A stretch of DNA of 64,000 bases. Source: an uncultured Bacteroidia bacterium (lineage in GTDB: Bacteria; Bacteroidota; Bacteroidia; Bacteroidales; Prolixibacteraceae). Position 1 is the first letter of the stretch; each line of letters starts with the position of its first letter. Below, piece after piece: positions 1 to 64,000 of the stretch. The notes beneath the pieces were generated by a model. It searched no databases. It had not been told where the DNA came from and saw only the letters and a program-made list of their open reading frames with translations. The translations under genes were made by a program, and so were the position numbers. Location of the stretch: assembly GCA_903902325.1 (NCBI GenBank), contig CAIUUO010000154.1:1-64000 (forward strand). Reading direction: 5' to 3'.

Positions 1-109
1 GTCGTACCTCCTCGCAATGACGATCCATTTAATGGACCTAGGTTGGCGATTGTTCTTTTTGCCACCTACCAAGGTTAATCAAAACAACGTCATTGCGAGG
101 AGGTACGAC
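1..109. repeat. Interspersed repeat with perfect 22-bp terminal inverted repeats (GTCGTACCTCCTCGCAATGACG / CGTCATTGCGAGGAGGTACGAC)
   Basis: Bases 1-22 are the exact reverse complement of bases 88-109; the CGTCATTGCGAGGAG...CGAAGCAATCT string is a familiar dispersed bacterial repeat. May extend left of the window. Confidence 0.85.
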
Positions 110-129
110 GAAGCAATCTGTCGCCTACT

Positions 130-1347
130 TCAAATCTTCCGGGGACCTTTCATGCGTTCCAAAGTGTAAGCCGCGGCTTCCTGAAGTTCTGGATTCTTGA
201 GGAGCTCCTGTACGGCGGGTACGCAATAATCCGAACCCATCCATGCAAGTTCCCTGAGGATCAGTTTTTTCCCTTCGGCAGTTGCGGCGCTGTTCTTCAG
301 GATGTCGACCATCTTTTTCTCCAGTTCGAGCAGGGCTGCAGGATTCGCGCTCACTTTGCGGATTCTTGCCTGAAGATCCGTGTAGTATTTGGTGCTCTTG
401 TCGATCGAATAGGTTAATATTTTGTCAAAGTCCTCATCCAGTGTAATCTCCTTGTACTCGGGTCTGTAAACTGCACCGGCAGCATTCGGGAAATCGAGTG
501 GAATTGGCTGGGTCACGTTTCCGCAGGCTGCCCATTCGGCGCCACGTTGTAAAGTCACGATAAATCCGACACATTCGGTGGCAGGATGGGTAGCGTCCTT
601 GCCAACATGTCCCATGGCGGTGTGGAATATCCGTCCTTTGCCATAGGTAAGTGTCATCAGCATCGGTTCATCCCTGGCTGTTCCCCGGTAGGCAGTATCC
701 GCATAAGCCGTTGCCAGTATTTCCATGTTTTTGGCCGGTCCGCGCAGTTTGCTGTACAACTCGTCTTTTCCGTGCATCCATTGTACCGGAAGTCCCTTTA
801 GAATAGGGTGATCCGCTTTCCTGGCCCTGACAACGTATTCATGCTGTGGACCATGTGTACCTCCGGGTCCAGCGGTCGTATCCACCACCAGTTCGTTTTT
901 CTTGTAATAAACCATTGGACCATCTTTTTCGGAACGCTTGTTCCAGCCACCCAATCCGATGATTTCGTTGTACTCTTTCCAGTCGGCGAAAGAGTTGTCG
1001 GCTTCGTGGTAGATCACCACGCCGCCACCGTTCTTCACGAATTCAAGAAACGCGGCCTTGGTCTTTTCGGACCATGAATCGCCATTGTAATCCATCACCA
1101 CGATGTTGTACTTGGAAAAATTAGGTTCAAAAGTGCTCATATCACCCTTTTCCTTTGGGGTTTGGGCGATGTCTGTGGTAAACAGTTTGGTCTGGTCGAG
1201 GATCGTCTTCAGGATCGGTGCCGAACCCTGCCAGTTGTGGTTGCTCTGACCGGTGATGAGCAATGCCCGATAGGCGGTCTTTTCCTGGCAAGAGAGGAGG
1301 AGAAAGAACCCTGCAAAGAGCAGAAGGAAGGAATATTTTTTTATCAT
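130..1347 (-). CDS. ThuA-like domain secreted lipoprotein
   Basis: Translation MIKKYSFLLLFAGFFLLLSCQEK (lipoprotein signal), then RALLITGQSNHNW...VVMDYNGDSW...GGGVVIYHEADNSF...HPILKGLP, typical of ThuA. ORF track begins at 1392; the Met at 1347 gives a proper signal peptide. Confidence 0.85.
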   Translation of the reverse strand: MIKKYSFLLLFAGFFLLLSCQEKTAYRALLITGQSNHNWQGSAPILKTILDQTKLFTTDIAQTPKEKGDMSTFEPNFSKYNIVVMDYNGDSWSEKTKAAFLEFVKNGGGVVIYHEADNSFADWKEYNEIIGLGGWNKRSEKDGPMVYYKKNELVVDTTAGPGGTHGPQHEYVVRARKADHPILKGLPVQWMHGKDELYSKLRGPAKNMEILATAYADTAYRGTARDEPMLMTLTYGKGRIFHTAMGHVGKDATHPATECVGFIVTLQRGAEWAACGNVTQPIPLDFPNAAGAVYRPEYKEITLDEDFDKILTYSIDKSTKYYTDLQARIRKVSANPAALLELEKKMVDILKNSAATAEGKKLILRELAWMGSDYCVPAVQELLKNPELQEAAAYTLERMKGPRKI

Positions 1348-1400
1348 TTTGGTATGAATTATATTTTTTGAAAGTTTTAGGAAGTCTAACATAACTATTT

Positions 1401-1496
1401 AACCACAAAGGTCACAAAGGCCAAACGCGAAGGTCACAAAGTAATATAAATGAAGCATTTGTGTCCTTTGAGCATCCTTTGTGTCCTTTGTGGTTA
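1401..1496. repeat. Palindromic CACAAAGG/CCTTTGTG intergenic repeat, copy R1
   Basis: aaccacaaaggtcacaaagg...cctttgtgtcctttgtggtt. Confidence 0.85.
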
Positions 1497-1540
1497 ATAT
1501 TTTCACTTTTCGAATAATTTGAAATGTAAAATCCTATTAA

Positions 1541-2854
1541 TTAAATTGTTGGTAATTGCCAGGGTTGACGATAAGGATGATCGAGCAGGCGTGCGGCCAT
1601 CGGGTTGCCGATGATCTCCTCCTTTTCTGGATCCCACTGAATCTTCTGTCCGGTCTGCATAGCGATTTCTCCCAGAAGTGCAACCGAAATGGCGCGGTAG
1701 GAAACTTCGATCGGTGCGATGGTTTTCTCTCCGGAGCGGACACAATCGACAAAATTCTGCCAGTGGTTGTCGCTCTTGATCAGGTGGATTTCCTTCTCGC
1801 CGATCACCTCATCGAGGATCTTAGGATCAGATGCCATCAAGACATCTCCACGGTCGACATGGATCCAGCCTTTGTCGCCATACCATGTTGTACCCATGCC
1901 TTTTTCCAGTCGTGCTGCGTTGCATACTCTCATCTCAATTCCGTTGGCATATTTGCAGAGGAAATCGTACTCAACGGGAACATTGTAGATCCCTTCTCTC
2001 GGATAAACACCTTCTCCTGATATTTCAACGGGTCCGGTATGTTCGAGTCCGGCGCCCCAGTTGGCGATGTCGATGTGGTGGCCGGCCCAGTCAGTCAGCT
2101 GACCGCCTGAATAATCGAGAATCCAGCGCCAGTTCCAGTGGCTGACGCCCCTGTACGCTACTTTTGGTGCAGGCCCGAGCCACATGTCCCAGTTCAGTTC
2201 TTTCGGGACATCCTGGATGGGTGGCGTTCCGATTCCCCTGTTTCCATTGGGAAGTCCCACTTCGATGGATTTGATCTTTCCGATCCGGCCGTTGATGGCC
2301 AGCTCAGCCCCTCTGTGAAAATTTGCATTTGACCTTTGCCAGCTACCTGTTTGCCAGGTGATTTTATTTTTTTGAACCGCCTTCACGATGGTCTGTCCAT
2401 CACGGATGGTGCGGCAGATAGGTTTTTCACCGTAGACATTCAGCTTTTTCTCCACCGCAGCGGTGTAGATGATTCCATGCCAATGGTCAGGCAATGCGAT
2501 ACAAACAGCATCGAGTTTCTCTTTCTCCAGGAATTCGCGGAAGTCGCCATACGTGCGGCAGTCGTTGTTGGCATAAGCCGCATCGGCCAGCGTTTTTGCC
2601 TGCTGCATGTTGTTGGTATCCACATCGCAAAGTGCCACAAACTGCACCTCCTTATTCAGTTTGAGGAAGTCGCGCATGTTGCTTTTGCCCTGGGAGCCGG
2701 TACCGATGGCACCCATCACAAGCCTGTTGCTGGGTGCCAGTTTGCCACCCATTCCCAAAGCAGTGGAAGGGATGATCTGTGGAAGAATCAGCGCTCCTGC
2801 CGAGGCAACTGCTGAATTCTTCAGGAAAGATCTTCTGTCGGAATTTTTAGTCAT
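1541..2854 (-). CDS. Gfo/Idh/MocA family oxidoreductase with Tat signal
   Basis: DRRSFLKNSAVASAGALILP Tat-like signal; VMGAIGTGSQGKSNMRDF Rossmann motif; LDAVCIALPDHWHGI...YGEKPICRTIRDG (EKP motif). Confidence 0.9.
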   Translation of the reverse strand: MTKNSDRRSFLKNSAVASAGALILPQIIPSTALGMGGKLAPSNRLVMGAIGTGSQGKSNMRDFLKLNKEVQFVALCDVDTNNMQQAKTLADAAYANNDCRTYGDFREFLEKEKLDAVCIALPDHWHGIIYTAAVEKKLNVYGEKPICRTIRDGQTIVKAVQKNKITWQTGSWQRSNANFHRGAELAINGRIGKIKSIEVGLPNGNRGIGTPPIQDVPKELNWDMWLGPAPKVAYRGVSHWNWRWILDYSGGQLTDWAGHHIDIANWGAGLEHTGPVEISGEGVYPREGIYNVPVEYDFLCKYANGIEMRVCNAARLEKGMGTTWYGDKGWIHVDRGDVLMASDPKILDEVIGEKEIHLIKSDNHWQNFVDCVRSGEKTIAPIEVSYRAISVALLGEIAMQTGQKIQWDPEKEEIIGNPMAARLLDHPYRQPWQLPTI

Positions 2855-2916
2855 ACGATTAGTTTGAAGGGTTTGAATTGCTAGAAAATTTTCGATTTTC
2901 GATTTTCAATTGGGCT

Positions 2917-2935
2917 CCCTGAGCCTGTCGAAGGG
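2917..2935. repeat. CCCTGAGCCTGTCGAAGGG short dispersed repeat
   Basis: Near-identical copies at 2970-2988 and about 20967-20985. Confidence 0.7.
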
Positions 2936-2969
2936 TTATTACATTTATTAGATTATAAGCGAATCCGGT

Positions 2970-2988
2970 CCCTGAGCTTGTCGAAGGG
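2970..2988. repeat. CCCTGAGCTTGTCGAAGGG short dispersed repeat
   Basis: Second copy of the same element, one mismatch. Confidence 0.7.
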
Positions 2989-3021
2989 TTTTGGGAGTAG
3001 AGATTATGTTGTTATTATCAA

Positions 3022-3084
3022 TTTGAAATGTTTGAAATGTTTGAAATGATTGAAATGTTTGAAATGTTTGAAATGTTTGAAATG
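3022..3084. repeat. 9-bp tandem repeat (TTTGAAATG)x7, one unit variant
   Basis: Seven contiguous 9-mers; the 4th is ATTGAAATG. Confidence 0.95.
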
Positions 3085-3151
3085 TTTTTGAGTTTATTCA
3101 ACTGTAATTCTGTTAATTCTTTAATCCTGAAAATTCTGATTCAGATGGCTA

Positions 3152-4507
3152 TTATACATTCGGCGGAGTACCCGGTACCGGAACCTCAAATTTCATGTCG
3201 ACCGGACCAAATTTCAATTCCTTGGGTCCGAGCTGCATGTCTGACTTCATCATCTCCTCCCAGGTAACCAACTGACCGGTATAGGCAGCTGTTCGTCCCA
3301 TGATGGCGGTAAGGGTCGACAGACCAGTCTGTTCCGCCTGGTTGACATATTCCCCTTTTCGGATGGCATGGACAAGGTGCATGTGTTCCTGCACGTAGGC
3401 AGGTATCTTGAGTTGGTTCATCGCGTTTCCGTTTTCATCCTTTGGATATTCGAACTGCCATTTCACGTTCCCGTTAAGGTCCCATATCGTGTTGATGCAG
3501 TTGGTATAGCCTTCGGTGCCCATCACCATCTCTCCGGTTCTGTTGGTGCAGCTGTCGATCTCACGGCAGTAGCTGTGGGAGCTGACCCCGTTGCCATAGT
3601 CAAAATCGATGTTGAAGAAGTCGTACTGGTCGCCGGTGACGCGGCGGTGACGGCCTCCGTTCCCGATGGCGCTGATGGGCGTTTTACCCATGAACCAGTT
3701 GATGACATCGATATTATGGATATGTGTATCGAGGATGTGATCGCCGCAGAGCCAGCAGAAATTGTTCCAGTTGCGCACCATGTAGGTCATGTCGTCCCAG
3801 CCATCCTCACGGGTCCGGAACCAGACATGGTCCTGGTTCCAGAAGGCCTTGGCGGAGGTGAGCCGGCCAATAGCGCCCGCCTGGATTCGCTTGTATGTTT
3901 CGATGTAATCTTCCTGGTGGCGGCGTTGCGTACCTGTCACGACACAGAGGCCGAGCGCTTCGGCCTTTTTCCCTGTAGCGATGAGTGATCGGATTCCGAC
4001 AGGGTCGACGGCTACCGGTTTTTCCATGAAGACATGCTTCTTATTCAGGATGGCTTCCAGGAAGTGATCCGGACGGAAGCGGGGCGGAGTGGCCAGCAGG
4101 ACCACATCAAGCTCTTCGATGGCCATCATTTTTTTGTACCCGTCAAACCCGGTGAAGCAATTTTTTTCGGGAATCTCGAGGTTGAAGGATTTAAACCTTT
4201 CGCGGAAGGCATCGATCTTGTCCTGGAATACGTCGCAGACGGCGATGATTTCGAGGTCGGGACCTGCACTGATGAAGTTGATGGCTGCACCGGTTCCCCT
4301 GTTCCCTGCTCCCACCAGTCCGGCTTTCAGTTTCCTGCCTTTTGGTGCTCCCTTAAGTATGGGTGGAAGTCCGAGCGATGCGTTGGTTGCCTCTTTTTTA
4401 CAGGAGGAGATGAGGGCGCCTGCCCCGATTACGGTGGCACCGGCAAGGACACCGGCCCCCAAAAACTTTCTTCTGTCTATGTTTTTCTTGTTTTCCATCT
4501 GTATCAA
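3152..4507 (-). CDS. Gfo/Idh/MocA family oxidoreductase with Tat signal
   Basis: IDRRKFLGAGVLAGATVIGAGALISSCK signal; KAGLVGAGNRGTGAAINF; VLLATPPRFRPDHFLEAILNKKHVFMEKPVAVDP. Confidence 0.9.
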   Translation of the reverse strand: MIQMENKKNIDRRKFLGAGVLAGATVIGAGALISSCKKEATNASLGLPPILKGAPKGRKLKAGLVGAGNRGTGAAINFISAGPDLEIIAVCDVFQDKIDAFRERFKSFNLEIPEKNCFTGFDGYKKMMAIEELDVVLLATPPRFRPDHFLEAILNKKHVFMEKPVAVDPVGIRSLIATGKKAEALGLCVVTGTQRRHQEDYIETYKRIQAGAIGRLTSAKAFWNQDHVWFRTREDGWDDMTYMVRNWNNFCWLCGDHILDTHIHNIDVINWFMGKTPISAIGNGGRHRRVTGDQYDFFNIDFDYGNGVSSHSYCREIDSCTNRTGEMVMGTEGYTNCINTIWDLNGNVKWQFEYPKDENGNAMNQLKIPAYVQEHMHLVHAIRKGEYVNQAEQTGLSTLTAIMGRTAAYTGQLVTWEEMMKSDMQLGPKELKFGPVDMKFEVPVPGTPPNV

Positions 4508-4510
4508 TAA

Positions 4511-6055
4511 TTATTGACCCACTACCGTGGAGTCTGCTTCACAAACAATTCTGAAACCTACATCATTGCTGTCTGAATACCACCAAACACTCTTGGGCAT
4601 CTGCGGATCGGTCATCAGCCATGCCTTGGTTTTGGTGAAATCCCTTGCAGCACTCCTCACATCCTTGGCATCACTTTTAAAGGATCCGCCACGGATGACA
4701 TGTTCCTGTCCGTTATCCGGACCTGTCGGGTTGTTGATTATGGCTCCGGATGCAGCTTGATAGGCATTCGGGGCATAAAAGTCAAGGCAGAACTCCGCGA
4801 CATTTCCCAGCATGTTTTTCAACCCGAACGGATTGGCCTTTATCGATTCAGGTGCACGGGTCCTTGAAAGGCTGTTTCCCTTGTAAATCACGTAGGAGTT
4901 GATTACAGTTGTGTCGGCACCGAATATTTGGTGCAGCAATCCGGTGGCGCTGAATGATTTCGGATTTCCCGGGAAGAAATAGGGATCTTTGGTGCCACCG
5001 CGGCAGGCATATTCCCATTCGGCTTCCGTAGGCAGCCTGTATTTTTTCCCAGTCTTTTTACTCAGCCATAAACAATAGGTACTTGCTGCCTTCCACGACA
5101 TGGTGATGGCGGGCCGTGTACCTTTTCCCCATCCTTGATCGGGTGCACCCCATGGCGGAGTGGGTCCTGTAATGGCATCCGTAACAGGCTGATTGACTGT
5201 AGCCTCTTTTCGGCCTTGAGATGCCGTTGCCTTGAAGAATTCGAGGTATTCGTCCCAGCTTACTTCGGCCTTGCCCATCCAGAATCTGGAGAGATGCACC
5301 TTCCTGACAGGACCTTCATCCGGTTTCCGGAGTTGTTCCTTCTCCGGACTACCCATTTCAAAAGTACCTTCCGGGATGGCTACCATTTCGAAGGAAAGGG
5401 TCGTCCCGGGTACTTTTTCAGCAAAATTTTCAAATTTCTGAACTTTCGCAGGTTCCGTGAAAAGCTCTTTTGCTACCGTTTCAGTAACTCCAAAATTGGC
5501 ATTGTGGGCATGGATGTTGTTCTTGTCGTAATGTCCGACGTTGAGGTGGCAATTGATGCAGTTGGGTTTTGGGGTCTCCTTGCTATTGACATACTGCAAG
5601 TGGGCGTTGCTGCCGTTTACCGACAGTGTTGCAGGGAAAAGATTCTGGTGGCATTTGATGCAGGACTCTTCATAAACGTACTTTTTAGCATTTTCGAGGG
5701 ATTTTCTGGTGTCCCAGTCGAAGGAAGCACTGTCTTTGAAAAGCTTGCCATAAACATCCTTCGCACCGTGAAAGGCTTTTGCAGGCAGGTAACCATGTCC
5801 TTTGGGCGGAAGATGACATTCGACGCAATGGGTAATTACGCCGGCCTTGTTGTTGAAATGCTCCGACAATCTCCAGTTTTGATCCTGTACCGGATGGATG
5901 TGACACGAGATACAATACTTGTCACTGGAGGTATATTCCGACACTTTGTCCAGTGACCATAAAAATAGGGAACAGAGTAGGATTCCTGATCCGACCAAAA
6001 GGAATTTCAACCTGTTTCCTTTGAATACGTTGCTCAGCTTCATTCTGAATATCAA
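4511..6055 (-). CDS. NapC/NrfH-like tetraheme cytochrome c fused to a SUMF1/FGE-like (EgtB/PvdO-type fold) domain
   Basis: N-terminal TM helix plus four CXXCH motifs (CISCH, CVECH, CIKCH, CINCH) in NapC-like spacing; C-terminal half MVAIPEGTFEMGSPEKEQLRKPDEGPVRKVHLSRFWMGKAEVSWDEYLEF...YRLPTEAEWEYACRGG...NMLGNVAEFCLD...VIRGGSF...VGFRIV is SUMF1-type. Confidence 0.88.
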   Translation of the reverse strand: MIFRMKLSNVFKGNRLKFLLVGSGILLCSLFLWSLDKVSEYTSSDKYCISCHIHPVQDQNWRLSEHFNNKAGVITHCVECHLPPKGHGYLPAKAFHGAKDVYGKLFKDSASFDWDTRKSLENAKKYVYEESCIKCHQNLFPATLSVNGSNAHLQYVNSKETPKPNCINCHLNVGHYDKNNIHAHNANFGVTETVAKELFTEPAKVQKFENFAEKVPGTTLSFEMVAIPEGTFEMGSPEKEQLRKPDEGPVRKVHLSRFWMGKAEVSWDEYLEFFKATASQGRKEATVNQPVTDAITGPTPPWGAPDQGWGKGTRPAITMSWKAASTYCLWLSKKTGKKYRLPTEAEWEYACRGGTKDPYFFPGNPKSFSATGLLHQIFGADTTVINSYVIYKGNSLSRTRAPESIKANPFGLKNMLGNVAEFCLDFYAPNAYQAASGAIINNPTGPDNGQEHVIRGGSFKSDAKDVRSAARDFTKTKAWLMTDPQMPKSVWWYSDSNDVGFRIVCEADSTVVGQ

Positions 6056-6334
6056 TCTATTTAGTCAATTTTTGTGTTTCAAAGAGGAATCGTGAGGAGA
6101 GCCACATCCGAAAGAAGCGTACTTCTCCATTTATATCGTGCCATGGCACGAAGATATTCAATATCAACGCACCTGTGTTAGTCTTCTTAATGTAACAGTC
6201 GTAGTAGTAAGTAGCAATCCCTCAAATGAGTTCCAAAAATAGCTTTAATATTAATTCGTCCGCAATCAATGGGTTAGAATTTTGGGTTTTTAGGAGCGAT
6301 TTTCGTTAATATTTTATCGGGAAAAATAAAAAAA

Positions 6335-6449
6335 GGTCGCGCAAAGAACGCAAAGTGCGCAAAGATGGAATTATGATAAAAGATTAATGATGTAATCAAA
6401 GAATAGCAATTTTCTTCGTGAACCTTTGTGTTTTAGTGCCTTTGTGGCA
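6335..6449. repeat. Divergent intergenic repeat, copy R2 (gcgcaaag... / ...cctttgtg)
   Basis: gtcgcgcaaagaacgcaaagtgcgcaaag ... aacctttgtgttttagtgcctttgtggcat. Confidence 0.6.
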
Positions 6450-7526
6450 TTATTTAATTCCCTCAAGCCTGGTCATGGAAGTTGCTGCCCACAGAACAGC
6501 TGCCTGACCGTGGAAGTTGCCTGTTCTTTTGGGTCTGGTGAGGTAGTGTTTCTTGCTGTTTTTGGCATTGGTTCCGACGCACACGTTCCTCACTTCCCCA
6601 TTTTTGTTGACATATCCGGCCAGGGCATTCCATCCTTTCAATGTCTTTTCAAGGTATTCATTTGCAGGAAGCCATCCTTTGTCAACACCAGTCGCCATGG
6701 CATAGATAAACATTCCGGTGCATGAAGATTCGGGATAACTCTGCGGGTCATCCAGCAGCTGGTGCCACATGCCGTCTTCTCCCTGGAACCGGAGCAGGGT
6801 TTTCATCATTTTTTGGTAGGCGCTCAGCAAGGCCGGATAGTATTTGCTGCCGGCCGGCAGGTTAATCAGTACCTCCGTCATGGAAGCAGCAGCCCATCCG
6901 TTGCCCCGGCCCCAGAAAAAGGGAGCATCGTTCCTGTGGAAGAAGAGACCGTTTTCGCGTTGAAGCCGCTCGCAATAGATTACCAACTGTCGGGCAGCCC
7001 TGTTCAGGTAAACTGTATCCTTCAGAGATTTGTATGCTTGAATCTGCAGGGATCCAACCATGTACATATCGTCTACCCAAAACCTCGAAAAACTGGTTAA
7101 TCCGTCCTTTTGCAGGTTTTTGAACTCATCGTCGGCCAGTTTTTTTGGAATATCAAGATATTTGGATTGCCCTGTCTGCCTGTAAAGTTCGAAGGGCCAG
7201 ATTCCGAAAACATTGTAATCCACGTGACCGTGGTGCGGTTTCTTTCTCCCTTTGAGGAACTTGTCATAACCTTTGATCATCTCTTCCGGAATGACCTTGT
7301 CCCCGGTAGCATCGGCCAGCATCAGGCATCCGTAATAGGTACAGACTTTCTGGTAACGCCATCCGAACCTGCGTCCGGATACATTAGCGGCTATCTTCCT
7401 TCCAATTTCAGTGGGGTTTGGTGCAACCTCGATTTTAGTGTTATTTCCCTGCCGGGGAAAGTCGGTGGCAAAAGATTGGAAACTGATAAAAATGAGAAGA
7501 ATAACTGAGGCAAAATATATTTTCAT
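6450..7526 (-). CDS. GH88/GH105-family unsaturated glycuronyl hydrolase (YteR-like)
   Basis: WPFELYRQTGQ, RFWVDDMYMVGSLQIQAYK, FFWGRGNGWAAASMTEVL, SCTGMFIYAMA motifs; start at Met 7526 gives signal peptide MKIYFASVILLIFISFQSFA. Confidence 0.85.
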   Translation of the reverse strand: MKIYFASVILLIFISFQSFATDFPRQGNNTKIEVAPNPTEIGRKIAANVSGRRFGWRYQKVCTYYGCLMLADATGDKVIPEEMIKGYDKFLKGRKKPHHGHVDYNVFGIWPFELYRQTGQSKYLDIPKKLADDEFKNLQKDGLTSFSRFWVDDMYMVGSLQIQAYKSLKDTVYLNRAARQLVIYCERLQRENGLFFHRNDAPFFWGRGNGWAAASMTEVLINLPAGSKYYPALLSAYQKMMKTLLRFQGEDGMWHQLLDDPQSYPESSCTGMFIYAMATGVDKGWLPANEYLEKTLKGWNALAGYVNKNGEVRNVCVGTNAKNSKKHYLTRPKRTGNFHGQAAVLWAATSMTRLEGIK

Positions 7527-7716
7527 GGTAATGGATTGAATAGTCCCGGGAAAGAGATACAAGTTTAAAATAATTTTTGAACAAATGTCTTCACCTTCTG
7601 AATTGTTTTATAAATCTACTTTGCAAAAAGTGTCTCATTGATTTTAATAATCCGAACAACTCTGAACCCTTAATTATTAATTTTGTAAGAATTTATATCC
7701 TTTTAAATTACTTATA

Positions 7717-8697
7717 ATGAAGCAAATTTTCATTTTCATTTTCAATTTAGCTTTTGCGCTTACTGTATATGGTCAAGGGAAACCAACAGAGATAAAATTG
7801 ACTAAAACAATTCCGTTGCCGGGTGTTCATGGAAAATTTGACCATATGGCTGTTGACAGCAAGAATAATCGACTTTATTTAGCTGCAAAAGGCAATAATT
7901 CAGTAGAAGTTGTCGATCTGGAAAAGAATAAAATTGTTCATTCAATCAAAAATATATCAGCCCCACAAGGGATATTGTTCATACCGGAAGAAAATATCAT
8001 CGTTGTAAGCAGTGGAGGGGATGGTACTTTGAAAGGATTTGATGCAACAGACTTTAAAGAGAAATTTATATTGCATTTAGGAGGAGAGGCAGATAATATC
8101 CGGTTTTCGTCCATTCGGCACAGAATATATGTTGCGTATGGTGATGGGGCAATTGCGGTTATTGATTCCCATTCATTTAAAAAAGTTTCTGAAATTACAT
8201 TTACTGCTCATCCTGAAGCTTTTTCTCTGGATTCATCCAACGAGAAAATGTGGGTCAACCTTCCTGACATGGGCCTGATAAAGTTGATCAATCTTGATAC
8301 TGAAAAGGAAATTGCTTCCTGGGAAACAGCTGCTCAACCTGACAATTTTCCAATGAGTTTAGTAGATAGGTGTCACAAATTGATAGTTGCCTCCCGATTA
8401 AATCCAGAGATAAGTATTCTAAATTGTTTGACGGGGGAACAGTTACAATCTTTCAAATGTGACAGCGACCCGGATGCCATGTTTTATGATGAGCGTCATG
8501 ATAGGGTTTTTATCAGTTGTGGTGGAGGTTCAATTTACATTCTTAACAACATTATGGAGGAGAAAGTAAAAACACCAGTTATCGTTTACACCCGCAAGGG
8601 AGCAAGAACATGCAAGTGGATTTCAGAAACAAATTCACTATTCGTTGCATTACCGGAAATAGATGGCAAAATGGCAGAGATAAGATTATATCAATGA
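7717..8697 (+). CDS. YncE/YVTN-like beta-propeller secreted protein
   Basis: Signal peptide, then repeated NRLYLAAKGNNSVEVVDLEKNKIVHSI / RIYVAYGDGAIAVIDSHSFKKVSEI-type blades. Confidence 0.8.
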   Translation: MKQIFIFIFNLAFALTVYGQGKPTEIKLTKTIPLPGVHGKFDHMAVDSKNNRLYLAAKGNNSVEVVDLEKNKIVHSIKNISAPQGILFIPEENIIVVSSGGDGTLKGFDATDFKEKFILHLGGEADNIRFSSIRHRIYVAYGDGAIAVIDSHSFKKVSEITFTAHPEAFSLDSSNEKMWVNLPDMGLIKLINLDTEKEIASWETAAQPDNFPMSLVDRCHKLIVASRLNPEISILNCLTGEQLQSFKCDSDPDAMFYDERHDRVFISCGGGSIYILNNIMEEKVKTPVIVYTRKGARTCKWISETNSLFVALPEIDGKMAEIRLYQ

Positions 8698-8723
8698 ATT
8701 AATATCACCATTTAATAATTTCC

Positions 8724-9719
8724 TTATCCGGCCTGCGAAATAGCCACAGCAACAGCCACCGAGGCTCCCACCATCGGATTGTTGCCCATTCCGATCAGCC
8801 CCATCATCTCAACATGCGCGGGTACTGAGGAAGAACCTGCAAACTGCGCATCGGAATGCATACGCCCCATCGTATCCGTCATACCGTAGGATGCCGGGCC
8901 AGCGGCCATATTATCAGGGTGCAGGGTACGTCCTGTTCCGCCACCCGACGCTACTGAGAAATATTTCTTGCCCTGTTCGATGCACTCTTTCTTGTAAGTG
9001 CCTGCGACTGGGTGCTGGAAGCGGGTCGGGTTGGTAGAGTTTCCGGTGATTGAAACATCGACTCCCTCGCTGTGCATGATGGCCACTCCTTCCCTGACAT
9101 CGTCGGCGCCGTAAACATTCACCTTTCCCTTCTCTCCAGTGGAATAAGGAGTACGGGCAACTTCCTCCAATTCACCCGTTGCATAGTCAAATTGTGTCTG
9201 CACATAGGTGAAACCGTTTACACGGGCAATGATTTTCGCGGCATCCTTGCCCAATCCGTTCAGAATGACACGCAACGGTTCCTTGCGCACGCGGTTGGCA
9301 GATTTGGCAATTCCTATGGCACCTTCCGCGGCAGCGAAAGATTCGTGCCCGGCCAGGAAGCAGAAACATTTGGTCTCTTCGCGAAGCAACATGGCGGCAA
9401 GATTGCCGTGGCCTATTCCGACTTTCCTGTCATCGGCCACGGAGCCGGGAATGCAGAATGCCTGGAGTCCTTCACCCAGCGTGGCTGCAATGTCGGCGGC
9501 TTTCGTTTGGCCTTTTTTGATGGCGATGGCACCTCCAACAATGTATGACCACATCGCGTTTTCGAAAGCAATAGGTTGGATCTCCTTCACAATTTTGTAT
9601 ACATCAACACCTTTGCTATCGCAGATTTTTCGGGCTTCTTCAATGGAAGGAATTCCGTAGGATTGCAAAACGGTATTTATTTTGTCGATTCTTCTGTCGT
9701 AACTTTCAAATAATGGCAT
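8724..9719 (-). CDS. GGGtGRT family protein
   Basis: Contains FSVASGGGTGRTLHPDNMAAGPASYGMTDTMGRMHSDAQFAGSSSVPAHVEMMGLIGMGNNPMVGASVAVAV; preceded by an AGGAGG Shine-Dalgarno. Confidence 0.9.
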   Translation of the reverse strand: MPLFESYDRRIDKINTVLQSYGIPSIEEARKICDSKGVDVYKIVKEIQPIAFENAMWSYIVGGAIAIKKGQTKAADIAATLGEGLQAFCIPGSVADDRKVGIGHGNLAAMLLREETKCFCFLAGHESFAAAEGAIGIAKSANRVRKEPLRVILNGLGKDAAKIIARVNGFTYVQTQFDYATGELEEVARTPYSTGEKGKVNVYGADDVREGVAIMHSEGVDVSITGNSTNPTRFQHPVAGTYKKECIEQGKKYFSVASGGGTGRTLHPDNMAAGPASYGMTDTMGRMHSDAQFAGSSSVPAHVEMMGLIGMGNNPMVGASVAVAVAISQAG

Positions 9720-9731
9720 AACTGTTTCCTC

Positions 9732-10424
9732 CTATTCTTTACGTGGGTCAATTACTTTTACTGCTTCATCCATCCGGCCATATTTGCCTGAAGCTTTTTT
9801 CAGGGCTTCGCCCGCTTCGGTTCCGGCTTTGATCATGTCGAGCATGCGGCCGAGGTTTAAAAACTCATAGCCGATAATTTCATTGCCAGCATCGAGTCCG
9901 ATTCTGGTGACATAGCCTTCGGCCATTTCCAGGTACCTCGGGCCCTTGGCAACTGTGCCATACATGGTAGCCGTTACGCTTCTCAATCCTTTCCCAAGGT
10001 CTTCGAGTCCGGCACCGATAGGCAACCCATCTTCGGAGAAAGCTGTTTGGGTGCGGCCATAAACGATCTGCAGAAATAGTTCGCGCATGGCGGTGTTGAT
10101 CGCGTCACAAACGAGGTCGGTGTTGAGTGCTTCCAGGATGGTCTTTCCCGGCAGGATTTCAGCGGCCATCGCTGCAGAATGAGTCATCCCTGAACAGCCG
10201 ATTGTTTCTACCAGTGCCTCCTGGATGATCCCCTCTTTCACATTCAGGGTGAGCTTGCAGGCCCCTTGCTGGGGCGCACACCATCCTACACCGTGGGTCA
10301 GTCCCGAAATGTCCTTTACCTCTTTGGCTTTTACCCAACGTCCCTCCTCGGGAATTGGAGCCGATCCGTGGTTCGCCCCCTGGGCGACACAGATCATACC
10401 TTCAACTTCATGTGTAAAACTCAT
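9732..10424 (-). CDS. NifU/IscU-like iron-sulfur scaffold-related protein, operonic with the GGGtGRT gene
   Basis: GWCAPQQGACKLTLNVKEGIIQEALVETIGCSGMTHSAAMAAEILPGKTILEALNTDLVCDAI resembles IscU-type Cys spacing; stop overlaps the downstream SD. Confidence 0.75.
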   Translation of the reverse strand: MSFTHEVEGMICVAQGANHGSAPIPEEGRWVKAKEVKDISGLTHGVGWCAPQQGACKLTLNVKEGIIQEALVETIGCSGMTHSAAMAAEILPGKTILEALNTDLVCDAINTAMRELFLQIVYGRTQTAFSEDGLPIGAGLEDLGKGLRSVTATMYGTVAKGPRYLEMAEGYVTRIGLDAGNEIIGYEFLNLGRMLDMIKAGTEAGEALKKASGKYGRMDEAVKVIDPRKE

Positions 10425-10467
10425 ATAGTCTGATTTTTAAGTAGAAATATATTGAGAACTGAATTGA

Positions 10468-10830
10468 TTATTTGAACATTTTCTTTTGACCATGTTTTGA
10501 GAGCAGGACGGTCGTGGTGTCAAAAGTGACCAGGCACCCATATTTCATGGTTTCAAGCTGGGTGCGGATCCCTTCATAAAAGGCCTTTAGCTTATCTGGC
10601 TCATCAATTAATTCAACAACCATGGGTATCTTATCACTGATCTCCCAAAATTTATAGGAGTGGATCACGGAACTGGCTCCATACCCAAGGACTCCTTTCA
10701 GTACGGTAGCCCCGGCAATTCCCTGTTTCTTTGCCTGAAATACAATGAATTCATAGAGGGATTCGTGCTTGTGCAGGTCTGTGGAACTAATGAAAAAGCG
10801 TAAAATTCCAGCTGAGGTATTATTTTCCAT
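10468..10830 (-). CDS. DUF190 family protein
   Basis: AGILRFFISSTDLHKHESLYEFIVFQAKKQGIAGATVLKGVLGYGASSVIHSYKFWEISDKIPMVVELIDEPDKLKAF is typical DUF190; ORF track start (10917) probably too long. Confidence 0.8.
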   Translation of the reverse strand: MENNTSAGILRFFISSTDLHKHESLYEFIVFQAKKQGIAGATVLKGVLGYGASSVIHSYKFWEISDKIPMVVELIDEPDKLKAFYEGIRTQLETMKYGCLVTFDTTTVLLSKHGQKKMFK

Positions 10831-11097
10831 CTCAATCTTTTTATATTGACTAAACCAGTCACCTTTACCAAAGGTAAGAAAAAACAGGGACTTAAATGAT
10901 CTTTTCTGTCGACACATGTATGAAATTTGTGTTTATTTTCCCATGCCATAAAGTCACTATGAAACAAAGGTTTCACAAATAATTTTGCAGAAATTCCAAG
11001 TGAAAAATGAAATTTATTTTTGAGCAAATTCTTACATTGACTTGTGACAAATGGTGTTAATTATTCTAATTTTATTTTGACTAAACCAAATTCCTTT

Positions 11098-12690
11098 ATG
11101 AAACAAATAATCTTATTGCTTGCACTGATTGCAATATTTTCCAGTACAAAAGCACAAAAGACAATTCATTCAAACAAGAAATCCATTAAGGTTTTTATGA
11201 ATGGGCAGAGTACTGATTGGATGATTTCACCTGAAGCAAATCCTGACCGGTTGGAAGTCTATTGCTCAAAAGAAAAAAACGTTGTTAAATTTCAAACTGA
11301 CATTGACAGCGCTTTTTTTACTGTGAGGAAAAATGACACGATCAGATTCCGGGTCATTCTGAAATCAAAAGATACGGTGCGCACCGAAATTGTTGGGATT
11401 AAGGATTTGCCCAACAAGATTACAAACAATGAAAAAGTATATTGGTTAAGTCAGATCTGGTCTGAAATCAAATACAATTTCGTCAATATTGACAGGATCA
11501 AATTTGATTTGGACAGTCTTTACAAGTCATATATTCCCCTTATTTTAAAGACTGAGAATGATTACGAGTACTACATGACTCTGCAAAAGTTCATGGCTAG
11601 TATGCATGACGGACATACCCAGGCTGTAGGAAGCTTTTCTGCCTATTCTGATTATATCCCTTTCACTTTGCAGGATTTCAATAAAAAGGTCTACATCACA
11701 TCTGTCAGGAAAATTGCCGCATCTGATTCAACCTGGGAAGGAGCGGAATTAATTGAAGTCGAAGGGATTCCAACAACTCAATTTCTTGGGTCGAGGATAT
11801 TTCCTTATGTTTCAGCATCCACTGATCAAAGTTTGTGGATGCAAGGGGTTTCTAAGTTGGGTTATGACCTTAAGGAACATCTTTTCAGGGGATCAATCAG
11901 AAAACGGGATGGCAGCATTGTAAAACTTAACCTACCGAGAAACGGGGAAGCTACACGAACTCCTCAGGATGAATATTGGGGACCAAAATTTACTTATTCC
12001 CGAAGCATCGTCGAATTATCCTGGATGCCAAATGACATTGCCCTGGTTAGTTTCAATAGGTTTGCGCCGCAGGGGGAAGCAATCAAGCAATTTGATCAGG
12101 TGGCAAAAGAGTTGAATCGTGCAAAGGGAGTTATTATTGACCTTCGAAAAAACGGAGGAGGTTCAGGATTAGTTGCATTGCATTTGCAAAAATATTTGAC
12201 CAAAGAGAACCATTTCCTGAATTTTGCAGCTGAAACCAGAATCAATGATGGATATGGGAAATCACAGGGGAATTATCGGGAGGAGTATAAAAATTTCTTT
12301 TTAAACAAGGCATATCGCTTCGAGAAACCCGAAACCATAGATGTTTCAGATACAATTAAGCGTATCAAATGTCCAACTGTCATATTGATGGGTAGATATA
12401 CCTTTTCAGCTGCCGAGGATTTTTTGGTAAATATCTATGAAGTGCCAAACAGACCTAAATTGATTGGAGAGGAGACTGGCGGATCCTCCGGCGCTCCATT
12501 GGTCATTCCCGGATTACCCAGAGGAGGATATGCAAGGATTTGTACGCTTCGGACTTGTTATCCGATAAGCGGTAAAAGATTTGTGAATAGCGGAGTCAAG
12601 CCCGACATTGAGGTTAAGCAGACTATTGAAGATTATTTGAATGGGAAAGATGTTGTTCTTGAAAGAGCAATCACTGAACTGACGAAATGA
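11098..12690 (+). CDS. S41 family peptidase (C-terminal processing protease-like), secreted
   Basis: MKQIILLLALIAIFSSTKA signal; AKGVIIDLRKNGGG; CPTVILMGRYTFSAAEDFLVNI (Ser region); GEETGGSSGAP. ORF track start is 11044. Confidence 0.85.
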   Translation: MKQIILLLALIAIFSSTKAQKTIHSNKKSIKVFMNGQSTDWMISPEANPDRLEVYCSKEKNVVKFQTDIDSAFFTVRKNDTIRFRVILKSKDTVRTEIVGIKDLPNKITNNEKVYWLSQIWSEIKYNFVNIDRIKFDLDSLYKSYIPLILKTENDYEYYMTLQKFMASMHDGHTQAVGSFSAYSDYIPFTLQDFNKKVYITSVRKIAASDSTWEGAELIEVEGIPTTQFLGSRIFPYVSASTDQSLWMQGVSKLGYDLKEHLFRGSIRKRDGSIVKLNLPRNGEATRTPQDEYWGPKFTYSRSIVELSWMPNDIALVSFNRFAPQGEAIKQFDQVAKELNRAKGVIIDLRKNGGGSGLVALHLQKYLTKENHFLNFAAETRINDGYGKSQGNYREEYKNFFLNKAYRFEKPETIDVSDTIKRIKCPTVILMGRYTFSAAEDFLVNIYEVPNRPKLIGEETGGSSGAPLVIPGLPRGGYARICTLRTCYPISGKRFVNSGVKPDIEVKQTIEDYLNGKDVVLERAITELTK

Positions 12691-12755
12691 GTAGATCAAT
12701 AAAACTTGCCTGTAAAAATTAATTATTATAGTTTCCCTTTGTGAAACTTAATTGA

Positions 12756-12763
12756 TATATTTG
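12756..12763 (+). promoter_or_regulatory. Bacteroidota-type -7 box (TATATTTG, consensus TAnnTTTG) upstream of higBA
   Basis: Exact TAnnTTTG match 11 bp before ATG 12775; TTTC at 12732-12735 is a weak -33 match. Confidence 0.45.
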
Positions 12764-12774
12764 CAAATAAGTTC

Positions 12775-13107
12775 ATGAAAGTATATTTAATATGAAAAGA
12801 GTCGATTGAAGACTATATCTTGCTGAAAGCCAGAGGCAGAGCGTCCTTTGAGATATGGTTTTCCGTCTTAAGAAGAACTGATTGGAATGAACCCAGTGAT
12901 ATTATTTTGACATTTAACAGTGCAGACATTCTGGGAAATGGTTCTGAGCGTGTTGTATTTAATGTAGGAGGGAATAGTTACCGGTTGATATGCAAATACC
13001 ATTTTGGCAAAATGAAAGTTCACTTGTTTGTTAAATGGATTGGCACACATGCAGAGTACACAAAAATTTGCAAAGACGGGAAACAATATGGGATTAATTT
13101 GTATTGA
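12775..13107 (+). pseudogene. higB: HigB-like toxin (type II TA) with in-frame TGA at codon 7; ORF track version starts at TTG 12820
   Basis: Frame from ATG 12775: MKVYLI*KESIEDYILLKARGRASFEIWFSVLRRTDWNEPSDIILTFNSADILGNGSERVVFNVGGNSYRLICKYHFGKMKVHLFVKWIGTHAEYTKICKDGKQYGINLY; family normally begins M(K/R)(V/I)(H/Y)LIK...IE. Confidence 0.75.
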
Positions 13108-13124
13108 AGGAGAAATATTAAAAA

Positions 13125-13565
13125 ATGGAAACATTAAAATATACATTAATTAAGAGCAATGAGCAATATGAAAAATATTGCAATATCCTTGAAAACTTAA
13201 TTGTGCAAGACAATACAATATTTCAGGATGAAATTGAATTGCTTACTTTTTTGATTGAGAAGTGGGATGAAGAACACAATACGCTTAAAGATTTAAACCC
13301 TGTTGAATTAATTAAAGTGTTGATGGCAGAGCATAACTTAAAAGTCAATGATTTAATTGATATACTGGGTTTGTCAAAGGGTACTGTTTCAAAAATATTG
13401 AATTTTCACAAGGGACTATCAAAAGAAACGATCAGACGATTGTCTGATTATTTTAAAGTGACTCAGGAGGCATTTAACCGTCCGTATAAACTGATCATTG
13501 AAGTAGACAGACATGATCGCAATGCCAGTTCTATGAAGCCCAAGAAAAATATGATTGAAGTCTAA
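13125..13565 (+). CDS. higA: HigA-like antitoxin, XRE/Cro HTH
   Basis: MAEHNLKVNDLIDILGLSKGTVSKILNFHKGLSKETIRRLSDYFKVTQEAFNR HTH; directly downstream of the HigB-like ORF with SD-like ggag. Confidence 0.85.
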   Translation: METLKYTLIKSNEQYEKYCNILENLIVQDNTIFQDEIELLTFLIEKWDEEHNTLKDLNPVELIKVLMAEHNLKVNDLIDILGLSKGTVSKILNFHKGLSKETIRRLSDYFKVTQEAFNRPYKLIIEVDRHDRNASSMKPKKNMIEV

Positions 13566-13569
13566 CAAA

Positions 13570-15483
13570 TCAAAACTTCCTGATCATCCTGTTGAAATCA
13601 AGATATAGTGACTTGCCATTCAGTTCAAATTTGATGGCTTCGGCTTTTCTGTCAGCCTTGCAATAGGGCGAATCGAAGCGATCGTATGCCCTGCTGAAAG
13701 TTGCACCGTTGACTTTGAAATCTTCCTTGAACTTCAGGAGGTATAAACCCCCGCGGGACTCGTAATTCAGTACCAGGTTGAGGGAATCGAAAGTGCATGG
13801 ATTGTGGAGGATCCTGTCCCGGAATTTTTCAAACGACAGATCTTCTTCTTCCGAACCTGCCTCCATGATCCAGAAGGTCTTCTTCCCTTTCTGAATCAGG
13901 TTGTCAGTTGTGTTTTTCCTGAAGGACAGCGTGTTTTTAGTGATCAGGGCGCAATAGGTTTTGCCTTTCTTTCCCATCGCATAATTGCCTTCAACACAAA
14001 CAGTATCAAATAGCTCTTTCGGGAAATAGGCGTGGGTATAATCGAGCAGTGATTTTTCCATCATTCCCTTTTTCGCGGGAATGTTATAGATGGCCAGAGA
14101 TACGTTACGATCCTGTCCCACATCGGGCATGCGTCCGTAGCCTACCCAATAGTTGGGCGACTGGCTTTTCACCCCCTCTTCCAACGCAGGATGAGTATGG
14201 AATACGCTGAAGGCATTGCCGATGTTCATGCCTGCAACATGCTGCTGATCGCCGAATGTACCCGGATGATAGTTTTGGGCAGAATAAACGGAGTAATCAC
14301 CGGTCTTGTAGGTGTACGTATTTCCTTTCTGGATCGCCACGCCATCAGAGGGTGGCTGGATGAACCTACCGACGGCAGGTTCGAGGTGAAGCCAACTCAG
14401 CAAACTGATATCCATCACTTTCAGATCTGAGATGAATCCATTGGTAAACATGTGGTTGGTCCTCACGAAGGATAAGGTATTTCGGATGATTTCAGGATTG
14501 GTGAATGCCTCCATACCCAGTTGCATCATCATGCTTCTGGTATCCGTACCATAATAGCCTTCGGTTTTAAGTTCAGAAATATCCAGTCCGCTGCACTGTT
14601 TGATCACTACCTTGCTGGAATCCTTTCCGATCTCAGCAATGACGGGTGGCAGAATGTATTTTTTGGGCGCCACAAGTCCGTATGCCATTCCGGGACCCAT
14701 TTCTTTGCCGCTTCCCCAATAATAATCCGTAATCCCGCCAAGCGTTGTATGGGGTCCGCCCTTTCGGCTGTGTTCATAAGCCCGGCCGCTGGCCGAAACG
14801 AACATGGTATGGATGTTCTGGGTGGCTACATCGGCCATCAGCAGATCCATCACGATCTCCATTTTTTTGACAATCTCCTCATCGGATGCGTAATTGATCA
14901 GGTTGATCATTCCCCCAATATCTTCGGTGTAATAAACATTCGAGAAGAATTCGGTAAAACCGTATTTCCAGCGCATTTCCATCCAGTCGAGAATACGCTT
15001 TCTTGCCTTGTCGCTGTGCGCTTTGCCTGTCATCCCGCTTTTTGGGAAGAGGGTATCAGGGTACTTTAATCCGATCAGGTATTCAGCAGAGGCATACAGA
15101 ATCTGGTGATTTTCACTCCAGTAACACATGGAGTTTCCACCCGGTTCATCCCACCAGTAGCGAAAATTAAGAATGGATTTTTCAATATTTGCCTTGACTT
15201 CAGCGGGAATCCGGTCTCCGAAGTCATACAATATCCTGATCAGGCCAACAAATTTGAAGTCGGAACAATCATATTGCAAGTCAATGAATTTGAGCGTTCC
15301 ATCCAATCCATGCCAGTTGATATCCTGTTTCCCTGCAACCAGTTGGGCATAAATCTGATCCTGCATGGAAGGCATATCCAACGACTCCTTCAGGGTGAAG
15401 GACTTGTTTCTGTAGATGCTTATCCCGTCAAAAACAAGGGTAGCTACTGCAACAAGCAAAGTCAGGAGGAGAAATTTTTTCAT
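13570..15483 (-). CDS. Secreted protein of unknown family, predicted (alpha/alpha)-toroid + beta-sandwich (candidate polysaccharide lyase/hydrolase)
   Basis: N-terminal hydrophobic segment; helical region with CYWSENHQILYASAEYLIG; beta-rich C-terminus. Fold is inference. Confidence 0.5.
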   Translation of the reverse strand: MKKFLLLTLLVAVATLVFDGISIYRNKSFTLKESLDMPSMQDQIYAQLVAGKQDINWHGLDGTLKFIDLQYDCSDFKFVGLIRILYDFGDRIPAEVKANIEKSILNFRYWWDEPGGNSMCYWSENHQILYASAEYLIGLKYPDTLFPKSGMTGKAHSDKARKRILDWMEMRWKYGFTEFFSNVYYTEDIGGMINLINYASDEEIVKKMEIVMDLLMADVATQNIHTMFVSASGRAYEHSRKGGPHTTLGGITDYYWGSGKEMGPGMAYGLVAPKKYILPPVIAEIGKDSSKVVIKQCSGLDISELKTEGYYGTDTRSMMMQLGMEAFTNPEIIRNTLSFVRTNHMFTNGFISDLKVMDISLLSWLHLEPAVGRFIQPPSDGVAIQKGNTYTYKTGDYSVYSAQNYHPGTFGDQQHVAGMNIGNAFSVFHTHPALEEGVKSQSPNYWVGYGRMPDVGQDRNVSLAIYNIPAKKGMMEKSLLDYTHAYFPKELFDTVCVEGNYAMGKKGKTYCALITKNTLSFRKNTTDNLIQKGKKTFWIMEAGSEEEDLSFEKFRDRILHNPCTFDSLNLVLNYESRGGLYLLKFKEDFKVNGATFSRAYDRFDSPYCKADRKAEAIKFELNGKSLYLDFNRMIRKF

Positions 15484-15494
15484 CGTCAGGAGTT

Positions 15495-15540
15495 AAAGTT
15501 ATTGGCTGTTAGCTGTTGGCTATTGGCAGTTAGCCTTTAA
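15495..15540. repeat. Degenerate short repeat of TTGGCTGTTAGCTG-type units
   Basis: attggctgttagctgttggctattggcagttagc. Confidence 0.6.
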
Positions 15541-15580
15541 TGGAATTGCTGGAATGAATTGAGCTATTGGCATACAAAAT

Positions 15581-15660
15581 AACCACAAAGGTTACAAAGG
15601 GCACACATCAGAATGGAAACATTTGTGTCCTTTGTGGTTTGCCTTTGTGACCTTTGTGGT
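15581..15660. repeat. CACAAAGG/CCTTTGTG intergenic repeat, copy R3
   Basis: aaccacaaaggttacaaagg...cctttgtggtttgcctttgtgacctttgtggt. Confidence 0.85.
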
Positions 15661-15694
15661 GAAAATCATTTTGGAAGTCAGAAAATGATTCCGA

Positions 15695-16432
15695 CTACAA
15701 TTCGCGGATTTTGATGTTACGGAACCAGACAGGGTAGCCATGATCCTGAAGGCCGATGTATCCTTCTTTAGCGATTCCTTCGGTCCAGCCCTGGAAACTT
15801 TTGAATTTGCTCTTGGCCACCATGGCATTCCATTCAGGAGTCCATAAGGTGTATTCACAAACTTTCACACCATTCATAAAGTGAACGGCTTTGCCATCTT
15901 TAACCTTAATCACACAAGTATTCCACTCGCCCGCAGGATGCACTGTTTTGGGATCGCAAGGCAGCAGATCGTACAAGGAACCGGCAAGGTGGTTGGCCAG
16001 TTTGTTGTCTGTTGCATCGACGTTGTCGAGTACCTGAACTTCGGGAGCAGCATAATAAATTGGCTCGCCCGGTTTTTCCCTTACATAGTAGAAGATACCT
16101 GAATTAGCCATTTTGCTGGCTTTCCAGTCGACGGTAAGTTCAAAGTTCTTGTATTTTTTGCCAGGGACAAGGATATCCCCGTTGGAACCCTGTCCTGGTT
16201 TTTTATCAGGGGCGGTGAAAACCTTCATAGCGTTGTCTTCGATCACCCAGTTTGTGGGCATGGCAGTTCCGTTGCACTGTCTCCAGCCGCTGAAATCTTT
16301 TCCGTTGAACAGAAGGGCCCAACCCTCCTTCTTCTCTTTTTTTGTAAGTTGATTTAGCCCTTGTGAAAAAGCAGGAGCCGCAATTAACATCGCTGCAAAT
16401 AATGTGATGGTCAGAAAAATGTTTCGCTTCAT
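15695..16432 (-). CDS. DUF1080 (3-keto-disaccharide hydrolase family) secreted protein
   Basis: EGWALLFNGKDFSGWRQ...WVIEDNAMKV...NFELTVDWKASKMANSGIFYYVRE...PEVQVLDN...GEWNTCVIKVKDGKAVHFMNG...GYIGLQDHGYPVWFRNIKIREL. Confidence 0.93.
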   Translation of the reverse strand: MKRNIFLTITLFAAMLIAAPAFSQGLNQLTKKEKKEGWALLFNGKDFSGWRQCNGTAMPTNWVIEDNAMKVFTAPDKKPGQGSNGDILVPGKKYKNFELTVDWKASKMANSGIFYYVREKPGEPIYYAAPEVQVLDNVDATDNKLANHLAGSLYDLLPCDPKTVHPAGEWNTCVIKVKDGKAVHFMNGVKVCEYTLWTPEWNAMVAKSKFKSFQGWTEGIAKEGYIGLQDHGYPVWFRNIKIREL

Positions 16433-16541
16433 GATTTGAATTTTATACCCTTAAGGTGTGAAAAATGAGAAAATAGTATTTGTTTATCGCGATGCCGAAG
16501 TTAACCAATTGACATCGGTTAGCCAAAAAAGTCATTGAAAT

Positions 16542-17483
16542 TTATTTGCCCTCTTTAACTGACTCCACGCCATCAGCCGCACATCTGAATCCTGTATTGA
16601 ACAAGGATGTTTCCTGTGTATTGGAGGATCTGCCGGTTGTTGAGAAACTGCTCTCCCCGTTCTCGTCAAAAAAGAATGAGCCACCCCTTATTACCTTCAA
16701 ATCCGGGTTAGCCTGAAAAGGAGAATTATTGCCCGGATAAAGTGTGTAAACATCTGTGCACCAGTTCCAAACATTACCGCCCATATCTGTCAGTCCACAC
16801 TGGTTCTCCCCGTAAAACCCAACTGGAGAAGTAAGGACAAAGCCATCGGCTCCCTGTTTGGCCTGAAGATCATTACCCTGCCAGACATTGGCCATGTATT
16901 TGCCATCCACAATCAGACTATTGCCCCAACTAAAACGGGATTTGCTTTTCCCTCCGCACCTTGCCGCATATTCCCATTCTGCTTCTGTGGGGAGACGCTT
17001 TCCTTCCCATGCTGCATAGGCCGCTGCATCATACCAGCTTACCTGCGTGACGGGATGGTCATTTTCAGCTTTTGCGGTGTTTTTGCCGAGAGGATATTGC
17101 CAGTTGGCACCCGGCTGCAAAGTCCAGCCCGATTTGTTGAAATCAAAGACTCCGGAATCTCCAAATTTTTCCGCGTCGGTTTTGTATCCTGTGGCCTCAA
17201 TAAATTTTCTGAAATCTGCCACCGTTACCGGAGATTTGTCTATTTTAAAGGACTTTACCTCCACTTTATGGGTAGGTCTTTCCTTGATGGGGCCGTTGGA
17301 TGTACCCATCATAAAAAAGCCTCCCTGAAAAAACACCATTTCACGTTTTGCAGTGGATTGAACTATCGCATTTTGGTCGACAGGAATTCCTTTTTCAACA
17401 ACGGTTTGTGACTTGTTGACCGGTTTACCGGAACAGGCCATTAATATCGGCAAGGAAAAAATAAGCAAAAATCGAATATCCAT
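16542..17483 (-). CDS. SUMF1/FGE-like fold lipoprotein, no catalytic Cys pair
   Basis: MVFFQGGFFMMGTSNGPIKERPTHKVEVKSF...HPVTQVSWYDAAAYAAWEGKRLPTEAEWEYAAR...MGGNVWNWCTD...VIRGGSFFF...TGFRCA. Confidence 0.88.
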   Translation of the reverse strand: MDIRFLLIFSLPILMACSGKPVNKSQTVVEKGIPVDQNAIVQSTAKREMVFFQGGFFMMGTSNGPIKERPTHKVEVKSFKIDKSPVTVADFRKFIEATGYKTDAEKFGDSGVFDFNKSGWTLQPGANWQYPLGKNTAKAENDHPVTQVSWYDAAAYAAWEGKRLPTEAEWEYAARCGGKSKSRFSWGNSLIVDGKYMANVWQGNDLQAKQGADGFVLTSPVGFYGENQCGLTDMGGNVWNWCTDVYTLYPGNNSPFQANPDLKVIRGGSFFFDENGESSFSTTGRSSNTQETSLFNTGFRCAADGVESVKEGK

Positions 17484-17563
17484 TGATTGTAGTATAAGCG
17501 TTATTAAATATTTGTGCAAATAGAAGATGAAAAACATTGGATTGATCGAAAGGAAACTCTTAA

Positions 17564-19003
17564 TTATTTAGTCACCTGAAATTTAAAGGCATCAGATGGT
17601 GTCCTTGATTGGACCATCACGTTCAACAACTCATTTACTATTTCAGGATGTTTGTCTGCCACATTTTTTTCTTCGCCCAAATCAGTTTTTAGGTCGTACA
17701 GTTCAGTGGTTATTTTCGCTGGTATCAGTACCTGGTATCTGACCAGTTTCCAGTTCCCCTTTAAAACAGCCTGTCTGCCGTTAAGTTCGTGAAATTCCCA
17801 GTAGAGGGTTTCGTGGTTTTTCTGACCCTCTTTTCCAAGCAGGGTAGGCAGAAATGAAATGCCGTCGATTTTTCCGGAGGATTTTATGCCTGCAATTTCG
17901 TTGAGGGTAGGCATCACATCCCAAAATGCGGAAATATGGTCTGAGGTAGATCCCTCTTTGATTTTTCCTGGCCACCAGGCAATCATTGGTTCGCGGATTC
18001 CTCCTTCGTAGAGGTCTCTTTTATAACCCTTCAACGGGCCATTGCTGTCAAAATAGTCGGGATCTGCGCCACCTTCCAAATGGGGACCGTTGTCTGAACT
18101 GAAAAGTACAATCGTGTTTTTTTCAAGTCCCAATTCCTTCAACTTGGCGAAAATTTCACCCACTTTTTCGTCAAGCAGGGTTACCATTGCGGCAAATGCG
18201 GCATGCGTTTCAGGTTGGGAGCCATAGGGTCCCTGTCTGAAATTCTTGCCTCCAAAGTCAGTTCCCTGGAATTGCTTTTCAGGAGGAAATTTCCCCCGGT
18301 ATTTTTCCAGATACTCCTTTGGTACCATCAACTCTGCATGGGGGATGGTGGTAGGATAATACATGAAAAAGGGTTTATCCCTGTTTCTTTCCATAAACTG
18401 AAGCGCTCTTTTGTGGATCAGTTCGGGTGCATACTGTTCAAATTTATTTCCGGTGTTGCCCTGCAGAGTCTCTTTTTTCTGGTTGTCCCAGAGATGATCA
18501 GGATAGTAATTATGGGCCATGCGCTGACAATTGAAACCGTAGAATTCATCGAAACCCTGTTTGTTGGGATCACCCTCTGAGCCGGGATAACCCAATCCCC
18601 ATTTTCCGAAGGCTCCGGTTACATATCCGGCTTCCTTTAACAGTTTCGGAATGGTAATGGTGTTTGCCGGAAGTGGCCATTGCCCCTCCTCCGTCATCTC
18701 AAGGTTTCCGCGAACAGGCGTATGCCCGGTAGTCAGACCCGTCATCAGTGAAGAGCGCGACGGCGCGCAAACGGTGCAGCCTGCGTAATGCCTTGTGAAA
18801 AGCATCCCCTCCCGGGCCATCTTGTCGATGTTGGGCGTTTGAAAATGCTTTTGTCCGTAGCAGCTAAGATCCCCATAACCCAGGTCATCGGCCAGGATGT
18901 AGATGATGTTGGGTTTTTGCTTCTGAACTGTTTGTCCCTGGCACGCAGGCACCAACCCGATAGTGCATAAACCCAGCGCAGAAAACAGATTGGCTTTATT
19001 CAT
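17564..19003 (-). CDS. Sulfatase (arylsulfatase type, Cys-type active site)
   Basis: PNIIYILADDLGYGDLSCYGQ; active-site CTVCAPSRSSLMTG; GAFGKWGLG; LFSSDNGPH. Confidence 0.95.
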   Translation of the reverse strand: MNKANLFSALGLCTIGLVPACQGQTVQKQKPNIIYILADDLGYGDLSCYGQKHFQTPNIDKMAREGMLFTRHYAGCTVCAPSRSSLMTGLTTGHTPVRGNLEMTEEGQWPLPANTITIPKLLKEAGYVTGAFGKWGLGYPGSEGDPNKQGFDEFYGFNCQRMAHNYYPDHLWDNQKKETLQGNTGNKFEQYAPELIHKRALQFMERNRDKPFFMYYPTTIPHAELMVPKEYLEKYRGKFPPEKQFQGTDFGGKNFRQGPYGSQPETHAAFAAMVTLLDEKVGEIFAKLKELGLEKNTIVLFSSDNGPHLEGGADPDYFDSNGPLKGYKRDLYEGGIREPMIAWWPGKIKEGSTSDHISAFWDVMPTLNEIAGIKSSGKIDGISFLPTLLGKEGQKNHETLYWEFHELNGRQAVLKGNWKLVRYQVLIPAKITTELYDLKTDLGEEKNVADKHPEIVNELLNVMVQSRTPSDAFKFQVTK

Positions 19004-19032
19004 GGCATATATTTTGAAATCCTGAAGTCAAA

Positions 19033-19710
19033 TTATTTAATCATTGAAATATCCTTAAATACCGCTTTCACAGACTCCTTCACATTGTGGGAAGTAACTG
19101 CCAGTCCCAGGTATATTTTTTTGGACAAGTCGAGTTTAAAATTGGTATAGATTTTCCAGGTTTTGCCATCCGTGCTGCAGAACCCAGTGAATTCATTTCC
19201 CGAACGTTTCAGTCTGATCCATGTATTTGGGTAGCTCACCGGAAATGGAGGTGTTCCGACGGAGCTGGCAGGATAGATGGCCTTCATTTCTCCAGCCTTT
19301 TCGGCCCGGTATTGGAATTCAAATCCGCCATTATTCTTATTTCTTGGCTTGTTGTCGGGAAATACCTGGAAAAAGATGTGGCGGCTATTGTCGGAAAGAT
19401 CTTCACGCGCCATCAATCCCGCTTTGGTATACATGTGCGGTGCAGAAAGGCTCTCAATCCGGGCAACCAGATCAAAATCCCCTGATTGTTCGATCCAGGA
19501 AAAATGGAACTGGTCTTTGACACCCCACACATCGGCTCCCCCGGCAAAAATTTGAATACCATCATTTTGTATGAGGGAAGACCCGGCGATTGCAGGATTT
19601 CCGATGTCGGTCTGTTTGAACTTTTTCAGTGGAACAGCTTTCTCTTTGGCTGTCATCCATCCGGCTGAAAAGAGGAGAATCAAGGCAACAGGCAGTAATT
19701 TTTTAAACAT
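19033..19710 (-). CDS. DUF1349-like concanavalin-fold secreted protein
   Basis: GVKDQFHFSWIEQSGDFDLVARIESLSAPHMYTKAGLMAREDLSDNSRHIFFQVFP...FCSTDGKTWK...YLGLAVTSHN. Confidence 0.7.
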   Translation of the reverse strand: MFKKLLPVALILLFSAGWMTAKEKAVPLKKFKQTDIGNPAIAGSSLIQNDGIQIFAGGADVWGVKDQFHFSWIEQSGDFDLVARIESLSAPHMYTKAGLMAREDLSDNSRHIFFQVFPDNKPRNKNNGGFEFQYRAEKAGEMKAIYPASSVGTPPFPVSYPNTWIRLKRSGNEFTGFCSTDGKTWKIYTNFKLDLSKKIYLGLAVTSHNVKESVKAVFKDISMIK

Positions 19711-19789
19711 TTGATTAGATGATTAATGTTTGATAAAAATATTTAAAATTTCCGGTATCTTTCCTGTCCAAATCCTGAATCCGGGTATT

Positions 19790-20890
19790 ATGTTTCTTCC
19801 CATTATCCTGCTTGCTTACATACTTCCGAATATCTATATTTTCCTTCGCCTGGGAAAATTGTTTTTCAGCAGGAAATACAGGTTATATTTTGTTTTGATT
19901 TATTTGTTCATCGCCGTATTCTTTCCTTTGGTCAATATTTTGTCGGGTGGCAACTCCGGGATTCTGGTTGTGGCGGCCAATTATCTTCTGGCATATTATC
20001 TCTATCTGACGCTTTCGCTGCTAACGTTTGATCTCTTCCTTCTAGTTAACAGAATATTTAAATTCATATCATCCGAAAAGTTAAAAAGCGCCGGATTTAA
20101 ACTGACAGGCCTTTCCGTGGTCCTGCTTTTGCCTTGCCTGGTTGTGATTGCCGGTGTAATAAACTTCAACAATATTCAAACATCAACTTACCAGATTGAT
20201 GTACCCGGGAAGTCGTCCAGGATCAAACACCTGAAGATTGCATTTGTGGCAGATTTTCACCTGAAAAAAGGAGTCGATAGTCATTATGTGGAAAGATTTG
20301 CCCAACAGATTGAGACTATTCAACCTGATCTGATGATTTTCGGCGGAGATATCGTGGAAGGAAACAGGGAAGATGAAAGTCTGCATAGTTTTGAGAAAAT
20401 TTTCAGAACTATTCATCCAAAATATGGCGTCTATGCTGTGTTTGGAAATCATGAATTTTATGGCAGACAGGACAAGGGACAATTTTTTGACAGGGCCGGG
20501 ATGAAGCTTCTTTGTGATTCAAATGTTGTGATTAACGGCTCATTTAATCTTCTTGGGAGATACGACAGCCATTTCAGCAGACGAAAAAATATTGGAGAAC
20601 TGATGAAATCCGTTAATGATTCGTTTCCTGTCATCCTGATAGACCATCGACCAACTGAATTGGAGGAGGTCAGCAAAACGACGGTGGATGTTCAGCTTTC
20701 TGGTCATACACACAACGGACAATTATTCCCTGTCAACCTGATATTAAAATCGATGTACCCGTTGACCTGGGGTTATAAGAAAATCGGGAAAACAAACTTT
20801 TTCGTCACAAGCGGGATACGCCTTTGGGGTCCGCCAGTACGTACAACAGGGAAATCGGAGATTATGGTGATTGATGTGAATTTTGAGTAA
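19790..20890 (+). CDS. Membrane-anchored metallophosphoesterase (calcineurin-like)
   Basis: Several N-terminal TM segments; FVADFHL, MIFGGDIVEG, FGNHEFYG, VQLSGHTHNGQLFP motifs. Confidence 0.9.
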   Translation: MFLPIILLAYILPNIYIFLRLGKLFFSRKYRLYFVLIYLFIAVFFPLVNILSGGNSGILVVAANYLLAYYLYLTLSLLTFDLFLLVNRIFKFISSEKLKSAGFKLTGLSVVLLLPCLVVIAGVINFNNIQTSTYQIDVPGKSSRIKHLKIAFVADFHLKKGVDSHYVERFAQQIETIQPDLMIFGGDIVEGNREDESLHSFEKIFRTIHPKYGVYAVFGNHEFYGRQDKGQFFDRAGMKLLCDSNVVINGSFNLLGRYDSHFSRRKNIGELMKSVNDSFPVILIDHRPTELEEVSKTTVDVQLSGHTHNGQLFPVNLILKSMYPLTWGYKKIGKTNFFVTSGIRLWGPPVRTTGKSEIMVIDVNFE

Positions 20891-20966
20891 GACAGGACGA
20901 AGGGAGGACCAGGAAAGGACCGGGAGACTATGGGACTTGGGGACTGTGAGAGAGCATCTTGATGCT

Positions 20967-20985
20967 CACTGAGCCTGTCGAAGGG
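20967..20985. repeat. CACTGAGCCTGTCGAAGGG short dispersed repeat, third copy
   Basis: Same core as 2917-2935; preceded by GAGCATCTTGATGCTC hairpin. Confidence 0.7.
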
Positions 20986-21070
20986 CTAAAGAGTAGAGTA
21001 AATATGCTATCATGAAGCGATTACCTGGAAATTGAAATGTCTTTAATGTTCAATAAAATAAATCTGGATC

Positions 21071-21787
21071 ATGAAAAAAATTATAAAAAGGACACTTTGG
21101 GGGATAGGGATTCTACTGGGTTTGGCAGTCATCGCGGCAGTAGTATTCTTAATCAGCTTTCTATTGACAACCAGAAAAATGACTCCGGCTGAAACTGCGG
21201 CGATCAATGATTCCGTCTTTGTAGTAAAGGACAGGTTTGTCGATTCCTATATTTTCAAGGGAAAGCAGAACTATTTGATGGTTGATGCCGGATTCGGCAA
21301 GGAGAACTTCGCCATTGAACTAAAGAAACTGGGAATCGCTCCTGAAAAGATCACCACCATTCTACTGACCCACACGGACGGCGACCATACCGGTTCCCTG
21401 GGTCTTTTTACCAATCCGAAGATCTACATGCATAAGGATGAAGAGCAAATGATCAATGGGCAAACCGCCAAGATGGGGCCATTTAAAACAAAGTGGAAAT
21501 ATGGTCCGTATCAGCTTTTCAACAGCAAAGATACCCTGATCATTGATGGTTTAAGAATCAGAATCATCCATACACCGGGTCATACTCCCGGTTCAGTTTG
21601 TTTTATCATCAACGATGATTACCTGGTAACCGGAGACAATTTGGTCGTGGTCAATGGCAAGGCTGAGCATTTTGTTGATAAGTTTAATATGAATACGGCG
21701 CAACAAATAGAGTCGATTAAGGCCATTCCTGATCTTAAGTCCTTCAAATATATTCTGATGGCGCACCACGGAGTAATTAAAAATTGA
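21071..21787 (+). CDS. MBL-fold metallohydrolase with N-terminal TM anchor
   Basis: LLTHTDGDHTGSLGLF, IIHTPGHTPGSVCFI, DYLVTGDNL motifs. Confidence 0.9.
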   Translation: MKKIIKRTLWGIGILLGLAVIAAVVFLISFLLTTRKMTPAETAAINDSVFVVKDRFVDSYIFKGKQNYLMVDAGFGKENFAIELKKLGIAPEKITTILLTHTDGDHTGSLGLFTNPKIYMHKDEEQMINGQTAKMGPFKTKWKYGPYQLFNSKDTLIIDGLRIRIIHTPGHTPGSVCFIINDDYLVTGDNLVVVNGKAEHFVDKFNMNTAQQIESIKAIPDLKSFKYILMAHHGVIKN

Positions 21788-22140
21788 AAAGACAGAGAAC
21801 TGTTACCATTCATTTCTTTCAAAAAATGAATGAGGCAATTGGTCCTGATTCATTCAAAAAGGAGGGCGAAATCAATATTGTTACAAAGTTATTTCGGAGA
21901 TGTTAAAAAATGATTAAAAGTCAGATTATTTGTTAACCATTAAAATTATAATCAGTATAATTACACAAAACTTCAGCATGGTTTATTTGGCATTCTTGCT
22001 GTAGTTTAGTAGTTACTTGGAAATCTTTTAACTACCTGTTTCCTACCTGAATAGAGATAGATTATTCACATGCCAAAGATTTTTTACACCCCGTTTTTTC
22101 GAATTTTTTTAGAAACAATTAATAAAAACAACAACGAAGT

Positions 22141-25100
22141 ATGGAAAGATTAAAAAGAGTGATGTTAGTGGTTGTGCTTATATTATTTTCAATAATGGCA
22201 AAATCACAGGAAACTACCTCTGAAATTTCAGGTACAATTTCAGAAAAAAATTCTCCGATCCCAAATGTGATCGTAACTGCGGTCCACGTACCAACAGGTA
22301 CCAAGTATATGACAACGACCCGTTCAGACGGTCGTTACAATTTGCCCAACGTGAAAATTGGCGGACCATATACGATTACAACTTCTTTTGTAGGTTACAA
22401 ACCGGAAACAAGAGGTGATATATTTTTGAATTTGGGTCAGGTTTACAAGGAAGACTTTACACTAACAGATGCTGCTACGATGTTGGGTGAAATTGTTGTT
22501 AAGTCTACCAATGACAAGAACTTCAACAGTTCAAGAATGGGTTCACAGGAATTGATTACCAGAACCCAGGTTGATCGTTTACCAACCATTAACCGTTCAA
22601 TTCAGGATTTTGTAAAATTGGAGCCAACTTCAAATGGTTTGAATGTGGGTGGCAGAAGCAACCAATACAACAACATGACAGTTGACGGAGCCAACTTTAA
22701 CAATTCATTTGGATTATCTTCAATCCTTGGTGGACAAACATCTGCACAACCAATTTCATTGGACGCTATCGAAGAAATTCAGGTTAACGTATCTCCCTAT
22801 GATGTAAAACAGGGCGGATTTGCCGGAGCAGGTATCAATACTGTAACTAAAAGTGGTACAAACACATTCAAAGGCAGCATTTACCAGTATTCAAGAAATG
22901 AGAACTATCTTGGTTACAATGTTGGACCAACCTCTGTTGTAAAAACGCCTTTCGATTATAAGATCAGAGGCTTTAGTTTAGGTGGAGCAATTATTCAAAA
23001 CAAGTTGTTCTTCTTCGTAAGTGCAGAGCAAGTAAGGCAAGACGCTCCGGCAACTTCCTTGTTGGCTTCAGATGCATCTCACGCTGCCGGTGGAAACTAT
23101 TCTCAGGCAAATGCTGATACTTTAACGGTTTTAGCCAGTTTCTTAAAAAGCAAGTATGGATATGATCCAGGCGCATTTCAGGGTTACACTTTCAAAACTT
23201 ACTCCGATAAGATTACGGCAAAACTGGATTGGAACATCAATGCCAAGAACACTTTTACCTTAAAGTATAATTACCTGAAATCTTCTGCCGACCAGTTTGC
23301 ATCTACATCAAGACCGGGTACCGGACAGACAACAGGCGGACAGCCAGGGACTTATTCTATGCCCTTCTTTGGTAGTGGTTATGTAATTAACAACAACTTT
23401 AACATTTTAATTGCTGAGTTAAATACCCGCTTCAGCAATAAGATGTCAAACAAATTGCAAGTTGGGTTTACGGCATTGAAAGATTTCCGTGCCCCTCACT
23501 CCGAAAGTGCAACAATGCCATTGGTTGATATTTTAAATAACGGCAACATTTATACCACTTTTGGGTATGAAATGTACACATACAACAACAAACTGAATAC
23601 GACCGTTTATCAATTGAATGACATCTTTACCTATTATAAAGGTGCACATGAAATAACCATTGGTACTCAAAATTCACTGAAGAAATATCAAAACGCTTTT
23701 GCACCCGGTTATCAAGGCGTTTACCAGTTCAACAGTTTAACTGATTTCTACAATTCAGCAAAATATGGAACTGCAAATGCTAAATCCTATTACCTGCAAT
23801 ATTCTGCATTACCCGGTGGTGAATTCCCATGGGCCTATGCCGGTTCAACAGAGTTATCCCAGTTCGTCCAGGATAAATGGAAAGTCACAAATAATTTTAC
23901 ATTTACATATGGGTTGAGGCTTGATGAGACCTTCTACAAACAGGCTATGACCGATAACCCCTACTTTGATGCACTGAAGTTCAAGAATGGTGTAACCTAT
24001 AATATTGGTGATGCCCCAATGAACAACATCATTATTTCACCAAGATTGGGTTTCAACTGGAATCCTAAAGGCGATAAATCATTGCAGGTCAGAGGTGGTA
24101 CAGGTATTTTTGCCGGACCTCCGCCATTCGTCTGGATTTCCAACCAGGCATCCAACAACGGTATTCAATTTGGTTCATTCACCAACGCTGCCAACAAAAC
24201 GGCATTTAATGTTGATCCCAACGCTTTCAGGCCAACAGCTGGAGCGGCCAATTCCTCTTACAGTACGGCTTTGGTTGCTAATAATTTTAAATATCCTACT
24301 GCATGGAAATCCTCTTTGGCTGTTGATAAAAAACTAAATGGAGGTTGGTTAGTAGGCGCTGAATATACTTATACCAAGGATATCAATGCAGTTTATTATT
24401 CCAATATCAACTTGAATGAAGAAAATGGTTATTCTTTAGCAGGTGTTGATGCAAGAACACGTTTCTTGACTTCTGTTGCAAATACCAACAAATATTATTA
24501 CGGTGCTGGTACTACGACGTTGGCAAATCCCAATATTGGCAATGCCATTTTAATGAGCAATACCAATCAGGGCTTTGTTTACACGTTGACCTTTAAAGTT
24601 CAAAGGAACACTGAAAATATATCCTATGGTATAGCATACACCCATTCAGTATCCAAGAATACGGCAGAAGGAGGTTCAACAGCCTCTTCATTATGGAGTG
24701 CTGCAGCTGTTTCCAACCAGGACCCCAATGCTGCTAATTTAGGATATGCCTCTTATTACCAGCCGAACAGGGTCATTGCCAACTTTGCATATAAGATTAA
24801 TGAAGGAAAAAATCTTTCAACAACCATCGGTGCAATCTATGAATTGGCGAACAATGGTACATCTTCCTATGTTATCAATGGTGACTTGAACGGTGATGGC
24901 AACAGTGGCAATGACCTGATGTATATTCCAAATACTGCAGCGGATATCAACCTGGTAAAAGTAGGCTCAGGCGGTTCAGGAACTGGTACAACGGGTGTTA
25001 CTGATACAAGAACTCCGGCTCAAATCTGGTCACAATTGGACGCATTCATTTCCAATTCAACTTACCTGAATACACACAGAGGCGAATATGCCAAAAGAAA

Positions 25101-25428
25101 TGCAGCTGTGTCACCTTACTTCAGTAAACTGGATTTAAATGTTACACAAGATGTAAAACTTAAATTTGGCAAGGAATCTCATGGAGTGAAGTTGTCATTG
25201 GACTTGATTAATGCCGGAAACTTTATTAACAGGGATTGGGGCGTAGTCAAAATTCCAACAGCTACAAACATCCTGAAATATGAGGGTTTAATGGCTGACG
25301 GAAAAACTCCTTCCTACTCCTTCCCATTCCAGACAGGCACCACACCATTTACACAACCTTACCAAAACTCAACGGGTCTTGGTTCAAGATGGCAGATGAT
25401 GTTCGGTATCAAATACCTGTTTAATTAA
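22141..25428 (+). CDS. TonB-dependent receptor, Oar-like, with CarboxypepD_reg-like N-terminal domain
   Basis: ISGTISEKNSPIPNVIVTA...SDGRYNLPNVKIGGPYTITTSFVGYK; LPTINRSIQDFVKL; IEEIQVNVSPYDVKQGGFAGAGINTVTKSGTNTFKGSIYQYSRNE; ends in aromatic KYLFN. Confidence 0.92.
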   Translation: MERLKRVMLVVVLILFSIMAKSQETTSEISGTISEKNSPIPNVIVTAVHVPTGTKYMTTTRSDGRYNLPNVKIGGPYTITTSFVGYKPETRGDIFLNLGQVYKEDFTLTDAATMLGEIVVKSTNDKNFNSSRMGSQELITRTQVDRLPTINRSIQDFVKLEPTSNGLNVGGRSNQYNNMTVDGANFNNSFGLSSILGGQTSAQPISLDAIEEIQVNVSPYDVKQGGFAGAGINTVTKSGTNTFKGSIYQYSRNENYLGYNVGPTSVVKTPFDYKIRGFSLGGAIIQNKLFFFVSAEQVRQDAPATSLLASDASHAAGGNYSQANADTLTVLASFLKSKYGYDPGAFQGYTFKTYSDKITAKLDWNINAKNTFTLKYNYLKSSADQFASTSRPGTGQTTGGQPGTYSMPFFGSGYVINNNFNILIAELNTRFSNKMSNKLQVGFTALKDFRAPHSESATMPLVDILNNGNIYTTFGYEMYTYNNKLNTTVYQLNDIFTYYKGAHEITIGTQNSLKKYQNAFAPGYQGVYQFNSLTDFYNSAKYGTANAKSYYLQYSALPGGEFPWAYAGSTELSQFVQDKWKVTNNFTFTYGLRLDETFYKQAMTDNPYFDALKFKNGVTYNIGDAPMNNIIISPRLGFNWNPKGDKSLQVRGGTGIFAGPPPFVWISNQASNNGIQFGSFTNAANKTAFNVDPNAFRPTAGAANSSYSTALVANNFKYPTAWKSSLAVDKKLNGGWLVGAEYTYTKDINAVYYSNINLNEENGYSLAGVDARTRFLTSVANTNKYYYGAGTTTLANPNIGNAILMSNTNQGFVYTLTFKVQRNTENISYGIAYTHSVSKNTAEGGSTASSLWSAAAVSNQDPNAANLGYASYYQPNRVIANFAYKINEGKNLSTTIGAIYELANNGTSSYVINGDLNGDGNSGNDLMYIPNTAADINLVKVGSGGSGTGTTGVTDTRTPAQIWSQLDAFISNSTYLNTHRGEYAKRNAAVSPYFSKLDLNVTQDVKLKFGKESHGVKLSLDLINAGNFINRDWGVVKIPTATNILKYEGLMADGKTPSYSFPFQTGTTPFTQPYQNSTGLGSRWQMMFGIKYLFN

Positions 25429-25444
25429 CAGTTTGAAATTGTAT

Positions 25445-25479
25445 AAAAAAGCCCTGATTTAATCGTCAGGGCTTTTTTT
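25445..25479. terminator. Bidirectional Rho-independent terminator between convergent genes
   Basis: AAAAAA GCCCTGA tttaatcg TCAGGGC TTTTTTT: perfect 7-bp stem with A and T tracts. Confidence 0.9.
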
Positions 25480-26458
25480 ATTTCTTGCATCCAGGCCATT
25501 CCCAGTTGATCAGGTCGTTGCTCCAGGCCATTCCGACGGATGCGTTCTTGTCAAAATCACCCTCTGTTTCTTTCAGCGGACCGGAGCCATGAAAGAACAT
25601 CAGGTATCTGGCCTTCGGATTATTTGATAACCTGATCACTGCACCCGCGGTGATGCGACCTTTTGCCCACGGCCATCCGGCCTGACCAAGGGTAATCAGG
25701 TCACCCCAGTTGTACCAGGTCTTCAGGTCCTTGGATCTTTTGATACCGATCCCGTTTGGAGGTGAATGGAACAGGATGTAATCGTTGTTGTCGGTCAGTA
25801 CGCAGACATTCTCACCTGATTCTGTATGCCCGGAATAAGTCCAGTTAATAAAATCACGGGTATACGACATGCTTACGCCGTTTTGCTTGAAAAAGCACCA
25901 GTACTTACCCGGATCATCCTTGTCTTCCAGCAGGTAGGGATCGATCATTCTTCCCATATCTGCGACAGCTACATTGGGACCTTTCACCTTCAGAAGTTCC
26001 GGTTCGCTCCAGTTTTCCAAGTCTTTGCTTCGCAGGATAAATAATCTGGCGTCCTTGTTTCCATATCCCGGCATTTGTTTTATTGTGTATCCAGGTCGGG
26101 GATAGGTCTGAATGCATAACAGCCATTCATCGTGAAAGCGGATCACATTCCCCGGACTCGAATAGTTGAGGTTCTGGTCCCTGGGAGTCAGCTTTGTGAG
26201 GGGCGACCAATGCATCAGATCCTTGCTTTTCGTGGCGGCTATGTACATGTAAATGAATCCGTCGGGTTCAATTTCGACCAAAGTCATGAAAAGAAAAAAT
26301 TTGCCGTTTTGGTACAGGACTGCTGGATCCCGGTAGGCGGTATGTTCGTTTCCCAGAAAGAGAACCGGCGATTTGAGTCGGTTAAGGCGAATTGTACGGG
26401 CATCTGAACGAAACCCCATCAACAGCAACAGGAACAACAACGTCAATAAGCTTTTCAT
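25478..26458 (-). CDS. GH43/GH32-like five-bladed beta-propeller glycoside hydrolase
   Basis: HTAYRDPAVLYQNGKFFLFMT...YIAATKSKDLMHWSPL...RMIDPYLLEDKDDPGKYWCFFKQ...SKDLKTWYNW. Confidence 0.65.
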   Translation of the reverse strand: MKSLLTLLFLLLLMGFRSDARTIRLNRLKSPVLFLGNEHTAYRDPAVLYQNGKFFLFMTLVEIEPDGFIYMYIAATKSKDLMHWSPLTKLTPRDQNLNYSSPGNVIRFHDEWLLCIQTYPRPGYTIKQMPGYGNKDARLFILRSKDLENWSEPELLKVKGPNVAVADMGRMIDPYLLEDKDDPGKYWCFFKQNGVSMSYTRDFINWTYSGHTESGENVCVLTDNNDYILFHSPPNGIGIKRSKDLKTWYNWGDLITLGQAGWPWAKGRITAGAVIRLSNNPKARYLMFFHGSGPLKETEGDFDKNASVGMAWSNDLINWEWPGCKK

Positions 26459-28764
26459 TTTGTCTGGCCCGATGGGATGCCCATTTTCAGGGTTAAAATA
26501 CCCCCTTTCACCAGATCATTGTGGTTGATGCCCGTTGAACTCACAGGTTTGCCGTTTAGGTCCGCAGAGAGAACATACCTGTTTTTGTCGCTGTTGCCTA
26601 TGGTTTGAATGGTCAGCGATTTTCCGGGATAGTATTTCTGATTGAGTTCAATACTAATCCGGTCGAAGATAGGACTTCCGATCTGGTATACGGGATTGGC
26701 CTCTGTGCCTCCATTCATCTGAAACAATCCGATTTTGTAGAGAACGGCGAGGGTTCCCATCAGTCCCTGATCTTCGTCTCCGTTATATCCTGTCTTCGGT
26801 GAAAGCCCGCTGAATGCGGCATTGACGACCTCGCGTGACCAGAACTGACTCAGCTCTGGTTTTCCAAGAAGGTTGAAGACAAATGCAGTCTGGATGGAAG
26901 GCTCGTTGCCATAATTGATGGGGATCCTGCTGAATTTTTCCTGAAGTTCCTTGTCGTGCGACTTTCCGGAGGTGAATCCCAACTCTTTAGCCGTAACAAA
27001 GCATTGTTCCAGTTTATTAATGGCTGCCACATTGCCACCCATCAGTTTCGCCAGACCGGGCAGGTCTTGTGGTACAAACCAGGTGGATTGGGCCGAATTT
27101 GCCTCGATGAAACCGTTGTTTGTCTGGTAGGGATCGAAGGGGGTCTTCCACTTCCCTTCCAGATTTTTTGGCCGGATCCATCCGGATTCAGGATCGTACA
27201 GGTTCTTGTAATTTTGGGAGCGTCCGATAAAATAGTTGTAATCTTGGGTGTGTCCGAGCGCTTTTGCCATTTGTGCCAGGGTCCAGTCCTGGTAAGCATA
27301 TTCAAGCGTCATTCCGGCTCCGTCCTGGTGAAACCCATCATTCTTATCAGGAATCGGGTAGGGGACATATCCCTTCGCGATGTAGTATTTCAAACCGCCG
27401 CCAACTGCTGTCTTAAACTCATAACCGGCCCTTTCCATGATTCCACCGGGCATGTGATTCTTCTTCAATGCCTGGTAGATCTCTTCGCCGTCTTCCTTTA
27501 CGATTCCCTTCTGCCATGCGCTGACGATGAACGGAGTGGTGGAGGCGCCTGTCATGACGAAGGTATAATTGCCGCCGGCCGGACCACGCGGAATTATACC
27601 GCCATCATGGTAATACTGCATCATGGAATGCACAAACTCTTCGGCGATTTCAGGATAAACCAGGTCCCACAAGGTGTTCAGTGTCCATTGGGCACCCCAG
27701 AAGGCATCGAAATTGTATTGGTTGAAGAGGGGTTTTCCCGTTTTGTCGCAGGGGATTTGCTTCACACGGAATTTGTCTCCAGTATGGTCGGGATAGGCGC
27801 CATTGGCATCGCTGATGGTCCTTCTTCCTAAAATGGAATGGTAGAGATCCGTGTAGAAGCGTTGCTGCTGCTGTTTGGTTCCGCCTTCAATCCGAATTCT
27901 GGATAGCATACTGTTCCATACTTCACTGGATTCATTCACAACTTTGTCGAAATCCCAGTGCGGGAGTTCACTTTTCATGTTGATGGCTGCGTTCTCCTCC
28001 GAAGTGTAGGAAAGGGCTGCCTTCATGAGCAGATGTTTGGAAGGTAAATCGAAAGAAACCAGATAATTGCCTGTTTTTGGATCCTTTTCAACATTCTTAA
28101 TGTCAGCATTGAATTCGATCTCGAAGAATACATTGAAATCCTTCACTCTTCTGCGGGTGGCGGCATTGACAACGCTGCCTCTCAGGCTCCTCGGGCCGGT
28201 TTTTTCCAGGGTGCCCTCCTTGTTGATGCAGGGACCGATTTCTCCGTTGAGGTAAATCAAGACGGCCGGATTGGAATTTGCGGGGTATTTGTAGCGATGA
28301 AACCCAACCCTCGAGGTCGAGGTCAGCTCGGCATTGACGGAATAGCGATCCAGGAGTACCGCGTGGTATCCGGGTTTGACCGTTTCGTTTGCATGGGAAA
28401 AGGTGGAGGAAAAATCCGTAAAAAGGGATTCCTTTCCCGCTGAAGGAAGGGTAACGGGCATGACCAGCAGTCCGGAAATCTGCCATTCGTGCAGGTGACT
28501 AAAGCCTTTGATGGTATCAACCTCATAATGGTATCCGCTGCCCCAGTCACCGTTGATCCGGTTATCCGGACACAGGTTGACCATTCCGAATGGGCGGCTG
28601 GCAGAGGAGAAGAAAATCCACCGGGAATTTTCGCTGTCAAGCTGGGGATAAACAAGATCCACAGGGCGAAGACTTTTTTGGGCAGAACCCGAAAAAGCAG
28701 AAAAAAACAGCAAAAGGTTAACTATAATCCTTTTGATTCTGAGAAATTTATTAAAATTTTTCAT
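26455..28764 (-). CDS. GH92 family glycoside hydrolase (alpha-mannosidase family)
   Basis: SSASRPFGMVNLCPDNR...WGSGYHYEVDTIKGFSHLHEWQISG...RFYTDLYHSILGRRTISDANGAY...GYNGDEDQGLMGTLAVLYKIGLFQMNGGTEANPVYQIGSPIFDRI; 4-bp ATGA overlap with the downstream gene. Confidence 0.92.
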   Translation of the reverse strand: MKNFNKFLRIKRIIVNLLLFFSAFSGSAQKSLRPVDLVYPQLDSENSRWIFFSSASRPFGMVNLCPDNRINGDWGSGYHYEVDTIKGFSHLHEWQISGLLVMPVTLPSAGKESLFTDFSSTFSHANETVKPGYHAVLLDRYSVNAELTSTSRVGFHRYKYPANSNPAVLIYLNGEIGPCINKEGTLEKTGPRSLRGSVVNAATRRRVKDFNVFFEIEFNADIKNVEKDPKTGNYLVSFDLPSKHLLMKAALSYTSEENAAINMKSELPHWDFDKVVNESSEVWNSMLSRIRIEGGTKQQQQRFYTDLYHSILGRRTISDANGAYPDHTGDKFRVKQIPCDKTGKPLFNQYNFDAFWGAQWTLNTLWDLVYPEIAEEFVHSMMQYYHDGGIIPRGPAGGNYTFVMTGASTTPFIVSAWQKGIVKEDGEEIYQALKKNHMPGGIMERAGYEFKTAVGGGLKYYIAKGYVPYPIPDKNDGFHQDGAGMTLEYAYQDWTLAQMAKALGHTQDYNYFIGRSQNYKNLYDPESGWIRPKNLEGKWKTPFDPYQTNNGFIEANSAQSTWFVPQDLPGLAKLMGGNVAAINKLEQCFVTAKELGFTSGKSHDKELQEKFSRIPINYGNEPSIQTAFVFNLLGKPELSQFWSREVVNAAFSGLSPKTGYNGDEDQGLMGTLAVLYKIGLFQMNGGTEANPVYQIGSPIFDRISIELNQKYYPGKSLTIQTIGNSDKNRYVLSADLNGKPVSSTGINHNDLVKGGILTLKMGIPSGQTK

Positions 28765-28790
28765 TTTTCATTTTTCATTTTTCATTTTTA
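28756..28790. repeat. 8-bp tandem repeat (TTTTTCAT)n abutting the GH92 start codon
   Basis: aaaatttttcatttttcatttttcatttttcatttttat; minus strand reads (ATGAAAAA)n ending in the GH92 ATG. Confidence 0.85.
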
Positions 28791-30338
28791 TTTCCGGCTT
28801 CTCCCACTGGTCTGGTATTTTTTAAGAATATCGCTCATTTCTTTCACCTTACCGGGAAACTGCATCCAAAGATTTTTTGTTTCGGCGATATCGTCTTTCA
28901 GATTGTACAGTTGGCCGGTAGCTTCCCCTTGTTTGGGCTGAACAAGTTCAGGCTTGGAAAAGCCTCCGGATCCCAATCCCAGGATCAGTTTCCAGTCTCC
29001 CTGACGGACGACAAAGTAACCTCTGGAGGAATGCTGGATCAGCGCTTCAGGTCCGACATAATCGCTGTTTTTTCCAAGGAGCAGGGGCAGGATGCTGAAG
29101 CTGTCCTCTCCTTCGTTGGTAGCCAGTTTCCTGCTTACAATATCGGAACAGGTTGCCAGTAAACCAGTCAAGTTGATGGTCTGGTCGCAGACACTGCCGG
29201 CTTTGATTTTCTGGGGCCACCTAACGATAAACGGGATCCTGTGGCCTCCCTCATAAGCATCGGCTTTCATCCCGCGGTAGATATATGCCGCATGATGGTC
29301 AAACCTGTCAACAAATTCGGTATGCCAGAACGGACCATTGTCGCTGGTAAAGAATACGATGGTGTTATCATCGAGTCCAGCTTCTTTCAGAGCCTGCAGA
29401 ACCTTGCCAACTTCGGCATCCACCATGTTCACAAAATCGCCGTATTCTCCTGCTTTGGAACTCCCCCTGAAAGTTTTTGAGGGCAGCCAGGGCGTATGCG
29501 GGGATGGGAAAGGCAAATAAAGGAAAAATGGTTTTTTGGAGGATGACTGTTTCTTGACAAATGCGATGGCTTTCTGCGCGAAGGTTGGGGTTACCTGTTC
29601 AAATTCAAACCCTTTTGCCATTAACCCGGATCTCCAGAATGCACCCGAAGTCCCATTGTCAGGATTGCTGCCCGGAGTCTGGTCCGACAAAGGGGAAGTG
29701 AGATTGTCATTTTCGAGGAAACAGTAGGGAGGCATGTCGAGGGATGCCGGAAGGATGAAAGAATAATCAAAGCCGTGTTTCAGTGGCCCATCGGTTGGCG
29801 GAACCAGAAAATCCAGACTGGATGGATCGACCGTTTCGATGATGGCGGAATTCTCATCGACGGGCTTTTTGGATTCACTGGTTTTGCTTCCCTGGTTCCG
29901 CACCCAGTCGAGGCCGAGATGCCATTTCCCGACTACCGCGGTGGTATATCCGGTGCTTTTCAGGAAGGAGGCAACAGTTGTTCGGTTGGTCTCTATCAAG
30001 GATTTGCTGTAACCATTCAGAACTCCCGATTTCAGGGGAGTCCTCCAGCTGTAGCGCCCTGTCAGGATGCCATACCTGGATGGTGTGCAAACTGCAGATG
30101 TTGAATGGGCATCTGTGAAACGAATACCCTGTGAGGCCAGACGATCCAAATTGGGTGTGCTGGTTTTTGCCTGCGGATTGTAGGCTGTCACATCTCCATA
30201 GCCCAGATCGTCGGTCAGGATGTAGACGATGTTCGGGGGTCTGTTTTCCTGTTTGGGTTGCTTGTCATTTTTGCCCTGGCCGAAAGCAAGAGCCGGAGCT
30301 GAAAGCATCAGCAGAAGATAGGGATTTGGAGTATTCAT
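28788..30338 (-). CDS. Sulfatase (arylsulfatase type, Cys-type active site)
   Basis: PNIVYILTDDLGYGDVTAYNPQ; STSAVCTPSRYGILTGRYSWRT; VVGKWHLG; FFTSDNGPFWH. Confidence 0.95.
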   Translation of the reverse strand: MNTPNPYLLLMLSAPALAFGQGKNDKQPKQENRPPNIVYILTDDLGYGDVTAYNPQAKTSTPNLDRLASQGIRFTDAHSTSAVCTPSRYGILTGRYSWRTPLKSGVLNGYSKSLIETNRTTVASFLKSTGYTTAVVGKWHLGLDWVRNQGSKTSESKKPVDENSAIIETVDPSSLDFLVPPTDGPLKHGFDYSFILPASLDMPPYCFLENDNLTSPLSDQTPGSNPDNGTSGAFWRSGLMAKGFEFEQVTPTFAQKAIAFVKKQSSSKKPFFLYLPFPSPHTPWLPSKTFRGSSKAGEYGDFVNMVDAEVGKVLQALKEAGLDDNTIVFFTSDNGPFWHTEFVDRFDHHAAYIYRGMKADAYEGGHRIPFIVRWPQKIKAGSVCDQTINLTGLLATCSDIVSRKLATNEGEDSFSILPLLLGKNSDYVGPEALIQHSSRGYFVVRQGDWKLILGLGSGGFSKPELVQPKQGEATGQLYNLKDDIAETKNLWMQFPGKVKEMSDILKKYQTSGRSRK

Positions 30339-30342
30339 GAGT

Positions 30343-32520
30343 TCAATTTAGTTTGTTAATTAATAATTGATTTGTTACTGTTTGACCGGCAATTGTGATC
30401 CGGAAAATATCGTTTTGCTTTTCCGCATAAATATCTGCCGGATGGTTCAGTTTCAATATAATGACGCCATTTTTCCGCACTTCCCTCAATCCGGAACCTG
30501 TTATCTTTATAAGTCCGTCCACAGGATCGGCTGAGATTGCAAAAAACCCTGTGTAATCTGCGGAATATACATCCCCTTTCACGTTGATTTCGGATGTGAT
30601 TGAATTGTTGTTTCTTAGCGATTTGATGTCCGTGAAAACATAGGAACCGTCCTCGTTTTTGCATCCACCGGGAATTGCGTTTTTGCTTATTCCCAGATTG
30701 GAAATTTTTCGGATTGAGAATTTCTTTTCCATGGATTTGGCATAAATGTTTTTCATCCTGCCGGTGATGTCATTTCCTTCAAAATCATACGTGGCCTGTC
30801 CTTCCACCATTAATTTTCCGCCTTTGTTTACATACTCCTCCAGAAATTTCAGTGTTGATTCTTTTGAATACTGTGGGTAAAGAAAGATGATTGCATCGAA
30901 TCTGTGCCCACAGAGAATCGGTTTTCCAACTGAATCAAGGCTTAGTTTTCCACTGGATATCAAATCTGTTGGTACCAGCGCATTCAGGTAGCCTGCCTCC
31001 CAGATTTTGACCGACCTTTCTTCAATTTTAAGCCGGTCGTTGATGTCATAACTGCCACGGTCAGCATGGTCAGGATACCAGTTCTGCAGTGCTTCATTGC
31101 CAAAGATTATCAACAATTTAATTTCGGGCAATGCCGGATTAAACCGGTTCATTAACCGTGCACAGTTTTCAACCGGATTGATGGCGTTGATTGCCTCCGG
31201 TTTTTCCAGGCCAATGCCCCATTGCCTATCGTTAAACGCGTGATAAAAAGTCCGGATACCGTAACGTAAATCAGTCAGGGTTTTTGTAACAAAATGTCCG
31301 ATATTGCCATCGTAATACATGTTGTACATTGCATTTGCCGGGTATGACATGGCAATTCCCATTTGGGTCGGCAGAGGTGTTTTCTCGTCTGTGAATCCGC
31401 AATCCCGCGGAATCGACCACCATTTAAGTCCGGTAGCCCAAATTTCGTCGTTGATGAGCGAATTGTGGAAGGTGTTGTGGGCTGCAATGAAACAATTGGG
31501 ACCATAAACCTCTTTGGCCCGTTTGTACATGGCATTCTCTACGTGCATGGCTCCTTCACGCATCAGGTCCATGTAGGCATTGATGGCTTTTATCCTCACT
31601 TCCGGTTTCCCGGCAGGAGCATAACGCATATCAAAAAGTGTCTGGAAGGCTGGCACTCGGGTTCGGTTTTCCAATTCTTTGGCCATAGGAAGGGAATAGC
31701 TGCGGAGGCGGAAATTCCCCCATTTAAACATTATTTTCCAAGGGGGCAAAACCTGTGCGTTTCCATATTCATCCAGCATGACTCCATCGAATGGAATATC
31801 GGCATACATGTTGATAAAATTGATGACACCTTCTGCAGACTCAGCGCTATGGTTACTCAATTTGCTGAAATAAAACTGGGCCATCACATAAGCGGTATAG
31901 TCGCCCATCTCCTTTCCTGCCTTTATATTTACATGCACGGTCTGATCTTCGACCGAAAAATTGTAATCTGTTGTTTCCCGGCAGGAAGAGGGATCGTAAA
32001 AACCATCTGCTGTTTTTTTAAACAGGAAAACTTTATAGACATCTTTTATCCGGGATCCACCAGAACGAACAAACGATGCATCCAGGGAACAGTTGCCGTT
32101 TCCGGAGTGATCAAGCGTTGTTTCGGCTTCAGCGATAAAGCGTTCGGTACTCTCCTCATGCTCACGTTTGTCTCCTTTCACCTGTGCGCGATACCCTATT
32201 TTAATGTTCCTTTTGTGGGCAAGAGCAACAATTTTTTCCATGACCGGATGCATCACCTCTACATTGTCGAAACTGCAACCGTTGCGGGCATCCAGGAAGA
32301 TGAAATCGAAAAGCGTATGATCGATCATGTAATCCAGATCGGCCAGGTACTTGTCGTTGACAAGAATTTCCGGAGTAAGAAACCAGTAGGCTACCTGTGG
32401 ATGGTTCGAATTGTTGATACCGGGAGTCTTGTTGATAACCACCTCTTCCCGGCAACTAAAAATAGAGAGGGACATCAATAAAAGCAGCTTCATTATAGGA
32501 ATCAGAATCGGTTTTCTCAT
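30343..32520 (-). CDS. Lipoprotein, putative TIM-barrel glycosidase-like enzyme of unknown family (paralogue of 54064-56232)
   Basis: NHPQVAYWF, ADIPFDGVMLDEYGN, LFDMRYAPAGKPEVRIKAINAYM, RLMNRFNPALPEIKLLIIFG, FDAIIFLYPQYSKESTLKFLEEYVNKGGKLMVEGQA shared with the paralogue. Fold inferred. Start may be the Met at 32493. Confidence 0.55.
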   Translation of the reverse strand: MRKPILIPIMKLLLLMSLSIFSCREEVVINKTPGINNSNHPQVAYWFLTPEILVNDKYLADLDYMIDHTLFDFIFLDARNGCSFDNVEVMHPVMEKIVALAHKRNIKIGYRAQVKGDKREHEESTERFIAEAETTLDHSGNGNCSLDASFVRSGGSRIKDVYKVFLFKKTADGFYDPSSCRETTDYNFSVEDQTVHVNIKAGKEMGDYTAYVMAQFYFSKLSNHSAESAEGVINFINMYADIPFDGVMLDEYGNAQVLPPWKIMFKWGNFRLRSYSLPMAKELENRTRVPAFQTLFDMRYAPAGKPEVRIKAINAYMDLMREGAMHVENAMYKRAKEVYGPNCFIAAHNTFHNSLINDEIWATGLKWWSIPRDCGFTDEKTPLPTQMGIAMSYPANAMYNMYYDGNIGHFVTKTLTDLRYGIRTFYHAFNDRQWGIGLEKPEAINAINPVENCARLMNRFNPALPEIKLLIIFGNEALQNWYPDHADRGSYDINDRLKIEERSVKIWEAGYLNALVPTDLISSGKLSLDSVGKPILCGHRFDAIIFLYPQYSKESTLKFLEEYVNKGGKLMVEGQATYDFEGNDITGRMKNIYAKSMEKKFSIRKISNLGISKNAIPGGCKNEDGSYVFTDIKSLRNNNSITSEINVKGDVYSADYTGFFAISADPVDGLIKITGSGLREVRKNGVIILKLNHPADIYAEKQNDIFRITIAGQTVTNQLLINKLN

Positions 32521-32545
32521 GTTTTATCCTCCTATAAAATTGATC

Positions 32546-34216
32546 TTAATACCATTTTTTATTGTTTAAATCACCGCTAATCAATGGCCATTGATCAAAA
32601 TCACGATCCAGCAGTTGTCCGTCAACAGAAGTAATAGTCCATTTATTTTTCGGGGCATTTACATCATACGAAATCCTGCTTCCGCCAGGAAATTGGAATG
32701 TCGTTTTCAGCAGATCTGCATCCGGATTGATTTTGAGCAATTCATCCGCGAGTTCTGCCGGTTTCCTGTTTACGAAAACCGAAATTATTCCAAGGTTCTC
32801 TCCGGAATGAACTGCGAAGTGAAGACTGTCACTGATCTGATAGATCTTCCATAGGTTATTTTGAGCCACAGGCTTGAACTTTTCGGGAACAACAACGGGA
32901 CCATTGGAGCAGGCAAAATCCTTGTAAACACCTGTATTGTTCCATTGCATGAAATCTTGTCCTTTTCCGTTGATGTGAATCACATCGGCTAACTCACCGG
33001 CATCATCATCAATAAAAAGGCAGACCGGACGGGCCACGATGTTCGATTTTTGTCCCCTGTTAACCCCACCTGCACTGAGTAAATAACCCTGGCCGGCAGA
33101 ATAAATTTCAGGGGAGGCACTGCTGCCATGTCCCATTTTGACAAAATAGCCCCGCGATTTATTGAAAATCAGGCTGACAACCTCGTCGGCTGGGCGGTAG
33201 GGCATGCAGGCGGCAATCAGCGCATGGCTTTCTCCTTTCCCAGTTTGATCGATGTATTTGATAGACGGATGAAAACTCAACCAAGTTTTCATCATAACCG
33301 TCTGGTAGTCCTTTGCAAGTGAGGTGTTTTTGGCGCGTTCGTATCTTCTGCGAAAAGGCGGATAATATTTAAATTGGTAACTTCCGAGTGCATAACTGAA
33401 ACAGAGGTAATCCAGAACCTCGCGTGAAGCCTTTTGAACTTTCACTGAGCCGAAGGCCTCCAGGTTTAACAGAGCGGCAAGGGTATATCCGAGGTAGGGA
33501 ACTGAATTGAATTCGTAGAGGCCAATCCGGGACAACTCATTGAGTTTGTCCAGAATTCCCGTCTCCATCCCGTTCAGTTCGTTGTTGTACCTGGCATCCC
33601 TGTTCCCGTGCAACATTCTGTAGCGATTTTTCAGGTATTTCGAACCCTGTGCCATCAGGATATGGTTTTCAGAATCCCTGATGCGTCCCAGAGTGCCCGG
33701 TACAGCTTCTGAATATCCTTCGCCTTCGTCGTTGAGCAGCACTTCAATTATATGTGTCCTGGTTTCTGGATAGAGCAATTCGGGTTTGGCATCAAACAGA
33801 AACAGAATAGTTGTCAGGGCAGTCAGTGAAAAATCATATCCGCCTTTTGGGTTGAACAGCCATTTGGATCCGTAAGTGCCCCATGGTTTCAGGTTCATGA
33901 TCTGCTTGTTGACTTCCGGAACATTCTTGTTGGCCAGGAGATGTGCGAGCAGCGTCCTGGGAAGATCCATCTTGTCTTCAAAACTCCAGTTCCTGAATGG
34001 CTCCCTGCCCCTCGACTGGAATAAACTGTCTGCGTAGGCTGAGTTGCTGTTCCATGCAATGGTTCTGGTAACAGGTACCCTAATGGTGCTGGCAGGCAGG
34101 ACTTCCGTATTTCCCCTGGCCTCTCCCAAAAGATACGTATCCAGTTGTGTGTTGCTAAAAACCAGAAACAACAGAGCTGCCGGAATCACAATCATTGCGA
34201 TCTTTTTTAACCTCAT
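32546..34216 (-). CDS. Secreted/anchored protein of unknown family, predicted (alpha/alpha)-toroid; tandem paralogue A
   Basis: RIRDSENHILMAQGSKYLKNRY, LYEFNSVPYLGYTLAALLNLEAF, YPPFRRRYE, LSAGGVNRGQ, LLDRDFDQWPLI shared with next gene. Confidence 0.55.
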   Translation of the reverse strand: MRLKKIAMIVIPAALLFLVFSNTQLDTYLLGEARGNTEVLPASTIRVPVTRTIAWNSNSAYADSLFQSRGREPFRNWSFEDKMDLPRTLLAHLLANKNVPEVNKQIMNLKPWGTYGSKWLFNPKGGYDFSLTALTTILFLFDAKPELLYPETRTHIIEVLLNDEGEGYSEAVPGTLGRIRDSENHILMAQGSKYLKNRYRMLHGNRDARYNNELNGMETGILDKLNELSRIGLYEFNSVPYLGYTLAALLNLEAFGSVKVQKASREVLDYLCFSYALGSYQFKYYPPFRRRYERAKNTSLAKDYQTVMMKTWLSFHPSIKYIDQTGKGESHALIAACMPYRPADEVVSLIFNKSRGYFVKMGHGSSASPEIYSAGQGYLLSAGGVNRGQKSNIVARPVCLFIDDDAGELADVIHINGKGQDFMQWNNTGVYKDFACSNGPVVVPEKFKPVAQNNLWKIYQISDSLHFAVHSGENLGIISVFVNRKPAELADELLKINPDADLLKTTFQFPGGSRISYDVNAPKNKWTITSVDGQLLDRDFDQWPLISGDLNNKKWY

Positions 34217-34357
34217 ATGAACTTTTACAGTTAAAGATGGTTTAAATTTAGTTTTTTAAAACTCAGAGAAATTTAAAATGATAATAATTTCGACCAGTTG
34301 TGATAATCTCGTCACGTAAGACTATTGTCATTTAGTTAGCATACCCAATCGAAGTTT

Positions 34358-34456
34358 AACCGCAGAGGTCGCAAAGTTTTCGCAGAGGACCGCAGAGCTA
34401 TCCGAGCATAAAAATCTCGGCGATTCTTTGCGTCTCCTCAGCGTTCTCTGCGGTTA
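34358..34456. repeat. Palindromic intergenic repeat, copy R4 (GCAGAGG/CGCAAAG subtype)
   Basis: aaccgcagaggtcgcaaag...ctttgcgtctcctcagcgttctctgcggtt. Confidence 0.85.
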
Positions 34457-36097
34457 ATTTTTTAAAACCCTATTTATCAGTGGCCATTTGTCGAAATCAC
34501 GATCGAGCATTTGCCCATCAGCAGAAACCATCACCCATTTATCTTCAGGCGCCAGTACATCATAGGTAATCTTAGGACCTTCCGGGAACTGAAAAGAGGT
34601 CTTAAGCTTGTCCGGATCGGAATTTGCCTTCGTCAGTTCGGTAAGCAGCCTGGCAGCATCGCTTTGTCGGAAAACGGAAATCACGCCAAAATCAGCAGTT
34701 GAGTGGACGGCAATTAGCAGACTGTCGCCGGAAGTGTAAACTGACCAGAGATCATTTTTAGCGGCTGGGTGAAAAGTTCTTGGGATTACCACAGGACCCG
34801 CAGCGCAAGCCAGGTTCTTATAAACTCCGGTATTGTTCCATTTCATGAAATCACTTCCCGGTCCTGCGAGATGAATGGTCTCCGACAGGTCTTGTGCATG
34901 GTCATCCAGGAAAAGGGTGACAGGCCGGGCTACGATGATGGAGAACTTTCCCCTGTTTACTCCGCCGGCGGAAAGAAGGAACCGATTTCCGGCAGTAAAT
35001 ATTTCCGGACAAGATTGTGGTCCGTGGCCCAGTTTCACAAAGTATCCATTCCCCTTGTCAAAGATCATTTCAACCACCTTGTCTGCAGGACGGTAAGGCA
35101 TGATGGCACCCATCAGGGCGTGTACCTCTCCGCCGCCAATATTTTTGTCGAATTCTGCCACCGGAGAGAAACTCAGCCAGGACTTCATGAATACGGATTG
35201 ATAATCGGTGGTGATATCTGTGATACCTGCCTTTTCGTACCGCCTTCTCATCGGGGGATAATGCTTCAACTGATAACTGCCCAAAGCGTAGGTCCAGTTC
35301 ATATAATCAAGTACATTCCGGGCTTCTTTCTTCAGTTTGTCGGAGGCAAAGGCTTCGAGATTCAGCAGGGCGGTAATGGTATATCCAATGTAGGGAAGTG
35401 AATTGAACTCGTACAATCCGTTTGTTTTCATCCCTGCAAGAAAATCAAGCAGATGATTCTCCATGCCATTCTGAACATTGTCGTATCGCGGATCCTGATT
35501 ACCGTGGTTCCTCAGCCACTGGTTCTTCAGGTATTTTGAACCTTCGGTCATCAGCACATGATTCTCGGTCTCACCCACGAGACCCAGTGTGCGGGGAGCT
35601 TTTGTGCGGAATTTGTTGCCTTCCTCGGTCAACAGGACATTCAAAATGTATTTTTTCGTTTCCGGGTATAGCAATTCCGGCTGATCACCAAAAAGATAAA
35701 GAATGGTGGTATAGATGGTGATGGAAAAATCGTAATCCCCTTTCTTGTTCAGGACCCATGAAGTGCCTGAAACACCCCATGCTGTCAGTTTCAGGATGGT
35801 TTTGTTTGCCTCGGGAATATCCTTTTTCATAAATAGCTTCGCCAGCAGGATCCTTGGTGCATTCCCCTTGCCATCCAGTGATTTATCTGAGATGGATCTT
35901 CCGGCCCACTGATTACAGATACTGTCAGCAAATACCGATTGAGTTTTCCATTGGAGGGTTCTTGCTGTGGGAACTTCTATGTTGCCCGGACTTAGTTGTA
36001 CATCTCCGTATTTTGATCCGCCCCTAAGTATGAAAACAAGGAGTATCAGGACAAGAAGGAATCCCGCGGTAATAATCAGTTTTATATTTTTGCTCAT
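34454..36097 (-). CDS. Secreted/anchored protein of unknown family, predicted (alpha/alpha)-toroid; tandem paralogue B
   Basis: Collinear with 32546-34216: GETENHVLMTEGSKYLKNQW, LYEFNSLPYIGYTITALLNLEAF, YPPMRRRYEKA, LSAGGVNRGK, MLDRDFDKWPLI. Confidence 0.55.
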   Translation of the reverse strand: MSKNIKLIITAGFLLVLILLVFILRGGSKYGDVQLSPGNIEVPTARTLQWKTQSVFADSICNQWAGRSISDKSLDGKGNAPRILLAKLFMKKDIPEANKTILKLTAWGVSGTSWVLNKKGDYDFSITIYTTILYLFGDQPELLYPETKKYILNVLLTEEGNKFRTKAPRTLGLVGETENHVLMTEGSKYLKNQWLRNHGNQDPRYDNVQNGMENHLLDFLAGMKTNGLYEFNSLPYIGYTITALLNLEAFASDKLKKEARNVLDYMNWTYALGSYQLKHYPPMRRRYEKAGITDITTDYQSVFMKSWLSFSPVAEFDKNIGGGEVHALMGAIMPYRPADKVVEMIFDKGNGYFVKLGHGPQSCPEIFTAGNRFLLSAGGVNRGKFSIIVARPVTLFLDDHAQDLSETIHLAGPGSDFMKWNNTGVYKNLACAAGPVVIPRTFHPAAKNDLWSVYTSGDSLLIAVHSTADFGVISVFRQSDAARLLTELTKANSDPDKLKTSFQFPEGPKITYDVLAPEDKWVMVSADGQMLDRDFDKWPLINRVLKN

Positions 36098-36128
36098 TCC
36101 GTTATAAATAATTAACAATCAATGGATA

Positions 36129-36872
36129 TTAAGACTTGTTAAGGTTCCATACTTTAAAATTACGGTACCTGAAATGGGTCCATTTCATTTGCCTGAACCC
36201 CATTTTCCCGCTCTGCAGAACCGGACCGTATTTTTGACCGTCATCGGTCCAGTCGATGATTTTGCGGTCATCTACGAACATTACGATCCGGGCATCATCC
36301 TTCACAAGCCGGAGGTGGTGAACCTCAGTGGATTTCACAGGGATTCCGGGTTCCTTTTGCTGCACCATGTAGAATCCGCTATTTTTCCGCAGATGCGAAA
36401 TCTCCCTTCCGGGGTCATCCTTGCCGTTGGCATAGTAGGAAATGTGGTAGCAGTTCAGAAATTTGCTTTTCGTATAATTATCAAAAGTTCCATCCCTTTT
36501 GGGAAAGGAGGGATCGAAGATATCTTCACCGTTTTTTCCTTTGGCTGAGAAGAAGATGATGCATAATCCGGCCTCTGTATCAAGATCCTGTGCATCCCAT
36601 TCTGCAACAAAACTGCCCGGAAATTCTTTGGGGCACCAGAATACGTGATGGTACTTCTTGTCCGGAGAATACATCTCCATCCAGTTGTCCCTGAACTCAA
36701 CAGTACCGGGACCCTCCATGATCCAGTCAGAAACATCCTGTTTTTGGACCAGCGGATTTTCGTATATAAGTTTCCCTTTTCCGAACACTGAATTTTGTGC
36801 CTGCACGCTGATAATACCAGATAAAATCAAGACAGCAAGAAATATCAGTTTTTGTTGCATATTGATCTTCAT
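36129..36872 (-). CDS. DUF1961 family secreted protein
   Basis: LIYENPLVQKQDVSDWIMEGPGTVEFRDNWMEMYSPDKKYHHVFWCPKEFPGSFVAEWD...GLCIIFFSAKGKNGEDIFDPS...KTFLNCYHISYYAN-like...MGFRQMKWTHFRYRNFKVW. Confidence 0.8.
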   Translation of the reverse strand: MKINMQQKLIFLAVLILSGIISVQAQNSVFGKGKLIYENPLVQKQDVSDWIMEGPGTVEFRDNWMEMYSPDKKYHHVFWCPKEFPGSFVAEWDAQDLDTEAGLCIIFFSAKGKNGEDIFDPSFPKRDGTFDNYTKSKFLNCYHISYYANGKDDPGREISHLRKNSGFYMVQQKEPGIPVKSTEVHHLRLVKDDARIVMFVDDRKIIDWTDDGQKYGPVLQSGKMGFRQMKWTHFRYRNFKVWNLNKS

Positions 36873-36881
36873 TGCAAAGTT

Positions 36882-39239
36882 TTATTTGGACTGACTATTG
36901 TTTTTTACTCCCCAGCTGTTTACCTGCTCAGGCTTCATCGGAATAGCCGAAACCGTGAAGGTTTCCGGTTTATTTCCGGTATATAGAACTGCTTCCTCGC
37001 CTTTTCCTATCGTGAGTGTGATCATGCCATTTTGCTGACTAAGATTTGCACTTTTAGGACCTTCCAGTTTGATCTCTCCCTCCATATCGGTTCTAATGAG
37101 GCAGGGCTCTCCCGCCAGGCTCCTGATCCGTATAAACTGAGTTTTTCCGTCCTTCCTGACAGCACTTACCAGGAAGCCACCCTGGGCAAGCAGATTGTGA
37201 AAGGAGGCGTCTTTCCAGACTACTGGTATGGCCGGAAAAACACGGATGGTTCCGCCCCAGTCCTGCATCAGCATGTCCAGCATACTTCTGGAGGCCGAAA
37301 TGGGTGACTCGAAAGTCGGGTTTTCGCGTTCACTGTAAAAGGTGTTTGGGGTGGCTGTCGGGATCCTTTCTTTCGAAGGCGGAACGCCAAACCGGGGCAG
37401 CAGGACCAAAGACCTGTTCAGCCACTTCAGGGCATTGTCGCCATCGCCGAGGGCTGCCCACAGGGACGATGCCCCGGAGAATTTATAGATGCAGTTGTCG
37501 CCATCCAGATCGATATAATGCTGGATTGATTTTTTCATCAGGGGAATCTGTTGCGGTTCATTTTCCACATTCATGTCGTAGAGCGGAAATATCGTGAAGA
37601 GATGGCTGTAATGCCTGTGAGGCTTGGCAAAAGGAACATCCTTGCCTACCATGATGCCATTCTCGTCGGTGTTGTAATCCTGCATTTTGTCCAGGGTTTC
37701 TTTCCACCGGGGAAGCAATGGATCATCAATTTTGAGTCGTTCGGCAATGGAAATCAGTGTTTTGAATCCCCATTTGGCCAGGGCAATATTCAAACTGGTT
37801 TCCTTCGCGTTGCCGTATTCGTCCGAATAGGTGTAGGGTATGTGATACTTTCCATCCTCCCCTTTGTAAAGAATATGGAGGTACACGCTGAAAGCCCTGC
37901 GCATCATTGGATAAACGTTGTCGCGGAGAGCCGGTTCATCCATGGTTCGCCTGTTGTGCAGAAAGTACATCTGCATCAGCCAGGGGAGTACGATCAGGTT
38001 CAGCTCCTTTTCGTTTTTCGGGTCGTCAGACAGGAACAGAGGAGCATTCAAATCGTCAAACTGCACAGGGTTTCGGATGCCGGAGCAATCACTCCTGAAG
38101 GCTTCGGGCATGTTTTCGATCATCTGGTCCTTGTGCCGCTCCAGCAACTGGTATAAATTATTTTCGAGGTCAGTATGGTTGGTGATGCCCAAAGTGTAGT
38201 AGGTGAGCTGCACATTCAGGTTCATCCAGAGTAGGGGCCAGGAAGTGGGCTTGAACCAGGGACCCAGCAGGTCAATCACGGGTCTGCCTGGATGCGTGGC
38301 GCTGGCCAGTTTGTACAATTGAATCCAGTAAAAACTCTCCAACCTGGCATCAGGGAATGTGGCGAAGCTAGCCGGATAGTATTTATGCCACCAATCGCGG
38401 TGGGACTTTTCCATGGCCGCCAAATCCTTTTTTTGCCCGGCTTTGATCGTTGCCACGGCATCCTCAGCCGAACCCGAAGCCGGCTTCCGGTATTTACCCC
38501 AGCGGTTGGCGACGGTAACCAAAACGGTGCGCGACCCATCCTGGTTTTTTTTGTTGCTCCAGGCGGTGGCGTAATCATCACCCATCAGCAATTGCTGCGT
38601 GGCCACCTCGATGCCATCCATTTTTTCGACAAAAGGATAGGGGTTCTGCTTGTATTCCACGTTCTTTTCGAGTCCCATGGCACGCTTGGCGATGTACCTT
38701 GCACTTTGGGCCAATTGCGGACGCAGGGCAAACTGCGCGTTGACCTCTTTTCCAGTACTTTTCATGTTCACCACAATCAGTTCTTCGTCAGATGGGACGA
38801 AGCAGCGGAAAGTAATGGTACCAACCTTTGTGGTTACCACCCCCCGTATCTCTGCATTCCAGATGTCTGTGCGCAGATTGACCTTTGTAATTTCTCCCAC
38901 AGGCGTCAACAACAACTGGCCAATCGGCAATCTGCTGGTTTCGTAGGCGCTCGCAGTAGGTGTCCGATGGTCATACACATCGGTTCTTCCAATTTCAAAA
39001 CGAAGCGTATTGGGTTCATAATCATCCAGGAAAATTATGGTTCCCAAAATGCCATTGCCGGTAAATGCACCTTCGAAATAGTCCGCAGGTATCCTATCCC
39101 AGATGAGATCGTGACGGGCCATGAATTTTGGCCAGTCGACATTCAGCCTGACGAGGGATTTTTCCCCAACGGTCTGGCCGGATAATCCTGCTGAAATGAA
39201 CAGTAGGGCGATGGTCAATGCCCTGATCATGTTACTCAT
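36882..39239 (-). CDS. GH95-like glycoside hydrolase, divergent active site
   Basis: DRIPADYFEGAFTGNGILGTIIF...LRFEIGRTDVYDHR N-terminal domain and PLLWMNLNVQLTYYTLGITN alignable to DFHTNINLQMNYWPAESGN of GH95; ASRSMLDMLMQDWGGTIRVFPAIP. Confidence 0.65.
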   Translation of the reverse strand: MSNMIRALTIALLFISAGLSGQTVGEKSLVRLNVDWPKFMARHDLIWDRIPADYFEGAFTGNGILGTIIFLDDYEPNTLRFEIGRTDVYDHRTPTASAYETSRLPIGQLLLTPVGEITKVNLRTDIWNAEIRGVVTTKVGTITFRCFVPSDEELIVVNMKSTGKEVNAQFALRPQLAQSARYIAKRAMGLEKNVEYKQNPYPFVEKMDGIEVATQQLLMGDDYATAWSNKKNQDGSRTVLVTVANRWGKYRKPASGSAEDAVATIKAGQKKDLAAMEKSHRDWWHKYYPASFATFPDARLESFYWIQLYKLASATHPGRPVIDLLGPWFKPTSWPLLWMNLNVQLTYYTLGITNHTDLENNLYQLLERHKDQMIENMPEAFRSDCSGIRNPVQFDDLNAPLFLSDDPKNEKELNLIVLPWLMQMYFLHNRRTMDEPALRDNVYPMMRRAFSVYLHILYKGEDGKYHIPYTYSDEYGNAKETSLNIALAKWGFKTLISIAERLKIDDPLLPRWKETLDKMQDYNTDENGIMVGKDVPFAKPHRHYSHLFTIFPLYDMNVENEPQQIPLMKKSIQHYIDLDGDNCIYKFSGASSLWAALGDGDNALKWLNRSLVLLPRFGVPPSKERIPTATPNTFYSERENPTFESPISASRSMLDMLMQDWGGTIRVFPAIPVVWKDASFHNLLAQGGFLVSAVRKDGKTQFIRIRSLAGEPCLIRTDMEGEIKLEGPKSANLSQQNGMITLTIGKGEEAVLYTGNKPETFTVSAIPMKPEQVNSWGVKNNSQSK

Positions 39240-39250
39240 CTCATTGAATT

Positions 39251-41665
39251 TTATTTTTTTACCAATTTGAAATAGCCACCCAGTTCAACCGGTTCATTTG
39301 CTTTCAGTTTGACATGAATCGTTTTTCCCTTGTAACTGATGTTGAATGTGCCTCCATGATCCGACAACAGGCTTACCCTGGTCAGATTACCTGCTTTCCA
39401 GTCCATGTTGACAGTACAAGCTCCCCTTGCGCGCAATCCATGTACCGATCCCTCGGCCCATTGTGCCGGAAGAGCTGGAAGCAACTCAATTTCCCCGTTT
39501 TGAGATTGCAACAGCATTTCGGCAATGGCCGCAGCGCCTCCGAAATTGCCATCGATCTGGAAAGGAGGATGCGTGTCGAACAGATTTGTGAGGGTGCTTT
39601 TCCTCAGCAATTCGTTCAGGTTGTCCATTGCTTTTTCGGGTTCAAGCAGTCTGGCATAAAGGCTCACGATCCATGCTTTGCTCCATCCGGTATGGCCTCC
39701 GCCATTGGCCAGACGACGTTCCAGCGTTTTTTTCGCGGCATTGAAGAAGAGGGTATCTTTTGGTGTGATCAGGTTGAGGGGATAAAGGCCCAACAGGTGT
39801 GACATATGCCTGTGGCCCGGTTCAACTTCTGCGTAATCCTTGATCCACTCCTGCAGGGTGCCATTGGCTGCTATCTGCAGAGGAGGCAATTGTTTTTGCG
39901 CTTCCTTTACAGTTTTGACCAGATCGGGATCCAATTTCAGTATTTGCGCTGCATGCGTGAAATTGTTGAATAACGCGTTGATGATATGGATATCCACGGT
40001 AGGCATGTAGCAGAGTTGGGATTTTTCCTTTGTCGCTGAGTTGGGTACAAAAAACGAGTTTTCCGGTGAATGCGATGGGTTGGTAACCAGGAAACCTTCC
40101 GGGGATTTTACCAGGTAGTCGAGCACAAACTGTACGGAACCCTTTATCATCGGATAGGCCACAATTCTGAGGAAATTCAGATCCTCCGTGAACTCATAAT
40201 GGTCGTAAAGCGGAAAGGTCATCCAGGGTCCGTCAAGCGGAGTGATTCCCCAAACACCGTCCATTACTCCTGTAACGCCAAAGGGGTCGGTCAGGTGGTG
40301 CATGGTCCAGCCAGAAGCATTGTAGGTCTCCCTGGCGGTAACTGCCCCTGGAACTGTCAGTTTGCCCATGAAGCCTGCCAGAGGATCGATTGTTTCAGCC
40401 AGGTTTCCTGATTCGGCGGGCCAGTAATTCATCTGCAAGTTGATGTTGGTGTGAAAGTCCGCATTCCAGGGGGCTTCATACAAGTCATTCCAGATTCCCT
40501 GGAGGTTGGCAGGCAACCTTCCGGGTTTCCGGGAGGAATTCATCAGCAGGTAACGGCCGTACTGGTAGTATAGCACGATAAGGCCGTTGTCTGTCTTTCC
40601 CTCCTTCATCCTGGCAAGGCGTTCATCGGTAGCCATATTCAGGAGCTCATCCTTCCCCAGTTCAAATTTCACCCGGTCAAAAATAGAAGCGTGATCTTTG
40701 GTGTGAATTCCTTTCAGCTCCTGCGACTTATACCTTGAAGCATTCGAAATGATATTGTTGCAAACGGCCAACGGATCGATGGAAGGATCTGAATCAAGCA
40801 TATCCAGGTTATAATCGGTGGCACCTGTAATTACAAAAACGATATTCTTTACCGACTGAAGGTGAAACCCGGTTGAATGATCCGTGCTGAAAGGCTCTGT
40901 CTTGCCATCGGATGATAACACCTTCAGGGCAGCAGCATAACGCATATGCTTTCCTGCCGGACCCTTTGAAGGCAATTCGGCATCCAGGATTTGTCCTGTA
41001 TAAAAGGCGATACCCTTTTCATTTTTATAGCTGTTTGTACAAAACGGATTGATAGGAGTCGATGGCTTTCTTTTGTCCTTGTTTTCGTTGTTGAGGTTGA
41101 ATTCCCGCGAAAGCAGAACCTCCGCATTCATGGCTTTTTCGGCATGGAGTGTGACCACTATGATGTCCTGGGGCGCCGAAACGTAGACTTCCTGTTCAAC
41201 AGTGTTGCCATCGACAGTAAATACTGTTTTTGAGATACCGTCATGAAGGTTCAACGATCTTTTGTATGCTGACGGTTCGCCTTTCCAGTCGTAGTTGATG
41301 AAAAGATTCCCGAGTGGCTGGTAGGAGCGCACCTGAGGAGGGGTTCCCACCATGTATTTGTTCGACAAATCCAACGCTTTTTGATATTCATTCTGAAATA
41401 TGGCCTGCCGGATTTCTCCAAGATGTGCCCTTGCCCCCGGATTGTTGTTGTTCATTTTTGTGCCGGCCCACACGCTTTCCTCGTTGAGCTGGATGTTTTC
41501 GTGCATGAAATCGCCATACACCATTCCGCCCAGCCGGCCATTTCCAACCGGTAAGGCCTCCGTCCATGTTTTGGCCGGCTTTTTGTACCAAAGCTCCGGG
41601 TTTCCGGTTTGTGCAACAGAATTCAGTACACTGAGGATGATTGCAGTTGAAATTAAAATTCTCAT
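39251..41665 (-). CDS. GH95 glycoside hydrolase (alpha-L-fucosidase/alpha-L-galactosidase family)
   Basis: ELWYKKPAKTWTEALPVGNGRLGGMVYGDFMHENIQLNEESVWAG...LPANLQGIWNDLYEAPWNADFHTNINLQMNYWPAESGNL...DGNFGGAAAIAEMLLQS. Confidence 0.95.
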   Translation of the reverse strand: MRILISTAIILSVLNSVAQTGNPELWYKKPAKTWTEALPVGNGRLGGMVYGDFMHENIQLNEESVWAGTKMNNNNPGARAHLGEIRQAIFQNEYQKALDLSNKYMVGTPPQVRSYQPLGNLFINYDWKGEPSAYKRSLNLHDGISKTVFTVDGNTVEQEVYVSAPQDIIVVTLHAEKAMNAEVLLSREFNLNNENKDKRKPSTPINPFCTNSYKNEKGIAFYTGQILDAELPSKGPAGKHMRYAAALKVLSSDGKTEPFSTDHSTGFHLQSVKNIVFVITGATDYNLDMLDSDPSIDPLAVCNNIISNASRYKSQELKGIHTKDHASIFDRVKFELGKDELLNMATDERLARMKEGKTDNGLIVLYYQYGRYLLMNSSRKPGRLPANLQGIWNDLYEAPWNADFHTNINLQMNYWPAESGNLAETIDPLAGFMGKLTVPGAVTARETYNASGWTMHHLTDPFGVTGVMDGVWGITPLDGPWMTFPLYDHYEFTEDLNFLRIVAYPMIKGSVQFVLDYLVKSPEGFLVTNPSHSPENSFFVPNSATKEKSQLCYMPTVDIHIINALFNNFTHAAQILKLDPDLVKTVKEAQKQLPPLQIAANGTLQEWIKDYAEVEPGHRHMSHLLGLYPLNLITPKDTLFFNAAKKTLERRLANGGGHTGWSKAWIVSLYARLLEPEKAMDNLNELLRKSTLTNLFDTHPPFQIDGNFGGAAAIAEMLLQSQNGEIELLPALPAQWAEGSVHGLRARGACTVNMDWKAGNLTRVSLLSDHGGTFNISYKGKTIHVKLKANEPVELGGYFKLVKK

Positions 41666-41667
41666 GA

Positions 41668-43593
41668 TTAGTAATTTAGTTTGTATTTTTCCATAATAGG
41701 TTTTCCGATTTCGACCCCATTCAAATTGAAGAGATAATTCTTCGGCAGTGGCACCGGGTTATAATATTCAAGCCTTAATTTATTGTTCAGGTTGGCTTTC
41801 ACCCCAAGGTTTCCGAAAGGTGTCTTTACGATGATCTCAATCTCACCATCCTTTTCTTTGACAGAAACCGGGGCTTTAAGTACAGTCTGCCTGAACTTCT
41901 GAAAGTCGGCATCACTTTTAATGCCTTCCTGCACCTTCCACCACATGGCTATTCCGGCTTTCCCATTGTCAGAATGTCTGAGGGTAAGGCGCAGGGCCTT
42001 GTTATGGATCAACTGGAAGTTTTCTCTTTTGGGTTCATACTGATAGCCGTCGTTGAAGAGACCGGCCCTGATATTCTTTCCGGCATCATCCCATAGTATT
42101 CTGATCGCGATGGTCACATCCTCAAATCGGGCAAAAAAGGTATTTGTATCATCCAAAGTGGCATTATTCCCAATTTCCGGTATTTTTATTTTGTTGTTGC
42201 CCATCCAGATTTCATCGAATGTATTTGGAAGGATGATGGTAGAGTTGAGGTAACTGTTGATGCAATTGTGGTCTTTTTGTCCTGCTACAAGCATAACAAA
42301 TTCGCCTTTGTTCTGGGCCGATTGCATGAATGGCATCAGGTGCCTCGTTTTCCCCCATCCGCCATTGGCCGGATAGTTGGGAGGCATCAGGTTTTTGAGT
42401 TTTTCGCCTTTCCCTTCATAGCTCCAGGTCCCGTAATGGTCGTCGCGGCCTTCCATGGCGAAGGCAATGTTCAGCATTTCCGGGATTTTCTGACTGCTGA
42501 GATACATCACAAAGGGCTTGTCGTCCGGACTGTAGGCCTGGTTGGAAGAGGCAATGGAGGCTTTTTTTCCGACGAAATCGCAGGCATAGGTATTGGCCAG
42601 GCTATCCCATCGTTGTACGATAAACCTGTCTTTCTGGTGCATCAGCTCTTTTTGCTGCGGGGTCAAACCAAGTTCCCTGAGTGCCGAAAAGCATATCTGG
42701 TGGAAAAGGTGGATGTTGTTGTTCGGCTTTCCCATGAGCGGGTTCAGGTATTTTTCTTCGAGGAGATCGCGACCGAAGACTCTGTTGTAGTCGCGGCTGT
42801 GGGCGCCACCCAGGAAGCCACCCCGCTCGTTGTAGTGGGAGCAGAGATCATTCAGGAGAAACCGGAGGGCGTCATCCGCCTTCAATTTGATATCCGCGTC
42901 CTTCGCAAATCTGTGAATAAGAAGCAGTGATTCAAGGTCAACTCCGCAGTAGGTTGGACTGTCGTATTCCCGGTTCCCGTATCGGGCAACATGATTCAGC
43001 CACGTGTTGAAGTACTTCCTGGCTTCTTCCGTGATTGCAGGTGAATTGTAAGCCTGCCCCATGGCGGTCAGGTTCCAGATCCTCATCACATAAATGTTGG
43101 TATAGCTTACCCTGACTTCCTGCTTAAGCATACCGGTATGGGCAAGTTCGAAAATTTCATCCAGCGTTTTTATTGCCTCCGGGGATAACCTGTCGGCAAA
43201 AAGGAGTTTGATCAGGATGCCATATTGCATGCAGAATTGCACATTGTTGCCATCGCCCATGTCGCCACCGGTTTCGGTCCAGCCCCAGTAGATATTCCCG
43301 TAGGATTTCGCGTTTTGATCCGTAATAACCCTGGTCTGCAATAATTTCAATGTCCACTCAACCTGTTGAGGAGTCAGGTAACGCGTATCCAGCGCATCAA
43401 GCAGGAACATGAATCCGTCGCGAACACCCAGCTGTGGTGGGGATTGATGAAGAGTGGCCCATTCACGTTCGACGTTAGCCAAACGGGCAGTGGGATTTGG
43501 CATTTCGGGAATCTTATACTTTGTCTCGTTTTGTGCAAATACCGAGGTAGTGCCGAGTACGGCAAGAATTATCAGGAAGGGTTTTATTTTCAT
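41668..43593 (-). CDS. Secreted protein of unknown family, predicted helical toroid + beta-sandwich
   Basis: Signal peptide; YDSPTYCGVDLESLLLIHRFAKDADIKLKADDALRFLLNDLCSHY shared motif with 43610-45169. Confidence 0.5.
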   Translation of the reverse strand: MKIKPFLIILAVLGTTSVFAQNETKYKIPEMPNPTARLANVEREWATLHQSPPQLGVRDGFMFLLDALDTRYLTPQQVEWTLKLLQTRVITDQNAKSYGNIYWGWTETGGDMGDGNNVQFCMQYGILIKLLFADRLSPEAIKTLDEIFELAHTGMLKQEVRVSYTNIYVMRIWNLTAMGQAYNSPAITEEARKYFNTWLNHVARYGNREYDSPTYCGVDLESLLLIHRFAKDADIKLKADDALRFLLNDLCSHYNERGGFLGGAHSRDYNRVFGRDLLEEKYLNPLMGKPNNNIHLFHQICFSALRELGLTPQQKELMHQKDRFIVQRWDSLANTYACDFVGKKASIASSNQAYSPDDKPFVMYLSSQKIPEMLNIAFAMEGRDDHYGTWSYEGKGEKLKNLMPPNYPANGGWGKTRHLMPFMQSAQNKGEFVMLVAGQKDHNCINSYLNSTIILPNTFDEIWMGNNKIKIPEIGNNATLDDTNTFFARFEDVTIAIRILWDDAGKNIRAGLFNDGYQYEPKRENFQLIHNKALRLTLRHSDNGKAGIAMWWKVQEGIKSDADFQKFRQTVLKAPVSVKEKDGEIEIIVKTPFGNLGVKANLNNKLRLEYYNPVPLPKNYLFNLNGVEIGKPIMEKYKLNY

Positions 43594-43609
43594 TTTAAAT
43601 TTTGCTGTT

Positions 43610-45169
43610 TCATTTGGAAGGAATTATTTCTATTAACGGAATCTCTTTTTTCCAGGATGGTGGAATCTGAAAAGTTATTTTCATGACTGACTGATATTCT
43701 TCGGTGATCTCGCATTCGTGACTCAATACCCCCTGTTCTGTGATCTTCTCAAGGTTTCTTTTGAGCGTGGATTGTATGCCGAGCTTCATGGATGGGAATT
43801 TCCATGTATCCAGCGTGAAATTACTGTCCGAAAGTTCTTTGGCATAAACATAGATGCTGAAATCATTGCTTTTCTCATTAGCCAGATAAATATACATTCC
43901 GGCATTGGTTACCCTTACATTGGTTTTTCCGTCTCCAGGTACCATCAGCCATTCCGATTCACCTTCCGGATTGTTCCAGTGGATAGTACCTGCCTTGACC
44001 TGATTCCAGATCCGGCGATTGCCCCACAATCCGCCCATCATCCATTCTGAATTGACAATGGCAGTAATGTGTTTAAGCGTGTCGCCTGCCATTTTACTGA
44101 ATACCATTCTGTCGATCTTCTGCCTTGGCGTGAAAACTTTCAATTCGGACATTACTGTTTTGGGAATGGCGAGGCCAAGATGCAAAATCGGTGAGAGGTT
44201 GCTCATTTCTTCCATTTTGGCGCCATTGACAACGGGTAGCGGCGCCAGTTTCCCATCATCCAGTGCAATTGCGATCCAGATACCGGTAATGGAACAGTAT
44301 TTTTTCATATCCATGCCGTAGGATCTGAAATAGGGACCAACCAGGTTTTTAAGTTTTGGATTGTAGTTGGTAGCGATTTCATTCCATAAGGTGGCTTCGA
44401 GTTTAATCCCCATTTCCTTGATTTGCTCAGATGCCAGTTCTCGCCACAATGCCAGTCCAATGAGGGTGACTCCGTAATAGGTTGGTGAGTTGTATTCGCT
44501 GAATGTCTGATGTCGATGCCAGAGATGGGATATTTCGAGGGCTTTTTTCAGACCGGCGGCTTTCAGATCCTCCATTTGAAATGTATTTCCTGCATAGTCC
44601 ATCAGGAAGGCGCTCATGATGGAGATGTTGGTGTAATCGGCTCCGACATTCCTTTTAAGAGCCCCTTTGGCAGCCCGGATTAAACCGGTTCTGATATCTG
44701 CCAGCACGTCGGGAGGTAGAAGATGCTTGTATTCCTGGTAAATGATGATCAGGTCGCAACCTATAAATTCCCTCCAGTTTTGGTCGAGCCTGTCCTTCTC
44801 AACATTCGTTTTCCACAGTCCAAAGTTTTCACTCGCTTCGTCTGTATGCTGATTCTTCAGGATCCACTTTAGTATTTCAACGGCATGGTCCCTGTCTCCC
44901 TGATTGTTTCTGAACAGGAGGGCCTGTGCCAGCCTTGTTTCACTTCGTAAACTTGCCTGACCGGTGAGAATCTGGCTGACTGTTTTCCCTTCCGGGAATG
45001 CAGATGCAATAAAGCCTTCAAACAGTGACAACTCATAACCCGTCAGACTGTGATACGTGTACTTTTTAGAATACAGATCCCAGTTGGCTTCGGGCATGGA
45101 AACAGACCTCAAGCCGGATAGCAGTATGCAAGCCATCATGCAGAAGCCAATGATCGGGGTTTTTCTCAT
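43610..45169 (-). CDS. Secreted protein of unknown family, predicted helical toroid + beta-sandwich
   Basis: EYNSPTYYGVTLIGLALWRELASEQIKEMGIKLEATLWNEIATNY parallels the upstream-numbered neighbour. ORF track start (45331) is within a dispersed repeat; MRKTPIIGFCMMACILLSG at 45169 is a proper signal. Confidence 0.55.
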   Translation of the reverse strand: MRKTPIIGFCMMACILLSGLRSVSMPEANWDLYSKKYTYHSLTGYELSLFEGFIASAFPEGKTVSQILTGQASLRSETRLAQALLFRNNQGDRDHAVEILKWILKNQHTDEASENFGLWKTNVEKDRLDQNWREFIGCDLIIIYQEYKHLLPPDVLADIRTGLIRAAKGALKRNVGADYTNISIMSAFLMDYAGNTFQMEDLKAAGLKKALEISHLWHRHQTFSEYNSPTYYGVTLIGLALWRELASEQIKEMGIKLEATLWNEIATNYNPKLKNLVGPYFRSYGMDMKKYCSITGIWIAIALDDGKLAPLPVVNGAKMEEMSNLSPILHLGLAIPKTVMSELKVFTPRQKIDRMVFSKMAGDTLKHITAIVNSEWMMGGLWGNRRIWNQVKAGTIHWNNPEGESEWLMVPGDGKTNVRVTNAGMYIYLANEKSNDFSIYVYAKELSDSNFTLDTWKFPSMKLGIQSTLKRNLEKITEQGVLSHECEITEEYQSVMKITFQIPPSWKKEIPLIEIIPSK

Positions 45170-45173
45170 TATT

Positions 45174-45303
45174 TTGACCTCCCCCAACCTCCCGATGAAT
45201 CGGGACAGGCTCTCCAAGGGAGGGGAGTTACGCTCCTGTGATTTATTGACGAGCGAATCTGAAGTCTCCCTTTTGGGGAGATTTAGAGGGGTCAAATTTA
45301 TGG
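45174..45303. repeat. Bacteroidota dispersed repeat (GACCTCCCCCAACCTCCCGATGAATCGGGACAGGCTCTCCAAGGGAGGGGAGTTAC...CTCCCTTTTGGGGAGATTTAGAGGGGTCAAATT)
   Basis: Internal palindromes CTCCCGATGAATCGGGA and CTCCCTTTTGGGGAG; inverted terminal TTTTGACC.../...GGTCAAA; familiar interspersed element. Confidence 0.75.
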
Positions 45304-45334
45304 GATGAATGAATTTATTGTTCTTTTTCATGCC

Positions 45335-47068
45335 TTATTCAATGGTGAATTCAAATTCGCAGGGAGCATAATTGGTGAAATAGAGGCAATCTGCCTGCAA
45401 TTTCGGGAGTGCGCCCCTCAGTTGTACCCATTTGTGCCTGCAAATTCCGGGACCAATTTTGATCGAATCATTCCCGTTTCGGTAGGTCGCAAATTCTCCG
45501 TTTCTTACCAGGAAGGCGTTGCTGATACCCTGTTTGGCATCCACATTTGTCAATTTACCTCCGGAGCGAAATCCCAGTTCCAGGGTCACGGGTAAATTTG
45601 CCGGACCATCCATGGATATTTTAATTGTGGCTTTTCCGTTGTGCTCTGTGATGTAAATTTTTGTTTTAAGGGTTTGAACATTTGACTGTGTCCTTTCCGT
45701 TCTGGAAACTTTTCCCCAGGCTTCTCCCTCTGCGGGTATTTTCTCCTTTGGAAGCGGCTGGTAGTAAGGTCCTTCGATGGTTGAGGAAAGAATATAGGTA
45801 TCGCCATCCTGCTCTAATTTCTGGCTCTGAAATTGTCCCTTGCCAAAAAAGGAGGAGGATAGCCGCACGGCTTCGAGGGCTGCCTTATCCTTGAAAAAGG
45901 TGAAGAAGGTTGTATTGTTGGTGATGATCGACATGTCCGTTTTGTCTTGTCTGATCCTCGTCATGTCGGAGTATTTGAAATCCTTGTGATATTTGGTTGG
46001 TGGAGGAGCCGGATCGGGCAGGACCTGCATGATCGATGCATCTTCCAGGAAATAGGGGAGCATATACAGCAGATCGGTTACCGGAACCGTTTCTTCAATG
46101 TACCGGACCATACCTGCGAACCTGCTATCCTTGTCATGCAAGGCCATGTAGTTGTATGCCAGATAGTAATTGGCCATGTTGCTGACGTGGTATTTATCCT
46201 GCCTGTTGGAGGATTCCGTGGCAATTTCCCCGTTGGAATGGACAAAATAGAACGACATGTCCAGATTCTTTCGGACATCATCGTACAGATATCCGATGTT
46301 CATTCTTTTTGCCATCTCCAGGAGACTTCTGTTGGTGATGGGAGTATAACCCGCAGTGCTCCTTTCGTTGTACTGGCCATCGGGATCGATGTCCACCTTT
46401 TCGGCCAGCCATTGGTTTACCCTTGCCCGATAAACCGTATCCGGGAAAAAGGTATTGATCCAGGCAAGCGCACCCGAAACCACCCACCTGTGGTTGGGTG
46501 TGTGGATACCCCCCACACATAGCGCTCTTCCCGCGCTGAGCAGGTATTTCTTCATGTTGGATGGCAGCTCACCGTACTCCAATTTGTTGTTTTTCAGCAT
46601 AATTGAATAGGCCAGCGCCAGTGGATAAATAGTGAAACCAAGGTCTGGCGTGGAATGGAAGTTGGTGGCTATCAGGTCGATGGTTCCGTCTTCATGTTGC
46701 AGGTTCAGCAATCCCCTGGAGGCAAGGCTCATCCGCTGGAGGATCTCCTTCGATTTGTAGAATTTTGAGTCGGGCGAAACATAGGCACACATCAGGTTCT
46801 GAATGAACTGCGCCGTACCCATTGGGGTGACCACACTGTCGCCGTCAAAAACGGCTCCGTAATATTGGCTCTCTTTGGCAATCCACTGGTTGTTCAGTGA
46901 ACCGGGAATTCCGTTGTCGTTCAGTTTGACCAGCTCGGAAAGCAGTTCCTTCTTGTTGTAGGGAGTTCCAATTCCGAATACATTGGTCAGGCAGAAAACC
47001 AATACAAGACAAAAACCAAAATTGAAAATTGATGGTCTGCTCTTGTTTATATGTTTTATAATTTTCAT
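45335..47068 (-). CDS. Secreted protein of unknown family, predicted helical toroid (lyase-like)
   Basis: Signal anchor; VGGIHTPNHRWVVSGALAWINTFFPD, VDIDPDGQYNERSTAGYTPITNRSLLEMA; beta-rich C-terminal half. Confidence 0.5.
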   Translation of the reverse strand: MKIIKHINKSRPSIFNFGFCLVLVFCLTNVFGIGTPYNKKELLSELVKLNDNGIPGSLNNQWIAKESQYYGAVFDGDSVVTPMGTAQFIQNLMCAYVSPDSKFYKSKEILQRMSLASRGLLNLQHEDGTIDLIATNFHSTPDLGFTIYPLALAYSIMLKNNKLEYGELPSNMKKYLLSAGRALCVGGIHTPNHRWVVSGALAWINTFFPDTVYRARVNQWLAEKVDIDPDGQYNERSTAGYTPITNRSLLEMAKRMNIGYLYDDVRKNLDMSFYFVHSNGEIATESSNRQDKYHVSNMANYYLAYNYMALHDKDSRFAGMVRYIEETVPVTDLLYMLPYFLEDASIMQVLPDPAPPPTKYHKDFKYSDMTRIRQDKTDMSIITNNTTFFTFFKDKAALEAVRLSSSFFGKGQFQSQKLEQDGDTYILSSTIEGPYYQPLPKEKIPAEGEAWGKVSRTERTQSNVQTLKTKIYITEHNGKATIKISMDGPANLPVTLELGFRSGGKLTNVDAKQGISNAFLVRNGEFATYRNGNDSIKIGPGICRHKWVQLRGALPKLQADCLYFTNYAPCEFEFTIE

Positions 47069-47102
47069 TGCAGGATGATTAAGTAAAGAAATTTGGCAAA
47101 AA

Positions 47103-47201
47103 CTCCTTTGAGTCCTTCGTGCATTCCTTTGTGTCCATTGTGGTTAAATCCATTAATCTTACCACAAAGGTCACGAAGGGTCACTCAAAGGACACAAAGG
47201 G
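47103..47201. repeat. CACAAAGG/CCTTTGTG repeat, copy R5, inverted arm order
   Basis: ctcctttgagtccttcgtg...tgtggttaaatccattaatcttaccacaaaggtcacgaagg...ggacacaaagg. Confidence 0.85.
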
Positions 47202-47206
47202 TGCTG

Positions 47207-48355
47207 CTATTTAATTTTTAGTTTTTCATATTCAAGATAAAACATGATGTAGGAACCGATGGCATAATTCACCCCTTCCCTGGTTTTTCTTCCGAAATAG
47301 TAGGCTTTGTCGCCGATGCAGGTTCCTTCGCAAACCTGCGTCGGAATCAGGTATTTCCTGTCGGTCTTCGTGGCATGTTTCTGAAGTCCTGCGTATGCTT
47401 TTTCGACGACAGGCAGAAATGTCTTTTGCTTCAGGACCTTTTTTTCCAGACCGATTGTGATTCCGTAAGCAAACATGGCGCTGCAGGAACTTTCGATGAA
47501 ATTGGCCGGATCGTTGGGATAGATAGGTAACTGGAACCAGAGACCTGTTTTCTTATCCTGCAATTTCGGCAGGTTTTTGGTGATTTCCTTCAGTTCGGTG
47601 GCAAATACCCTGAAATACAACGACTTTTCAGGAACAGTATTCAGTGCGTCGGCCAAGGCCATCACCACCCATCCGTTTCCACGTCCCCAGAATTCGATGC
47701 TGGTGCGCTGAGGAGTCATTTGAGCCCAGCCGAACTGGCAGCACCGATCCTTGTAATCGTCGTTGTCATCATCGTATCCATGTACCCAGAGTCCCCATTT
47801 TTTATCCTCCAGTTTTTCCTTGTGAAGGAAATATTGCTTCTGAAACTCCTTGAGGTATTTCTCATCGCCCGTGTACCTGTACATTTCCAGGAAGAACATG
47901 CTGATCATGTAGATGGTATCGTCCCACATCTCGACGGTTTCGGTACGGTGGGAGACTCCGCCTGCCCTGGTACGGGGAGTTGTCAGGTAGTCGGCATATA
48001 TCTTGTTGGCCATTTCAACGTACCTGGGATCTCCTGTTATTTTTGCCAGGAAAGCCATGCCATGCCCGGAAGCCACCGCATTGGGATGCATGCCGTTTGC
48101 ATCCTTCAGCGTTAAGTCCATGGATGTCCGGATGTAATCCAGATAGACCTTCTTCTCAGCTTCAGGTTTTGAGTTGTACAGGTGAACCATCGAATTCAGC
48201 ATGGTAGCCTGTCCCCAGTCCCACTTGTACTGGGCAGAAGGCATGAACACTTCCCGTCCGTACACATCCAGCGAGTCGATGCGGGTTTGGGCGTATGTAT
48301 TCCCTATAAAAAGGAATAAGCATAAAATGGTAATTATTTTTCTCATATCACACAA
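47207..48355 (-). CDS. GH88/GH105-family unsaturated glycuronyl hydrolase
   Basis: YKWDWGQATMLNSMVHLY, VEMWDDTIYMISMFFLEMYRYTGDEKYL, GLWVHGYDDD, FWGRGNGWVVMALADAL, SSCSAMFAYGI motifs. Confidence 0.88.
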   Translation of the reverse strand: MCDMRKIITILCLFLFIGNTYAQTRIDSLDVYGREVFMPSAQYKWDWGQATMLNSMVHLYNSKPEAEKKVYLDYIRTSMDLTLKDANGMHPNAVASGHGMAFLAKITGDPRYVEMANKIYADYLTTPRTRAGGVSHRTETVEMWDDTIYMISMFFLEMYRYTGDEKYLKEFQKQYFLHKEKLEDKKWGLWVHGYDDDNDDYKDRCCQFGWAQMTPQRTSIEFWGRGNGWVVMALADALNTVPEKSLYFRVFATELKEITKNLPKLQDKKTGLWFQLPIYPNDPANFIESSCSAMFAYGITIGLEKKVLKQKTFLPVVEKAYAGLQKHATKTDRKYLIPTQVCEGTCIGDKAYYFGRKTREGVNYAIGSYIMFYLEYEKLKIK

Positions 48356-49724
48356 GATTTTCTCTGTATATAGTTGCCCATGGCTCTCGCATCTTTCTGG
48401 AAAGCATACTGTTGGCTAAGTCGTTGCCAATAAACTTCTCGGCTACCGGATCCCAGTCGAGATCTTGTTGCAGTTTCATGGCGATATTGCCCAGGTGTGA
48501 CATGGTAATGGAGCGATGGCCGATTTCAGCCGGCGCAATCGTCTCCTTCCTTGAAATCACGCAATCAATAAAATTCCGGAAATGGCTGTCGCTTTTGTAG
48601 AGATGAATCTCTGAATCTGCGATTACAGAATCTTTTAGGTTTTCGGGGAAAAACTGATAGCTTGTCTTGCCACGGTTGACCCATGCCCAGCCTTTGGTGC
48701 CGCGGAATGTTACACCTCCCCGGAGTTGGTTCGAGATGATCAGTTTCACACCGTTGGCATAAAGGCATTCAAAATAGTACTCAGTTGCTGTATTCCAGAC
48801 TGGATGAACCGCCCATTGGGCCTTGGAATTCTGAATTCTGACGGGTCCAGTGCGTTCGGTATCCATTCCCCATTGTGCGATGTCCGGATGATGTCCGCCC
48901 CAGTCGGTCACTTGCCCGCCGGAATAATCTAACACCCAGCGAAAGTTGACGTGGGTGCGTGCTGGGCAGTAAGGTGCGTCGGGTGCGGGCCCGAGCCATG
49001 TGTTGTAATCGAATCCGGCCGGAACAGGTATCGACTCTGTCTGATTTCCCGTTCTGCCGTAATCCGGGGTACCGGATGGAAGGCCGCATTCAACGGTTTG
49101 CAATTTCCCGAGGCGGCCGTTTCTGACAAGTTCGCATACCCGCCTGAAATTCTCATCAGAGCGTTGCTGGCTGCCTGTCTGGAAAATCACTCCATATTTC
49201 TTCACCGCATTGACCATTGCTCTTCCTTCCGGGATGGTCAGTGCAAGAGGTTTCTGGCAATAAATGTCTTTTTTGGCTCGTGCGGCCATCAGGACAGGAA
49301 TCGAGTGCCAATGGTCGGGCACTACCACTTCCACGGCATCAATTTCCTTGTTGGCAATCACCTCCCTGAAATCTTCGAATCCACGGCAGGAATTGTATTT
49401 TTTCCCGTAAAGCTGGGAGTAGGTATCATTGACCAGGTTAATGCCAACCTCCCGGCCACCAGGCTTCCCATCCCAGTAACCGGTACTTTGCTTGTTGACA
49501 TCGCAGACACCGACGATCTGAACCCTTTTGTCGGTGATGAAATCCCTGATATCATTCATGGCCTGGTTCCCGGAACCAATGAAGGCAAGGTTGATCCGGT
49601 CGGAAGGGGAGACATGACCGTTTTTTCCGCGGGCACAGGCCGAAATAATGGTCGGGACGGCAATCGCAGTGGCAACTGTGACAGAAGTTCGTTGAATAAA
49701 GTTTCGTCTGTTTATGTCCTTCAT
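48348..49724 (-). CDS. Gfo/Idh/MocA family oxidoreductase with Tat signal
   Basis: NRRNFIQRTSVTVATAIAVPTIISACARG; LAFIGSGNQAMNDI; EIDAVEVVVPDHWHSIPVLMAARAKKDIYCQKPLALTIPEGRAM; overlaps downstream GH105 by 8 bp. Confidence 0.9.
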   Translation of the reverse strand: MKDINRRNFIQRTSVTVATAIAVPTIISACARGKNGHVSPSDRINLAFIGSGNQAMNDIRDFITDKRVQIVGVCDVNKQSTGYWDGKPGGREVGINLVNDTYSQLYGKKYNSCRGFEDFREVIANKEIDAVEVVVPDHWHSIPVLMAARAKKDIYCQKPLALTIPEGRAMVNAVKKYGVIFQTGSQQRSDENFRRVCELVRNGRLGKLQTVECGLPSGTPDYGRTGNQTESIPVPAGFDYNTWLGPAPDAPYCPARTHVNFRWVLDYSGGQVTDWGGHHPDIAQWGMDTERTGPVRIQNSKAQWAVHPVWNTATEYYFECLYANGVKLIISNQLRGGVTFRGTKGWAWVNRGKTSYQFFPENLKDSVIADSEIHLYKSDSHFRNFIDCVISRKETIAPAEIGHRSITMSHLGNIAMKLQQDLDWDPVAEKFIGNDLANSMLSRKMREPWATIYRENLV

Positions 49725-49769
49725 TTGTAATAGATATGTTATTGATTCTACTCCGAAATTTCTTTTTCT

Positions 49770-49865
49770 GCCACCAAGTCACGAAGGCACTAAGGCTTCA
49801 CAAAGAACCAGTAATCAAATACTTAAATCTTTGTGATACCTTAGTGACTTTGTGTCTTGGTGGCA
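49770..49865. repeat. Palindromic intergenic repeat, copy R6 (contains the stop codon of the GH27 CDS)
   Basis: gccaccaagtcacgaaggcactaagg...ccttagtgactttgtgtcttggtggc. Confidence 0.85.
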
Positions 49866-52006
49866 TTCTTTATTTCTTTGTTTGAGGACTGATCCATCCT
49901 GATCATCACCACCCCGTGATGCCTTATTTCTGTTTTGAATGAGCCTTCAAATTCACCCAGATCCTTTTGCCTCCAGAGATCCCGGATCTTGCATTTGCCA
50001 CTCAACCCGACTTGGGCAAAATCAAGTTGAAAAGTTTTCGGCGTCTCATCTCCCCAATGGAAATAGGACTGTGGTGTTTTGCCAAAATCATCCGTATAGA
50101 AAAGTCCGACTGCCAGGGAACCGTCTTCCATCGGTTTGGCCCAAACCTGAACTCCGTCCCGGTCTTCCAAAAGTCTGGCTGGTTTTCCAAGGGGATCCTG
50201 ATTTACTTCGATGACCTCATCGTTGGTGAGCAAATTCAGGGTAAAATCATCAATTTGTTCGATCGGGCAACCAATCAGCAAAGGGGCTGCCAAAAGGCTG
50301 AAGATGCTTACGTGGCTGTATTGCTCGTCAGGGGTCAGTTTGGTTGGATGCAAGGCCGAAGGACCCATGCTTACATTGCCCAGGATCATCATATCCGGAT
50401 CATTCCAATGTCCCGGTCCGGCGAACGGCGCCCATTTATCGATCGTAAAAGCCAGGGAATAGAGGCTGGGCCAACTGTCCCTGATGTCTGGTCCTGTTCG
50501 CCATGCGTTGGTTAACCGGGCCCACTCCGCAGCCTTCTCAAAAGGAGCATTGTTGGAGATGCTGAAAACTACATCCCTGCCAGATTTTTTCAAGGCATCC
50601 GACATGCGTTCGGTTGAGTTGACATCGATTCTCCAGTCGTATTTCAGGAAGTCAAAACCCCATTCGGCCATTTGACGGGCATCATTTGTTTCAAAACGGT
50701 ATTTCCCTGTCGGACCGGAGGAAATCCTGTTTTTCTTGATCGGTTCATGTTTTTCCCCTCCCTTTTCAAAATCAGAGGAACCTCCGACATAACCGGCATA
50801 GCTGTAAACAGCGGGTGTTGAATAAATTCCTGCTTTCAATCCGAGTGAATGAATGTAATCTACCATCTCCTTGATTTTCGGAAACTTTTCGTTGGGTTGC
50901 AAGGCAATCGGTTTACCACCCCTAATTCCTTGCCAGGAATCATCGATGTTGATGTAGCTCCACCCGTGATTAATCAGACCCTTGTTCACCATTGCCTCCG
51001 CCGATGCAATTACATTCTCCCTGTTAAGCTTTTCCCCCCATGAATTCCATCCGTTCCATCCGATTGGAGGGGTGAGGGATATGGTATCCCCGATGCTTAT
51101 TTTTAGCGTTCGGACTGCTTCTCCCAACTCATTCTTTGCCCTGAGTGTGGCGTGATAGATTCCCCGTTTGCTTACCTTGCCTGTTATAATTCCCGTTTTG
51201 GAATCCAGAATGAGCCCTTTTGGAAGATTTTCAGCAGAAAACTGCATCGGGCGTATCCCGGTAGTGGAAATGGTATATAAAAATGGATTTCCCGGCGTTG
51301 CACCAAAGATTTTCGGTGAATTTATCCGGGGAGTTTGCGGCGCTTCGGGAGTCAGTATCGGTTTCTCGTTTGAATTTGGAATGAGCTTCGGAACACTGTC
51401 GGGAACCATCTCAAATTTCGCGTTGGCCCAGTCGCAATAGGTCATTTTGTTTTTCAATCCGCCGATATCATCCGTAACCAGAAGACCCAGTCGCTTGATA
51501 CCTTCCAGATTCAAGTCAATTTTTTTTGCAGAATCACCGACCTTCATAGCACCGCTTTCGAACAACACTTTCCTGTCGCCAACCACGTAGAATTTGATCG
51601 GAATATCCTTGTTAGCCTTGTCATCCGCCCCGACTTCGGCCGTGAAGCGCCGGGCATTTCCTTCCAGGTTAAACGCGAACACTGCGGTGGTAATCGATCC
51701 AAATCCCCTGTTGAAACGTACACCACCGATCCGGATGGTATCAGAGGCATAGGTTCCCTTCACCTTGACCGGGCGAATTCCTTCCGAAAACGAGACCATG
51801 CTGAGATCATCCACCCAGACAGTAGAGACTTTTTCTGCACATGATCCGAGGACAAACCAGCAAGTCAAAAATGTCAACAACTTAGATATTCCAATAAAGG
51901 TTTCACGCAGAGGGCGCAAAGAAGAATCGCAAAGGAGCGCAAAGTTAAGTTTGCTAATCTTTGCGTCTTTCTTTGCGGGCTTTGCGTGAACTTTTTTTGT
52001 TTTCAT
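49841..52006 (-). CDS. GH27 alpha-galactosidase-like protein with NPCBM domain, copy 1
   Basis: NPCBM-like N-terminus; TPPIGWNGWNSWGEKLN, WSYINIDDSWQG, FLKYDWRIDVNS, WRTGPDIRDSW, WNDPDMMILGN, SHVSIFSLLAAPLLIGC. Confidence 0.93.
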   Translation of the reverse strand: MKTKKVHAKPAKKDAKISKLNFALLCDSSLRPLRETFIGISKLLTFLTCWFVLGSCAEKVSTVWVDDLSMVSFSEGIRPVKVKGTYASDTIRIGGVRFNRGFGSITTAVFAFNLEGNARRFTAEVGADDKANKDIPIKFYVVGDRKVLFESGAMKVGDSAKKIDLNLEGIKRLGLLVTDDIGGLKNKMTYCDWANAKFEMVPDSVPKLIPNSNEKPILTPEAPQTPRINSPKIFGATPGNPFLYTISTTGIRPMQFSAENLPKGLILDSKTGIITGKVSKRGIYHATLRAKNELGEAVRTLKISIGDTISLTPPIGWNGWNSWGEKLNRENVIASAEAMVNKGLINHGWSYINIDDSWQGIRGGKPIALQPNEKFPKIKEMVDYIHSLGLKAGIYSTPAVYSYAGYVGGSSDFEKGGEKHEPIKKNRISSGPTGKYRFETNDARQMAEWGFDFLKYDWRIDVNSTERMSDALKKSGRDVVFSISNNAPFEKAAEWARLTNAWRTGPDIRDSWPSLYSLAFTIDKWAPFAGPGHWNDPDMMILGNVSMGPSALHPTKLTPDEQYSHVSIFSLLAAPLLIGCPIEQIDDFTLNLLTNDEVIEVNQDPLGKPARLLEDRDGVQVWAKPMEDGSLAVGLFYTDDFGKTPQSYFHWGDETPKTFQLDFAQVGLSGKCKIRDLWRQKDLGEFEGSFKTEIRHHGVVMIRMDQSSNKEIKNATKTQSH
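51897..51992. repeat. Palindromic repeat, copy R7 (CGCAAAG subtype), inside the 5' end of the GH27 copy 1 ORF
   Basis: ttcacgcagagggcgcaaagaag...ctttgcgtctttctttgcgggctttgcgtgaa. Confidence 0.85.
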
Positions 52007-52067
52007 TTAGGTGCTTTATTTATTTAATCTGATATTTTATTGTGTTTACGTACTAATATACAGAACA

Positions 52068-54071
52068 TTATATTTTATTCATCCTGATCATTACCACCCC
52101 ATGATGCCTGATTTCTGTTTTAAAGGAACCTTCAAACTCTCCCAAATCCTTTTGCCTCCAGAGATCACGGATTTTGTATTTCCCTTTCAACCCGACTTTG
52201 GCAAAATCAAGCTGGAAAGCTTTCGGAGCCTCGTCTCCCCAATGGAAATAGGACTGCGGTGTATTGCCAAAATTGGCCGTGTTGAAGAGTCCGACTGCCA
52301 GTGAGCCGTCTTCCAGTGGCTTTGCCCATATCTGGATGCCATCCTGATTGGCAACCAATCTGGCAGGTTTTCCCAGCGGATCCTGGTCCACGCCGATCAC
52401 CTCGTCATTGGTAAGCAGATTCAGGGTAAACGAGTCGAGTTGTTCGATGGGACAGCCGATGATCAAAGGCGCTGCCAGCAGACTGAAAAGGCTGACATGG
52501 CTGTATTGCTCGTCGGGCGTCAGTCGGGTAGGATGGAGGTTGGTACCTGTGGTTACGTTGCCCAGGATAAGCATATCCGGATCGTTCCAGTGTCCGGGAC
52601 CGGCGAAGGGTGCCCATTTGTCGATGGTAAATGCCGATATGTAAAGGCTTAACCAACTGTCGCGGATATCCGGACCAGTGCGCCAGGCATTGGAAACCCG
52701 GACCCAATCTTTTGCATTCTCAAACGGAGCTGAATTGGAGAGACTGTACAGAATATCCCTTCCGGATTTTTTTAAAGCATCAGACATCCGCTCTGCCGAA
52801 TTCAGATCAATGCGCCAGTCGTATTTCAGGTAATCGACGCCCCATTCAGCCATTTGCAAGGCATCCTCCCTTTCAAACCTGTATTTGCCGATATGCCTGT
52901 AAGCCCGTTTGTTGTTTTTGATGGAATCGGGATATTCCCCCTTTTCGAAATCGGAAGAGGCACCTGTAAACCCGGCATAGGTAGATATCCAGGGAGTGGA
53001 GTAAACCCCTAGTTTTAATCCCATGGAATGAATGTTATCAATCATTTCCTTAAACCCTGGGAATTTTTCGTTGGGCTGGATGCCGTTGAACTTCCCTCCG
53101 CGCTGACCCTCCCAGGCATCGTCGATGTTGATGTAGGTCCAGCCGTGATTGTTGAGTCCCATTTTCACCATGGCATTGGCAGAGGCCAGGACTTTTTCTC
53201 CATCAATATTTTTTGCCCATGAATTCCATCCATTCCAGCCAATCGGAGGCGTGAGGGCAATGGTATCGCCAATTTTGATCCTCAGTGTTTTCACCGCTTC
53301 TCCGGATTCGTTTTTAACTTTCAGGATTACGGCATAGTCGCCTCTCTGAGCCACTATACCAGAAATAATGCCGGTTCTGGGATTCAGTGAAAGTCCTTTC
53401 GGCAGGTTTTCGGCAGAAAAAGCCAATGGCCGCTGACCTGTTGCTGCGATGGTATAGAGGAATGGATTTCCGGGTGTGGCCCCGAATACCCCGGCGGAAT
53501 TGATGCGTGGCTTCTTGCCGGGCTCCGGGGTAAGAATGTACTTCCCGTCAGTATTGGGTATCTGTCTTGGCCACTGATCCCCTTGCATGGCTAGTTGGGC
53601 ATTGGCCCAGTACCCTGAAGTCCTGAAATGATCCTCTTCATCACCAGTCACCAGGAGCCCAAGCCGTTTGATTCCTTTCAAGCCTACGCTGACTTTTACC
53701 GGCATATCTCCCGGCTTCATTGGATTGCTTTCGAAGAGAACCTTCCTGTCACCCAATACATAGAATTTCACGGGAGCAGATTTGTTCCCCTTGTCGTCAA
53801 CTCCGACTGCAGCCGAGAATTGTTCCCCTTTTCCATCCAGGAAGAATGACATCACACTGGTGGTTTGTACCCGGATGCCTCTTTCCAGTCGTGTTTTGCC
53901 GATCAGGATTGAATCCCCCGGAACTTGTTTGATGGCCGTAACCGAAGCGATTCCTTCGGAGAAGGTCTGGATCTTCAGATCATCCAGCCAGACTGGTTTG
54001 TTCTGTCCAAGGCAAAGGCCGAAGGGAAAAAAGAAGAGCAGCAGGGCACCTATTTTTTTGGAATTAATCAT
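52068..54071 (-). CDS. GH27 alpha-galactosidase-like protein with NPCBM domain, copy 2
   Basis: Collinear with copy 1: TPPIGWNGWNSWAKN, WTYINIDDAWEG, YLKYDWRIDLNS, WRTGPDIRDSW, WNDPDMLILGN. Confidence 0.93.
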   Translation of the reverse strand: MINSKKIGALLLFFFPFGLCLGQNKPVWLDDLKIQTFSEGIASVTAIKQVPGDSILIGKTRLERGIRVQTTSVMSFFLDGKGEQFSAAVGVDDKGNKSAPVKFYVLGDRKVLFESNPMKPGDMPVKVSVGLKGIKRLGLLVTGDEEDHFRTSGYWANAQLAMQGDQWPRQIPNTDGKYILTPEPGKKPRINSAGVFGATPGNPFLYTIAATGQRPLAFSAENLPKGLSLNPRTGIISGIVAQRGDYAVILKVKNESGEAVKTLRIKIGDTIALTPPIGWNGWNSWAKNIDGEKVLASANAMVKMGLNNHGWTYINIDDAWEGQRGGKFNGIQPNEKFPGFKEMIDNIHSMGLKLGVYSTPWISTYAGFTGASSDFEKGEYPDSIKNNKRAYRHIGKYRFEREDALQMAEWGVDYLKYDWRIDLNSAERMSDALKKSGRDILYSLSNSAPFENAKDWVRVSNAWRTGPDIRDSWLSLYISAFTIDKWAPFAGPGHWNDPDMLILGNVTTGTNLHPTRLTPDEQYSHVSLFSLLAAPLIIGCPIEQLDSFTLNLLTNDEVIGVDQDPLGKPARLVANQDGIQIWAKPLEDGSLAVGLFNTANFGNTPQSYFHWGDEAPKAFQLDFAKVGLKGKYKIRDLWRQKDLGEFEGSFKTEIRHHGVVMIRMNKI

Positions 54072-56232
54072 TTTGTAAAAGCTTCATTGATTTTGAAGGA
54101 TCCGCAACGGTAGCCTCTATGGTTCCGTTTTCTGTGTTGAAGAAAACATCTGCTTCACCTGATAAATGAAGAATCTCCTTCCCGTTTTTGAGCAGGGAAG
54201 AAAATGCGGTGGCTGCAAGTTTCTGCAGATTTCCCTTGTTGTCTATTTGAATGGCCACCAAACCTTTGTAGGTTCCTGTGAAAGTGTTACCATAATATTT
54301 GAAGGAGAAAGTTGCCGGCTGATTTTTCTGAAGAGACTCAATGCTCGTGAAGGTATAAGTCCCCGGACCGTTGGATACCCCGTCTGTCAGTTCATTTTTA
54401 GGGACTCCCAGTTTTGCGGCATTGTCGATAGACCAGGTTGTGGAGACCGCTTTTGCTTCAATTTTCTTCCAGGTATCCGTGATGTTTTTCCCCGAGTAAT
54501 CGAAATCAGCAGGACCATCCAGCATCAGTTTTCCTCCTTTTGCTACATATTCCTGGAAGAACTTCACGGTAGTTGCCTTTGAATAACGTGGACCGATAAA
54601 CAGTACTGCATCGAAAACATATCCGTTCAGCACCGGCTTCCCGGAAGGGTTGAGTTTCACCCTGCCGTCTTCGATGGCATCGGTTGGAACGGCAGCATGC
54701 TGGTATCCGTTGCTCCACAATTCTACCGACTTCCTCTCCATCCCCAGTTGGTCGTTGATGTCGTAGAGTCCTCTTTCTGAAGCATTCGGATACCAGTTGT
54801 ACAAGGCTTCCATGCCATAAACCACGAGGAGTCTGACATTGGGAAATGGCGGGTTGAAACGGTTCAGCAACCTGGCTGCATTTTCAACTTTGTTTATTTT
54901 TACCAGCGCCTTCGGGTCGTCTATGGAAACTCCCCAGCCCTGCACGTCATTTGCGGCATGGTAATGGGTGCGTATGCCAAACCGCAGGTCGTACAGTGCC
55001 TTTGTCCAGATTCTTTCCAGGTCCTTGCCGTAATACATGTTGTACATTGCGTTTTTTGGATAGCACATGCCAATTCCCAGTTGGATCGGAGTGGGTGTCT
55101 CCTCGTCCGTATGGCCGTAATCCCTTTTGATATTCCACCAGCTTACGCCAGTTTGCCATACCTCATCGCGATCGAGGTTATTGTGGAACGTATCGTGAAG
55201 TCCTATAAAGGTATCCTTTCCGTACATTTTTTTTCCCAGATCATAAACTGCAGCCTCTATGCCCAGGGTTGCCGTTCTCAAAAGGCTCATGTAGGAATTG
55301 ATAGCTTTCATGCGTACTTCCGGATGCCCGGCAGGTGCGTAGCGCATGTCAAAAAGAACCCGGTCCATATCCATGCCGGTAGTTTCCTTCATTTTTTTTG
55401 CCATTCCGATGGAATAGAGTCTTTCCCTGAAGACATCATTCGTTTGTTTCAGGATAGGTTCCCTGGCAATCTTCAGGTTCTTGTACTCATCCAGTCCGAT
55501 TCCGTCGAACGGGATATCGGAATAGGCCCTGAAGGCATCTGTGATCATCGTCAGTGCCTGACCTGAGAAATTACTGCAGGAATTGTAATAGTGCTCTGTA
55601 AGAATGCAGGCAGTGAATCCCTTCAATGCGCTTCCGGCATCGATTGTCAGGCTGACCTGGTCAATGGTAGTTTGAACTTTGGAAGCAGCAGTGATATCTT
55701 TTAGAGTAGCTGGATCATAAAAACCATCCGCCGTCTTTTTGAAGGCGTAGATTTTAAACAATTCACTTTTCAGCAGGGTATTCATCTCCCTGGCACCTTT
55801 TGCCTTAACGCTGTAACTGGCATGTCCGTTTTCATCCAGGGTTGCTTCTCCTTCCTGAATCAGGCGATCCGTGTTTTCAGGGAGTGTGCCGAAGTCCCGC
55901 TTCCAGATCTGCAATCCTATTTTCAATCCTCTTTTGTGGGCATAGGTTACCAGTTTTTCAAAAACCGGATGCATGGTTTTTGCATCGTAGAAATTGCATC
56001 CGTCCCGCTCTGTCAGGAAGATGAGGGTATATTTGCTTTGCGTGGCAAATGAGTCGATCTTCCCCTTGTACCGCTCTTCGGGCATCATGTTTGCGGCAAA
56101 AAACCAGTAGGCCACCTGAGGGTGATTGATGTTCTCAAATGAGTCCACGTATTTTGTTTTGATCTCCTTCGCCTGACTCGAAAAGTGAAGCAACGCAAAC
56201 AGGCATAGAAGCAATATCTTGAATGTTCTCAT
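54064..56232 (-). CDS. Secreted putative TIM-barrel glycosidase-like enzyme of unknown family (paralogue of 30343-32520)
   Basis: NHPQVAYWFFAANMM, SDIPFDGIGLDEYKN, LFDMRYAPAGHPEVRMKAINSYM, RLLNRFNPPFPNVRLLVVYG, FDAVLFIGPRYSKATTVKFFQEYVAKGGKLMLDGPADFDYSGKNI. Confidence 0.55.
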   Translation of the reverse strand: MRTFKILLLCLFALLHFSSQAKEIKTKYVDSFENINHPQVAYWFFAANMMPEERYKGKIDSFATQSKYTLIFLTERDGCNFYDAKTMHPVFEKLVTYAHKRGLKIGLQIWKRDFGTLPENTDRLIQEGEATLDENGHASYSVKAKGAREMNTLLKSELFKIYAFKKTADGFYDPATLKDITAASKVQTTIDQVSLTIDAGSALKGFTACILTEHYYNSCSNFSGQALTMITDAFRAYSDIPFDGIGLDEYKNLKIAREPILKQTNDVFRERLYSIGMAKKMKETTGMDMDRVLFDMRYAPAGHPEVRMKAINSYMSLLRTATLGIEAAVYDLGKKMYGKDTFIGLHDTFHNNLDRDEVWQTGVSWWNIKRDYGHTDEETPTPIQLGIGMCYPKNAMYNMYYGKDLERIWTKALYDLRFGIRTHYHAANDVQGWGVSIDDPKALVKINKVENAARLLNRFNPPFPNVRLLVVYGMEALYNWYPNASERGLYDINDQLGMERKSVELWSNGYQHAAVPTDAIEDGRVKLNPSGKPVLNGYVFDAVLFIGPRYSKATTVKFFQEYVAKGGKLMLDGPADFDYSGKNITDTWKKIEAKAVSTTWSIDNAAKLGVPKNELTDGVSNGPGTYTFTSIESLQKNQPATFSFKYYGNTFTGTYKGLVAIQIDNKGNLQKLAATAFSSLLKNGKEILHLSGEADVFFNTENGTIEATVADPSKSMKLLQND

Positions 56233-56292
56233 TTGAAGTGTAATTAATTTTAATATTCTTTATACGACCCTTCCGGAATGATTTCGAAATGT

Positions 56293-56397
56293 TTAACCAC
56301 GAAGGACACGAAAGTGAAACAAAAGGGTCACAAAGAGAACATTGTCTATTTTAGAAGTTTGTGTCCTTTGAGCATCCTTTGAGTCCTTGGTGGTTAA
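56293..56397. repeat. CACAAAGG/CCTTTGTG repeat, copy R8
   Basis: ttaaccacgaaggacacgaaag...gtgtcctttgagcatcctttgagtccttggtggttaa. Confidence 0.85.
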
Positions 56398-56417
56398 ATC
56401 CTACTTTCTGAGTCAGC

Positions 56418-57881
56418 TTAAAAGATGGTATCTCCACCTGCTGCCTTGAATACTCCAAAATTCGAAAGGGCCGGTGTGTTGTTGGCATCCCAGATATTGA
56501 TCCGAATCTTGCTGCCAGCGATCGGTGTAATCCTCAGAAGCCTTTTGAATCCTATACTTGTGCCGCTGGCGATGGTCTGCCAGCCACCCGGGCGCAGAAG
56601 CTGGATATCGAAGGATGCAATTCTCTGTCCAAAACGTACAGGTTCCTGCAGGAGAATCCGATCGAATTTTTTGGTGCTGTCGATGGCAATTTCGAGTGAA
56701 GCCTGTCGCTTGTCACCGGCTGCTGCCCAATAGCTCTCCTGGTCTCCGTCTGTGATGTTTCCCGGACTGAATTTGGCTGCATTGGAGAAGACGGTGTTAG
56801 CCGTGACTTTCGAATTCGACGCAAGATTGTCTTTGAACGTTTTATCCAGTATCTCCCTGAATTTCTTCATGGAAGCCACGTCCTTTTCCGCAAACAGTCC
56901 ATCCCTGTTGGGGGGAATGTTGAGGAGGAACACTGCGTTCCTGCCAACAGATTTGTAGTACAGTTCAACCAACTGCGAAGGAGTCTTGAAACTTTCATCC
57001 TCCTTGGCATGGTAGAACCATCCCGGTCGGATGGAGACATCGCACGCTCCGATCACCCACGAACTTCCATAATAATCTCCGGTATTCAGGTAGTCGGAGT
57101 CTGCGTCGCCAACGGCAACTTTTGTCCTGTCAAGCATACTCCATAATGTTTCCCCGGCTATGCCGCGTTCGTTTCCGATCCAACGGATATCCGGCCCCGC
57201 ATCTGAAAATATGGATGCAGCCGGTTGAAGTTTGTAGACAATTTCCTGGATATCTTTCCAGGGATAATAGGATTTCTTGTCGATCTTCCTGGTTTCCTTC
57301 GCTCCGCCGTAGTAACCGTCGCCACCATTGGCGCCATCGAACCACACTTCCGTGATCTTTCCATAATTGGAAAGCAGTTCCCTAAGCTGATTTTTGTAAT
57401 AGGTAAGGTAAGCAGGAGTTCCGTATTCCGCATGATTCCTGTCCCAGGGGGAGAGGTACAGGCCTGCCTTCATACCGTATTTGGCACATGCTTCCGTGAA
57501 TTCCTTCACGATATCACCCTTCCCGTTTTTGTACGGACTGTTTTTGATGGAATGTTCCGTGTAGGCACTTGGCCACAGGCAAAACCCGTCGTGGTGCTTG
57601 GCTGTCAGGATCAACTCCTTGATTCCGGCATCTTTGGCCGCCTTGACCCATTGCTCGCAATCCAGTTTTTTGGGATCAAACAAAGCTGGAGACTCGTCAC
57701 CGTAACCCCACTCCTTGTCGGTAAAGGTATTCATGTTGAAATGGACGAATCCAACCATTTCCAGGGATTGGTAGGCCACCTGCTTTGCTGAGGGGCCCAC
57801 CTTATTTGAACTGATATCGGGCTGACTGATCCCTGTTTGGGAGATCAGGAGCAGCGCGAAAATTGCAAATAAATTCTTCAT
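56418..57881 (-). CDS. GH29 alpha-L-fucosidase
   Basis: MVGFVHFNMNTFTDKEWGYGDE, LILTAKHHDGFCLWPS, GLYLSPWDRN, ITEVWFDGANGGDGYYG, FLLNIPPNRDGLFAEKD, C-terminal discoidin-like domain. Confidence 0.95.
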   Translation of the reverse strand: MKNLFAIFALLLISQTGISQPDISSNKVGPSAKQVAYQSLEMVGFVHFNMNTFTDKEWGYGDESPALFDPKKLDCEQWVKAAKDAGIKELILTAKHHDGFCLWPSAYTEHSIKNSPYKNGKGDIVKEFTEACAKYGMKAGLYLSPWDRNHAEYGTPAYLTYYKNQLRELLSNYGKITEVWFDGANGGDGYYGGAKETRKIDKKSYYPWKDIQEIVYKLQPAASIFSDAGPDIRWIGNERGIAGETLWSMLDRTKVAVGDADSDYLNTGDYYGSSWVIGACDVSIRPGWFYHAKEDESFKTPSQLVELYYKSVGRNAVFLLNIPPNRDGLFAEKDVASMKKFREILDKTFKDNLASNSKVTANTVFSNAAKFSPGNITDGDQESYWAAAGDKRQASLEIAIDSTKKFDRILLQEPVRFGQRIASFDIQLLRPGGWQTIASGTSIGFKRLLRITPIAGSKIRINIWDANNTPALSNFGVFKAAGGDTIF

Positions 57882-57917
57882 ATGCTTATCATTTAGTTTA
57901 ATTCTTCTTGGTTTTTA

Positions 57918-58011
57918 CCTTGTGTCCTTCGTTATATCCTTTGAGACCTTTGTGGTTAAGTCTTTAATTTAACCACGAAGGTCACAAAGTACCACACAAA
58001 GGACACGAAGC
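57918..58011. repeat. CACAAAGG/CCTTTGTG repeat, copy R9, inverted arm order
   Basis: ttgtgtccttcgttatatcctttgagacctttgtggttaagtctttaatttaaccacgaaggtcacaaagtaccacacaaaggacacgaag. Confidence 0.85.
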
Positions 58012-58041
58012 TGAGATTAGACGTCAGACCATATTTTATAA

Positions 58042-60231
58042 TTACTGGATTTCCAACCCGGTTTTTTTGAGCGATTTTTCATCTGAACTGCCTCCGCATA
58101 GTAATTCATACTTACCGGGAAGGATTTCATATTTCTGGGTTTTGTCGTTGAAGGAGTTGAAAGTCTCGGGCGCCAGTACGAAGCTGACTTTCTGGGATTC
58201 TCCGACTTTCAGGGAAACTCTTTTGAATCCTTTGAGTGCTTTCAGCGGGCCGTTCGGATCATTCGGGTTCCTAAGGTATAGCTGCACCACCTCATCACCA
58301 TCGCGTTTTCCGGTGTTTTGCACCTCCACGGAAAGCCTTAAGCTATCCGTTTTGCAGATCACTGATTTTGATAATTTGGCAGGTTTGTAGGAGAACTTTG
58401 TATAGCTGAGTCCATATCCGAAAGGATACAAGGGAGTTTCAGTCATGTAGCGGTAGGTCCGTCCCTTCATGGAATAGTCCTCGAAGGCAGGCAACTGATC
58501 AATGCTCTTGTAAAATGTAACGGGCAGACGGCCGGCGGGATTGTAATCGCCAAACAGGATATCGGCAACGGCAGTTCCGGCTGCTTCTCCTCCGTACCAG
58601 GCATTGAGGATCGCATCCACATTGGCTTCCTCCCAGTTGAGAGCGATTGCGCTTCCTGTGCATAGAACATAAACAACTGGTTTTCCGGTCGCCTTGAGCG
58701 CCTTGACCATCTCTTTCTGGATAGTTGGAACCTCAATATTCGTCCTGTCGCCACCTTTGAATCCATCGATGGTCACCCTCATTTCCTCGCCCTCCAATCT
58801 CGGGGATATTCCTCCCACAAACAGGATGACATCCGCATTTTTGACATTGTCAACGGCCATTTTTATGCTGTCGGCATTGACATTGCCCGTGTGCCTGCAT
58901 CCTTTTTCGTAGATGACCGTTGAATTGGGGATTTTATTTTTAATGCCCTGCAGGATGGTGGTCGTCCTGGACGGAAAGCCATTGTAATTGGCCCACAACA
59001 TAATGGAGTCGTTGGCATTGGGACCAACCACCGCGATCGTTCTGATCGTTTTACTTAACGGAAGCGTGTTGTTGCTGTTTTTCAGCAGAACCATACTCTC
59101 CCTGGCCATTTTCAGGGCTTTGTCCCTGTTTTGCTGGCAATCCACTACGCTGTAGGGGATTTTAGACCATTTCACCATTTCATCCGGGTCGAACATGCCC
59201 AGTTCAAACCTTCCCCGGAACAACCTGCGCAGCGAAACATCGATCTGGCTCTCCTTGATCAGTCCTTTCTGTATTGCGTCGGTAAGGCTTCTGTAACTGC
59301 TGCCGCACTCCACATCAGTCCCGTTGAGTACCGCATCCGCGGAAGCAGTGGGAGCATCAGGGTGCGTATCGTGACGGGGAGTCCTGGCGTCAATCTTGTA
59401 AAAATCATCAATAGCCCCGCAATCGGAAACCACGATTCCCTTGTAACCCCATTGATTCCTCAGAATGTCAACAAGCAGTTTGTCGCTTCCGCAGCAGGGC
59501 TTGTCCTCGAAACGGTTGTAGGCACACATCACCTGCTGCACGTTTCCTTCCTTCACCAACGCCTCGAAGGCTGGAAGGTAGGTTTGCCACAGGTCACGGT
59601 CGCTGACCCTAACGTTGAAACTGTGGCGGCTGGGTTCCGGTCCGCTGTGTACTGCGAAATGCTTGGCACAGGCGAAACTCTTGAAATATTTTGGATCGTC
59701 ACCCTGCAATCCTTTCACAGCGGCCACGCCCATTCTTGCCGTCAGGAAGGGATCCTCACCATAGGTTTCCATTCCTCTTCCCCAGCGGGGATCTCGGAAA
59801 ATATTGATGTTGGGGGTCCAGAAGGTGAGTCCCTTGTACCTGTCAAATTTCTTATCCTTCTGATAGTTGTGGTATTTGGCGCGTGCCTCATCACTGATCA
59901 CGGTGAAGGTTTCGAACATGGCTTTTTCATCAAAAGTGGCAGCCAGTGCGATGGCCTGCGGAAATACAGTGGCCAGTCCGGTTCTTGCCACCCCGTGCAA
60001 GGCCTCGTTCCACCAGTTGTATACGGGGATTCCCAGTCGTTCGATGGCCGGCGTCTTGTCCATCATCTGCATGACCTTTTCTTCCAGGGTAAGCCTTCCC
60101 AGTAAATCATCGATCCTTTTTTCAGTTGATAAGGATGGATCGCGGAAGGGTAAATTTTGGTTTTGAGGCTGACCATTGGCAAACAGCATGGTCAGCATGG
60201 CAAACAGCGAAATCAACATTTTCTTTCTCAT
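58042..60231 (-). CDS. GH3 family glycoside hydrolase
   Basis: LTLEEKVMQMMDKTPAIERLGIPVYNWWNEALHGVAR; RDPRWGRGMETYGEDPFLTARMGVAAVKGLQG; GIVVSDCGAI; fibronectin-III-like C-terminus. Signal begins MRKKMLISLFAMLTMLFANG at 60231 (ORF track 60285). Confidence 0.95.
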   Translation of the reverse strand: MRKKMLISLFAMLTMLFANGQPQNQNLPFRDPSLSTEKRIDDLLGRLTLEEKVMQMMDKTPAIERLGIPVYNWWNEALHGVARTGLATVFPQAIALAATFDEKAMFETFTVISDEARAKYHNYQKDKKFDRYKGLTFWTPNINIFRDPRWGRGMETYGEDPFLTARMGVAAVKGLQGDDPKYFKSFACAKHFAVHSGPEPSRHSFNVRVSDRDLWQTYLPAFEALVKEGNVQQVMCAYNRFEDKPCCGSDKLLVDILRNQWGYKGIVVSDCGAIDDFYKIDARTPRHDTHPDAPTASADAVLNGTDVECGSSYRSLTDAIQKGLIKESQIDVSLRRLFRGRFELGMFDPDEMVKWSKIPYSVVDCQQNRDKALKMARESMVLLKNSNNTLPLSKTIRTIAVVGPNANDSIMLWANYNGFPSRTTTILQGIKNKIPNSTVIYEKGCRHTGNVNADSIKMAVDNVKNADVILFVGGISPRLEGEEMRVTIDGFKGGDRTNIEVPTIQKEMVKALKATGKPVVYVLCTGSAIALNWEEANVDAILNAWYGGEAAGTAVADILFGDYNPAGRLPVTFYKSIDQLPAFEDYSMKGRTYRYMTETPLYPFGYGLSYTKFSYKPAKLSKSVICKTDSLRLSVEVQNTGKRDGDEVVQLYLRNPNDPNGPLKALKGFKRVSLKVGESQKVSFVLAPETFNSFNDKTQKYEILPGKYELLCGGSSDEKSLKKTGLEIQ

Positions 60232-60259
60232 CTTTAATATAATTGTGGTTGTTGTGTTC

Positions 60260-61774
60260 TCATTTCCCGGTTGCTTTTTCGGCAATCATCTTCAGGAGGG
60301 CTTTGTCGCTCCACTCCTGACAATGCCCTGCCAGGGGAGTAAAGGATATTTTTGCGTCTGACTTTGGATTCTGCGTGCCATCCAGGTACATTTTCAGGAA
60401 TCTGGTAGCCACATTGGAATACAATCCGTCAGCGTCGCCGGTCCATATCCATATTTTACCCTGAAGTTTCGGTCCGAGCTTTGTCCAGTTGGTTTCCAGG
60501 ACTTTCTTCAGATCGTATTTTTCCCATTTTGAAGCAATGGCATGGTCTATTTTTCCGGTAACCGGATCAAACATCAGGGATGGCAGTCCGTCGCTCCCTT
60601 TAGGACCAAAGACGGCATTGTAGGCGCCAAACTGTCCACCGGAAATCCTGTAATCACCAGTCCTGCTCACCAGATTTTCGCCGGCTATCCATTCTTTCAT
60701 GGAAAAAGTCGGTTCATCATAAATTGTTCTTCTCCCAGGTTGAAGATAGCCGTATTTGTTGTAAAAAATGGTTGAATCCTTATAAATATCAATCAGTCCG
60801 TAATGTGAAAAATCAACGGGGTCGGGACTGTAGGACCAGGTTCCATCGAAGAAGTCGGGATAGAATACCTGCAAACCCAGAGATACCCATCCACCTGTTG
60901 AATAGCCTGTCAGGAAGCGCATTTTTGTGGCAGGATTGTAGTGGACCAGTTTTTCAATTGCAGGGATTAACTCCTCTGTCAATGCTTTCCCGCAAGGTCC
61001 GTTGTTCTCGGAATCCACCTGGTAGGTATCCCCATATGGACCCTGTGAATCCAGGTAAACATAAATGACCTGCGGGGCAGAGTCTGTAAACCACCAGTCC
61101 GTGAATTCCTTGTCCTTCATATGGCCATTCACGGCAGTGTATCTGCCGTTCAGTCCGGGTGCCCTGTAGCAAATGGGATAGTTTTTCCCGGGGTTCTTGA
61201 AATAGCCAGACGGTAGCAAAACTGAGGCCCTCAGATAGCGTGGCCTGCCTGAAAATTCGGAAAGGAACTTGCTTTGGATCACCACAGATTTAACAAATTT
61301 GTGATCGACGATTTCGTTCGGAGGAATTATTTTACCCAGGGTGAGATGAAGTTGAGGATGGTCTGAAAGAAGCATTGAATCCACATTGCTGATCAGATTT
61401 CCTGGCACATTTTCCTGTCCGTCGTCCTGATTCTGCTTGTACACTGCCTGATAATAATAGATTTGCGAGGGAGGAGACTGAACTTTTTCCGAATTATAAA
61501 TCATCACAGCTTTATTTTGGGCATCCACCTGAAAGGGAATGGCTAAATCCCAGTTTGCAGGCGTCACAGCAATTGTGATATCGGACTTGAGGTGTGGTTC
61601 CTTTTCCCTTTGTTTTGTCAGATGCAGAAGGAGACGCCCCCCAGGCTGGAATGACTTTTTCATCTCAGCCGAGACTGTAATTTCAGCTTTGGCAAAGGGC
61701 AAATCCTGCGCTTTAGAGGTACTGATTGCCGCGATGAAAAGTAGAAGCAGTAAAATTGTCTGTGTTTTTTTCAT
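60260..61774 (-). CDS. Secreted alpha/beta-hydrolase, CE1-like putative esterase
   Basis: MKKTQTILLLLLFIAAISTSKAQ signal at 61774; MRFLTGYSTGGWVSLGLQVFYPDFFDGTWSYSPDPVDFSHY (GxSxG). ORF track extension to 61858 is translated repeat. Confidence 0.75.
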   Translation of the reverse strand: MKKTQTILLLLLFIAAISTSKAQDLPFAKAEITVSAEMKKSFQPGGRLLLHLTKQREKEPHLKSDITIAVTPANWDLAIPFQVDAQNKAVMIYNSEKVQSPPSQIYYYQAVYKQNQDDGQENVPGNLISNVDSMLLSDHPQLHLTLGKIIPPNEIVDHKFVKSVVIQSKFLSEFSGRPRYLRASVLLPSGYFKNPGKNYPICYRAPGLNGRYTAVNGHMKDKEFTDWWFTDSAPQVIYVYLDSQGPYGDTYQVDSENNGPCGKALTEELIPAIEKLVHYNPATKMRFLTGYSTGGWVSLGLQVFYPDFFDGTWSYSPDPVDFSHYGLIDIYKDSTIFYNKYGYLQPGRRTIYDEPTFSMKEWIAGENLVSRTGDYRISGGQFGAYNAVFGPKGSDGLPSLMFDPVTGKIDHAIASKWEKYDLKKVLETNWTKLGPKLQGKIWIWTGDADGLYSNVATRFLKMYLDGTQNPKSDAKISFTPLAGHCQEWSDKALLKMIAEKATGK

Positions 61775-61804
61775 TCGAAATGATTTTAAGACTGGAATTT
61801 TTTT

Positions 61805-61907
61805 TAACCGCAGAGTTCGCAAAGAATTACGCAGAGTGTCGCAGAGAAAATCAGGCATTTAGAACTCAGCGGTTTTCTGCGACTTCTCAGCGCTCTTTGC
61901 GGTTAAA
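61805..61907. repeat. Palindromic repeat, copy R10 (GCAGAG/CGCAAAG subtype)
   Basis: taaccgcagagttcgcaaag...cttctcagcgctctttgcggttaa. Confidence 0.85.
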
Positions 61908-61939
61908 TTTTTGTTTTTCATTTTTCATTTTTCATTTTT

Positions 61940-64000
61940 TTAAAGTTGAATTACCTGCGTCAGCCGAATGTCTTCGGATGAAGCCCCCACCATGATGGTA
62001 TAATTACCTTTCGGCGTGATGAATTTCTTTTGGCTGTCGTCCCAGCACCGAAGCTGGGCCTTCTCCAGTGCAATGGTCACATTTTCCGTTTTGCCCTTTT
62101 TGACATGGACGCGCTGAAAACCCTTGAGTTGTTTGATCGGCATCGGACGGTCCATTTGCGGCAGTTTTACATAAACCTGGGCAACTTCATCGCCATCCAT
62201 TTTGCCGCTGTTTTTGAGGTCAAAGCTTACATTGATTTTGGGTCCCTGATCCGCCATCTTCATATTGCTGTACTTGAATCCGGTATAGCTCAGACCATAT
62301 CCGAACGGATAGAGTGGCTTGCCCTGGAAATACTGGTAAGTACGCCCCTTGGCAATATCGTAGTCATCAAACGGGGGCAGGTCATCCATGCTGTTGTAAA
62401 AGGTGAGCGGAAGCCTTCCGGCAGGATTGTAGTCGCCAAACAACACCTCGGCAACTGCGGTTCCACCCTGTTCCCCGGGGTACCAGGCATCCACGACGGC
62501 AGGAATGTGGTCATTGATCCATCCGATGGCCAGCGAACTCCCGGCTACCAAAACCACAACGGTTTTCGGATTGGCCTTGTAAAGGGTCTGAATGAAAACT
62601 TCCTGGTCTTTGGAAAGCCGGATTGTCTCCCGGTCCTGGCCTTCGCTCTCGAAATTCTTGTTCATACCCAGGACGGCCACCGTCACCTCGCAGCTTTTGG
62701 CGCACTGGACAGATTCGGCAAAGAGCGAAGTGAAATCTGTGGTTACCTGCGGAGACTTCCAGTAGAGCTTGGCAGTTGCATCCCTTTTCACGAAGTAATC
62801 TGCAGTCAGATCGTATTCCTTGCCGGCTTCCAGATCCACATCCGCGAAATCTGTTTTGGTCGCCTTACGTTTCCAGGAGTCGAGTACAGTTTTACCGTTG
62901 ATGGCCAAACGGCATCCGTCATGGGCCAGGAAACCGAGCGAGTATTTTCCCGAAATCGTCGGCTTTAACTTGCCCGACCAGCGGACGGAAAAGCTGTTGA
63001 CAGGCAAAAAAGCGTCGGGTTTCTGGTTGGCAGGTTCCAGATTGATGTTCTCCTCCTGGCGGGTTTTTGGTTCGCCTTCCAGGGTCATGTTGGTGAAATA
63101 GGAGGCTTTCAATCCATCGGGGAAGAACCCTTTCGCGATCAGTTCATAGCCCTCCAGTCCGTTGACGGGCTGCCAGGGTGCATAAGCAATTCTGACACTT
63201 TTGCCAACCTTGTTTTTTATACCCTGGAGTATTGAAACAGGTTCACCTACCGGGACGCCACTGTAATCGCCGAATTCCGTATTGCCGGCATTGATACCCA
63301 CCACGGCGATCGATTTTACAGTTTTACTGTTAATTGGAAGGATACCGTTGTTTTTCAGCAGCACCATGCTCTCTCTCGCTGCTTCAAGCGCAAGTGCCTT
63401 GTGTGCCGGAGATCCGACGACTGTTGGAGATATCTTGTTGTAGGGATTCAGCTCAGGATCATCGAACAATCCAAGCCTCATCCTGGCCCTCAGCACCCTG
63501 AAGGCTGCCGTGTCGATATCAGCCACCGTGATCATCCCCAGTTTGTAGGCATTCAGCATGGGTTCCTTGTAGACATTGTCGCCGCACTCCAGATCCAGTC
63601 CGGCCTTGATGGAAACCATCGCTGCCAGCTCTTTTGTTTTCACGTACTGATGCGAGGAGACCAGATTTCCCGGACCGCCGCAATCGGAAACCACATACCC
63701 ATTGAAGCCCCAGTCCTGGCGCAGTACTTTCGTCAGAAGCCAGGGATTGGCGGTACACGGTACATCGTTGATCGCGTTGTAGGCCGCCATGATGGAGGCA
63801 CATTTCCCCTCCTTCACGCAGGCTTCGTAAGCAGGAAGGTAATATTCCCGCAGGATTCTTTCGGAGATGATGGCATTGCACGAAAAGCGGTTGTGCTCTT
63901 CGTTGTTGGCGGCAAAATGCTTCGGTGTCGAAACCACCTTGAGGTACTTCGGATCATTTCCCTGCAGACCTTTCACGAACTGAACCGCCAGGACGCCCGC
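61940..64000 (-). CDS. GH3 family glycoside hydrolase with PA14-like insert; 5' end beyond the window
   Basis: KGLQGNDPKYLKVVSTPKHFAANNEEHNRFSCNA, GYVVSDCGGPGNLVSSH, PA14-like FSVRWSGKLKPTISGKYSLGFLAHDGCRLAINGKTVLDSW; frame stays open to 64000 (AGVLAVQFVKGLQG), so GTG 63976 is not the start. Confidence 0.93.
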   Translation of the reverse strand, partial: AGVLAVQFVKGLQGNDPKYLKVVSTPKHFAANNEEHNRFSCNAIISERILREYYLPAYEACVKEGKCASIMAAYNAINDVPCTANPWLLTKVLRQDWGFNGYVVSDCGGPGNLVSSHQYVKTKELAAMVSIKAGLDLECGDNVYKEPMLNAYKLGMITVADIDTAAFRVLRARMRLGLFDDPELNPYNKISPTVVGSPAHKALALEAARESMVLLKNNGILPINSKTVKSIAVVGINAGNTEFGDYSGVPVGEPVSILQGIKNKVGKSVRIAYAPWQPVNGLEGYELIAKGFFPDGLKASYFTNMTLEGEPKTRQEENINLEPANQKPDAFLPVNSFSVRWSGKLKPTISGKYSLGFLAHDGCRLAINGKTVLDSWKRKATKTDFADVDLEAGKEYDLTADYFVKRDATAKLYWKSPQVTTDFTSLFAESVQCAKSCEVTVAVLGMNKNFESEGQDRETIRLSKDQEVFIQTLYKANPKTVVVLVAGSSLAIGWINDHIPAVVDAWYPGEQGGTAVAEVLFGDYNPAGRLPLTFYNSMDDLPPFDDYDIAKGRTYQYFQGKPLYPFGYGLSYTGFKYSNMKMADQGPKINVSFDLKNSGKMDGDEVAQVYVKLPQMDRPMPIKQLKGFQRVHVKKGKTENVTIALEKAQLRCWDDSQKKFITPKGNYTIMVGASSEDIRLTQVIQL

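Follow-up and report, generated by a model that had tools for sequence, protein, structure and literature searches.

Proteins of the NapC/NrfH/TorC type normally carry electrons from quinol to a periplasmic reductase. Among proteins with an FGE-like fold, the solved PorK is a docking hub that has lost the catalytic cysteines (PMC12421860), and PvdO is required for the periplasmic oxidation of dihydropyoverdine; purified PvdO was inactive and contained no cofactor, its electron path is unsolved, and a requirement for an electron-transport partner has been discussed (PMC6206403). Membrane-linked periplasmic 3-oxidation of glycosides is known from LacABC, found beside DUF1080 genes, and DUF1080 proteins have been linked to the hydrolysis of 3-keto-sugars (PMC9007349). 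Exported Gfo/Idh/MocA enzymes with a bound cofactor can be redox-neutral, as in GFOR and AAOR, and then need no external acceptor (PMC4628093). In the window, i.e., the whole stretch of 64,000 nucleotides analyzed in this work, a NapC-type cytochrome and a SUMF1 domain are joined in one protein. Each half of this fusion is a member of a known family; in the open-license papers searched, we found no description of the NapC–SUMF1 architecture and its partner.

The fusion gene (4511..6055, minus strand) has no internal stop in the open reading frame listing. Counted from the listed TTG at 6055, its product has 514 amino acids; translation more probably begins at an in-frame ATG (6043, residue 5). 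A first-pass annotation of this DNA had placed a membrane anchor, four CXXCH motifs and a SUMF1 domain on a single reading frame and had suggested searching this protein for PF03264 and PF03781. This layout was confirmed. A hydrophobic stretch that is also a helix in the AlphaFold2 model marks the N-terminal membrane helix (residues 14–38, 5942..6016, minus strand). Pfam assigns a NapC/NirT-type tetraheme cytochrome domain to residues 19–176 (PF03264; 5528..6001, minus strand; 87.6 bits, E 1e-24, cut-off 24.1) and a SUMF1/FGE-fold domain to residues 223–473 (PF03781; 4637..5389, minus strand; 148 bits, E 4e-43, cut-off 23.3). Both profiles matched well above their cut-offs in all 11 aligned fusion members. 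The fusion is a real gene and not a frameshift or assembly chimera, since a genome search found a second full-length copy with 56% identity in the same genome (G000:C280) and many full-length homologs exist across the order. Public genome contigs held nine additional full-length fusions, and sampling of the order Bacteroidales found them in 51 of 393 genomes, representing 27 of 207 genera, whereas a phylum-wide draw contributed one outside the order (G735). The NapC fusions group as a single clade of the SUMF1 tree (support 100/99), and the SUMF1 subfamily to which they belong spans Bacteroidota, Planctomycetota and Verrucomicrobiota. The deepest branch of the clade is a fusion from a metagenome-assembled genome labeled candidate division KSB1 (L014), which reflects either a transfer or a binning error.

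The cytochrome part contains the heme motifs CISCH (residues 48–52, 5900..5914), CVECH (77–81, 5813..5827), CIKCH (132–136, 5648..5662) and CINCH (166–170, 5546..5560), all on the minus strand, and an alignment of 40 fusions shows these CXXCH motifs to be invariant. Eight histidines in all are conserved there without exception, the four of the CXXCH motifs together with H54, H66, H152 and H175. This is the number needed for four bis-histidine hemes, and judged from the alignment, the latter four may act as distal ligands. A sequence search identified NrfH (2j7a/2vr0), the menaquinol dehydrogenase of NrfHA, as a solved relative of the heme part. One membrane helix, four c-type hemes and an expected periplasmic orientation are common to the fusion, NrfH and the NapC/NirT/TorC proteins. 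In addition, K93 and D100 of the fusion align with K82 and D89, established quinol-site residues of NrfH. Because these equivalents are kept in 39/40 and 40/40 fusions, respectively, a quinone-reactive role of the cytochrome part appears plausible, probably with an altered first heme: the heme-1 ligand of NrfH is Met49 (CXXCHxM), whereas at this position, after motif 1, 40/40 fusions have His54. The fusion differs from NrfH also in that NrfH works with a separate reductase partner, in place of which it carries the C-terminal SUMF1 domain, and it missed the NCBIfam equivalog cut-offs of NrfH (69 of 134 bits), TorC (56 of 478) and NapC (37 of 349). The AlphaFold2 model reached good confidence over most of the SUMF1 domain; most of residues 41–200 fell below pLDDT 60, and because of this low confidence in the cytochrome part the heme-to-pocket distance is not usable. 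The same genome encodes a different multiheme membrane protein of about 499 amino acids with a partial NapC match (G000:C158:83638-83901, L090).

With FGE, the SUMF1 domain shares the fold and the PF03781 profile. FGE, however, possesses a catalytic cysteine pair, which a profile alignment to active FGE structures showed to be missing after GGSF in the fusion; in all 40 fusions, positions 458–467 are free of cysteine. An active FGE was therefore rejected. Further differences from FGE are the fused cytochrome and a conserved partner that is an oxidoreductase and not a sulfatase. DinB domains carry the iron ligands of EgtB and OvoA; Pfam detected none in the fusion, which also scored below the NCBIfam cut-offs of EgtB (61 of 360 bits) and SenA (51 of 420 bits). 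The metal- or O2-dependent oxidative chemistry of the FGE/EgtB kind that the first-pass annotation had ascribed to this domain is hence unsupported, as is formylglycine formation, because the FGE cysteines are gone in 40/40 fusions. From its proposal of a periplasmic enzyme that exchanges electrons with the quinol pool, the exchange itself gains weight from the K82/D89 equivalents and the eight invariant heme histidines, whereas FGE- or EgtB-like catalysis by the SUMF1 domain is not supported. PorK/GldK of the T9SS ring likewise combine an FGE-like fold with loss of the catalytic cysteines, but these are outer-membrane-associated ring proteins without hemes; the GldK model gave 105 bits with the fusion (cut-off 350).

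What the first-pass annotation overlooked, and what we regard as the strongest clue, is the conserved neighbor. A Tat-signal Gfo/Idh/MocA oxidoreductase (3152..4507, minus strand) comes after the fusion stop codon at a distance of only 3 nt, followed on the same strand by a second Tat-signal Gfo/Idh/MocA oxidoreductase (1541..2854) and a ThuA-family protein (PF06283; 130..1392). In the closest relatives (L008–L011), the latter two are the conserved third and fourth genes of operons with the order fusion, Gfo, Gfo, ThuA. A Gfo/Idh/MocA gene directly follows the NapC fusion in 10/10 informative loci, i.e., in the window, L007–L012, L014 (where the Gfo gene is truncated), L015 and L016; L013 was left out, as it offered too little sequence. 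Further NapC fusions had a Gfo gene in 28 of 29 cases, 26 of them directly downstream on the same strand and two within 290 bases but on the opposite strand, with L106 as the sole exception. These counts are not independent of the first set because some of the genomes may be of the same species. Even among SUMF1 relatives without NapC, 50 of 71 have a same-strand Gfo gene no more than 1.7 kb away. In contrast, no Gfo gene occurred within 1.5 kb of other SUMF1 genes, neither at 30 control loci (SUMF1 proteins of nine genomes without the SUMF1 subfamily of the fusion, some loci covering one protein) nor at four loci in the own genome, whose 4.8 Mb yield only 31 Gfo/Idh/MocA matches.

A twin arginine (RR) occurs near the N-terminus of each of the 57 full-length partners, which as a group retain the Rossmann GxGxRG, EKP and HNxD motifs; the window partner consists of PF01408 and a C-terminal domain. 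Its solved relatives include the Tat-exported aldose-aldose oxidoreductase and DgpA. The BT_2158 glycoside 3-dehydrogenase model (NF058561, cut-off 750) gave 32 bits for the partner and 158 bits for the second Gfo protein. We consider the Gfo/Idh/MocA partner the more likely catalyst, rather than the SUMF1 domain. Elsewhere, the window carries an island dense in genes for polysaccharide degradation (15695-63976; GH3, GH43, GH92, GH95, two sulfatases, DUF1080 and several exported proteins), most of them on the minus strand. Here a SUMF1 protein (16542-17537), likewise without cysteines after GGSF, adjoins a sulfatase. Outside the island, the window encodes a 637-amino-acid exported protein with no Pfam match (13570-15483) and an uncharacterized pair formed by a GGGtGRT-family protein and a protein with weak NifU_N similarity (8724-10424).

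The most economical mechanism, to which we assign a probability of about 50%, is that the fusion relays electrons between the quinone pool and a periplasmic sugar oxidoreductase docked via the SUMF1 domain. The Gfo/Idh/MocA enzyme with its bound NAD(P) would oxidize a sugar or glycoside, probably at C3. The SUMF1 fold might serve as a docking, or possibly a substrate-presenting, platform that brings this Tat-exported enzyme to the hemes, with PorK as a solved precedent for docking by such a fold, and the N-terminal helix and the NapC/NrfH-type tetraheme domain would exchange electrons with the menaquinone pool. Electrons would accordingly run from the Gfo/Idh/MocA enzyme over the SUMF1 dock and the four hemes to menaquinone. 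In this scheme, we infer the physical docking, the direction in which electrons flow, the nature of the sugar and the handover from a two-electron hydride carrier to one-electron hemes. The weak point of the relay is the hydride-to-heme step: Gfo/Idh/MocA enzymes hold NAD(P), hemes accept hydride poorly, and, speaking against the relay, the neighborhoods of the NapC fusions encode no flavin carrier. The redox-neutral exported family members and the missing Gfo gene at L106 also count against it. The locus resembles that of LacABC in that the window also contains a DUF1080 (3-keto-disaccharide hydrolase) gene (15698-16432) and a ThuA gene. Together with the operon order of the closest relatives, this context supports a sugar or glycoside as the compound oxidized. 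LacABC, however, is a three-component dehydrogenase that was not identified here, where Gfo/Idh/MocA enzymes and the NapC–SUMF1 fusion are found instead.

Twelve relatives of the fusion, mostly from Verrucomicrobiota, have one or two CXXCH motifs upstream of the SUMF1 domain. All eight that were scanned are PSCyt1 (PF07635)–SUMF1 fusions (L032, L037, L041, L042, L044, L061, L067 and L068); L047, L050, L052 and L060 are cytochrome–SUMF1 candidates by CXXCH only. The PSCyt1 fusions fall into two parts of the SUMF1 tree, both apart from the NapC clade, implying at least two separate fusions of this SUMF1 subfamily with c-type cytochromes. Furthermore, an apbE gene, which encodes an FAD:protein FMN transferase, lies near the SUMF1 gene, mostly directly adjacent, in 27 of 71 non-NapC relatives (including L021, L024, L028, L036, L042, L044, L047, L050, L071–L077 and L083–L086) but in 0/11 NapC fusions (Fisher p = 0.013), and the ApbE of the own genome is encoded elsewhere and not beside the fusion. 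A covalent flavin made by ApbE on the SUMF1 or Gfo protein could have been the hydride-to-electron adaptor. We rejected this candidate, since at the apbE loci the flavin acceptor motif [ST]GA[ST] was found in 0/27 SUMF1 proteins and 1/25 Gfo proteins, in the latter case near the N-terminal leader. Two published surveys of flavinylation mention neither SUMF1 nor MocA. The apbE neighborhood nevertheless marks a redox system. Our broader proposal is more tentative: these loci may represent an undescribed respiratory module in which an exported nicotinoprotein of the Gfo/Idh/MocA family, acting as a sugar oxidoreductase, discharges into the quinone pool via a SUMF1 dock, joined covalently to NapC hemes in Bacteroidales and, separately, to PSCyt1 hemes in Verrucomicrobiota, with ApbE taking part where NapC is absent. 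In a 723-amino-acid protein from Limisphaerales (L018:4684-6852), a weakly FG-GAP-repeat-like N-terminal part is joined to the same SUMF1 subfamily; a truncated Tat-signal Gfo-type gene comes next.

Other readings of the locus must be weighed against the relay. The SUMF1 domain itself might be the catalyst, a periplasmic oxidoreductase in analogy to PvdO, to which NapC gives or from which it takes electrons, while the Gfo protein takes an earlier or later step of the same pathway. PvdO (5hha) is the best fold match of the domain among PDB structures, ahead of FGE, and is also among the top sequence matches; both are periplasmic and share an oxidative context with an unsolved electron path, for which a possible electron-transport partner of PvdO has been raised (PMC6206403). 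The subfamily also has a motif of its own, DPQxPxSxW, present C-terminal of the SUMF1 domain as DPQxPKSxWW (residues 483–492), and invariant W479, D483 and R471. PvdO differs, however, in having no fused cytochrome and belonging to another pathway, and the fusion reached 108 bits with the PvdO model NF051459 (cut-off 500). Moreover, none of the known metal- or cofactor-binding sets was recognized in the domain, the FGE cysteine pair is absent, and catalysis by PvdO alone has likewise not been demonstrated (PMC6206403), which leaves a catalytic SUMF1 domain doubtful. The SUMF1 domain might instead mature or modify the Gfo partner, acting on a conserved cysteine as FGE does, with NapC as its redox partner replacing O2. 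In favor of this, C314 is conserved in 86% of partners across phyla, and the SUMF1 fold is best known from protein-modifying enzymes. Yet both FGE catalytic cysteines are gone and the surroundings of C314 (CRQID/CRH) are not a CxPxR motif, so that we regard this role as highly improbable.

Electrons might also flow the other way, from quinol via the fusion to a periplasmic partner. This would be the customary direction for the NrfH, NapC and TorC models that match the N-terminal part, and it would suit the near confinement of the NapC fusions to one order of mostly anaerobes. However, the bound NAD(P)+ would then need to be re-reduced from the hemes, and sugar oxidation is easier to reconcile with the largely aerobic Flavobacteriia, Sphingobacteriia and Planctomycetota, where this SUMF1–Gfo pairing occurs without NapC; we hence consider the reductase direction quite unlikely. 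Finally, the linkage could merely reflect a shared context of polysaccharide utilization, with the fusion being an unspecialized periplasmic cytochrome whose SUMF1 domain binds glycans or a surface and which does not work directly with the Gfo protein. The polysaccharide-degradation island with its GH3, GH43, GH92, GH95 and sulfatase genes would agree with this, and SUMF1-like folds can bind ligands, as in TvpA (2y3c), which was matched in sequence and fold searches. But the Gfo gene stays immediately beside the SUMF1 gene across phyla and surroundings, including L007 and L016 with no recognized glycosidase nearby, and it is missing at the control SUMF1 loci, making a mere coincidence of context very unlikely.

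Polysaccharide-degrading Bacteroidota, Planctomycetota and Verrucomicrobiota encode many Tat-exported Gfo/Idh/MocA proteins. To our knowledge, it is largely open how exported enzymes containing NAD(P) recycle their cofactor, or whether they feed the respiratory chain at all. The covalent link of a quinone-facing tetraheme domain to a SUMF1 domain, with a Gfo gene kept adjacent, makes this cofactor recycling directly testable. The fusion is also relevant to other SUMF1-fold proteins with an unsolved electron path, for example, PvdO. Its linkage to Gfo genes suggests a so far undescribed route by which electrons from sugar oxidation outside the cytoplasm may enter the respiratory chain.
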